Shown piece by piece: positions 1 through 34,385 of a DNA stretch of 34,385 nucleotides. Position 1 is the stretch's first letter, and each line of letters opens with the position of its first letter. This stretch comes from Deltaproteobacteria bacterium (GTDB lineage: Bacteria; Bdellovibrionota_B; Oligoflexia; Oligoflexales; Bog-1112). Position numbers and translations under genes: made by a program. Where the stretch lies: assembly GCA_947466225.1 (NCBI GenBank), contig CANIBL010000024.1, forward strand, positions 1 to 34,385. The letters run 5' to 3'. The notes under the pieces were generated by a model. The model searched no databases. It was not told the DNA's origin and saw nothing but the letters and a program-made list of their open reading frames with translations.

Positions 1-567
<567 letters not shown>

Positions 568-639
568 TTGATCTCTTGTTTGGTTCTTTACTTGGGAGTG
601 TCCCAGCATTGCATGTGTATACGATTTAGAAGAGAGTTT

Positions 640-753
<114 letters not shown>

Positions 754-768
754 TTAAAACTACGAAAA

Positions 769-801
769 AGCCCTTGGAGGAAACTCCAGGGGCTTTTTTT
801 T
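769..801 (+). terminator. Rho-independent terminator of the rRNA operon
   Basis: An 11-bp stem (769-779 with 784-794, one G-T pair) closes a GAAA loop and is followed by a run of eight T (794-801). It lies 15 bp after the 5S end, where an rRNA operon terminator is expected. Confidence 0.93.
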
Positions 802-857
802 GTCTTCTCTTCCACGCAGAAAATCCCCAGCCCCAAGGCCGTTAAAGAGAACTTTAC

Positions 858-886
858 TTGCATATCCAACTGTAACCTCCTACTAT
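858..886 (+). promoter_or_regulatory. Probable sigma-70 type promoter for the 912 gene
   Basis: TTGCAT (858-863), a 17-bp spacer and TACTAT (881-886). The same two hexamers with the same spacing stand before the cystathionine beta-synthase gene at 33354-33382 on the other strand, which raises confidence in both. The predicted transcript start is about 20 bases before the start codon. Confidence 0.5.
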
Positions 887-911
887 CACTAAACTTTATG
901 GAGGGTTGCGT

Positions 912-1670
912 ATGGTAAAATATCTGGTGGTTTCCGTTGCGTGTTGGATGACATCTATAGCCTTCTCTTCCACTGTGGAAGGAGACCCTAAAAAGCCGCA
1001 ATTGTTGCAGTCTGACTATATCTATCTTCATATGGTGCAATCTGCATTGGGTAAACCCGCGGGACTTCCCAATACTCCAGATCCAGAGGTACAGGTGGCA
1101 AGTACTTTGGTATTTTCAGATCCACCTGCCAATACCCGAGCTGAACTTGCGGTGCAAGTTGTAGTAGATAATCCGGAGAAAACTCAGGCTCTTGCCACGT
1201 TGGTGACCCAAGTGCAAGACTGCGCGGGTATTTGTGTGCACATGTATGTAACAGATTTTCAGGGTAATCGGGTTGTGCCAGGAAATTTGCCTTCTACACC
1301 TGAAGCGGCAAAGATACTCTTTACCGCTGCCCTAGCTGGGAATTGGTACTTTTTACGGATTCAATCTGGGAGTAAGTATGTGCCATTTTTTGTGGAGGTA
1401 CGTCCCGCTCCAGTGCAGTATTTCAATGATAGCTTGCTCAGCCGCATTGCCTGTGGAAATCGTACAGCAGAGGATGTATTCACTCAGCTTTGTCAGGTCG
1501 AAAGGTTCGGGCAAGCAGGAGCTCGGATGAGTATCACCACAGAACTTTTGATTATCCCCCCTCCAGCAAGGCAGGAAAAACGAAGAACCCTTCGAGAAGT
1601 AATTAAGAAGACACTGCGTGCTTGTAGCCATCCATTTTCTTGTTGCTATCAAACAGAAGAAGAAGTCTAA
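912..1670 (+). CDS. Exported protein of unknown function, Cys-rich tail
   Basis: 252 aa; family not recognised. The ATG at 912 is chosen because GGAGGG at 900-905 sits 6 bases before it; an in-frame TTG at 906 touches the ribosome-binding site and is less likely. The N-terminus (MVKYLVVSVACWMTSIAFSS) reads as a Sec signal peptide, so the mature chain should be periplasmic or outside the cell. The middle (about residues 60-170) is rich in beta-strand-like stretches and holds a DCAGIC motif. The basic C-terminus has a cysteine cluster (CSHPFSCC), so disulphides are possible. It follows the rRNA terminator with its own promoter and ends in a hairpin at 1679. Function cannot be stated from the sequence. 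Confidence 0.75.
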   Translation: MVKYLVVSVACWMTSIAFSSTVEGDPKKPQLLQSDYIYLHMVQSALGKPAGLPNTPDPEVQVASTLVFSDPPANTRAELAVQVVVDNPEKTQALATLVTQVQDCAGICVHMYVTDFQGNRVVPGNLPSTPEAAKILFTAALAGNWYFLRIQSGSKYVPFFVEVRPAPVQYFNDSLLSRIACGNRTAEDVFTQLCQVERFGQAGARMSITTELLIIPPPARQEKRRTLREVIKKTLRACSHPFSCCYQTEEEV

Positions 1671-1678
1671 GACGAAAT

Positions 1679-1703
1679 CAATGCCCGAAAGGCATTGTGT
1701 TTT
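1679..1703 (+). terminator. Terminator-like hairpin after the 912 gene
   Basis: CAATGCC (1679-1685) pairs perfectly with GGCATTG (1691-1697) over a CGAAA loop, followed by TGTTTT. It starts 8 bp after the stop codon. Its right arm overlaps the -35 hexamer of the next promoter. The T run is short, so termination may be partial. Confidence 0.5.
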
Positions 1704-1723
1704 GCGTACTTCAACGATATAAT
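1695..1723 (+). promoter_or_regulatory. Probable promoter for the 1758 gene
   Basis: TTGTGT (1695-1700), a 17-bp spacer and a perfect TATAAT (1718-1723). It lies 34 bp before the start codon and overlaps the hairpin that closes the preceding gene. Confidence 0.5.
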
Positions 1724-1757
1724 TGCCTCTTTCTTTTTCTATTTTTTAGGGAATGGT

Positions 1758-1934
1758 ATGGACGAAGCGGCATATGAGAAGTTGGTAGGGGAAATTGTAG
1801 GCAAATACCTACAAGCAAAAGGCGCAATTAAAAATCCTGCGCTTTTACCCAAACTAGAGGAGTGGATCTCCTACTTTGAGAAACAAAAAGACCCTCAGCA
1901 GAGAATTTCTTTTACTTCCTATAGTATCCATTAA
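1758..1934 (+). CDS. Small acidic protein of unknown function
   Basis: 58 aa; not recognised. An in-frame start exists further upstream (1695) but would lie inside the promoter. ATG 1758 is preferred because AGGGA (1748-1752) precedes it by 5 bases and the protein then begins MDEAAYEKLVGEIV. The chain is charged, predicted mostly helical (residues 3-22 and 30-46), with no signal peptide or membrane segment, so it is probably cytoplasmic. A clear promoter precedes it and a terminator follows, so it appears to be a single-gene transcript. Being flanked by both signals supports a real gene despite its size. Confidence 0.6.
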   Translation: MDEAAYEKLVGEIVGKYLQAKGAIKNPALLPKLEEWISYFEKQKDPQQRISFTSYSIH

Positions 1935-1959
1935 ATTTACCTTTTCCTTACTGCTAGTT

Positions 1960-1984
1960 AAAACCTCAAATTAGGTTTTTTTTT
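1960..1984 (+). terminator. Rho-independent terminator
   Basis: AAAACCT (1960-1966) pairs with AGGTTTT (1973-1979) over a 6-base loop, and the T run continues to 1984. It is A/T-rich but has the right form. It closes the 1758 gene. Confidence 0.7.
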
Positions 1985-2049
1985 CTCTTACTACTCTCAT
2001 GTAAAATAGAGGTAGAGCTCTTTGACTACCTTAATAAGAAGGAGGGAGT

Positions 2050-3771
2050 ATGGAGGGAAGGAAACTGTCGTTTCTGGTCGTGTCCCTGTGTTATGGATTT
2101 GCGCCCACCCCAAACCGTAGCTTGATGAAGGAGGGAGTAGCCCTCCAAGAGAAAGTGATCCGTCCTTCCGTGATCCTCGACTCCTCCCTCTCCTCTGGAA
2201 ATCCCGCTACACTTCGCGTCTACCGAGATGTTAAATCCGGTGCGATGCGTCGTATGCTGGGACAGTTGGGCACAGTTAGCTTGGCCCAACGGGATGCAAG
2301 TACATTTGAAGCCTGGTGTCGTGCTTACGTAGAGGCCCATGAGGTTCTTTTTGGGCTACCTGCCCAAGATTTGCGTTTGGTTCCAGCTGCACTTCTTCTC
2401 ACCCAAGATGTTACCTTTGTAAAATTTCATGTGTATCGAAATGGACGTCTCATTCGAGATGCAGCTGTGGATTTTCACTTCAAGGGAAATACCTTGGTAC
2501 AGGTGATTAATGCATCTTTTTCTGAAGCTGCTGAAACTTCTAACGGTGTTCAAAAAGAAAAATCTGATCTTCAAACTCAGTTAGCTATGCAATTTCCGCT
2601 CAGTAAAATTGCCATTGGAACCGACTATTTTCGCGTAGAAGAAGTTGAAGCAGGGTATGAACTGGTCGCAGTAACCAGTGCATTGGTTCAGTCGGCAGCT
2701 CAAGGGGATTTCTGGGTTGAGATGAATCAAGAAACTGGGAAAATATTTGAGTGGAGAGAAGCTGAGCTATATTTTGACGGTATGGCACAAGCAGAAATTT
2801 ATCCTCGTTGGTATCAGGAAAAACCTGTTCCGTTGGCAATTCCCTATGTGAAGCTAACACAAGCCGATCGCGCCGGGGTCCAAACGGATTCTCGGGGAAT
2901 TTTTTCCTCCGAAGAGCGTGGAGATGTTCCCACATTGCAAGGGTTCTCAGGCTTATTTGTTAGCAATAATTTGTTGTCAGGCTCTGCCATTACCCAAAAA
3001 GCGGTGGAAACCGAAATGGGTTGGAAATTATATTTAGAAGGAAAACCATCCCAGCCTGCATGGAAAGACAAAACCATGGCACAACCCATGGTGTACTACC
3101 ATGCAAACGCCATCATCCAAGAGGCCAAACATTTTGTTAGCTCCCCTTGGTTGACTACACCCTTACGAGCCAATATTAATCTAACTCGCACGTGCAATGC
3201 CCACTGGGATGGGACCACCATCAACTTATATTCAGGGGATGATCGTTGCGCTAACACGAGTCTTATTTCTGATGTTGTATATCATGAATGGGGCCATGGG
3301 TTGCATGCCAACGCTGGGGGTATCCAGGACCATGCTTTCTCTGAAGGTTTTGGCGATATCATGTCCATCTCCATGACCCACTCCCCTAAGTTGGGAATTG
3401 GATTTTTTGCGAAAACGCAAAAACCGGTTCGCAACCTGGAAGACCTCAAAATTTACCCTCGAGATCAGGGGGAAGTACATGCAGAAGGAATGATCATCGG
3501 GACTACATTTTGGGATATGTTTGTTGCCTTACGTGACAAATACGGCGAAGCAAAAGCCGATGAAATATTCAAAAATTATGCTTTCAAAATGATCTTCACC
3601 TCAAGAACCTACTTGGATGTATACGCCGCTTTGTTGGTCATCGATTCTAATGATGGAAACCTGATACATGGGACACCCAACCTTTGTTTGATAAACCCCA
3701 TTTTTGTAAAGCATGGTCTCACAACACCAGATCCACTTTGTGCAGATGCCACGCCAACTCATCCCACCTAA
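2050..3771 (+). CDS. Exported zinc metallopeptidase (HEWGH, fungalysin/thermolysin-like)
   Basis: 573 aa. The start at 2050 follows AAGGAGGGAG, and the N-terminus (MEGRKLSFLVVSLCYGFA) reads as a signal peptide. Residues about 85-160 look like an FTP propeptide (HVYRNGRLIRDAAVDFHFKG), and about 190-240 like a PepSY/YPEB-type stretch. The catalytic domain carries HEWGH at 412-416 (two zinc-ligand His and the catalytic Glu). SEGFGD follows with E432 as the likely third ligand and D436. A later VHAEGMIIGTTFWDMF stretch and GTPNLCLI near the end resemble M36/M4-type gluzincins. Such enzymes are made as zymogens and cleave proteins outside the cytoplasm. The gene stands alone between a terminator and a convergent lipoprotein gene. 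The family assignment is firm to clan level; M36 versus M4 is less sure. Confidence 0.88.
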   Translation: MEGRKLSFLVVSLCYGFAPTPNRSLMKEGVALQEKVIRPSVILDSSLSSGNPATLRVYRDVKSGAMRRMLGQLGTVSLAQRDASTFEAWCRAYVEAHEVLFGLPAQDLRLVPAALLLTQDVTFVKFHVYRNGRLIRDAAVDFHFKGNTLVQVINASFSEAAETSNGVQKEKSDLQTQLAMQFPLSKIAIGTDYFRVEEVEAGYELVAVTSALVQSAAQGDFWVEMNQETGKIFEWREAELYFDGMAQAEIYPRWYQEKPVPLAIPYVKLTQADRAGVQTDSRGIFSSEERGDVPTLQGFSGLFVSNNLLSGSAITQKAVETEMGWKLYLEGKPSQPAWKDKTMAQPMVYYHANAIIQEAKHFVSSPWLTTPLRANINLTRTCNAHWDGTTINLYSGDDRCANTSLISDVVYHEWGHGLHANAGGIQDHAFSEGFGDIMSISMTHSPKLGIGFFAKTQKPVRNLEDLKIYPRDQGEVHAEGMIIGTTFWDMFVALRDKYGEAKADEIFKNYAFKMIFTSRTYLDVYAALLVIDSNDGNLIHGTPNLCLINPIFVKHGLTTPDPLCADATPTHPT

Positions 3772-3782
3772 TCGAAGTATCA

Positions 3783-4658
3783 CTACTCTCGGTATCTAGC
3801 GCGTAATGGATGTCTAGGTGCTGGAAGAAGTGCACGTTGTTCCTGTGGTTCCAGATTTGATCGATCTATCGACAGTAAATTAGAACTCGTTGGAATATCC
3901 GTAATCTTTTTAAATATAAACTGATCAGATATCGTAGAATTAGCTCGGTACAGAGATATCCCATTATCTTCTTGTCGAAGAGAGCCAAGTTGATACCCAA
4001 TATATTTAGGGCTATCGACAACCAAGTTTACTTTATTTTCTACATGCCAACTTATATCGGTGGCAATATCTAAGTACTGTTGAATTTTATCCACCTCTAC
4101 AGCTACATTGGAGTCATTTTTTTCGTAGAATGTAAATGTCATGCTTTCGATTCGAAGTGCTTGAATAATGAAACCGACTAGATTGAGGTAGTTTTTGCAA
4201 GATTGCTTCATCGTTGGATAGTAGCTTTGTAATGCAATAACATCGATGTATTCGATGTGAGCTCCATTAAAAGAAAATGTAAAACTTTTAAGATCCTGAA
4301 TATGCGCACTCGCTTTGATACTGGGTGTACCTACTTGCATCATAGTAAAAAAATTTGCCATTGCAGCGACATCGATAGAGAAGGTTTTTGCTTGGTTGGG
4401 TAAGGTTGTGTTGTCGACTCTTCGTAGAAGAGTCGGTTCACCGTCTACGTCAATCGTAGAGGGGAAGCAGCTTTCTGGGCCAGATAAAATATCCAGATGC
4501 GCTGCATCCCCTGAGACTAGCGTTCCGGTTCCGGCATATTGGACAGGCGTTGTATACGCGATATAGCCAAATTTTTGAATGGCATTCTTTAAATCAAATA
4601 GGGCATCGCCGCATCCTGCTGAAATAAGCAGCGCAAGTATAGCATTCTGGATCTTCAT
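3783..4658 (-). CDS. Putative lipoprotein of unknown function
   Basis: 291 aa; family not recognised. The N-terminus MKIQNAILALLISAGC looks like a lipoprotein signal peptide with Cys16 as the acylation site; Ser at -3 is slightly unusual. A strong ribosome-binding site (GAGGGGG, complement of 4663-4669) precedes the ATG. The mature chain is mostly alternating polar and hydrophobic residues, as expected for beta-sheet, with two further cysteines in the middle (PESCFP, KQSCKN). The C-terminus is basic and arginine-rich. It converges on the metallopeptidase gene with an 11-bp gap and diverges from the EEP gene. An outer-membrane or periplasmic location is likely. No function can be inferred. Confidence 0.72.
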   Translation of the reverse strand: MKIQNAILALLISAGCGDALFDLKNAIQKFGYIAYTTPVQYAGTGTLVSGDAAHLDILSGPESCFPSTIDVDGEPTLLRRVDNTTLPNQAKTFSIDVAAMANFFTMMQVGTPSIKASAHIQDLKSFTFSFNGAHIEYIDVIALQSYYPTMKQSCKNYLNLVGFIIQALRIESMTFTFYEKNDSNVAVEVDKIQQYLDIATDISWHVENKVNLVVDSPKYIGYQLGSLRQEDNGISLYRANSTISDQFIFKKITDIPTSSNLLSIDRSNLEPQEQRALLPAPRHPLRARYRE

Positions 4659-5008
4659 ACTACCCCCTCAGAAACATGAATCGCAAAGATAGTCTGCTAG
4701 TCGGTCATCTAGGTGTCATAAAATGAAGGAAAAAAGCAGATAGTATGTAAATCTCCTAAATTGCAGAGAATAACCTGCCGTATAAAATATTTATTGATTG
4801 CTAAATAATTTTCTTTCCCCCTCAGAGCTGTTTTGGTAAGAACAAGGTAATCAATACGGATAAAAATTCATGCACATGTGGACGCTCCACTATCAATCTC
4901 TTTCTGTAAGGCCTTGCACGCCTAGTCCTGATTGGATTTCCCCTATTTTTCTTTCTTCTTGTCAAGTCGGCAAGAGGCGTTTTCCCTTTTACTTGGGTTG
5001 GGGTCAAC
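4659..5008. other. 350-bp intergenic region between divergent genes
   Basis: A/T-rich spacer that must hold promoters for the lipoprotein gene (minus) and the EEP gene (plus). I see A/T-rich -10-like words but no pair of hexamers with good spacing that I would name. An open frame over 4870-5169 overlaps the EEP gene in another frame and looks like chance. No RNA gene or repeat was recognised. Confidence 0.5.
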
Positions 5009-6703
5009 ATGAGGTTCAGTCGAAGTCTATGCAAGTTCCTTGCCGTGGCCGCATGGGTGCCGTATGGGGGGGGTCTCTCGGCAGACACTTCACAGGATGT
5101 GCCCATTGGAACGCGCGTGAAAATTGCAAGCGCCAATCTGGAAAATTTATGGGATGGAGATCCCAATAATTCGGGATCCGCTGCTTCTGTCTCTCCCTCT
5201 TGGGAAGCCTCGTTACCATCTTCTTCTCTTCTTTACCATGACTTTGATCCCGCATATTCCAATTGGTATGACCCTGATATTTTAACCAAAAAAGTCGACA
5301 AAGTATTGAAAGCCGTCCATTTGTTGGGGATTCCAGATATTTTGGCCGCCCAAGAAATTGAAAGTGCACACAATCATTCTGCTGTGCAGTCTCTACCATA
5401 TGGTGACTCTACCCTCGGCGCAGAAATGAAAAAGTTAGGGTACCTATATTTTTATCTTGGCAAACAAGCAGAAGAAAAACCTGTTTCAGTAACTCCTGCT
5501 ATTTGGAGTAAAATTCCCTTAGAAGAAGAGGAGAGTGTTACCGTTGATATACCGGAATCTCCCATGTCTTCTCGTGATATTCAAGTGGTACGCGCCAAAA
5601 TTGGTGCCACAGAGTTTTTACTTTTCAATAACCACTGGAAATCCAAAAATGGAGGCGGTGAAGCGATTCGTAGAAAAATAGCAGTAGCGCTACGCGCTCG
5701 TATCAATGCAGAACAAGAAAAAAATCCCGACCTCGGTGTAATCGTAGTAGGGGATTTAAATTCTGATTATTTTGAAGAACCCATACGTGCGCTTGGGGTA
5801 ACTGGTAGTGTTCGAGAGATGACTCGCGGTACCAGAGCGTTGTATGATTTATGGTTGCAGCAACCAGCAGAAAATCGATGGGAGTATAGTTTTGATGGGT
5901 TGCGGGGCACGTTGTCTCAGATGTTAATTTCCCAGCAATTTTTCCGTGGTGGATTACGGTATGTGGATCATTCCTTTCAAGCCGTCGGGCAAACATTTTC
6001 CCCCGGAGAGGCAGGCTTATTGGGGCCGGATGGAATGCCATACGGATGGCAAGTTCAGCACTATGGGGCGAAAGTGGTCTTTGCAGGAGAAGGGTTTTCC
6101 GACCATTTGCCTTTACTGGCAGAATTTGAAGTGGTATTTCCCGAAAGTGCACCTGCTTATAAAAAAAGTGAAGAATCAATCGCGGCGCCTCAAGGCCTTC
6201 GATTTGACAAAGTGCCGGTATGTAAAGAAGGGGTAGATCCAATTTTGAATGTGGAAGAGTTGACCTTGGCGATGTTGAAAGAGAATACTGGTGCCTGTGT
6301 AAAAATCGAAATTCCACAAGACAAACCAGCATTGCCTTTTTCCGTTCGCGGAAAATACCAGAGTGTGTATGTGAATCTGTCCTTACAAGATGGTTCAGTG
6401 AAACTCGGGGTTGCCATGACACGCCGTTGGGATTGGAGGCCCAATATTGACGACAGTCGATTGAATCAAAATGTGGAAGAAAAAGAGTTGCATGGATTTT
6501 CTGCGCATAAAGATCACCCTCATAGCAACAAATGCTTTCAGCGAAAAGTATTGCAAGGGAATGGGGGAGAGCTTCGATATGCAGTGGGTCGTATCGGGTA
6601 TTATGTGGACGGATATATGTCCATCGTGATTCCCACCCGAGAGCCTCGAGACTTGATATTGGAGAAGTTACCAGCGGGAAAGCAGAAGGCTTGTCCTTGG
6701 TAG
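5009..6703 (+). CDS. Exported endonuclease/exonuclease/phosphatase (EEP) family protein
   Basis: 564 aa. The N-terminal 25 residues form a signal peptide that contains a run of eight G (5066-5073, codons 20-22). The EEP domain spans about residues 30-375: KIASANLENLWDGDP at the start, Q115-E116 (metal-binding Glu), GDLNS with D249 and N251, and the closing SDH with D365-H366. All core catalytic motifs are present, so it should be an active metal-dependent phosphodiesterase or phosphatase, such as a nuclease or lipid phosphatase. Residues about 380-564 form a separate C-terminal region with several cysteines that I do not recognise. The start at 5009 is supported by the signal peptide; the GGGG upstream is a weak ribosome-binding site. 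alr begins 19 bp after its stop, so the two may be cotranscribed. Confidence 0.85.
   Translation: MRFSRSLCKFLAVAAWVPYGGGLSADTSQDVPIGTRVKIASANLENLWDGDPNNSGSAASVSPSWEASLPSSSLLYHDFDPAYSNWYDPDILTKKVDKVLKAVHLLGIPDILAAQEIESAHNHSAVQSLPYGDSTLGAEMKKLGYLYFYLGKQAEEKPVSVTPAIWSKIPLEEEESVTVDIPESPMSSRDIQVVRAKIGATEFLLFNNHWKSKNGGGEAIRRKIAVALRARINAEQEKNPDLGVIVVGDLNSDYFEEPIRALGVTGSVREMTRGTRALYDLWLQQPAENRWEYSFDGLRGTLSQMLISQQFFRGGLRYVDHSFQAVGQTFSPGEAGLLGPDGMPYGWQVQHYGAKVVFAGEGFSDHLPLLAEFEVVFPESAPAYKKSEESIAAPQGLRFDKVPVCKEGVDPILNVEELTLAMLKENTGACVKIEIPQDKPALPFSVRGKYQSVYVNLSLQDGSVKLGVAMTRRWDWRPNIDDSRLNQNVEEKELHGFSAHKDHPHSNKCFQRKVLQGNGGELRYAVGRIGYYVDGYMSIVIPTREPRDLILEKLPAGKQKACPW
5066..5073 (+). repeat. G8 homopolymer in the signal peptide of the EEP gene
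   Basis: Eight G in a row at codons 20-22. In the given sequence the frame is open. Slippage by one base would end or alter the protein just after the signal peptide. Confidence 0.8.
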
Positions 6704-6722
6704 GTATTGCATTGAGGAAAGA

Positions 6723-7838
6723 ATGGTTCCCTATTATCCTACATGGATGGAAGTTAACCTCCATCAATTTGCTGAAAATCTGAGAACCATCAAGTTGTAC
6801 TTGGGTTCCACTCTATTCTGTTTGCCAGTGAAGGCCAATGCGTATGGCATGGGATTACTGTCCATGAGCCAAGCAGCCCAGAAAAATGGGGTGGAATACT
6901 TGGGGGTATCCAGTTGCCAGGAAGGGGTGCTATTACGAAAAAGTGGAATCCACATCCCCATTTTGGTTTTTGGTGCCTTACACGAGCCAGAAATAGCCTC
7001 TTTGTTGGCATATGATCTCGAATTCACTATTAGTTCAATTTTTAAGGCTCAGCAAGTACATGCCCATTTGCAACGAATGGGAAAATCTTGTGCTGTACAT
7101 TTGGAGGTCGATACAGGGATGCAGCGCACTGGTATGCAGCCCCATACATTTTGGGACTTATATGAGTTTGTAAAAAGCCAATCCTGTTTTGTGATCAAAG
7201 GTATTTCCTCCCATTTTGCCAATTCAGAAGAGGCGAACTCGACTGTTACACAACATCAATTGGCCCACTTTGATTCGATTCGACGTCGTATTCTAGATAG
7301 CGAGTCCATTCTGTTTCATATCGCCAACTCGGGTGCCTTGATGCTCGGGGCTTCTCATACCTTTTGCCAGATGTCCCGCCCCGGGGGCTTGGCCTTTGGC
7401 TTGGTAGAACCCGCTGCATTGGAAAAAGGTCCTTTGCGTAGCATTCGTCCGCTTGTAACAGTAAAAAGTCGCATTTCATTTGTGAAAACAGTGCCAGCTG
7501 GAGCCGGGGTGAGTTACGGGCATACCTATGTGGCATCTCAGGAGGTGCGCATTGCAACCGTTCCCATCGGATATGGAGATGGATATCGACGAGGTCTCTC
7601 CAATCGAGGGCATGTATTGATACGGGGGGCACGATATCCCATTGTGGGCAATATTTGTATGGATCAGCTGATGGTGGATATGGGGGATGCGCCTGCATAT
7701 GTAGGAGAAGAGGTTGTGTTGCTGGGGCAGCAAGGAGCAGAAGAAATTTCTGCTTTTGAATTGGCGCATTTGTTGGATACTCATCCGTATGAGATTTTGT
7801 GTGCGTTTACGGAACGGGTGCCAAGGGTTTATGTGTGA
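6723..7838 (+). CDS. alr: Alanine racemase
   Basis: 371 aa, the usual length. It interconverts L- and D-alanine with pyridoxal phosphate and supplies D-Ala for peptidoglycan. The PLP lysine is K37 in PVKANAYGMG, and the second catalytic base is Tyr265 in GAGVSYGHTY. DTGMQRTG, GYGDGY and the CMDQLMVDM motif of the C-terminal domain are also present. GAGGAAAG just before ATG 6723 is a good ribosome-binding site. It lies 19 bp after the EEP gene and is followed by repeat element A. No other cell-wall gene is adjacent. The catalytic residues are intact. Confidence 0.96.
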   Translation: MVPYYPTWMEVNLHQFAENLRTIKLYLGSTLFCLPVKANAYGMGLLSMSQAAQKNGVEYLGVSSCQEGVLLRKSGIHIPILVFGALHEPEIASLLAYDLEFTISSIFKAQQVHAHLQRMGKSCAVHLEVDTGMQRTGMQPHTFWDLYEFVKSQSCFVIKGISSHFANSEEANSTVTQHQLAHFDSIRRRILDSESILFHIANSGALMLGASHTFCQMSRPGGLAFGLVEPAALEKGPLRSIRPLVTVKSRISFVKTVPAGAGVSYGHTYVASQEVRIATVPIGYGDGYRRGLSNRGHVLIRGARYPIVGNICMDQLMVDMGDAPAYVGEEVVLLGQQGAEEISAFELAHLLDTHPYEILCAFTERVPRVYV

Positions 7839-8025
7839 TTTTTTTCTAAGGAGAACCAACTGCATAGTTTCCTCTTAAACCCTTCCTTCCCAGGGGAGAA
7901 GATTCTGTCTGAGCGCCGACAGTCTCTCCTCATAGGATAATTTCTCAAATGCAGGCATTCTCCTACTCTTGTCCCATCCCTAGCACGGAGGTTGGGAAAC
8001 GGCGCAGCTGGTTCCGGAAAAAAAA
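7839..8025 (+). repeat. Repeat element A: inverted pair of hairpin repeats R1 and R2
   Basis: R1 (core 7853-7872) starts after a T7 run directly behind the alr stop and is a diverged copy of the repeat. R2 (core 7994-8016, GCGCAGCTGGTTCC at 8002-8015) lies in the opposite orientation and ends in A8 at 8018-8025. Between them lies GATTCTGTCTGAGCGCCG (7901-7918). That motif, extended to 21 bases, is also found on the minus strand inside element B at 24540-24560, and in both elements it is followed 16 bases later by GGAT. R2 ends only 10 bp before the transporter start and so forms its leader. No transposase is present. Function is unknown. Confidence 0.75.
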
Positions 8026-8035
8026 GAAGGAAAAA

Positions 8036-9226
8036 ATGATGAAGAAAGACACCACCTATACCCAGCCGTTACTGCTACTCATGATTCTCTTTTTTTCCTT
8101 TGGATTTATCACGGCGCTGAATGATATTTTGACACCCCATCTAAAAGAGCTGTTTGCGTTGAGCTATACCCAAGCGATGTGGGTACAATTTACGTTCTTT
8201 CTTGCCTACGGTGTAGTTTCTTTACCGGCCAGTAAGTTGGTCATCCACATTGGCCATAAAAAGAGCATTGTACTTGCGTTGGCTATTTCTGGAATCGGAT
8301 GCTTACTTTTTTACCCAGCGGCAGAGTATCAGCGGTATGCCATTTTCCTCGGTGCTCTTTTTTGCCTTGCTACTGGTATTACCTTATTACAGGTAGCTAC
8401 CAATCCATATGTAGCAGCGCTTGGACCTGCAAGTACTGCTTCAAGCCGATTGACGTTGACCCAAGCTTGCAATTCTTTGGGCACGACAATAGCTCCATAT
8501 ATCGGGGCTGGTTTGATTCTTTCTCATGCTGCCTCTGATTCTAACGCCGTTCAAACCCTATATGTAGGGCTTGCAACCGCTCTTTTTTCCTTAGCTATTT
8601 TTTTCTCTTGGTTGTCGTTTCCGATGATTTCCCCCTTACCTTCAGAGGCAACTTCCAGCCAAAGTATCGAGAGACCATTTTGGCACAACCGAGTGCTATT
8701 GGGTGGGGTAATCGGTATATTTTTGTATGTCGGCGCTGAAGTTTCTATCGGCAGTTTTTTGGTAAGTTATTTGTCTCATGCAGACATCGGAAATGTGGCC
8801 CTTGAACAGGCAGGGAAATGGGTTTCCTTCTATTGGGGGGGGGCCATGATCGGGCGTTTTTTGGGTGCCTATCTGCAGCGTATTGTACAGCCGGCTCGCC
8901 TGTTATGTCTCTATGCAGGTTGCGCAGCTTCTTTGGTGCTACTTTCGATGCAGACCCATGGGTTCATGGCGGTATATACGATTTTATCCGTAGGGTTTTT
9001 TAACTCCATCATGTTTCCTACTATTTTCACCCTTGCAATTGCTGGATTGGGGGCTCGTACTGCACAAGCCTCTGGATGGCTTTGTACTGCTATTGTCGGA
9101 GGTGCTGTCTTACCGCTTTTGCAAGGCATGGTAGCGGATCATATGGGCTTGCAGCGTTCCTTTTTTCTCCCCATACTGAGCTATAGCTACATTGCCTACT
9201 ATGGATGGAGAAGGAGAGCCCGATGA
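8036..9226 (+). CDS. MFS sugar permease, FucP/GluP-like
   Basis: 396 aa with about 12 membrane segments, the major facilitator layout. The first segment with FGFITALNDILTPHLKELF is typical of the L-fucose/glucose-galactose permease family, as is GITLLQVATNPYVAALGP in segment 5. Sugar:proton symport is expected; the substrate cannot be read from sequence. Start: AAGGA at 8027-8031 precedes ATG 8036 and a second ATG at 8039, either of which could be used. The frame is open further upstream to 7949, but that part is repeat R2. The stop overlaps the ATG of the ROK kinase (ATGA), so the two genes are translationally coupled. A run of nine G (8835-8843) lies in codons 267-270. Confidence 0.9.
   Translation: MMKKDTTYTQPLLLLMILFFSFGFITALNDILTPHLKELFALSYTQAMWVQFTFFLAYGVVSLPASKLVIHIGHKKSIVLALAISGIGCLLFYPAAEYQRYAIFLGALFCLATGITLLQVATNPYVAALGPASTASSRLTLTQACNSLGTTIAPYIGAGLILSHAASDSNAVQTLYVGLATALFSLAIFFSWLSFPMISPLPSEATSSQSIERPFWHNRVLLGGVIGIFLYVGAEVSIGSFLVSYLSHADIGNVALEQAGKWVSFYWGGAMIGRFLGAYLQRIVQPARLLCLYAGCAASLVLLSMQTHGFMAVYTILSVGFFNSIMFPTIFTLAIAGLGARTAQASGWLCTAIVGGAVLPLLQGMVADHMGLQRSFFLPILSYSYIAYYGWRRRAR
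8835..8843 (+). repeat. G9 homopolymer inside the MFS gene
   Basis: Nine G in a row within the FYWGGAMIGRF segment. The frame is open as given; a one-base slip would truncate the transporter and uncouple the kinase downstream. Confidence 0.8.
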
Positions 9227-10263
9227 CGACTCGTTTGCTTACAGATGCGATATTGGGAATCGATATTGGAGGGACTAAAACGGCTTTTGGATTTGTCTCT
9301 CTGACGGGTGAGCTATTGGGCTTCGATAAGATTCTGACTGAGGCTTCTCAACCGGCCTCTGTTTTTTTTACCCGCCTTCATGAGGCGGTTTGTGCCTTGC
9401 AAGCGAAAATTTCCATTCCCATTCGACTCAAAGGCATTGGCGTGGGAGCGCCGAATGCCAATTTTTTTACGGGCGAGATGGTCAATCCTCCCAATCTTCC
9501 CTGGGGCATTGTGTCGGTAACAGATATTCTGTCTGCTTCCTTCGGTGTACCTTGTTTACTTACAAATGATGCGAAGGCAGCAGCGCTGGGAGAACATATT
9601 TTTGGTGCTGCAAAAGGGGTAAAAAATTTCATTGTACTCACCATCGGAACCGGATTGGGTAGTGGCATCATATGCAATGGGGAGTTGGTGTATGGGCATG
9701 ATGGATTTGCCGGAGAAATTGGGCATACCATCTATGATCCAAGAGGAAGAGAGTGTGGATGTGGTCGCCTCGGTTGTCTAGAAACCTATGTATCTGCATC
9801 TGGATTGAAGAGAACTGCATTTGAGTTGTTGGCTCATAGACGAACCACTTCTCTATTTCAGAATCAGTCTTTTGATTTGTTGACGGCCAAAAATATTTTT
9901 GAAGCGGCCCAACAAGGGGATTGTATCGCGTTGGAAACCTTTGATCAAACTGCGCGTATTCTGGCTGCTAAGCTGGCGGATACCATCGCCCATGTAAGCC
10001 CAAGTCATATCTTTCTATGCGGTGGCGTAGCCCAGGCCGGCGAGTTGTTGTTTTCTCCTTTACGACGTTACATAGAAGCATCCCTTTTAACTGTCTTTCG
10101 AGGTAAGGTGAAGTTGTTGCCCTCTGCATTACCAGCGGGGCAGGCTGCGATTTTGGGCGCAGCCGCGTTGTTTGTATCGAAAGGAGATCTGCGATCATGC
10201 AGCCCTGGATTGAACGCTTCCTCACGCTTGACTACATCAGAATTGCAACCCCTTTCTTCCTGA
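9223..10263 (+). CDS. ROK-family sugar kinase (glucokinase-like)
   Basis: 346 aa. It phosphorylates a hexose with ATP. The N-terminal ATP-binding motif is GIDIGGTKTAFGF, and the catalytic Asp is D116 in TNDAKAAALGE. The ROK signature follows as GTGLGSGIICNG, then the GEIGH histidine and the zinc site CGCGRLGC. Glucokinase is likeliest, but fructokinase or N-acetylmannosamine kinase cannot be excluded. ATG 9223 overlaps the transporter stop by four bases and has AAGGAGA upstream, so uptake and phosphorylation of the sugar are coupled. The last 22 residues overlap the start of the sterol-desaturase remnant in another frame and are longer than usual for the family. A T8 run lies at 9362-9369. 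Confidence 0.92.
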   Translation: MTTRLLTDAILGIDIGGTKTAFGFVSLTGELLGFDKILTEASQPASVFFTRLHEAVCALQAKISIPIRLKGIGVGAPNANFFTGEMVNPPNLPWGIVSVTDILSASFGVPCLLTNDAKAAALGEHIFGAAKGVKNFIVLTIGTGLGSGIICNGELVYGHDGFAGEIGHTIYDPRGRECGCGRLGCLETYVSASGLKRTAFELLAHRRTTSLFQNQSFDLLTAKNIFEAAQQGDCIALETFDQTARILAAKLADTIAHVSPSHIFLCGGVAQAGELLFSPLRRYIEASLLTVFRGKVKLLPSALPAGQAAILGAAALFVSKGDLRSCSPGLNASSRLTTSELQPLSS

Positions 10264-10822
10264 TATTTATCAGGCTTGAGGTGGCGTACTGTCGGATGCA
10301 TCAACTCCCCTACTATCGATATGCTGCACTTTTCTTCTTCTTCTTCTTACCTCCAAACCTTAGCGGCAGGTTGCACCCTATTTCTTGGTGTGGATTTTTA
10401 TTACTACTGGTTTCATCGAATGGCCCATCACATCAATGTCGGATTTGGCAGTCATGTGGTACATCACTCGAGTGAAGAGTATAATCTGACAATTGCTTTG
10501 CGACAGAGAGCTTTCCAACACTTCTTTTCTTTTGTTTTTTACTTATCATTGGCCTGGATTGGATATCCATCTAGTTGGTTTGTGTCCATGGTAGCACTCA
10601 ATACCGAATCGCAATTTTGGGTGCACACGCGTACCATCGATAAATTTCCGGTCGGCGCGCATGCATATGGTTTGTGGTTGCCATGATCTTGTATTTGCTT
10701 TTTCCGCATCTACCCAATTTCTTGCAAGTGATTGTGGCCATGTTGGTAATGGGAATGCTAGTCCAATGTGGACGTTTTTTCACATCGTGTTCGAGGTCAG
10801 AGCCTCCTTCAGTCGACGATTG
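10197..10822 (+). pseudogene. Decayed sterol desaturase / fatty acid hydroxylase family gene
   Basis: Pieces of one membrane protein lie in different frames. Frame 1 from ATG 10197 (behind AAAGGAG) gives the N-terminus with a membrane segment up to about 10330. Frame 2 continues with DFYYYWFHRMAHH and HVVHH, two of the histidine boxes that bind the di-iron centre, up to HTRTIDKFP near 10650. The next part, which should hold the third box (HHxxHH), is missing. A third frame from 10683 gives a hydrophobic tail to 10822. The first frame change falls at or just before a TTC repeat (10331-10347). Two independent lesions point to a dead gene. It overlaps the ROK gene end and the tail of the opposite-strand regulator gene. 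Confidence 0.75.
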
Positions 10823-11625
10823 ATAAAAGATTTTGATACCCAAAAAACTTCTGCCAATTGGGTCACCAAATCATGGGATATATCCATTTTGGCTATTTCT
10901 GCTTGTAGAAGAGGGGTAGGAACCAAGAGGTAGAAGGCAAAAAGATTGGTTGCAACTTCTTGTATATGCGCCAGCGGTTTTTGTAAGATCTCCTGTAGGG
11001 AGGCATCTAGGTTTTTCATCGGTGCTAAAAAATGATCTGCGATGGATAGTGCCAATCGATACCGAAAATCAGATCGCATACTGCCGAGGGATTTTTGGTC
11101 AGCAGAAATGCTGATTTCAGGGTAGATTATCAAAAGTTCAGGTAAATATAAGGGGGCTTCTCGAAATCCAATTTTTTGGTGAATCTGTTCTACCATGGTT
11201 GCAATTTTTTGCTTGTCTAGGCTAAACAGGCTGCGGAAATCTTGTTCCCGCTCTTTGGACCAAGAGGCTGCATAGAAGCGGTAATAGTCTTTCTTAGCTG
11301 ATTCTATTTGTTTGCTATCTACCAGGGTGGGGCCATACCCATTGCACTCAAAAAAAGCTTCCTCATCGTTGACTTCACCGGCTGCTAAGTCGCGAACCAA
11401 TCGTTCATCTACGCCCAGATAAGAGGCTATCCCTTTAATTGCCTGTATAGAGCGGACATTTTTTTTCCCTTTTTTCCAATGGCTACAATCCGCTGGATCA
11501 AACCCCAAAATTTGCCCTACATCTTGGTCGATTATGCGGATACCGCCATATTTTTGATCAAGTACGCGCCGACAAAATCGGAACAAACTTGCAGAGTGAG
11601 GGTATCGGATGACCTCTTGCTTCAC
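10780..11625 (-). CDS. XRE-type regulator with degenerate ImmA/IrrE-like domain
   Basis: 281 aa from GTG 11625, which has GGGAG eight bases upstream; the frame is open to 11820, but that would run into the motA promoter and start. Residues about 28-80 form a helix-turn-helix of XRE type (DQDVGQILGF...HWKKGKKN...IASYLGV). The C-terminal half (about 150-275) follows the layout of the ImmA/IrrE (DUF955) peptidase domain. It has QEVATNLFAFYLLVP where that family has the E-x-E-A-N-x-F-A-x-x-LLMP helix, then a terminal LAEVFWVSKSFINRRLKE. The expected HExxH is replaced by IADHF, so the zinc site appears lost. It is likely a DNA-binding regulator with a sensory rather than proteolytic half (inference). 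Divergent from motA. Confidence 0.65.
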   Translation of the reverse strand: MKQEVIRYPHSASLFRFCRRVLDQKYGGIRIIDQDVGQILGFDPADCSHWKKGKKNVRSIQAIKGIASYLGVDERLVRDLAAGEVNDEEAFFECNGYGPTLVDSKQIESAKKDYYRFYAASWSKEREQDFRSLFSLDKQKIATMVEQIHQKIGFREAPLYLPELLIIYPEISISADQKSLGSMRSDFRYRLALSIADHFLAPMKNLDASLQEILQKPLAHIQEVATNLFAFYLLVPTPLLQAEIAKMDISHDLVTQLAEVFWVSKSFINRRLKEALTSNTM

Positions 11626-11742
11626 GATGGATACTCCCGATCGTAAGGGGAATTTTTTAGGTGCAGTGGGGAAGCTGTTTCCAATATGGAGCAAGAATTT
11701 TTGAGAAAAGTCAATCGATTGCGCAAGTAGGCAACAAATACC

Positions 11743-11772
11743 GCTCTTGCTCTTGCTCTTCTTCTCTATACT
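11743..11772 (+). promoter_or_regulatory. Candidate motA promoter with (GCTCTT)3 repeat
   Basis: TATACT at 11767-11772 is a good -10 word placed 19 bp before the motA ATG. Just upstream lies GCTCTT three times in tandem (11743-11760), which occupies the -35 to spacer region. No good -35 hexamer stands at 17 bp, so an activator or slip-sensitive spacing is possible. The leader would be very short. Confidence 0.35.
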
Positions 11773-11791
11773 AAAAGAGAGGGGGGACACC

Positions 11792-12559
11792 ATGTCTGGT
11801 ATATTAGGTATCTGTGGCATCGCTTTTGGGCTCTACTATATTTTCCAGTTCAAAGAGACCAGCTTTGTTGGGTTCTATGATTTACCCTCTTTAGTCTTTC
11901 TTAGTGTTTTGCCCCCTTGCATTATGCTGCTCTCCCATCGTTTGGGAGACTTTTGGACTGGGATTCAAATTCTCTTTCGAGCCGTATTTCATGACACCAT
12001 GCGGGAACAAGGTGCTGTGATTCACAGCTTGAGTATTTGTTCTGCTAAAATTCGCGAGCAAGGTATGGGCTCTCTAATGGAAGAGCAGAAGAAAAAGCAG
12101 TATGACCTGTTACATGATGGACTCTCCATGATTCTAAATAATTTCACCTTTGAGGAAGTGCATCATAATTTACAGGCCAAGATTGACTTTCGACAAACCA
12201 AACTTACATTAGCCAGTCACCTGTTTGAGAATATGGCCCGGGTTTCACCTGGGGTTGGGATGATTGGAACATTGGTTGGCCTGGTACATATGATGTCCAA
12301 TCTAACAGATCCAGGCTCTATCGGCGCGGGGATGGCAGTTGCATTGCTGACAACATTATATGGTCTCTTGGTGGGAACCCTTTTGTATTCTCCATTTGGA
12401 GAAAAAATCAGCATTGAAGCAGAGAAAATTTACCATCTCGATCTGTTGGTTTTAGAGGGGGTGTTGGCGTTGAAAGACAAAAAATCCAGCCTCCACCTGA
12501 AAAATATCGTAAAGACATATGGCAAGCAGATGGGAAAACCAACGCCAAATGAAAAATAA
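11792..12559 (+). CDS. motA: Flagellar stator protein MotA
   Basis: 255 aa. With MotB it forms the ion-driven stator that turns the flagellar rotor in the inner membrane. Four membrane segments are seen: near 1-20, near 30-50, and two in the conserved C-terminal part. That part reads SPGVGMIGTLVGLVHMM and GAGMAVALLTTLYGLLVGTLLY, the MotA signature, with the conserved prolines. The cytoplasmic loop (about 55-150) is charged. AGGGGGG before ATG 11792 is the ribosome-binding site. The stop overlaps motB. It diverges from an XRE-type regulator gene. The MotA/TolQ/ExbB superfamily is certain; MotA is preferred over ExbB because MotB follows. Confidence 0.93.
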   Translation: MSGILGICGIAFGLYYIFQFKETSFVGFYDLPSLVFLSVLPPCIMLLSHRLGDFWTGIQILFRAVFHDTMREQGAVIHSLSICSAKIREQGMGSLMEEQKKKQYDLLHDGLSMILNNFTFEEVHHNLQAKIDFRQTKLTLASHLFENMARVSPGVGMIGTLVGLVHMMSNLTDPGSIGAGMAVALLTTLYGLLVGTLLYSPFGEKISIEAEKIYHLDLLVLEGVLALKDKKSSLHLKNIVKTYGKQMGKPTPNEK

Positions 12560-13235
12560 TTCTTCTTTTAAATTGAACACTCAAAAAGAAGCCATTTGGA
12601 TGTTGTCTTTTTCAGATATGACATTATCTTTGCTCTGTTTTTTCCTTCTCATGCTGTCCTTTGCTACGAAATCAAAACCGGCTTCTGCATCTGCAGCAGC
12701 GCCTGCTGCTTCCCCTTCCCATTCAGCTGCTGCGCCCATCACATCTGGAGTTCCGGTTCCCCTACCAAAAGATCTAACTCAATTGGCTGCAACGCTGCGC
12801 CGAATATTGCAAGAAAAAAAATTGGATGGTATTTTGCATGTGGAGTTGGATCAAAAAGGGCTTCGTGTGGAATTCTCTGATGGACTTATTTTTGATCCAA
12901 CCGAAGCCAACCCAAATCCTCGCTATAAAAAACTTTTGTCTGAGATCACTTCGATTATCTCGCCATTTACAGCCCAACATCGAATTACAGTCGAGGGACA
13001 TACAGATGACACCCCCGTACTCCCTGGGGGGGCATTTTCTTCCAATTGGGAGTTGAGTAGTGCAAGAAGTTTGGCTTTTCTCCACCTGTTCCTGCAGTAC
13101 GGGGTAAAGGACGAAAATATTTCTGTTTTAGCTTATGCCCATACTCGGCCCAAAATTCCATATAAAGGACGTACCGGGGTATCGTTGCAGACAGCAAGAA
13201 ATGCAAATCGCAGAGTTGTGCTTTGGTTGGAGTAA
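12549..13235 (+). CDS. motB: Flagellar stator protein MotB
   Basis: 228 aa. Single N-terminal membrane segment with the ion-carrying aspartate D23 (WMLSFSDMTLSLLCFFLLML). An Ala/Pro/Ser-rich linker follows, then an OmpA-type peptidoglycan-binding domain (VEGHTDDTPV, NWELSSARS, NANRRVVLWLE). ATG 12549 overlaps the motA stop by 11 bases, so coupling is likely; a start at 12519 is possible but would add a polar stretch. The short linker between membrane segment and OmpA domain is usual for the family. A G7 run lies at 13026-13032. No other flagellar genes are in the window. Confidence 0.92.
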   Translation: MKNNSSFKLNTQKEAIWMLSFSDMTLSLLCFFLLMLSFATKSKPASASAAAPAASPSHSAAAPITSGVPVPLPKDLTQLAATLRRILQEKKLDGILHVELDQKGLRVEFSDGLIFDPTEANPNPRYKKLLSEITSIISPFTAQHRITVEGHTDDTPVLPGGAFSSNWELSSARSLAFLHLFLQYGVKDENISVLAYAHTRPKIPYKGRTGVSLQTARNANRRVVLWLE

Positions 13236-13319
13236 ATCCTGTGTTACATAAAGGAAAATGGAAGTGAGACACACGGGCAATCGATCGAAAGGAACGATTT
13301 CACAACCAAGGCACATATT

Positions 13320-13652
13320 ATGGGTAAAAAGATCTTTAAAGATATCGAGGAGGATGACAGTGATACCAATGTCATCACAAAATCAGATGTCAAAATTCAA
13401 GAACCTTCCATGTATCGAGTTTTGTTACACAACGATGATTACACCCCAATGGACTTTGTGGTGGACATCCTCGAGTCAGTGTTCAACATGAAACATCCAC
13501 AAGCTACGCAAATTATGATGGATGTGCACCAAAAGGGGGTTGGGGTATGCGGTGTTTACACCTGTGAGATTGCCGAGACAAAGGTAGCGATCGTGACAGA
13601 ATCCGCGAGAAAAGAAGAGTATCCGCTCAAATGTACGATGGAACAAGCGTAA
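13320..13652 (+). CDS. clpS: ATP-dependent Clp protease adaptor ClpS
   Basis: 110 aa, the usual length. ClpS binds N-degron substrates and hands them to ClpA. The conserved core is YRVLLHNDDYTPMDFVVDIL, followed by AxxIMxxVHxKG (ATQIMMDVHQKG) and the C-terminal VYTCEIAETKV stretch. The N-terminal extension is acidic (KDIEEDDSDT). AAGG lies about 10 bases before the ATG at 13320. clpA follows 11 bp after the stop, the common clpS-clpA pairing. Confidence 0.96.
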   Translation: MGKKIFKDIEEDDSDTNVITKSDVKIQEPSMYRVLLHNDDYTPMDFVVDILESVFNMKHPQATQIMMDVHQKGVGVCGVYTCEIAETKVAIVTESARKEEYPLKCTMEQA

Positions 13653-13663
13653 TGGGGGGCCGC

Positions 13664-15988
13664 ATGATCAGTCATGAATTGGAAATTTCACTAAACCAAG
13701 CTGTGCAGGAAGCCCAAAAAAGAAAACATGCTTATGTAAGTATTGAGCATGTGTTATTTGCGCTGCTCAAGAATCCTCGGATTTGCAAAATCGTAGAAGG
13801 ATGCGGTGGCTTGGTGCAAGACCTCAATCATGAGTTGGAAGGATTTTTTTCTACGAAACTGGATCATACCCCCATCGACCAAAATCCCCAGCCAACGGTG
13901 GGATTTCAACGGGTGTTGCAACGAGCGGCTCAACAAGTGTTGGCAGCAGGAAAAGACAAAATTTACGGAGATGCCATACTCATTTCCATCTTGTCCGAAA
14001 AAGAATCTTATGCAGCCTATTTTCTTTTAAAGCAAAATATTTCCCGATTTGATTTGATCCAATATATTTCCCACAATAATGAAAATGCCTCTCTTTCCAT
14101 TACCGAGCATACTTCAGAGAAAAATTTGCTTCGAGGCGAGGGGTGGGAGATTCCATCTGATCCAAGTAAGGAAGTAGAACCTCATGCTCGAGAAACCATT
14201 GAAGAGCCAGAAACGCCTGAGAAATCAAAAAAACGTAAAACGCTATTAGAGTCGTATACCGTAGATTTGTGCGAAAAAGCTGCATTGGGTAAAATAGATC
14301 CCATTATTGGTCGTGTAGAAGAACTTGAGCGTACCGTACAAGTCTTGTGCCGAAGGAAGAAGAATAATCCGCTATTTGTAGGGGAATCTGGAGTAGGAAA
14401 AACGGCGATTGCCGAAGGATTGGCGTCGAAAATTATCCAAAAAGAAGTACCAGAAGTGCTACGAGGGGCTAAAGTCTACGCTCTTGATTTGGGTGCGCTA
14501 TTGGCGGGCACCAAATTCCGAGGGGATTTTGAACAGCGCTTGAAGGGGTTGATTCAGGAACTAAAAGAAATACCCCATTCTATTTTATTTATTGATGAGA
14601 TTCATACCATTATTGGAGCTGGTGCTGTGAGCGGTGGTGCGATGGATGCTTCCAATATTTTGAAGCCTTTTCTGGCATCAGGGGAGATTCGATGCATTGG
14701 GTCGACTACATACAAAGAGTATCGGCAGTATATTGAGAACGACCATGCACTATCTCGTCGGTTTCAACGCATTCCTGTGGAGGAGCCCAATCAAGAAGAT
14801 GCAGTCGCAATATTGAAAGGACTCAAGAAGTACTACGAAGACTATCATCATGTGCAATATTCAGTAGAGGCTTTGAAAGGCGCTGTTGAACTGTCGATGC
14901 TTCACTTGAAAGATCAGCATTTACCCGATAAAGCCATTGATGTAATCGATGAAGTAGGGGCGCGTTTTTCATTGAAGAAAAAATCCTCTACAGGAAAGAT
15001 CCCAAATATCGGCTTGCAAGATATTAAAGAAACCATTGCGAAAATGGCAAGAATTCCGGTTCAACGATTGTCAGCTGCAGGTAAAAGTAGTCTGCAAGAC
15101 TTGGGAAATAAAATGCGAGCGGCCGTATTTGGGCAGGATTCGGCGGTAGAATCGTTGGAGTCTGTGATCAAGTTGTCTCGATCTGGCTTGGCTCGGCAGG
15201 ACCGACCTATCGGATCTTTCTTGTTTGCGGGGCCGACCGGGGTGGGGAAAACCGAGCTGGCAAAAATCTTGGCTCAGACCTTGGGGATCTCATATATTCG
15301 CTTGGATATGAGTGAATATATGGAGCGTCATGCGGTATCTCGATTGATTGGAGCGCCTCCAGGATATGTTGGGTATGAAGAAGGGGGGTTGCTTACCGAT
15401 CAAGTCCACAAGCAACCTCACGCGGTGCTGTTGTTGGATGAGATAGAAAAAGCGCACCCAGATGTGCATAATATTTTACTTCAAATTATGGATCATGGAA
15501 CCTTAACAGACTCCAGTGGAAGAAAGACTGATTTCCAAAATATCATTCTCATCATGACCACCAACGTAGGTGCGGCTGAGCTGGCGCGAGAATCTATTGG
15601 GTTTACCCGTAGCCAAATGGAAACAGGAAAAGATAAGGCGGCATTGACACAAGCCTTTTCCCCTGAATTTCGCAACCGATTGGATCGGATTGTTACGTTT
15701 GGTGCATTGGCTGAAGTTACGTTGCTTCAAATTGTAGATAAATTTCTGGATGAACTTCGGGTGCAGTTGGAGAAAAAACGGGTATCACTTGTTATTAGCG
15801 ATGAAGCTAGAAAGTGGCTCGGTAAAAAAGGCTATGATCCAGCCTATGGTGCACGCCCGATGCATCGGACCATTCAGGATTGGGTCAAAAAACCTCTTGC
15901 GGAGGAATTGCTCTTTGGCAAACTCACAAAAGGGGGGATTGCTTCTCTTGATGTGAAAGAGGATGTTTTGGTTTTTGCTTACACGTAG
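13664..15988 (+). CDS. clpA: Clp protease ATP-binding subunit ClpA
   Basis: 774 aa. AAA+ unfoldase that threads substrates into ClpP. The N-domain (about 1-145) holds two Clp-N repeats and should be the ClpS docking site. A charged linker (about 150-205) follows. The first AAA module has Walker A GESGVGKT (240-247) and Walker B LFIDEIHT. The second has GPTGVGKT from residue 523 and LLLDEIEKAHPDV. The C-terminus carries the D2-small domain with YDPAYGARPMHR. There is no ClpB/ClpC middle coiled coil, which fits ClpA. The start at 13664 is chosen because GGGGGG precedes it by 4-5 bases; ATG 13652, overlapping the clpS stop, is the alternative. Confidence 0.95.
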   Translation: MISHELEISLNQAVQEAQKRKHAYVSIEHVLFALLKNPRICKIVEGCGGLVQDLNHELEGFFSTKLDHTPIDQNPQPTVGFQRVLQRAAQQVLAAGKDKIYGDAILISILSEKESYAAYFLLKQNISRFDLIQYISHNNENASLSITEHTSEKNLLRGEGWEIPSDPSKEVEPHARETIEEPETPEKSKKRKTLLESYTVDLCEKAALGKIDPIIGRVEELERTVQVLCRRKKNNPLFVGESGVGKTAIAEGLASKIIQKEVPEVLRGAKVYALDLGALLAGTKFRGDFEQRLKGLIQELKEIPHSILFIDEIHTIIGAGAVSGGAMDASNILKPFLASGEIRCIGSTTYKEYRQYIENDHALSRRFQRIPVEEPNQEDAVAILKGLKKYYEDYHHVQYSVEALKGAVELSMLHLKDQHLPDKAIDVIDEVGARFSLKKKSSTGKIPNIGLQDIKETIAKMARIPVQRLSAAGKSSLQDLGNKMRAAVFGQDSAVESLESVIKLSRSGLARQDRPIGSFLFAGPTGVGKTELAKILAQTLGISYIRLDMSEYMERHAVSRLIGAPPGYVGYEEGGLLTDQVHKQPHAVLLLDEIEKAHPDVHNILLQIMDHGTLTDSSGRKTDFQNIILIMTTNVGAAELARESIGFTRSQMETGKDKAALTQAFSPEFRNRLDRIVTFGALAEVTLLQIVDKFLDELRVQLEKKRVSLVISDEARKWLGKKGYDPAYGARPMHRTIQDWVKKPLAEELLFGKLTKGGIASLDVKEDVLVFAYT

Positions 15989-15992
15989 GGTC

Positions 15993-16038
15993 TTTTTTCA
16001 TCGGAACCAGCTGCGCAGGTTCCGAACCTCCTTGTCGC
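15993..16038. repeat. Solo copy R3 of the dispersed hairpin repeat
   Basis: It fills the 51-bp gap between the convergent stops of clpA and the LRR lipoprotein gene. Core 16002-16024: CGGAACC and GGTTCCG form a perfect 7-bp outer stem around AGCTGCGCA. T6 (15993-15998) lies on the left and AACCTCCTTGTC on the right, as in the left arm of element B. There is no T run after the hairpin on either strand, so it is not a standard terminator. Confidence 0.8.
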
Positions 16039-16039
16039 A

Positions 16040-16969
16040 CTACGGACCTATTGCGCAAAGCGCTTGAAATGCCGGGGAAAGAATCCCCGGCATGCAGAGT
16101 GTTTTGGGGAAATTTTGGGCTGATATATCGATAGATGTCAAAGCAGGAAGGCCAAAGAGATATTGATAATCTTTTGCTGGATTGTTTTGGATATGCAACG
16201 TTTGTAGCTGGGTAAGAATGCGGATAAATTGTGTGCTTTGCAGTTCATTATTGGATACATCAAGTGATTGCAATGTGGTCAGATAGGTGATGGCGGATGG
16301 ATCCGATATTTGATTGTGGGAGAGATTGAGGTCGGTAAGAGAGGTGAGTCCTATCAGCGGGACAATATTGACCAAATTTTGGTTGGAGAGATCCAGTTTT
16401 TGTGTTGTAGATAATGCCGTAAAAGAGGTTTGGCAAGTAGATTGTCCTATCGCTTTTTCAATAGCTTTTACCGTGTTTTTTGCCTCAATTGATAGGGCGT
16501 GACTGATACAAAAGCGATAGTAGTTTCGTATTTTTTTTGCCTCTACACAGGTGAGGCCATCCCATTGTAGATCTGCATCACATTGGGTAGGTTTTTCTTC
16601 AGTTGGAGCATAACATTCGTCGTTGCCCCAAAAATACCCTGTTCCTTGAGTTAAACAATTTTCTCGATCTAGGGCCAGTTTGTTTACGCATGCCATGGTG
16701 GCATTATCCCAGGCTTGGGTATTGTCTTTTGCACAATCCGTTTTTTTCTTTTCTACCACGGCAGGATCATAGCAAATTTCATGTTGAAAGACGTAATTGG
16801 GCCCTTTCGCCAAACAGGTTTGCAGCCGGCTTTTAATAGCAGAGTTTGATTGATCCAAATAAAATGCGGATCCTGTTGTGGAAGAAGGGTTTTTCTTACA
16901 GGAGAGACCTAGTATAAGAAAAAACCCGACAGATATGATGCTATTTATTCGTGAAAGTGAAAACGCCAT
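16040..16969 (-). CDS. Leucine-rich-repeat lipoprotein with Cys-rich N-terminal half
   Basis: 309 aa. The signal peptide ends in a lipobox (LILGLSC, Cys24), so it should be anchored in a membrane. Residues about 45-150 hold repeated short cysteine modules (ENCLTQGTGYFWGNDECYAP; TQCDADLQWDGLTCVEA; TDCAKDNTQAWDNATMACV). Residues about 185-290 hold at least four leucine-rich repeats of the internalin-like 22-residue type (LTDLNLSHNQISD, LQSLDVSNNELQ, LQTLHIQNNPAKD), a protein-binding fold. The start has GAGGGATGGG upstream and overlaps the end of the cyclase gene by 29 bp, so both genes form one operon. A ligand- or protein-binding partner at the cell envelope is inferred; its target is unknown. 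Confidence 0.82.
   Translation of the reverse strand: MAFSLSRINSIISVGFFLILGLSCKKNPSSTTGSAFYLDQSNSAIKSRLQTCLAKGPNYVFQHEICYDPAVVEKKKTDCAKDNTQAWDNATMACVNKLALDRENCLTQGTGYFWGNDECYAPTEEKPTQCDADLQWDGLTCVEAKKIRNYYRFCISHALSIEAKNTVKAIEKAIGQSTCQTSFTALSTTQKLDLSNQNLVNIVPLIGLTSLTDLNLSHNQISDPSAITYLTTLQSLDVSNNELQSTQFIRILTQLQTLHIQNNPAKDYQYLFGLPALTSIDISAQNFPKTLCMPGILSPAFQALCAIGP
16069..16093. terminator. Perfect 10-bp hairpin, possible clpA terminator
   Basis: ATGCCGGGGA (16069-16078) pairs perfectly with TCCCCGGCAT (16084-16093) over a 5-base loop. It lies within the last codons of the LRR gene and 80 bp past the clpA stop. On the plus strand GCAGAGTGTTTT follows. A role as terminator is possible but the T run is poor. 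Confidence 0.35.
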
Positions 16970-19280
16970 CCCATCCCTCTATAACTTCGAGTGCAGAATA
17001 TTTTTCAATTCGTTCTAGATACATCAAACTCGGCCCATCTTCTGGAAAAATCGTGAGGCATTGATGGAATTTATTTCGTGCTTCTGACCACTTTTGCTCT
17101 CGATATAATATGCGTCCTTCGGAAAAGATATCGATCAACTCTAAAATATCAGAACGATTGGGTAACATATCAGGTCGAAGCAGTTGGTGGATTTTTACCG
17201 GTTTATTTTTTCCTTTTACGCGAATGTCATCCAATTCTCGTACCAAATGGTGAGGTTTTTCCAATTTTTGTACGGTAAACTCGCTGGCGATGATTTGCAC
17301 CCCATATTCTTTTGTCAAATTTTCGAGTCTAGAACCGAGGTTTACCGCGTCTCCCATAACCGTATAGCAAAATCGTTCTTCGGACCCCATATTTCCCACC
17401 GACATGGATCCAGTATTTAACCCAATTCCTATCTCACAAGGGGGAAATCCTTTTGCTGAAAAGACTTGTTGCAGCTTCTCCAAAGCCGACAGCATTTCAA
17501 TTGCCGCATCGGCTGCAACATCAGCTTGATTGGGAATGGGCAAAGGGGCCCCCCAAAATGCCATCATGGAATCTCCAATGTATTTATCGAGAACGCCTCC
17601 ACTTTTGAGCACAATTTTTGTCATCGCGGTAAAGTAGTCATTCATAAATTCACACAATTGTTCTGGAGAAAGCGCCTCTGAAATTGTGGTGAACCCCCGC
17701 ACGTCGGAGAAAAAGATGGTGAGTTCTTTTTTCTCCCCCCCTAATTGTAGCATATCGGGTTGTTCGAGTACCTGTTGGATAACTTCTGGGCTTAGGTAGT
17801 GCGAAAATGCCCCTCGTATCTTTTTCTTCTCTCGCTCTTCTGTGGTGTACTTGTATAGGGTAATCCCAGTGAATAGGGAGATGATCTCAAAAATGGGCAT
17901 TCCCATATAGGCCCAAATACCTTTTTGGAAAACAAAATACCAATCAAAATACCCATATCCAATGAGAAACAAGAGCATCAAAAGACCTGATACCAACGCT
18001 CGCGTAAAGAAGATGATGGGTGGAAACAAGAGACCAATCAAGAGGATAATGAGAAGTTCTAAGCTATAGATGGATTTAGGACGTTGCATGAAGGTTTCGT
18101 TAAGAATATTATCCAGTGCAGAGGCATGATTTTCTACTCCATCTAATGTAGAGTCGAAGGGGTTGGGGCGTTGGTCGTTGATGCCAATTGCTGTCATTCC
18201 GACCAAGAGAGTACTGCCTTGCAAGGCCTTTTTTTCCTTTGTGGTAAAAGTCTCATGGTAGGCATCGGCTAAACTGTAGTGGCGAAATGTCATAGAAGGA
18301 CCATGGTGGTTGGCAAGTACGCGCCCTTCTCCAAATGGGTCAAGGGGGATTTTGAGGCTTTTGGATTCATCTTGCCTCCTCACCAATTCAAGTGCTTCTA
18401 CCCCAAAACGATCAAAGGTGACCAAAATTTCTGCATCCAACATCTCTGCAGCCATTTTGAGGGAAAGGGAAGGCATCACTTTGTTGTTGATAATTTTGAC
18501 TTGGGTGATCCATCGGACGATGGCATCAGCATCAGGGGCATTGGTAAAGAATCCATATTGCATATCAGGCTGGGTGATATCTGGGGTGTTGGTTACCAGG
18601 CCTTTGGCTTGCAAAAAGGCAGGAAATTCCGCCAGAGTTTGATTTTTAGGGAGAATCACGGCAGAAATTTCCGACGATTTCATGTCCTCTAGGCCCGAAA
18701 ATGGATGCAGGCTTCGTCCCCCATTTTTTATTTCTTCTTCATGCTCAAAATAGAAATATCCCAAGACTACATGGTGGAAATCATGAAGGCCTTTTATCAA
18801 GAGTAGATCTCCTGGGGCTGTTTTTTCAAATTTGTGGATATCTTCCCACGCTTGTTTTCTTTCTTTGGCATGAGGAGAATGGAGCTTTTCTAGCTGGGGA
18901 TGCAGATCTTGAATGTTGGCTTTTTCTGTTTCTGCAAACACCGCATCAAATCCAATCAATCGAACCCCGTATTTTTGTAAATTTTGTAAGGCTTTTCCAT
19001 AGTAGCGACGAGAAAAGGGCCAACGACCAAAACTTTGTACCGTTTTCTCATCAATTGCCAAAATACCGATATTGGATTTGGGTTTCTGTACGCCTCGAAT
19101 TTTAAATTTTAGGTCTAAAATTTTGGTCTCGATGGTGGAAATCACATCTTGCTTGCGTCCAAAGTGGGGATAATGCTGAAATAGTACGTGCCAGCAGCTG
19201 AATACAAAAAGTAGGCATGCAAGGGAAATTCCACCAAAGTTTTGCATCCATTTTTTTACGAAAGATTTCTTTGTCTTCAT
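16941..19280 (-). CDS. CHASE2-domain class III adenylate cyclase
   Basis: 779 aa from ATG 19280, which has AGAGGAA upstream; the longer open frame to 19550 runs back through the divergent promoter region. Order: N-terminal membrane segment (about 15-35), a periplasmic CHASE2 sensor (about 45-410, with ILAIDEKTVQSFGRWPFSR and GFDAVFAE), and three membrane segments (about 425-515). A class III cyclase domain follows (about 555-735). FFSDVRGFTTISE gives the first metal Asp, then KYIGDSMMAFWG supplies the Lys and second Asp. YTVMGDAVNLGSRLE has Thr where the adenine-binding Asp/Thr lies, so ATP is the likely substrate. A TPR-like tail follows. It probably makes cAMP in response to an envelope signal. 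Confidence 0.93.
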   Translation of the reverse strand: MKTKKSFVKKWMQNFGGISLACLLFVFSCWHVLFQHYPHFGRKQDVISTIETKILDLKFKIRGVQKPKSNIGILAIDEKTVQSFGRWPFSRRYYGKALQNLQKYGVRLIGFDAVFAETEKANIQDLHPQLEKLHSPHAKERKQAWEDIHKFEKTAPGDLLLIKGLHDFHHVVLGYFYFEHEEEIKNGGRSLHPFSGLEDMKSSEISAVILPKNQTLAEFPAFLQAKGLVTNTPDITQPDMQYGFFTNAPDADAIVRWITQVKIINNKVMPSLSLKMAAEMLDAEILVTFDRFGVEALELVRRQDESKSLKIPLDPFGEGRVLANHHGPSMTFRHYSLADAYHETFTTKEKKALQGSTLLVGMTAIGINDQRPNPFDSTLDGVENHASALDNILNETFMQRPKSIYSLELLIILLIGLLFPPIIFFTRALVSGLLMLLFLIGYGYFDWYFVFQKGIWAYMGMPIFEIISLFTGITLYKYTTEEREKKKIRGAFSHYLSPEVIQQVLEQPDMLQLGGEKKELTIFFSDVRGFTTISEALSPEQLCEFMNDYFTAMTKIVLKSGGVLDKYIGDSMMAFWGAPLPIPNQADVAADAAIEMLSALEKLQQVFSAKGFPPCEIGIGLNTGSMSVGNMGSEERFCYTVMGDAVNLGSRLENLTKEYGVQIIASEFTVQKLEKPHHLVRELDDIRVKGKNKPVKIHQLLRPDMLPNRSDILELIDIFSEGRILYREQKWSEARNKFHQCLTIFPEDGPSLMYLERIEKYSALEVIEGWDGVFTFTNK

Positions 19281-19395
19281 ACAACATTCCTCTTGTACTG
19301 ATTCGACGGAATGAGGGTGGAATTCAATTGGAAAAAATTGCCTATGGAAAATTTTGCATACTCTTCCGATGGCCTTCATCGAAAGGGGATTCACC

Positions 19396-20619
19396 ATGGA
19401 AACCCGAATTTGGACTGTGTTTTTTGGTATGTTTGTTGCGGCACACTGTCTTGCAGACCCTTTTCCGAATAATACGGAATCGGTGCGTCCTTTAGGAATG
19501 GGGGGGGCTTTTACCGCGGTCGCCAATGATGCCAATAGCGTATGGACCAATCCAGCTGGTATCGCAAAAATTCGGAAAAATCGCGATATTCATCGCTATC
19601 ATCTTATTACCATTCCAAATTTGGTTGTGGGAGGAAATCAAGCCGGGCTGGCATTTGCAAATGCAATTTATACTTCATCTGCTTCTGGGACTGCCTCAAA
19701 AGTAAGCCAAGCAGCAGATCAGAATAAGGGATCGGATCAATCGCTGCTCGCATTTGCAGGTTTTAATCCCGTGGTCTTTTTTGAACCTTCTCGTGGAATC
19801 CCCATGGAAGCTGGCTTGTACTTTCACAATCGATTATCCGTAAAAATTCCAGGCGACTCCACGAAAAAAAGTGAAGTTTCTTCCCTGCAAGATGTGGGAG
19901 CCCAGTTTGGATATGCCTATCAATCTCTTACCAATCGGTTCAATGCAGGGATTCAAACCCGGGTTTTTTCTCGGTCTGACTATTCCGATATAGTAGACAC
20001 TGAAATGCTGGGGGATCACAAAAAGCTGGAGAGTCGCATTCAGCAGGATGGAAATATAGGAACTGGGGTTGCGGTAGATCTAGGTTGGATGTGGACGCTC
20101 GCTGATTTTTGGCTTCCCACCATTGGCATGGCGATGCTGAATGCGCCCCTCGGTTGTCGGGCGGAGTACTACAATCCCTATGCAGAAAAGCGTCAGCAAG
20201 TCTGTGGGACAAAAATGGCTGGATCTGTGGTGAATCCCGAGTCTCCTGCCTTGCTAGACCCAACCGACCTGCGAGTTGGGGTTTCTATTACTCCGCGTCT
20301 GACCCATAGCACATCCTTGCGTTTTGCTTTTGATTTGCAACACCTCTACTTTACCGACGGTACCCACTACTATGGGTTGTCAGGTATCGATGCGCAAAAG
20401 CAGGTGCATGCGGGGATGGAATTCTTGTGGGGCAATCCCATGCTGCGAAATGCTTTTTCTCTTCGACTTGGATATAACGGAGGATTTTTAACCTCAGGAT
20501 GCAGCGTGCGAGTGGCATCTACGGTAGTTGAACTGGCTACGTACGGCACGGATGTTTCTGTCACCTCCTCGCCGAAGGAGGATCGTCGCACGGCTTTGAG
20601 TTTGTCTGTGGAATTTTAA
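19396..20619 (+). CDS. Outer-membrane beta-barrel protein (PorV/FadL-like fold)
   Basis: 407 aa. AAAGGGG precedes ATG 19396; a longer frame to 19354 lacks a signal at its front. The signal peptide METRIWTVFFGMFVAAHCLA is followed by RPLGMGGAFTAVANDANSVWTNPAGIA. That mature N-terminal motif is shared by FadL/OMPP1, PorV/PorQ and TraF-type outer-membrane proteins. The rest shows alternating strands, and the chain ends in SLSVEF, an aromatic C-terminal residue as usual for barrels inserted by BamA. A small disulphide loop may form in the middle (LGCRAEYYNPY...QQVCGTK). A G8 run (19500-19507) lies at codons 35-38. Transport of hydrophobic molecules or a secretion role are both possible. Confidence 0.83.
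   Translation: METRIWTVFFGMFVAAHCLADPFPNNTESVRPLGMGGAFTAVANDANSVWTNPAGIAKIRKNRDIHRYHLITIPNLVVGGNQAGLAFANAIYTSSASGTASKVSQAADQNKGSDQSLLAFAGFNPVVFFEPSRGIPMEAGLYFHNRLSVKIPGDSTKKSEVSSLQDVGAQFGYAYQSLTNRFNAGIQTRVFSRSDYSDIVDTEMLGDHKKLESRIQQDGNIGTGVAVDLGWMWTLADFWLPTIGMAMLNAPLGCRAEYYNPYAEKRQQVCGTKMAGSVVNPESPALLDPTDLRVGVSITPRLTHSTSLRFAFDLQHLYFTDGTHYYGLSGIDAQKQVHAGMEFLWGNPMLRNAFSLRLGYNGGFLTSGCSVRVASTVVELATYGTDVSVTSSPKEDRRTALSLSVEF
19500..19507 (+). repeat. G8 homopolymer in the outer-membrane protein gene
   Basis: Eight G in a row, just after the signal-peptide codons, inside the conserved LGMGGAF motif. The frame is open as given. Confidence 0.8.
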
Positions 20620-20827
20620 CTCCAATAAAATGAAAGATCCGAGTCTGCCAAAGACCTTATAAGCATTGCCTGTAGGCTGCTGAAACATGTAATAAAAAGC
20701 AATAAAATCGAAGTATTATCAATTGTTAGTTGACGTTTCCGATAGGGTAGCGTTTGTTGATGGTCTATTAAAGGGTGCCTAATTCAGGACACCAAAATGG
20801 CCGTGTTTATTCCGGAGAAAGACCCTG

Positions 20828-22027
20828 ATGAGAAAAGCGCTATATCTGTCATTTTTACTTTTTTATGGTTATGCTGGGTTCGCTCAAGATTTCCCGGTAA
20901 CCCCCCCCCCACCTCCCAGAAATTCGGTGCTGCAAGTATTACAAACGTTGACTCCTTCCCGGCGAGGCACAACAAAAAGCGTCGTTGGAGAAAATGGCCC
21001 TTCCAGTTTGCCTCTGAGTCTAAGGGCAGTACGCATACAGCGTAATGCAGCTGGTACTGAGGGCAACATTTGCACAGACGATCCTGACTCTTGTCTGGGT
21101 TTTCGGGTGCTTGAATCCTTAGGGAAAGGCTCCTATGGTGAGGTCCGCCAGTGGGAGTTCACTGCATCAGATGAATCTACTGATGAATCTACCGTTAGCC
21201 TTGCTGTGAAATCGAGTCTATCTAGCGGGGCTTCTGTTAATGAAAACACGAAACTAATTATTATGAAATTGCGTAATTTACATTACAGCGATCTTCTGGG
21301 AAGAGTGTATGTGAACATCCCAACACATATTTTTGTATTGGAAGATGAAAGCGGCCCCCCTAGCCCTCCTTTCATTGGGTTACCATATGCCCGCCATGGG
21401 GATTTGAGTCGCTATAAAGCTAGAATAAAGAGGGAAGGGAAGCAGCTTTCTCTGCAAGAAATTATTCGTGTTCTTTGTCAAGTAATACTTGGGCTAGATG
21501 CACTGCATTCGGAAAAATGCGGGATCATTCATCATGATATAAAGCCAGAGAATATATTGATATCAAAAGTTACCTCAGAAGGAAAAATTGTAGAAATTTC
21601 CATCACAGACCATGATAGAGGTTGTCCAACCTCAGAAATCAAGCAAAAAAAGAATCAAGGTACAGTTAAATACATGGCGCCTGAAAAAATATCCAATGAT
21701 TCGAATACACCGGAGGTAGATTTGTTTTCTGTTGGTATCACTGGACTGTCCTTGATGGATGAGGATGACATTTTTTACCAAGAAACGGATGGTGAAATAC
21801 TTATTTTCCAGGTAGCTAGGATGTATCGGGCTCGGTTTTTTACACCCTATGAGACTGCATTGGGGGAGAGAATTAAAGAGGCTGCAACCGAAGAAGAACG
21901 CCACAGATTAGCGTTCATCGCAGAGTATATCTTGCCCCTGGTCGATCCCACTCCTACCGTCAGATCCGAAGCTGCATTGCGCCTGGTGGAGGATCATTTT
22001 TCTTCAGCAGCTACCTCTACTCCATGA
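20828..22027 (+). CDS. Exported Hanks-type (Ser/Thr) protein kinase
   Basis: 399 aa. The N-terminus MRKALYLSFLLFYGYAGFAQ reads as a cleavable signal peptide, followed by a proline stretch coded by a C10 run. The kinase domain spans about 92-385: glycine loop GKGSYGEV (99-106), ATP lysine K128 in LAVK, catalytic HHDIKPEN (H235-N242, D237) and APE as YMAPEKIS. The metal-binding DFG is changed to D261-H-D, which keeps the Asp. No second membrane segment or PASTA sensor is seen, so the whole enzyme should leave the cytoplasm. That is unlike the usual bacterial membrane-anchored kinases with the catalytic domain inside. GGAG about 10 bases before the ATG is a moderate ribosome-binding site. A role on envelope or foreign-cell targets is inference. 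Confidence 0.88.
   Translation: MRKALYLSFLLFYGYAGFAQDFPVTPPPPPRNSVLQVLQTLTPSRRGTTKSVVGENGPSSLPLSLRAVRIQRNAAGTEGNICTDDPDSCLGFRVLESLGKGSYGEVRQWEFTASDESTDESTVSLAVKSSLSSGASVNENTKLIIMKLRNLHYSDLLGRVYVNIPTHIFVLEDESGPPSPPFIGLPYARHGDLSRYKARIKREGKQLSLQEIIRVLCQVILGLDALHSEKCGIIHHDIKPENILISKVTSEGKIVEISITDHDRGCPTSEIKQKKNQGTVKYMAPEKISNDSNTPEVDLFSVGITGLSLMDEDDIFYQETDGEILIFQVARMYRARFFTPYETALGERIKEAATEEERHRLAFIAEYILPLVDPTPTVRSEAALRLVEDHFSSAATSTP
20901..20910 (+). repeat. C10 homopolymer after the kinase signal peptide
   Basis: Ten C in a row at codons 25-28, the longest homopolymer noticed in the window. The open frame requires exactly this length (mod 3); slippage would stop the kinase before its catalytic domain. 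Confidence 0.85.
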
Positions 22028-22171
22028 TTACGCGAGATGGGAGAGTCTTTTCAAAGACAGATGCACAATTTTCCAAACTGTAGAAAAGTCATCCACACCT
22101 TTGATGGTGCCACGTCGGATGGCTGAGGAGTCCAGAAGCTTCTTTGCTCAAATCTTCTATGCGGCTTATTT

Positions 22172-23290
22172 TCAAACAAAATCTGTCAAAGTTGAGCTGG
22201 GTTTTCGCTGTAAGAGTTTCCACAGCGCATTTATCTGTTCGTGTGTATGATCAGCATGCAAACAGACTCGAATGCGTTCTGTCCCCTGTTGTACTGTTGG
22301 ACTCACAATAGGTACCACCCAAAAGCCCTGTTGTTGTACCTGCTGCGTCCATGCTTGAACCGAGAGGCCCATCGGAGGGAAAAAGCTCACAATGGGGGTT
22401 GTCACTTGGGCATGTAGCATATTCGAATGCAGCTGTACGATGCGATGTCCCTCAGTTTGTAGCTGGTGTAGTCGGTATGCAATGACCTGCTGTAATATAG
22501 GGCTCATCCCTGTGGTGTAGATAAAAGAGGGGCAGAAGTTCACCACCATCTCACGCAAAAGAGTTGACCCCACTACCACCGCACCTTGACAGCCTAGTGC
22601 TTTACCCAGAGGGTAGATGCGAGCCAAGCATCGAGCTGCAACGCCCTCGTCTACGCTGAGACCGCGCCCAGTACCGAGAGTGCCCAGTGCATGAGCCTCA
22701 TCTACCACCATATGTGCATCATAGAGCTCTGCCAATTTCACCATTTTTTCCAAGGGGGCCATATCTCCATCCATGGAGTACAAGCTCTCTACCACAAGTA
22801 AAATGGCTTGATGGGGCTTGCGATGCTTGTGCAACCGCAGCAATTTTTTTTCTAGATATTCCAAGTCGTTGTGGCGAAAGTAGTAGAGTGAAGCACGACT
22901 CAAACGACAACCGGCTTTTAATGAAGCATGAGCTGCTTCATCCACCAAAAGGATATCGTCTCGCTGGCATAAGGCTGAGAAAATCCCGCTATTAAGGGCA
23001 TACCCAGAGGCAAAAAGTAGGGCGCATTCTCCCTCTAAATAGGTAGCCCACTGCGCCTCGAGTGCTTCCGTTGTCTCGCAGTTGCCAGTAAGCAATCGAC
23101 TCCCGGTTGTACCAGAATACGAAGGCGTCTGGAAAAGCCACTCCGGCAAGGGGTCACGCGCCAACCCAAGATAATCGTTGGAGGCGAAATCGATGCCTCG
23201 ATGGGCTGTGAGGGGGAGTCGACGCAAGGTACCTGTTTTTCGACGGTCCTCCAGTTGTACGCGCCATCTCTCAGTGAGGTGTGGCAGCAT
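22172..23290 (-). CDS. bioF: 8-amino-7-oxononanoate synthase
   Basis: 372 aa from ATG 23290. It condenses pimeloyl thioester with L-alanine to KAPA, the first step of biotin ring assembly, using pyridoxal phosphate. Seen: DFASNDYLGLA near the start, GSRLLTGNCETTEALE, DEAAHASL, VVDEAHALGTLGTGRGL (PLP-ring Asp and His) and YPLGKALGCQGA with the Schiff-base lysine. A TTG start at 23308 is possible, but neither start has a clear ribosome-binding site. The gene overlaps the 3' end of bioB by 20 bases, so translation is probably coupled. Converges on the exported kinase gene with a 144-bp gap that shows only a short GTCTTTTCAAAGAC palindrome. Confidence 0.94.
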   Translation of the reverse strand: MLPHLTERWRVQLEDRRKTGTLRRLPLTAHRGIDFASNDYLGLARDPLPEWLFQTPSYSGTTGSRLLTGNCETTEALEAQWATYLEGECALLFASGYALNSGIFSALCQRDDILLVDEAAHASLKAGCRLSRASLYYFRHNDLEYLEKKLLRLHKHRKPHQAILLVVESLYSMDGDMAPLEKMVKLAELYDAHMVVDEAHALGTLGTGRGLSVDEGVAARCLARIYPLGKALGCQGAVVVGSTLLREMVVNFCPSFIYTTGMSPILQQVIAYRLHQLQTEGHRIVQLHSNMLHAQVTTPIVSFFPPMGLSVQAWTQQVQQQGFWVVPIVSPTVQQGTERIRVCLHADHTHEQINALWKLLQRKPSSTLTDFV

Positions 23291-24248
23291 GGGAACCACA
23301 GGAGGCAAAAGGCGCTTTGGAGGTCAGTCCCAAATGGGCAAACATGCGATGGTCCTCTTCAGGGAGGGGATTTCCAATCGTGAGAAGTTTTTCGCCGATG
23401 AAGATCGAGTTCGCCCCCGCCAGAAAGCAGAGGGTTTGTTCTTCCAGCGTGCGCTTTTCTCGACCAGCAGACATGCGAATCATCGCAGTAGGAAAAACGA
23501 GGCGAGTGGTGGCAATCATGCGCAGCAGCTCCCAAATGGAGATGGGCTCTTGATCTGCCAGCGGCGTTCCTTCTACGGCGTACAGTGTATTGATAGGGAT
23601 CGACTCTGGCGGGGCCTCTAGCTGGCTGAGAGCCAACAGGAATCGAATCCGGTCTTCCTCTGTTTCCCCTAGGCCTAAAATTCCGCCGCAACAGACCTGT
23701 AAGTTAGCCTTTTTCACATGAGAAAGGGTGCGTACGCGATCCTCAAACTGTCGCGTAGAGATAATTTTGCTGTAATGAGAGGGGGATGTATCAAGGTTGT
23801 GATTGTAGGCATGTAAGCCGGCTTCTTTGAGGCGCTGGGCTTGGGATTCTGTTAGGAGGCCCAAGGTGCAACAGGTTTCCATACCCAATGATTTGATATC
23901 TCGTACCATCTCAATGACGCGATCAAACTGTTCGTTATCTTTAACTTCGCGCCAGGCCGCCCCCAAACACACTCGCGAGGCCCCCATGGCTTTGGCTTGT
24001 ACAGCGCGATCGCGCACTTCTTCGCGAGACATCAAAGCATGCTTTTTGAGGCCCGTATTGTATCGCGCTGATTGGGGGCAGTAGTGACAGTCCTCCGGGC
24101 ACCCCCCTGTTTTCACGGAAACAAGATGATTTACCTGAATTTCTCCTGGGTTGAAGTATTTCTGGTGCACATGAGCTGCTTCAAACATCAGACTGAGGAG
24201 GTCGCGATGATACAAAGCTGATATGCTATCAAAGGTCCATTGAGTCAT
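23271..24248 (-). CDS. bioB: Biotin synthase
   Basis: 325 aa. Radical SAM enzyme that inserts sulphur into dethiobiotin. The [4Fe-4S] motif is C50-x3-C54-x2-C57 (GGCPEDCHYCPQS). VCLGAAWR, YNHNLDTSPSHY and the SAGRE arginine motif mark BioB and the second cluster. It leads a bioB-bioF operon; bioA, bioC, bioD and bioH are not in the window. GGAG lies 10 bases before the ATG within the loop of a predicted leader hairpin. The leader also holds a 12-bp palindrome, and element B lies 195 bp upstream. Length and motifs are normal. Confidence 0.96.
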   Translation of the reverse strand: MTQWTFDSISALYHRDLLSLMFEAAHVHQKYFNPGEIQVNHLVSVKTGGCPEDCHYCPQSARYNTGLKKHALMSREEVRDRAVQAKAMGASRVCLGAAWREVKDNEQFDRVIEMVRDIKSLGMETCCTLGLLTESQAQRLKEAGLHAYNHNLDTSPSHYSKIISTRQFEDRVRTLSHVKKANLQVCCGGILGLGETEEDRIRFLLALSQLEAPPESIPINTLYAVEGTPLADQEPISIWELLRMIATTRLVFPTAMIRMSAGREKRTLEEQTLCFLAGANSIFIGEKLLTIGNPLPEEDHRMFAHLGLTSKAPFASCGSHAATPH

Positions 24249-24292
24249 GGGATGAAGTCTCCGTCATCCCCAGGCCGAGGGCCGTCGGGGAT
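24249..24292 (-). promoter_or_regulatory. bioB leader with two mutually exclusive hairpins
   Basis: Reading the bioB mRNA, hairpin I pairs ATCCCC with GGGGAT (24287-24292 with 24266-24271) and encloses GGCC-CTC-GGCC. Hairpin II pairs GGGATGA with TCATCCC (24264-24270 with 24249-24255), has the GGAG ribosome-binding site in its loop and ends at the base before ATG. The shared segment lets only one form at a time. Confidence 0.45.
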
Positions 24293-24391
24293 CTCCTTAT
24301 CGGGAGTATGGGATTATGTTGGGGTGCCTTTCGAAGCATATCCATTTTCCCTCGAGAAAGAAAGAACGGCGTACAGCAGCTTTGCCTTCAC

Positions 24392-24420
24392 TTTCCGCGG
24401 AAATTCCCCTATGGTAGGGG
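24392..24420. promoter_or_regulatory. 12-bp palindrome and adjacent hairpin upstream of bioB
   Basis: TTTCCGCGGAAA (24392-24403) is a perfect palindrome of operator type. Two bases on, CCCCTA-TGG-TAGGGG (24406-24420) forms a 6-bp hairpin followed on the plus strand by CTTGTTTT, which is terminator-like. It lies between the bioB leader and element B. Which role applies is unknown. Confidence 0.35.
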
Positions 24421-24442
24421 CTTGTTTTGGTTGGCTGGGATG

Positions 24443-24731
24443 TTTTTTTGCGGAACCAGCTGCGTAGTTTCCGCACCTCCTTGCCATAAGCTGGGAGAGA
24501 AACGAGAGCATGGAGAAACATCCGAATAGAAGACGCGGCCGGCGCTCAGACAGAATCTTCCCAACCTCTAAAAATCGCAGATTAGGCTTTCGTCATGAAC
24601 ACCCAGTTTTATGGCTCCGATTTGTGACCCGCTGAACCCCTTCTGTCTGGCTGCCCGTGTTTTATACTGGGACTCTCTCCAAGCTTATGGCAAGGAGGTG
24701 CGGAAACTACGCAGCTGGTTCTGCAAAAAAA
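24443..24731. mobile_element. Repeat element B: 289-bp MITE-like element with 50-bp inverted repeats
   Basis: The left arm R4 (24443-24492) and right arm R5 (24682-24731) are inverted copies identical at 49 of 50 positions. Each starts outside with T7/A7, contains the GCGCAGCTGG-type core, and continues inward through CACCTCCTTGCCATAAGCT. The 189-bp interior holds the motif shared with element A (24540-24560, minus strand). No transposase and no clear target duplication was found. It separates divergent bioB and the kamA-like gene. A mobile or structured-RNA origin is inferred from form only. Confidence 0.7.
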
Positions 24732-24755
24732 CCTCATAAAAAAGAAAAAAAGAAG

Positions 24756-25877
24756 ATGGAATATACACCCCCTCTCACCCATCGAGCCGCCGCTCAACTC
24801 GGCGTATCCGTAGAAAAATTTACCAACTGGCGTTGGCAGATGCGGCATCAATGCCAAACCTTGGATGATTTGCAAGGTTACTTGGCGCTTTCCCCCACTG
24901 AGCAACAAGGGCTCACCGAAAGCCAAGCGTTATTTCGTACTGGGGTTACCCCCTACTATGCCGCGCTCATTGCGCAGACAGATCCTGCTTTACAAGAAGC
25001 GCTGCGACTCCAAGTCATCCCTCGCAAAGAAGAAGCATTTGATGCCCTTGGCATCTATGATCCACTTTCCGAAGTAGACCACTCTCCCGTACGTGAGGTG
25101 GTGCATGTGTATCCGGATCGCGTGGCCTTCTGTGTTGCAATGCTATGCCCTGTGTATTGTCGATATTGCTATCGAAAGCGTCGCGATGAGGAAACGGGAC
25201 TTCATTATAATCGTCAAATCATCGATCGAGGCATCGCCTACATTGCCTCTCAACCCTCGATTCGAGATGTGCTCATTACAGGAGGTGATCCTCTCATTGC
25301 ATCGGATGCAGCTGTCGAGGAGCTGCTGCAACGTTTGCGCGCCATCCCTCATGTGGAAATCATCCGCATTCACACGCGTACTCCCGTAGCACTGCCGTAT
25401 CGCATCACCAATGAGCTGGTGGAGATGATCCAACGCTACCATCCGGTCTGGGTGAACACCCACTTTAACAGTGCCTTGGAATTGACGCCGGAAGCAGGAG
25501 AGGCCCTCGAGCGCTTGGTGAATCATGGCATTCCTGTGGGCAATCAATCCGTCTTTTTGCGAGGGGTCAATGATACGGTAGAAAAAATGCATGACCTTTG
25601 TCGCTCCTTGGTGCGGTTTCGTGTGCGCCCGTACTACTTATTTCACCCTCACTTGGTTGCTGGTACAGCTCACTTGCGGCCTTCTGTCCAAACTGGGCTT
25701 GCGGTGATGAAAGGATTACGAGGCAAACTAAGCGGTCTTGCCATTCCAACCTATGTACTCGATACGCCATCGGGCAAAGTCCCCTTGCAGCACAATCATA
25801 TGTTGGGACAAGACGAGCAAGATCTTTTGTTGGAAGATTTACATGGTGAAATTTGGCGAGAAAAAGGGGTTTGGTAA
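24756..25877 (+). CDS. kamA: Lysine 2,3-aminomutase family radical SAM enzyme
   Basis: 373 aa. PLP- and SAM-dependent enzyme that moves the alpha-amino group of lysine to the beta carbon. The cluster motif is C131-x3-C135-x2-C138 (CPVYCRYCYRKR). GGDPL and HTRTPVALPYRIT follow, and the C-terminal TPSGKVPL holds the likely PLP lysine. ATG 24756 is the first start after the repeat; the frame stays open to 24657 but that part is repeat R5. It has only a weak AGAAG site. Both KamA (free lysine) and EpmB (EF-P lysine) are possible; no epmA or efp gene is near. dnaE starts 3 bp after its stop. Confidence 0.88.
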   Translation: MEYTPPLTHRAAAQLGVSVEKFTNWRWQMRHQCQTLDDLQGYLALSPTEQQGLTESQALFRTGVTPYYAALIAQTDPALQEALRLQVIPRKEEAFDALGIYDPLSEVDHSPVREVVHVYPDRVAFCVAMLCPVYCRYCYRKRRDEETGLHYNRQIIDRGIAYIASQPSIRDVLITGGDPLIASDAAVEELLQRLRAIPHVEIIRIHTRTPVALPYRITNELVEMIQRYHPVWVNTHFNSALELTPEAGEALERLVNHGIPVGNQSVFLRGVNDTVEKMHDLCRSLVRFRVRPYYLFHPHLVAGTAHLRPSVQTGLAVMKGLRGKLSGLAIPTYVLDTPSGKVPLQHNHMLGQDEQDLLLEDLHGEIWREKGVW

Positions 25878-25880
25878 ACC

Positions 25881-28800
25881 ATGACAATAGCAGAGTTGGC
25901 CCCCTTTACCCATCTTCATGTGCATTCCGAATATTCTCTTTTTGATGGAACCATCAAGATTAAGGATCTGATCCGTCGGGCAAAAGAACGCGGGCATACC
26001 CACGTAGCCCTCACGGACCATGGCAACATGCACGGGGCCATTGAGTTTTATCAAGAGGCGAAATATCAAGGCCTCCATCCCATTTTGGGTATCGAAATCT
26101 ACCATCGAGCCCCGGAATATTTGGTAGCTTTGGCAGCAGCCTTGGATCTGGAACTTCCCAAGACATTTCATTTGGTCCTATTGGCCAAAGATCTGACGGG
26201 GTATCGTAATTTACTCAAGGTGGCATCCCTTGGGTATTTGGGGCCGAATCTTCAAGAAGTACCGGTGTTGGATTTGTCGCAGTTGTATGCCCATACTGCC
26301 GGATTGGTGGTGCTTTCTGCCTGCCAAATGGGTCTCTTCGGGTTCCTTGTAAAGCAATTGGCCCAAAGAGTATCCCCTGATGTGCCCCTCTTTCCAACTG
26401 AATCTCCGCTGGTACCTGCACTCACTGCATTTGCTGCCGATCTACGCACCCATTTTGATCCGGATAGTGTGTATGTGGAGCTAATCGATAATCAGCTTCC
26501 GGGACAAAAAGCCTTGCTCGAGCGCTTGGTCGAAGCCGCGATCCACTATGATCTCCCCTATGTTGCTACTGCAGATGCTCATTACCTGGATCCAGAACAC
26601 AAAGAAATCCATGCCCTTGCGGTAGCGATTAAGAATAAGCTGACCCTGAAGGACATTCGGAAACGCTTGCGTCAGAGTCGGTTCCATTTTCTTTCGCCGA
26701 CAGAAATGACGCACGCCTTTTCTAAATGGCCGCTGGCCCTATCCAACAGCAACGTGATTGCAAGGGCTTGTACAGGCTTGCAAATTCCCATGGGACAATA
26801 CTTTCTACCCAAAATTGACTTGGGCACGGGAGAAATTCCAGTAGATGCCCTGCGTCGCTTAGCCAAGGAGGGGCTTGAGGCACGATTGGACCTCCTGGTA
26901 AAACTCTATCCAGAGGGGACATTTACCGAGACTAAGTACCAAGAGTATCGAGATCGATTGGACTTTGAACTTCGGGTTATTATCGAGATGGGATTTTGTG
27001 ATTACTTTCTCATCGTGCAAGATTTTATCGGATGGGCCAAGAAACAAGACATTCCCGTTGGGCCTGGCCGAGGTTCTGGTGCTGGCTCTTTGGTTGCCTA
27101 CGCGTTGCAAATTACCGATATCGATCCGATTCCCTACACCTTGATCTTTGAACGGTTTTTAAATCCAGAACGGGTTTCCATGCCCGATTTCGACATCGAT
27201 TTTTGCCAGTGGCGTCGTGATGAAGTCATTGCATACTGCCTGCAAAAATATGGAGCCAATCGCCTGGCGCAGATCACCACCTTCGGAAAAATGCAGGCCA
27301 AAGCTGCAGTAAAAAGCGTGGGTCGTGCCATGAACCTGGCCTACTCCCGTGTCGATGTATTTACCAAGTTGTTTCCTCCCGATCTAGGTCTCACTTTGGA
27401 GAAGGCCTTGGAGATGGAACCCCGTCTGCAAGAGGCCATGAATAAAGATGAGGAGCTGCAAACGTGCATGGAATCGGCCTTGCAGCTAGAAGGGCTTGTG
27501 AGTCATACCTCCGTTCATGCGGCAGGTATTGTAATCTCTGCCACCGATATGACCGATTATTTGCCCATCTACACCACCGATGGAAAATCTTTCATCACCC
27601 AATATGAGATGAAACCAACAGAAAAAGTGGGATTGGTGAAGTTCGATTTTTTGGGCCTTAAAACCCTTACCGTAATTCACAAAGCCGTGCAGTTGGTGCG
27701 ACAAGGGCCAGCACCTGACTTTGACATTCGCACCATTCCGTTGCAAAGCGAAGCGGTATTTCAGCTAATCTCCGCTGGTCATACGTGTGGCATTTTCCAG
27801 TGTGAAGGGGGCGGTATCACTCAGCTGATTATCAAGCTCAAACCTTCTACTTTTGAAGATATCATCGCATTGGTTGCGCTCTTTCGACCAGGTCCTTTGG
27901 GGTCGGGTATGGTAGATGACTTTGTAGAGCGCAAACACGGGCGTCAAGCCATTACCTACTCTCATCCTCTTCTCGAGCCAATTTTACGTGATACCTATGG
28001 GATGATTTTGTACCAAGAGCAGGTACAGAAGATTGCCGCTGTTCTTGCCAACTATAGTTTGGGAGAAGCAGATCTCTTGCGTCGTGCGATGGGGAAAAAG
28101 ATCCCAGAAGAAATGGCTCAACAAAAAGACCGGTTCTTAGAGGGGGCAGCTGTCAATGAAATTGACAGCAAAGTTGCAGAAGAAATTTTTGACCTTATGG
28201 CAGAATTTGCCAACTACGGGTTCAACAAAAGTCACTCGGCTGCGTATGGATTGGTGAGTTATCAAACGGCCTATCTTAAAACCTATTTCCCTGAGCCATT
28301 CTTTGCTGCCAGTATGACCTGCGATTTGGATAATACCGATAAAGTGATTCGGTATATCGAGGATGCCAAACGGCAGAAAATCGAAATTTTGCCTCCTTGT
28401 GCGCAAAACTCGGAAGTGCTGTTTTCGGTTCCGGGGAAAAATCAGATTCGTTTTGGCCTCGCTGCGATCAAAGGAATTGGAGAAGCTGCGGTTCGGCCCA
28501 TGGTAGAGGCAAGACTTGTTGGTGGGCCTTTTGAAGATTTAGCCGATTTTGCACACCGGGTGGAGTTAAGCAAAATCGGAAAGAAAACCCTGCAGCTTCT
28601 CGCTTCCGTAGGTACCTTTGATGCTTTTGGATATAGCCGACAATTTCTCATGGACCATGCAGAAGCATGGATGCAATTTAGTTTCCAACATCATGAATCC
28701 AAACGATCCGGCCAACGAAATCTCTTCGCTCTCTCCTCGCTCACGGCAGCCCCTACGACACGCCCCCTTCTGTGGGCTGAACATCGCATAGAAGGCAAAA

Positions 28801-29456
28801 AGTGGCAATTTTCCCACCTCTTAGAAGAAAAGCGATTGTTGGGGGTCTATCTTACAGCTCATCCTTTTCAAGCTTTTTCAGAAGATCAACGGGCCTTTTC
28901 CAATGTAAAAATTGTGGATCTTCCCAACTTAGTTCCTGTCGATGGAAAACCCTTCCAGCGGAAGAGTATACGCATGGTGGCTTTCTTAGAGTCTGTCACC
29001 TATAAGCGTACCAAAAAAGGCACCCTTATGGCATTCATTCGCATTGAAGATGGGCAAAGTTCTGTAGAAGCCATCCTTTTTGGGGACAAAGTCAAACCCG
29101 AAACTATGCCGCCTCTGCGGACGCCTGTGCTTTGTGAAGGGTCCGTATCACCTGGTATGGAAGGCAGCGGGTATCGATTCTTGCTAGATGAAGTACTTCC
29201 TTTGGAAGCTTTTCGAGAAAAGCATGTGCGAAAACTCTCCATTATTTGGCAAAGCCAAGACATTCCCTCATTGGAATTTTTTTCGCATCTATCCTCGTGT
29301 TTTGATGTGCACCCTGGGTCAGTTGAAGTAGAAATTCAGTTGCACTTCGAACATGCAAAGTTGGTTTTTTCTTCTACCAAACGAATTTCTTTGCGAGATT
29401 CTTTGTTGCAATTCTTACAAAATCAACTCCATACTCGTATGCAGTACCATGCATAA
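25881..29456 (+). CDS. dnaE: DNA polymerase III alpha subunit
   Basis: 1191 aa, normal for DnaE1. Replicative polymerase. The N-terminal PHP domain has THLHVHSEYSLFDG (H13, H15) and LTDHGNMHGA. The palm carries GPGRGSGAGSLVAYAL and the catalytic aspartates D436 and D438 in PDFDIDF, with VKFDFLGLKTL as the third site. The helix-hairpin-helix region (IKGIGEAAVRPMVEA) and the OB fold (GTLMAFIRIEDGQSSVEAILF) follow. It lies 3 bp after the kamA-like gene and is very likely cotranscribed with it. AGGGG about 10 bases upstream is the likely ribosome-binding site. All core motifs are intact. Confidence 0.97.
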   Translation: MTIAELAPFTHLHVHSEYSLFDGTIKIKDLIRRAKERGHTHVALTDHGNMHGAIEFYQEAKYQGLHPILGIEIYHRAPEYLVALAAALDLELPKTFHLVLLAKDLTGYRNLLKVASLGYLGPNLQEVPVLDLSQLYAHTAGLVVLSACQMGLFGFLVKQLAQRVSPDVPLFPTESPLVPALTAFAADLRTHFDPDSVYVELIDNQLPGQKALLERLVEAAIHYDLPYVATADAHYLDPEHKEIHALAVAIKNKLTLKDIRKRLRQSRFHFLSPTEMTHAFSKWPLALSNSNVIARACTGLQIPMGQYFLPKIDLGTGEIPVDALRRLAKEGLEARLDLLVKLYPEGTFTETKYQEYRDRLDFELRVIIEMGFCDYFLIVQDFIGWAKKQDIPVGPGRGSGAGSLVAYALQITDIDPIPYTLIFERFLNPERVSMPDFDIDFCQWRRDEVIAYCLQKYGANRLAQITTFGKMQAKAAVKSVGRAMNLAYSRVDVFTKLFPPDLGLTLEKALEMEPRLQEAMNKDEELQTCMESALQLEGLVSHTSVHAAGIVISATDMTDYLPIYTTDGKSFITQYEMKPTEKVGLVKFDFLGLKTLTVIHKAVQLVRQGPAPDFDIRTIPLQSEAVFQLISAGHTCGIFQCEGGGITQLIIKLKPSTFEDIIALVALFRPGPLGSGMVDDFVERKHGRQAITYSHPLLEPILRDTYGMILYQEQVQKIAAVLANYSLGEADLLRRAMGKKIPEEMAQQKDRFLEGAAVNEIDSKVAEEIFDLMAEFANYGFNKSHSAAYGLVSYQTAYLKTYFPEPFFAASMTCDLDNTDKVIRYIEDAKRQKIEILPPCAQNSEVLFSVPGKNQIRFGLAAIKGIGEAAVRPMVEARLVGGPFEDLADFAHRVELSKIGKKTLQLLASVGTFDAFGYSRQFLMDHAEAWMQFSFQHHESKRSGQRNLFALSSLTAAPTTRPLLWAEHRIEGKKWQFSHLLEEKRLLGVYLTAHPFQAFSEDQRAFSNVKIVDLPNLVPVDGKPFQRKSIRMVAFLESVTYKRTKKGTLMAFIRIEDGQSSVEAILFGDKVKPETMPPLRTPVLCEGSVSPGMEGSGYRFLLDEVLPLEAFREKHVRKLSIIWQSQDIPSLEFFSHLSSCFDVHPGSVEVEIQLHFEHAKLVFSSTKRISLRDSLLQFLQNQLHTRMQYHA

Positions 29457-29482
29457 TTAGATTCTTATTTTCCTTTTTCCCG

Positions 29483-29488
29483 TATAAT
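29483..29488 (+). promoter_or_regulatory. Perfect -10 hexamer upstream of the 29574 gene
   Basis: TATAAT at 29483-29488, in the 117-bp gap after dnaE. No convincing -35 word at 16-18 bp. The predicted leader of about 80 bases holds the (AATC)5 tract and a TATTCGAATA palindrome (29519-29528). Confidence 0.4.
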
Positions 29489-29529
29489 CCCGTTGAAACC
29501 CATCAAGCTCTTCTTCTATATTCGAATAA

Positions 29530-29558
29530 AATCAATCAATCAATCAATCAAATGAATG
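29530..29558 (+). repeat. Tetranucleotide tandem repeat (AATC)5 plus degenerate units
   Basis: Five exact AATC units (29530-29549) followed by AATGAATG (29551-29558). It lies between the -10 word and the ribosome-binding site GAAGGAGGAG, 16 bases before the start codon, so in the leader rather than the coding part. Confidence 0.85.
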
Positions 29559-29573
29559 TAGAAGGAGGAGAAT

Positions 29574-31400
29574 ATGCACCGCTCACTTTTCTGCTTGTTT
29601 CTCTGCTTAGGTTTCATCCAAGTCGGATATGCTGAGCCAATTGAGTCTAGCATGCAAGAGCTTGAAAAACAGATGGATGCGTACTTGCGTCTCTATGAGC
29701 AAAATCAAGAAGTGTTTACGGTATATCATGGAAAAGCGGTGACGAATGTCCGCGATAAAAGTTTGATGCTATATCGACATATTTGCCAAAGTGTGGAATT
29801 TAAGCCTATATGTAAACCGGCTAAAGAAGAGATTATGGCCTACTTTGAGGCGAGGCTTACAAAACAGGCAGATAAAAAAACGGATTATGATTATGATACT
29901 CTGCAGCCAATCGTAGAAGAGTTGCGGAGAAAAATGGCCATACTTAAGGCAGAGTTCCATCGGAGAATGTCGGAAGAGCTTATCCAAAATAGAGAGTTAC
30001 ATCCTACTATCAAGACCCGACGCGATTTCAATCAGGTAATCCGAACTATCTACCAAAGTGATGCCATACAGGCTCATTTTTCTGCATATGAAAAAAATTA
30101 TTTGCATCATGCAGATGGTATTTTTGGTATTGCTCTGCTGTCAAAAAAATTGAAAGGAATTATCGAAGGAGAGACTTTCTCTATTGAACGCGATGATTTC
30201 CTTTTAGGAGTTGACGAAATAGCCCAAAAAATTCGAACGGAATTTCAACGTATTGTGAGAGAAGATCCTCGTGTTTTGCAAAAAATACAACTTCCATATG
30301 GGCATAAAGAAAAAGAGTGGGCTCGAGAAGAATGGAAAGCACAGGGATTTCATGCTCTAAAAATTCCTGAAGTAAGCGAAGAACAATTCAAGTTGATTCA
30401 ACAAATTCAGTCTTATGATAGCAAAACGTTGCAACTTTTGATTGATGGTTTATATCTGAAAGCTTTCTGGCGTTTGCGCAGTATGGGTTTCATGAAACAA
30501 GCATCTATCGTAGAAAAATGGATTACCGATACCGCATGTGCAGATACACAAGTGCAAAGTATTGGCACATTGGGCGGGGGAGTCACGGTTACTAAGTTGG
30601 TAAAGTATCCATTTGGGATTAAAGGCGTGTACAAACCGGTGGTAAAACCTGGGGATCCCTATCGCGGATTGATCCAGTGGCTCGGGGATAAAGTGGCTCG
30701 GTATCGACATGAAGTGGCAGCGTATCGAATTGACTGGTTGTTGAATTTGAATTACGTACCGATTACCAAAGAAGTGCATCTTGCAGATGGGGTAGGATCT
30801 TTGCAGTATTTTGTGGAACCTGCCACACAAGCTCGATTTATGAACCATTCCCATAATCCCAAAACCAGTTCACGCTGGGCTAAACATCGCGGCCGTGCAT
30901 TGGAAGATGGTAACATCCGGTTATTGGATTGGATTATCAGCAATGCGGATCGAAATGTTGACAATTATCTTCTACAAGATGACGGGCAAGTGATTCTCAT
31001 CGATCACAGTTTTAGCTTTTTCTACAAGACACCTAACACGCCAACTGCTGCAGGATTTGAGAAAATGATCCCCAGTCGAAGAGTGTACTATGCCCTTCTG
31101 TACTGCACTGATCATCCAGAGGTAATTGAAAAAGAATTGTTCCATTGGGTTAGTAAATGGGATTTACATTTGGTAAAAGCACGCATTCAGTATGCAACCA
31201 GGACGCTACAAAAGTTGATTCAAAAAAAGGGGGAAGATGTGGTATTTGCCAAATCGGACGCGGTGGATCGACAGATGGGGGTCGAACGCCCCGATTTGAA
31301 GAATTTTAGCCGATTGGCAGTTCTGCGCTCTTATTTGATTGAGTCGGACTCTCAGATGGTTGCTGCAGGGCTTTCTGCCACAAAAGAAGTTGGGAAGTGA
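29574..31400 (+). CDS. Exported kinase-like protein (PI3/4-kinase/FAM20-like motifs)
   Basis: 608 aa. MHRSLFCLFLCLGFIQVGYA is a signal peptide; the ribosome-binding site is GAAGGAGGAG. Residues about 25-290 are helical, charged and unrecognised. Residues about 310-520 carry kinase-like motifs: a Gly-rich loop (GTLGGGVTVTKL), K354 in GVYKP, a RHEVAAYRIDWLL helix, a catalytic-like N457-A-D-R-N-V-D-N464, and a metal-site-like IDHSFSF (D477). This spacing (D-R-x-x-D-N then I-D-H) is seen in phosphatidylinositol kinase-like, FAM20 and HipA-like folds. Protein or lipid phosphorylation outside the cytoplasm is an inference. The C-terminus overlaps the opposite-strand gene by 95 bp. An AATC tract precedes it. 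Confidence 0.75.
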   Translation: MHRSLFCLFLCLGFIQVGYAEPIESSMQELEKQMDAYLRLYEQNQEVFTVYHGKAVTNVRDKSLMLYRHICQSVEFKPICKPAKEEIMAYFEARLTKQADKKTDYDYDTLQPIVEELRRKMAILKAEFHRRMSEELIQNRELHPTIKTRRDFNQVIRTIYQSDAIQAHFSAYEKNYLHHADGIFGIALLSKKLKGIIEGETFSIERDDFLLGVDEIAQKIRTEFQRIVREDPRVLQKIQLPYGHKEKEWAREEWKAQGFHALKIPEVSEEQFKLIQQIQSYDSKTLQLLIDGLYLKAFWRLRSMGFMKQASIVEKWITDTACADTQVQSIGTLGGGVTVTKLVKYPFGIKGVYKPVVKPGDPYRGLIQWLGDKVARYRHEVAAYRIDWLLNLNYVPITKEVHLADGVGSLQYFVEPATQARFMNHSHNPKTSSRWAKHRGRALEDGNIRLLDWIISNADRNVDNYLLQDDGQVILIDHSFSFFYKTPNTPTAAGFEKMIPSRRVYYALLYCTDHPEVIEKELFHWVSKWDLHLVKARIQYATRTLQKLIQKKGEDVVFAKSDAVDRQMGVERPDLKNFSRLAVLRSYLIESDSQMVAAGLSATKEVGK

Positions 31401-31896
31401 GATAATCCTGATTTTGATTACGAAATCTCTCGACCATTTCTTCTGCACATTTTTTGTAGAAGCGTACCTGTAACCCTTCGCCTTCTTCTGATAGGAAATG
31501 GGCGAAGGCACGATCAGAAAGAAAAAACAGATAACAAGGCGTTTCAGCTACAACTGTTGCACTACGGGGGGCGGGGTCAAAGAGACTCAACTCACCAAAT
31601 GCAGCGCCGCTTTCCAGATGGGTGAGGCGCAACATGGTATTTCGCAAAGGGTCATTTTTGTAAATCGACACAGTTCCTTTCAGCAAAATATATAATCCTC
31701 TGGTAAGGTCCCCTTCAATTACGAGGTTGCTCTTCTCGCTCGATTTAATAAAAGAGCCTTTTTTATACAGTCGTTGTAGCTCTTCCGTATGGAGCTGGGA
31801 AAAGAGGGTGATATTGTGCAGTAAGGCTGCCCCCTCTTCGGGATTGCGAAATGCTTCGGCTAATTCCAGAGAGGACTCAAAGGACGAAAGATCCAT
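31306..31896 (-). CDS. Single-domain cyclic-nucleotide-binding protein
   Basis: 196 aa from ATG 31896, with AAAGGAAAC upstream; the frame is open to 31977 but that part contains repeat R6 and the end of the CBS gene. Residues about 30-150 form a cNMP-binding beta-roll (NLVIEGDLTRGLYILLKGTVSIYK), with the phosphate-binding cassette GAAFGELSLFDPAPRSATVVAE containing the Glu and Arg that contact the nucleotide. No helix-turn-helix or enzyme domain follows; the tail is polar and Gln/Ser-rich. It may be a free cAMP sensor. It lies downstream of cbs on the same strand, separated by 62 bp holding R6. Confidence 0.86.
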   Translation of the reverse strand: MDLSSFESSLELAEAFRNPEEGAALLHNITLFSQLHTEELQRLYKKGSFIKSSEKSNLVIEGDLTRGLYILLKGTVSIYKNDPLRNTMLRLTHLESGAAFGELSLFDPAPRSATVVAETPCYLFFLSDRAFAHFLSEEGEGLQVRFYKKCAEEMVERFRNQNQDYLTSQLLLWQKALQQPSESPTQSNKSAELPIG

Positions 31897-31917
31897 GTTG
31901 TTTCCTTTAATTATGGT

Positions 31918-31952
31918 GTTTTTTGGGACCAGCTGCGCAGTTTCCAAAAAAC
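31918..31952. repeat. Solo copy R6 of the dispersed hairpin repeat
   Basis: T6 and A6 runs flank the core AGCTGCGCAG (31931-31940). The outer arms GTTTTTTGG (31918-31926) and CCAAAAAAC (31944-31952) pair perfectly over 9 bp. It lies between cbs and the cyclic-nucleotide-binding gene, both on the minus strand. Confidence 0.75.
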
Positions 31953-31958
31953 ATATCA

Positions 31959-33314
31959 TTATCGAACCCGCGCCCATTCAATCAAATCAATCTTTGTTAA
32001 AATCCGAAGAGGCTTTTGATTTGAATCGATGATTACTACACTCGCACTATGGGAAATGAGCTCTTGCAAGGATTGAAGAGGGGTTTGCAAATCCACTGTC
32101 GTGGGTCGCAAACCCATGTACGTGCGCACATTTTCTTCCACGCCTTTCAGAGTCGGATGTAAGCATAGTTTATTATATAGATCTTGTTCATGGATCATGC
32201 CCACCAATTCGCCATCTCCATTGACAGCGGGAATCTGAGAAAACCCATATTTTTGCATCATCGTGATGGCTTCAACTAAAGGCGCCTCATCTAAAATCGT
32301 ATGCAAAGGTTGAGGCCGTAGTTGATCCAACAATGTTTGTACGGTACCCTCAATCGGTTCTCCTTGTAAAAATCGATTCTCTGCCATCCAGCGATCATCT
32401 ACAAATTTTGTCATGTAGTTGCGAACTCCATCTGCCAAAATCACCACGCAATTTTGTCCGGGTTGCAGATGAACCGCTTCTTTGAGTGCGGCCCACATGG
32501 CAGAACCGGAAGATCCCCCGCACAGAAGGCCCTCTTCCCGAATTAAGCGTCGTGCAAGGCGAAAGGAATGGTAGTCTGACGTTTTTACCCAGCGATCTAC
32601 GAGGCTTCGATCCAGGACTTTTGGGATAAAATCATATCCAATGCCTTCTACTTTATACGGTGTGATAGGACCGGGGCCTGCGAGGATAGAACCGATGGGG
32701 TCTACGCCAATCACTTGGCAGGTTGGAGCCATCTGTTTTAGCTTGCGTGCGACACCAGTCAGTGTGCCTCCTGTGCCCGCTGTGATCACCACCATATCCA
32801 CTCGCCCATCCAATTCTGCTAGAATTTCTTCTGCAGTAAAATTTGCATGGACATCTGGGTTGGCTGGGTTGCTATATTGATCCAAGATATGTGCATGGGG
32901 CAGTTCCTTTTCTAAGCGTCGCGCTACGCTGATATGACTTTCTGGAGAGTCAGAGGCTGCTTCTGTTGGGGTACGAATGATTTTGGCCCCCAATGCTTCG
33001 AGTACCACCTGCTTTTCTCGACTCATCTTCTCAGGCATGGTGATGATGACATTATAGCCTTTTACTGCCCCCACAAGGGCGAGACCAATGCCCGTATTCC
33101 CAGAGGTCGCTTCAATGAGGGTATCTCCAGGCCGAATCCGGCCTTCTTTTTCTGCTCGTTCTACCATATGTAAGGCGATTCGATCTTTCACTGATCCGCC
33201 TGGATTCATAAATTCACATTTTGCGTATACATTACAAGATAGTGAGGCTGTAACCCGTTGGAGACGAATCAGGGGGGTCTTGCCAATTGTGTCCAAAATG
33301 CTATTGTGCCGCAT
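31959..33314 (-). CDS. cbs: Cystathionine beta-synthase with C-terminal CBS domains
   Basis: 451 aa. PLP enzyme that joins serine and homocysteine. The catalytic domain (about 1-320) has the Schiff-base lysine K43 in [21 protein letters not shown] and GTGGTLTG for PLP phosphate binding, and CGGSSGSA. Two CBS motifs follow (about 330-450), a Bateman module that usually binds an adenosyl ligand and regulates activity. There is no N-terminal haem domain, as usual in bacteria. CysK-like cysteine synthase activity cannot be excluded, but the CBS module favours the name. GGAG lies 7 bases before ATG, and a promoter is seen at 33354-33382. Confidence 0.93.
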
Positions 33315-33353
33315 ACATATCTCCGCTGGAGGGATTTTTTATCTAATCGCTTA

Positions 33354-33382
33354 ATAGTATTGCAGTAAAACCGGGTATGCAA
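33354..33382 (-). promoter_or_regulatory. Probable sigma-70 type promoter of cbs
   Basis: On the minus strand: TTGCAT (33377-33382), 17 bp, TACTAT (33354-33359), about 40 bp before the cbs ATG. The hexamers and spacing are the same as upstream of the 912 gene. Confidence 0.55.
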
Positions 33383-33402
33383 TTTCTCTTTTCGAGGTCA
33401 TT

Positions 33403-33684
33403 TTGAAAACGGTTACCTGTCATCAATGTAAAAAAATCTCTACTCATACTTCCATGGAAAGAAATAGTGAGTGCCCTCATTGCAGATGGGATGTAAAAGT
33501 TTGTTTCAATTGCTCATTTTATGAAGAGTCGCATTTTCACGCTTGCCGAGAACCTCAAGCCGAATGGGTTCGAGATAAAGACAAAGCCAATTTTTGTGAG
33601 TATTTCTGTCCTGCTACCAGAGAAAATGGTGCCGCATCTGAAGCAACAACGGTACTTTCTGATCTAGAATCTCTTTTCAAATAG
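33403..33684 (+). CDS. Small zinc-ribbon-like protein, TTG start
   Basis: 93 aa. It starts with TTG at 33403, supported by GAGG five bases upstream and by the conserved-looking first motif right after. Residues 6-27 hold CHQC and CPHC, a zinc-ribbon pair. A second cysteine set follows: CFNCSFYEE, HACREPQAEWV and NFCEYFCP, where a further metal site is likely. The C-terminal 20 residues look disordered. The role is unknown; a zinc-binding protein or adaptor is likely. It lies between the divergent cbs gene and pilM. Confidence 0.78.
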   Translation: MKTVTCHQCKKISTHTSMERNSECPHCRWDVKVCFNCSFYEESHFHACREPQAEWVRDKDKANFCEYFCPATRENGAASEATTVLSDLESLFK

Positions 33685-33728
33685 CCTGTTGCCGATACTG
33701 GTAAAAGTTACCCACCTTCCTAGATTGT

Positions 33729-33785
33729 ATGCCCCCTTCTCCTAAGAGAAAATAGGGATAGGATATCTGTTCCTACAGGGGGCAT
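33729..33785 (+). promoter_or_regulatory. pilM leader with a stem that sequesters the ribosome-binding site
   Basis: ATGCCCCC (33729-33736) pairs perfectly with GGGGGCAT (33778-33785), which contains the pilM ribosome-binding site. The 41-base loop can form TTCTC-CTAA-GAGAA (33737-33750) and TAGGA-TATCTGT-TCCTA (33759-33775), giving a three-way junction. If transcription starts inside the region (a weak -10, GAAAAT, lies at 33748) the left arm would be absent. Confidence 0.45.
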
Positions 33786-33788
33786 TCT

Positions 33789-34385
33789 ATGCAGGTTCCA
33801 CTTCCTTCGATCGCATTCGATATCGGTGCTAGCAGTATCAAATTGCTCAAAAAATCCCTTCAAAGTGCTACGGCATTTGAAACAATTCACCATATCGAAA
33901 CCCCAGACTATGCAAGTAAAAATGGCGTGATCCAAGATTTTGATGCCATTCAAGATGTATTGCAACCCTATGTACAATCCCTATCACTTCGGAAATATTT
34001 TCATCGGGCGGTGGTTTCTCTCGGGGGAAATGCCTTGATTATGAAGCGCATTCTGCTCCCGGAACAACAAATTGCCAATTTGGCGGACACCATTTTATTT
34101 GATGCAGAGCAATATTTTCAGCATGATTTAGATGATCTCTATTTTGATTATTTTATTCAACCAGAATTGCATCGAGACCATCAAATCCCTGTGGTGCTGG
34201 TTGGGGCCAAAAAAACGGTGGTGGAGCAACATGTCAGTTTGATTCGATCTACCGGACTCAAGATCGGTGTTGTGGATTGCAATTGCTTTGGTATTGCAAA
34301 TTTACTTTCTCATATGAAGCTCCCAGTGGAAGGCTATTGCCTTGCGGTGCATTGTGGCGCCTCTTCTACTCCATTGGTTCTCTTA
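33789..34385 (+). CDS. pilM: Type IV pilus assembly protein PilM, 5' part
   Basis: 199 codons up to the window edge; the gene continues beyond it. PilM is an actin-like cytoplasmic ATPase-fold protein that docks PilN and links the pilus motor to the inner-membrane platform. Seen: AFDIGASSIKLLK (phosphate-1 loop of the actin fold), AVVSLGGNALIMKRILLP, EAEQY-type helix (FDAEQYF), VVLVGAKKTVVEQHVSLIRSTGLK and VDCNCFGIANLLSH. GGGGG at 33778-33782 is its ribosome-binding site, inside a leader stem. pilN, pilO, pilP and pilQ would be expected downstream, outside the window. Confidence 0.9.
   Translation, partial: MQVPLPSIAFDIGASSIKLLKKSLQSATAFETIHHIETPDYASKNGVIQDFDAIQDVLQPYVQSLSLRKYFHRAVVSLGGNALIMKRILLPEQQIANLADTILFDAEQYFQHDLDDLYFDYFIQPELHRDHQIPVVLVGAKKTVVEQHVSLIRSTGLKIGVVDCNCFGIANLLSHMKLPVEGYCLAVHCGASSTPLVLL

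Follow-up and report, generated by a model that had tools for sequence, protein, structure and literature searches.

The stretch of DNA analyzed here, referred to as the window, comprises 34,385 nucleotides of contig CANIBL010000024.1 from a Deltaproteobacteria bacterium. A gap between a divergent bioB gene (23271-24248, minus strand; TIGR00433) and a KamA-family gene with its likely start at ATG 24756 is occupied by a palindromic element at 24439-24735. A repeat search places its arms at 24439-24500 and 24674-24735, each 62 nt long, 95% complementary and separated by 173 nt, and their inner 50 nt match at 49 of 50 positions. No coding ORF fills the element, no transposase is found in it, and its A-run ends about 25 bp upstream of the likely kamA ATG. 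The original prediction of 49/50 inverted arms lacking a transposase, set between divergent bioB and a kamA-like gene and reaching the kamA start, therefore holds, with arms slightly longer than proposed. One strand of the element folds at -84 kcal/mol, compared with -37 +/- 4 for shuffled sequences (z = -12), and each arm is a hairpin in itself.

Four parts can be distinguished in the element. The left terminal unit (24443-24485, minus strand) consists of a T-run, the hairpin GCGGAACCAGCTGCGTAGTTTCCGC and then, on the minus strand, a GGAG tag with GCAA; it is assigned by a pattern match at 24453-24480 on the minus strand and by hairpin covariation across copies. An internal structured module, H1, with a conserved core and internal loops, lies at 24533-24666 on the plus strand and is recognized by two covariance models (R1, 118 bits, E 6.4e-31; R2, E 5.1e-17). 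The right inner arm at 24674-24690 (plus strand) contains the deletion junction, placed by comparison with locus L002 and alignment A1, at which a second module, H2, and its flanks in full copies are missing. The right terminal unit (24690-24731, plus strand; pattern match 24694-24721) consists of GCAAGGAGG, the hairpin and the A-run. A second, decayed copy of the family is situated between two genes at 7838-8030, based on genome-search matches at 7898-8024 and 7983-8024 of the same contig (C24) and on sequence inspection. Another dispersed palindromic repeat (GTCATSCCCAGGC...GGGGATGACG) is present upstream of bioB at 24263-24296, and it is also inserted within the internal modules of some other composites (L031, ~465-595; L039, ~460-550; L036, ~395-440).

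The host genome (G000) is a draft of 2.12 Mb in 70 contigs and is 93% complete. A 316-bp query gave 129 matching pieces across many of its contigs, the best other copy being 84% identical. A pattern search for the hairpin core GAAACTNCGCAGNTGGTTC, allowing no more than two mismatches, gave 165 occurrences, whereas a reversed-pattern control gave none, and at least 27 inverted pairs of 145-504 bp could be assembled. Thirteen or fourteen elements are complete, 13 of them with cores of 492-504 bp and one of 469 bp; the others are shorter, down to 145 bp. The complete copies of about 500 bp are 80-85% alike, and the alignment of 13 of them has a mean column identity of 84%. Because contigs often end inside copies, further copies are likely hidden in assembly gaps. 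The genome search suggested originally thus returned many dispersed copies, and the absence of a second copy, named at that time as grounds for rejection, did not occur. The core of the window copy is 269 bp; H1 and both ends are kept, H2 is absent, and the copy is about 200 bp short of the full element as judged from L002 and the alignment of complete copies. By this sequence comparison, the 289-bp palindrome of the window is an internally deleted copy of a dispersed repeat of about 500 bp that carries no transposase gene. The palindrome had been recognized from the outset; its REP-like hairpin termini, the complete form of about 500 bp and the structured internal module had been missed.

The complete element has the order hairpin, H1, H2, hairpin, with its ends pointing outward, and a structured module of about 130 nt is present in it as two inverted copies, H1 and H2. 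The end unit is about 42 nt long: a GGAG tag and a spacer, short and variable, precede the hairpin GGGGAAACTNCGCAGN'TGGTTCCCC, after which come TA and an A-run of about seven; the tag sometimes lies away from the hairpin foot. The A-run has this fixed length and a sharp stop, so the homopolymer (T-run or A-run, depending on the end) probably belongs to the element terminus. TA adjoins 34 of 46 CCC-type ends, and GCGG-type ends lack it. In alignment A1 the whole-structure measures of covariation in the two terminal hairpins exceed those of shuffles (0/500 for most) and of slid controls. The N:N' pair near the hairpin tip is GC, CG or AT in this alignment and TA in one further copy, and both hairpins of the window copy carry the same broken pair (ACTACGCAGCTGGT). 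The hairpins could be read as transcription terminators; this reading was rejected because, whichever strand is read, T comes before them and A after them. Within 700 bp, the commonest neighbor arrangements at composite loci of the host are all inverted (26 pairs). Single hairpins that have no GGAG tag, with a T-run on one side and an A-run on the other, also occur in this genome (L215-L231), and some are nested within the halves of another copy's hairpin. Such tagless singles may be remnants of a deletion between two copies of CTGGGGAA, one in the left outer stem and the other in the right inner stem.

The arms of an element resemble each other more than they resemble those of other elements. 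Left arms are closer to their own right partners than to the right arms of other elements (0.806 vs. 0.753; 0/20000 permutations, z 5.3). This likeness is clearest in a stretch of 14 nt inside the hairpin; the sequences there are element-specific, yet identical in several elements. The arms are thus homogenized within each element rather than recently arrived. Since the window copy differs by at least 16% from every other copy, the identity of its arms likewise reflects within-element homogenization. Of the two explanations offered originally, that the arms were recent or were kept identical, the latter is upheld, whereas recency is at odds with a nearest copy of at most 84%. The outer stem of H2 shows a related pattern: identity between copies is only 56-58%, yet 93% of its pairs are Watson-Crick, and both partners have changed in 22 of 31 pairs (0/500 shuffles). 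These covariation counts, and the complementary changes in the long stems generally, fit selection on structure and template-switch correction alike.

At the insertion sites, direct repeats outside the ends of 25 elements were not above those of shuffled flanks (0.44 vs. 0.83 in the control), so no target duplication was detected in this set. The earlier remark that homopolymer ends and the missing target duplication set the element apart from a standard insertion sequence therefore extends to the family. The host elements show no preference for gene orientation, flanking genes being convergent, divergent or tandem, and nearly all paired copies lie beside unrelated genes. Several copies are placed at AT-rich palindromes or within the hairpin of another copy.

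The building blocks of the element also exist in two sister genera (G003 and G005). The exact tagged unit was found 57 times in the host genome, 340 times in G003, 34 times in G005 and not at all in eight other relatives; in both sister genera the hairpin units are mostly singlets. Sources of the tagged unit among the matches listed are JACPKR (Deltaproteobacteria bacterium NC_groundwater_500), JAGNWK (Oligoflexales Go_Eff_bin_111) and a Clostridia MAG. In the Clostridia MAG RGIG4141 (L128, L129, L199), a distinct repeat, a few hundred bp long, holds GCAAGGAGGTGC and GGAAACTGCGCAGCTGGTTC about 22 nt apart, the same two motifs as in the Oligoflexia unit, by chance, convergence or transfer. In the Clostridia MAG, GAAACTGCGCAGCTGGTTC lies beside GCAAGGAGGTGC within a different MITE, and most copies inspected there lack the core. 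The hairpin unit had no exact match in viral_contigs.

With a module covariance model built from the host genome alone, eight modules were recovered in G005 (E 3e-8 to 2e-4), compared with none in 41 other genomes of the order. Of 58 genomes of the class, only the host and G005 gave matches to a joint module model. The exact module pattern had no match in GTDB r220; this zero reflects exact matching only, because the covariance model later found the diverged modules in G005. Rfam 15, searched at a permissive threshold, gave no credible family for the window element, six host loci and seven G005 loci. The G005 modules are not accompanied by paired terminal hairpins, one unit lying about 70 bp away at L262, and by simple ORF calls at the eight loci, every one of them lies in the sense direction at a distance of 27-196 nt behind an ORF on its own strand. 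Identity among them is 93% in the core and drops to 39% in the outer stem, although 94% of the stem pairs are Watson-Crick; one module folds at z = -9. The module thus has a conserved core with internal loops, enclosed by an outer stem that is hypervariable in sequence but complementary almost throughout. We tentatively suggest that it may be a new structured nucleic-acid family, found in two genera so far: in one, a 3'-UTR element standing alone in the sense direction; in the other, an inverted pair captured by REP-like mobile hairpins, with arms kept complementary by DNA-level palindrome correction.

A mobilizing enzyme was sought in the three genomes, all draft assemblies. The only Y1 transposase of the host detected by a Y1_Tnp search is a TnpA of the IS605 type, next to a tnpB with a frameshift (L081, 1486-3290, contig C16), and the end hairpins of this IS605 differ from those of the family. 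A decayed family hairpin lies just beyond the right end of the IS605. In the host, G003 and G005, no RAYT was found between family hairpins, and no autonomous relative with the same ends was found around the units or around Y1 and DDE_3 genes in these drafts; an autonomous copy could be missing from a host assembly that is 93% complete. In G005, a RAYT/TIRYT-like gene (L086, 1149-2100) was considered as the mobilizer and rejected, being flanked by TIRYT-kind repeats (GGGGTCAG) and not by family ends; its flanking repeats, GGGGTCAGCC, match the published GGGGWSAS consensus. Five diverged Y1/RAYT-like genes of about 240 aa in the same genome (L093-L097) were also set aside, some having unrelated tandem repeats directly upstream (e.g., GTCGTGCCTTACTT units).

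Taken together, the family is probably a non-autonomous dispersed repeat of about 500 bp, mobile in the manner of REPINs, with hairpin ends and an inverted module pair. The terminal hairpins would be recognized as single-stranded DNA by a trans-acting enzyme, most likely of the HUH/Y1 type, that moves, or once moved, the hairpin unit. Pairs of hairpins around the inverted module pair would then have become the mobile unit in the host genus. Arm complementarity would be kept by hairpin-templated copying that corrects the palindrome, and selection would preserve the hairpin tips and the module core. An HUH-like enzyme is our first choice as the mobilizer, with a TA-targeting DDE enzyme second. 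In the latter case, the family would consist of MITEs of an IS630/Tc1-mariner kind of transposon, like Correia or RUP, with TA as the target duplication and the T-run and A-run as an AT-rich palindromic target. This is an unlikely reading, although the TA beside most CCC-type ends and the copies lodged in AT-rich palindromes or in another hairpin are what it predicts: the GCGG-type ends are without TA, the A-run stops sharply, as expected of a terminus, hairpin inverted repeats with compensatory change are atypical of DDE ends, and neither the host nor G003 has a DDE_3 gene.

An RNA explanation is still less probable. Here the copies would be a multicopy structured-RNA family that is not mobile, under locus-by-locus selection as a 3'-UTR or processing element, and duplicated by recombination. 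The conserved core and paired, variable stem of the G005 modules agree with such a family, as does their uniform sense placement downstream of genes; on the composite plus strand of the host, the H2 stem also has 14 G.T against 3 A.C. However, the host composites have no orientation relative to genes, and their modules are flanked by terminal hairpins in strictly inverted order. RNA evolution usually leaves many wobble pairs, and G.T is rare in the G005 stems (4 vs. 2 A.C, of 176 cells). This scarcity leans toward DNA-level correction, whereas the excess of G.T over A.C in H2 leans the opposite way. That the element is a fixed regulatory structure belonging to the bioB-kamA region is suggested by its position between the two divergent genes, and can be given almost no weight in view of at least 27 paired copies, nearly all at unrelated genes. 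Moreover, kamA in ten relatives has neither an element nor a bioB neighbor within 1.5 kb, and kamA neighborhoods in the family are not syntenic; the conservation at this locus in distant relatives that the original prediction regarded as a sign of such a structure is thus not seen. A lone hairpin about 70 bp upstream of kamA in G003 is compatible with chance, given the 340 copies there.

The favored reading, a mobile repeat with REP-like ends, bears on the question of what moves "orphan" palindromic repeats, as the hairpins reside in a composite of about 500 bp and no RAYT was detected for them. The family is also a clean case of locus-by-locus arm homogenization: the core is conserved at 93%, whereas the outer stem keeps its pairing at an identity of 39%. 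Experiments can distinguish here between selection on structure and correction by template switching. Its module is a candidate for a new structured family.

Several known systems share features with this family. With IS200/IS605 ends it shares subterminal hairpins, the absence of target duplication and a T-rich left flank, whereas its ends are inverted and those of the IS lie on the same strand. Correia and RUP are bacterial MITEs with TA targets. The family resembles them in size class, inverted ends, lack of an ORF and TA beside many ends, and differs in having no matching IS, covarying hairpin termini and no demonstrable target duplication. In general terms it has the properties of a MITE, being short, bounded by terminal inverted repeats, free of a transposase and dispersed in many copies. 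The MITE-like reading made initially is sound in these respects and in the internal deletions, and lacks the target duplication and autonomous relative, neither of which was found. REPINs are ascribed to the action of RAYT enzymes on single-stranded DNA (PMC3116915; PMC6006769). Like REP doublets, the family is extragenic and high in copy number, with a short hairpin (20-40 nt class) that has a tetranucleotide tag on its 5' side; as in REPINs, inverted doublets form a long palindrome, singlets occur as remnants, and compensatory changes are seen, which in REPINs affect the spacer (PMC3116915). However, the family tag is GGAG followed by a variable spacer, whereas the REP tag is GTAG/GTGG (PMC6006769), that is, GT[AG]G at the 5' foot. 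The unit is about 500 bp with two structured modules, whereas GI REPINs have a short spacer, their conserved 16-mers being 71 bp apart; the three genomes yielded no RAYT gene with family repeats on its flanks. Because neither the RAYT association nor the GT[AG]G tag was found, the family is not filed as a REPIN. CGTC-tagged REPs offer a published precedent for REP-like palindromes without a dedicated transposase gene beside them; they have another tag and sequence, and the part of that report available to us does not describe a composite element with modules (PMC3733652). By analogy with these systems, the family may be said, at most, to behave like a REPIN.
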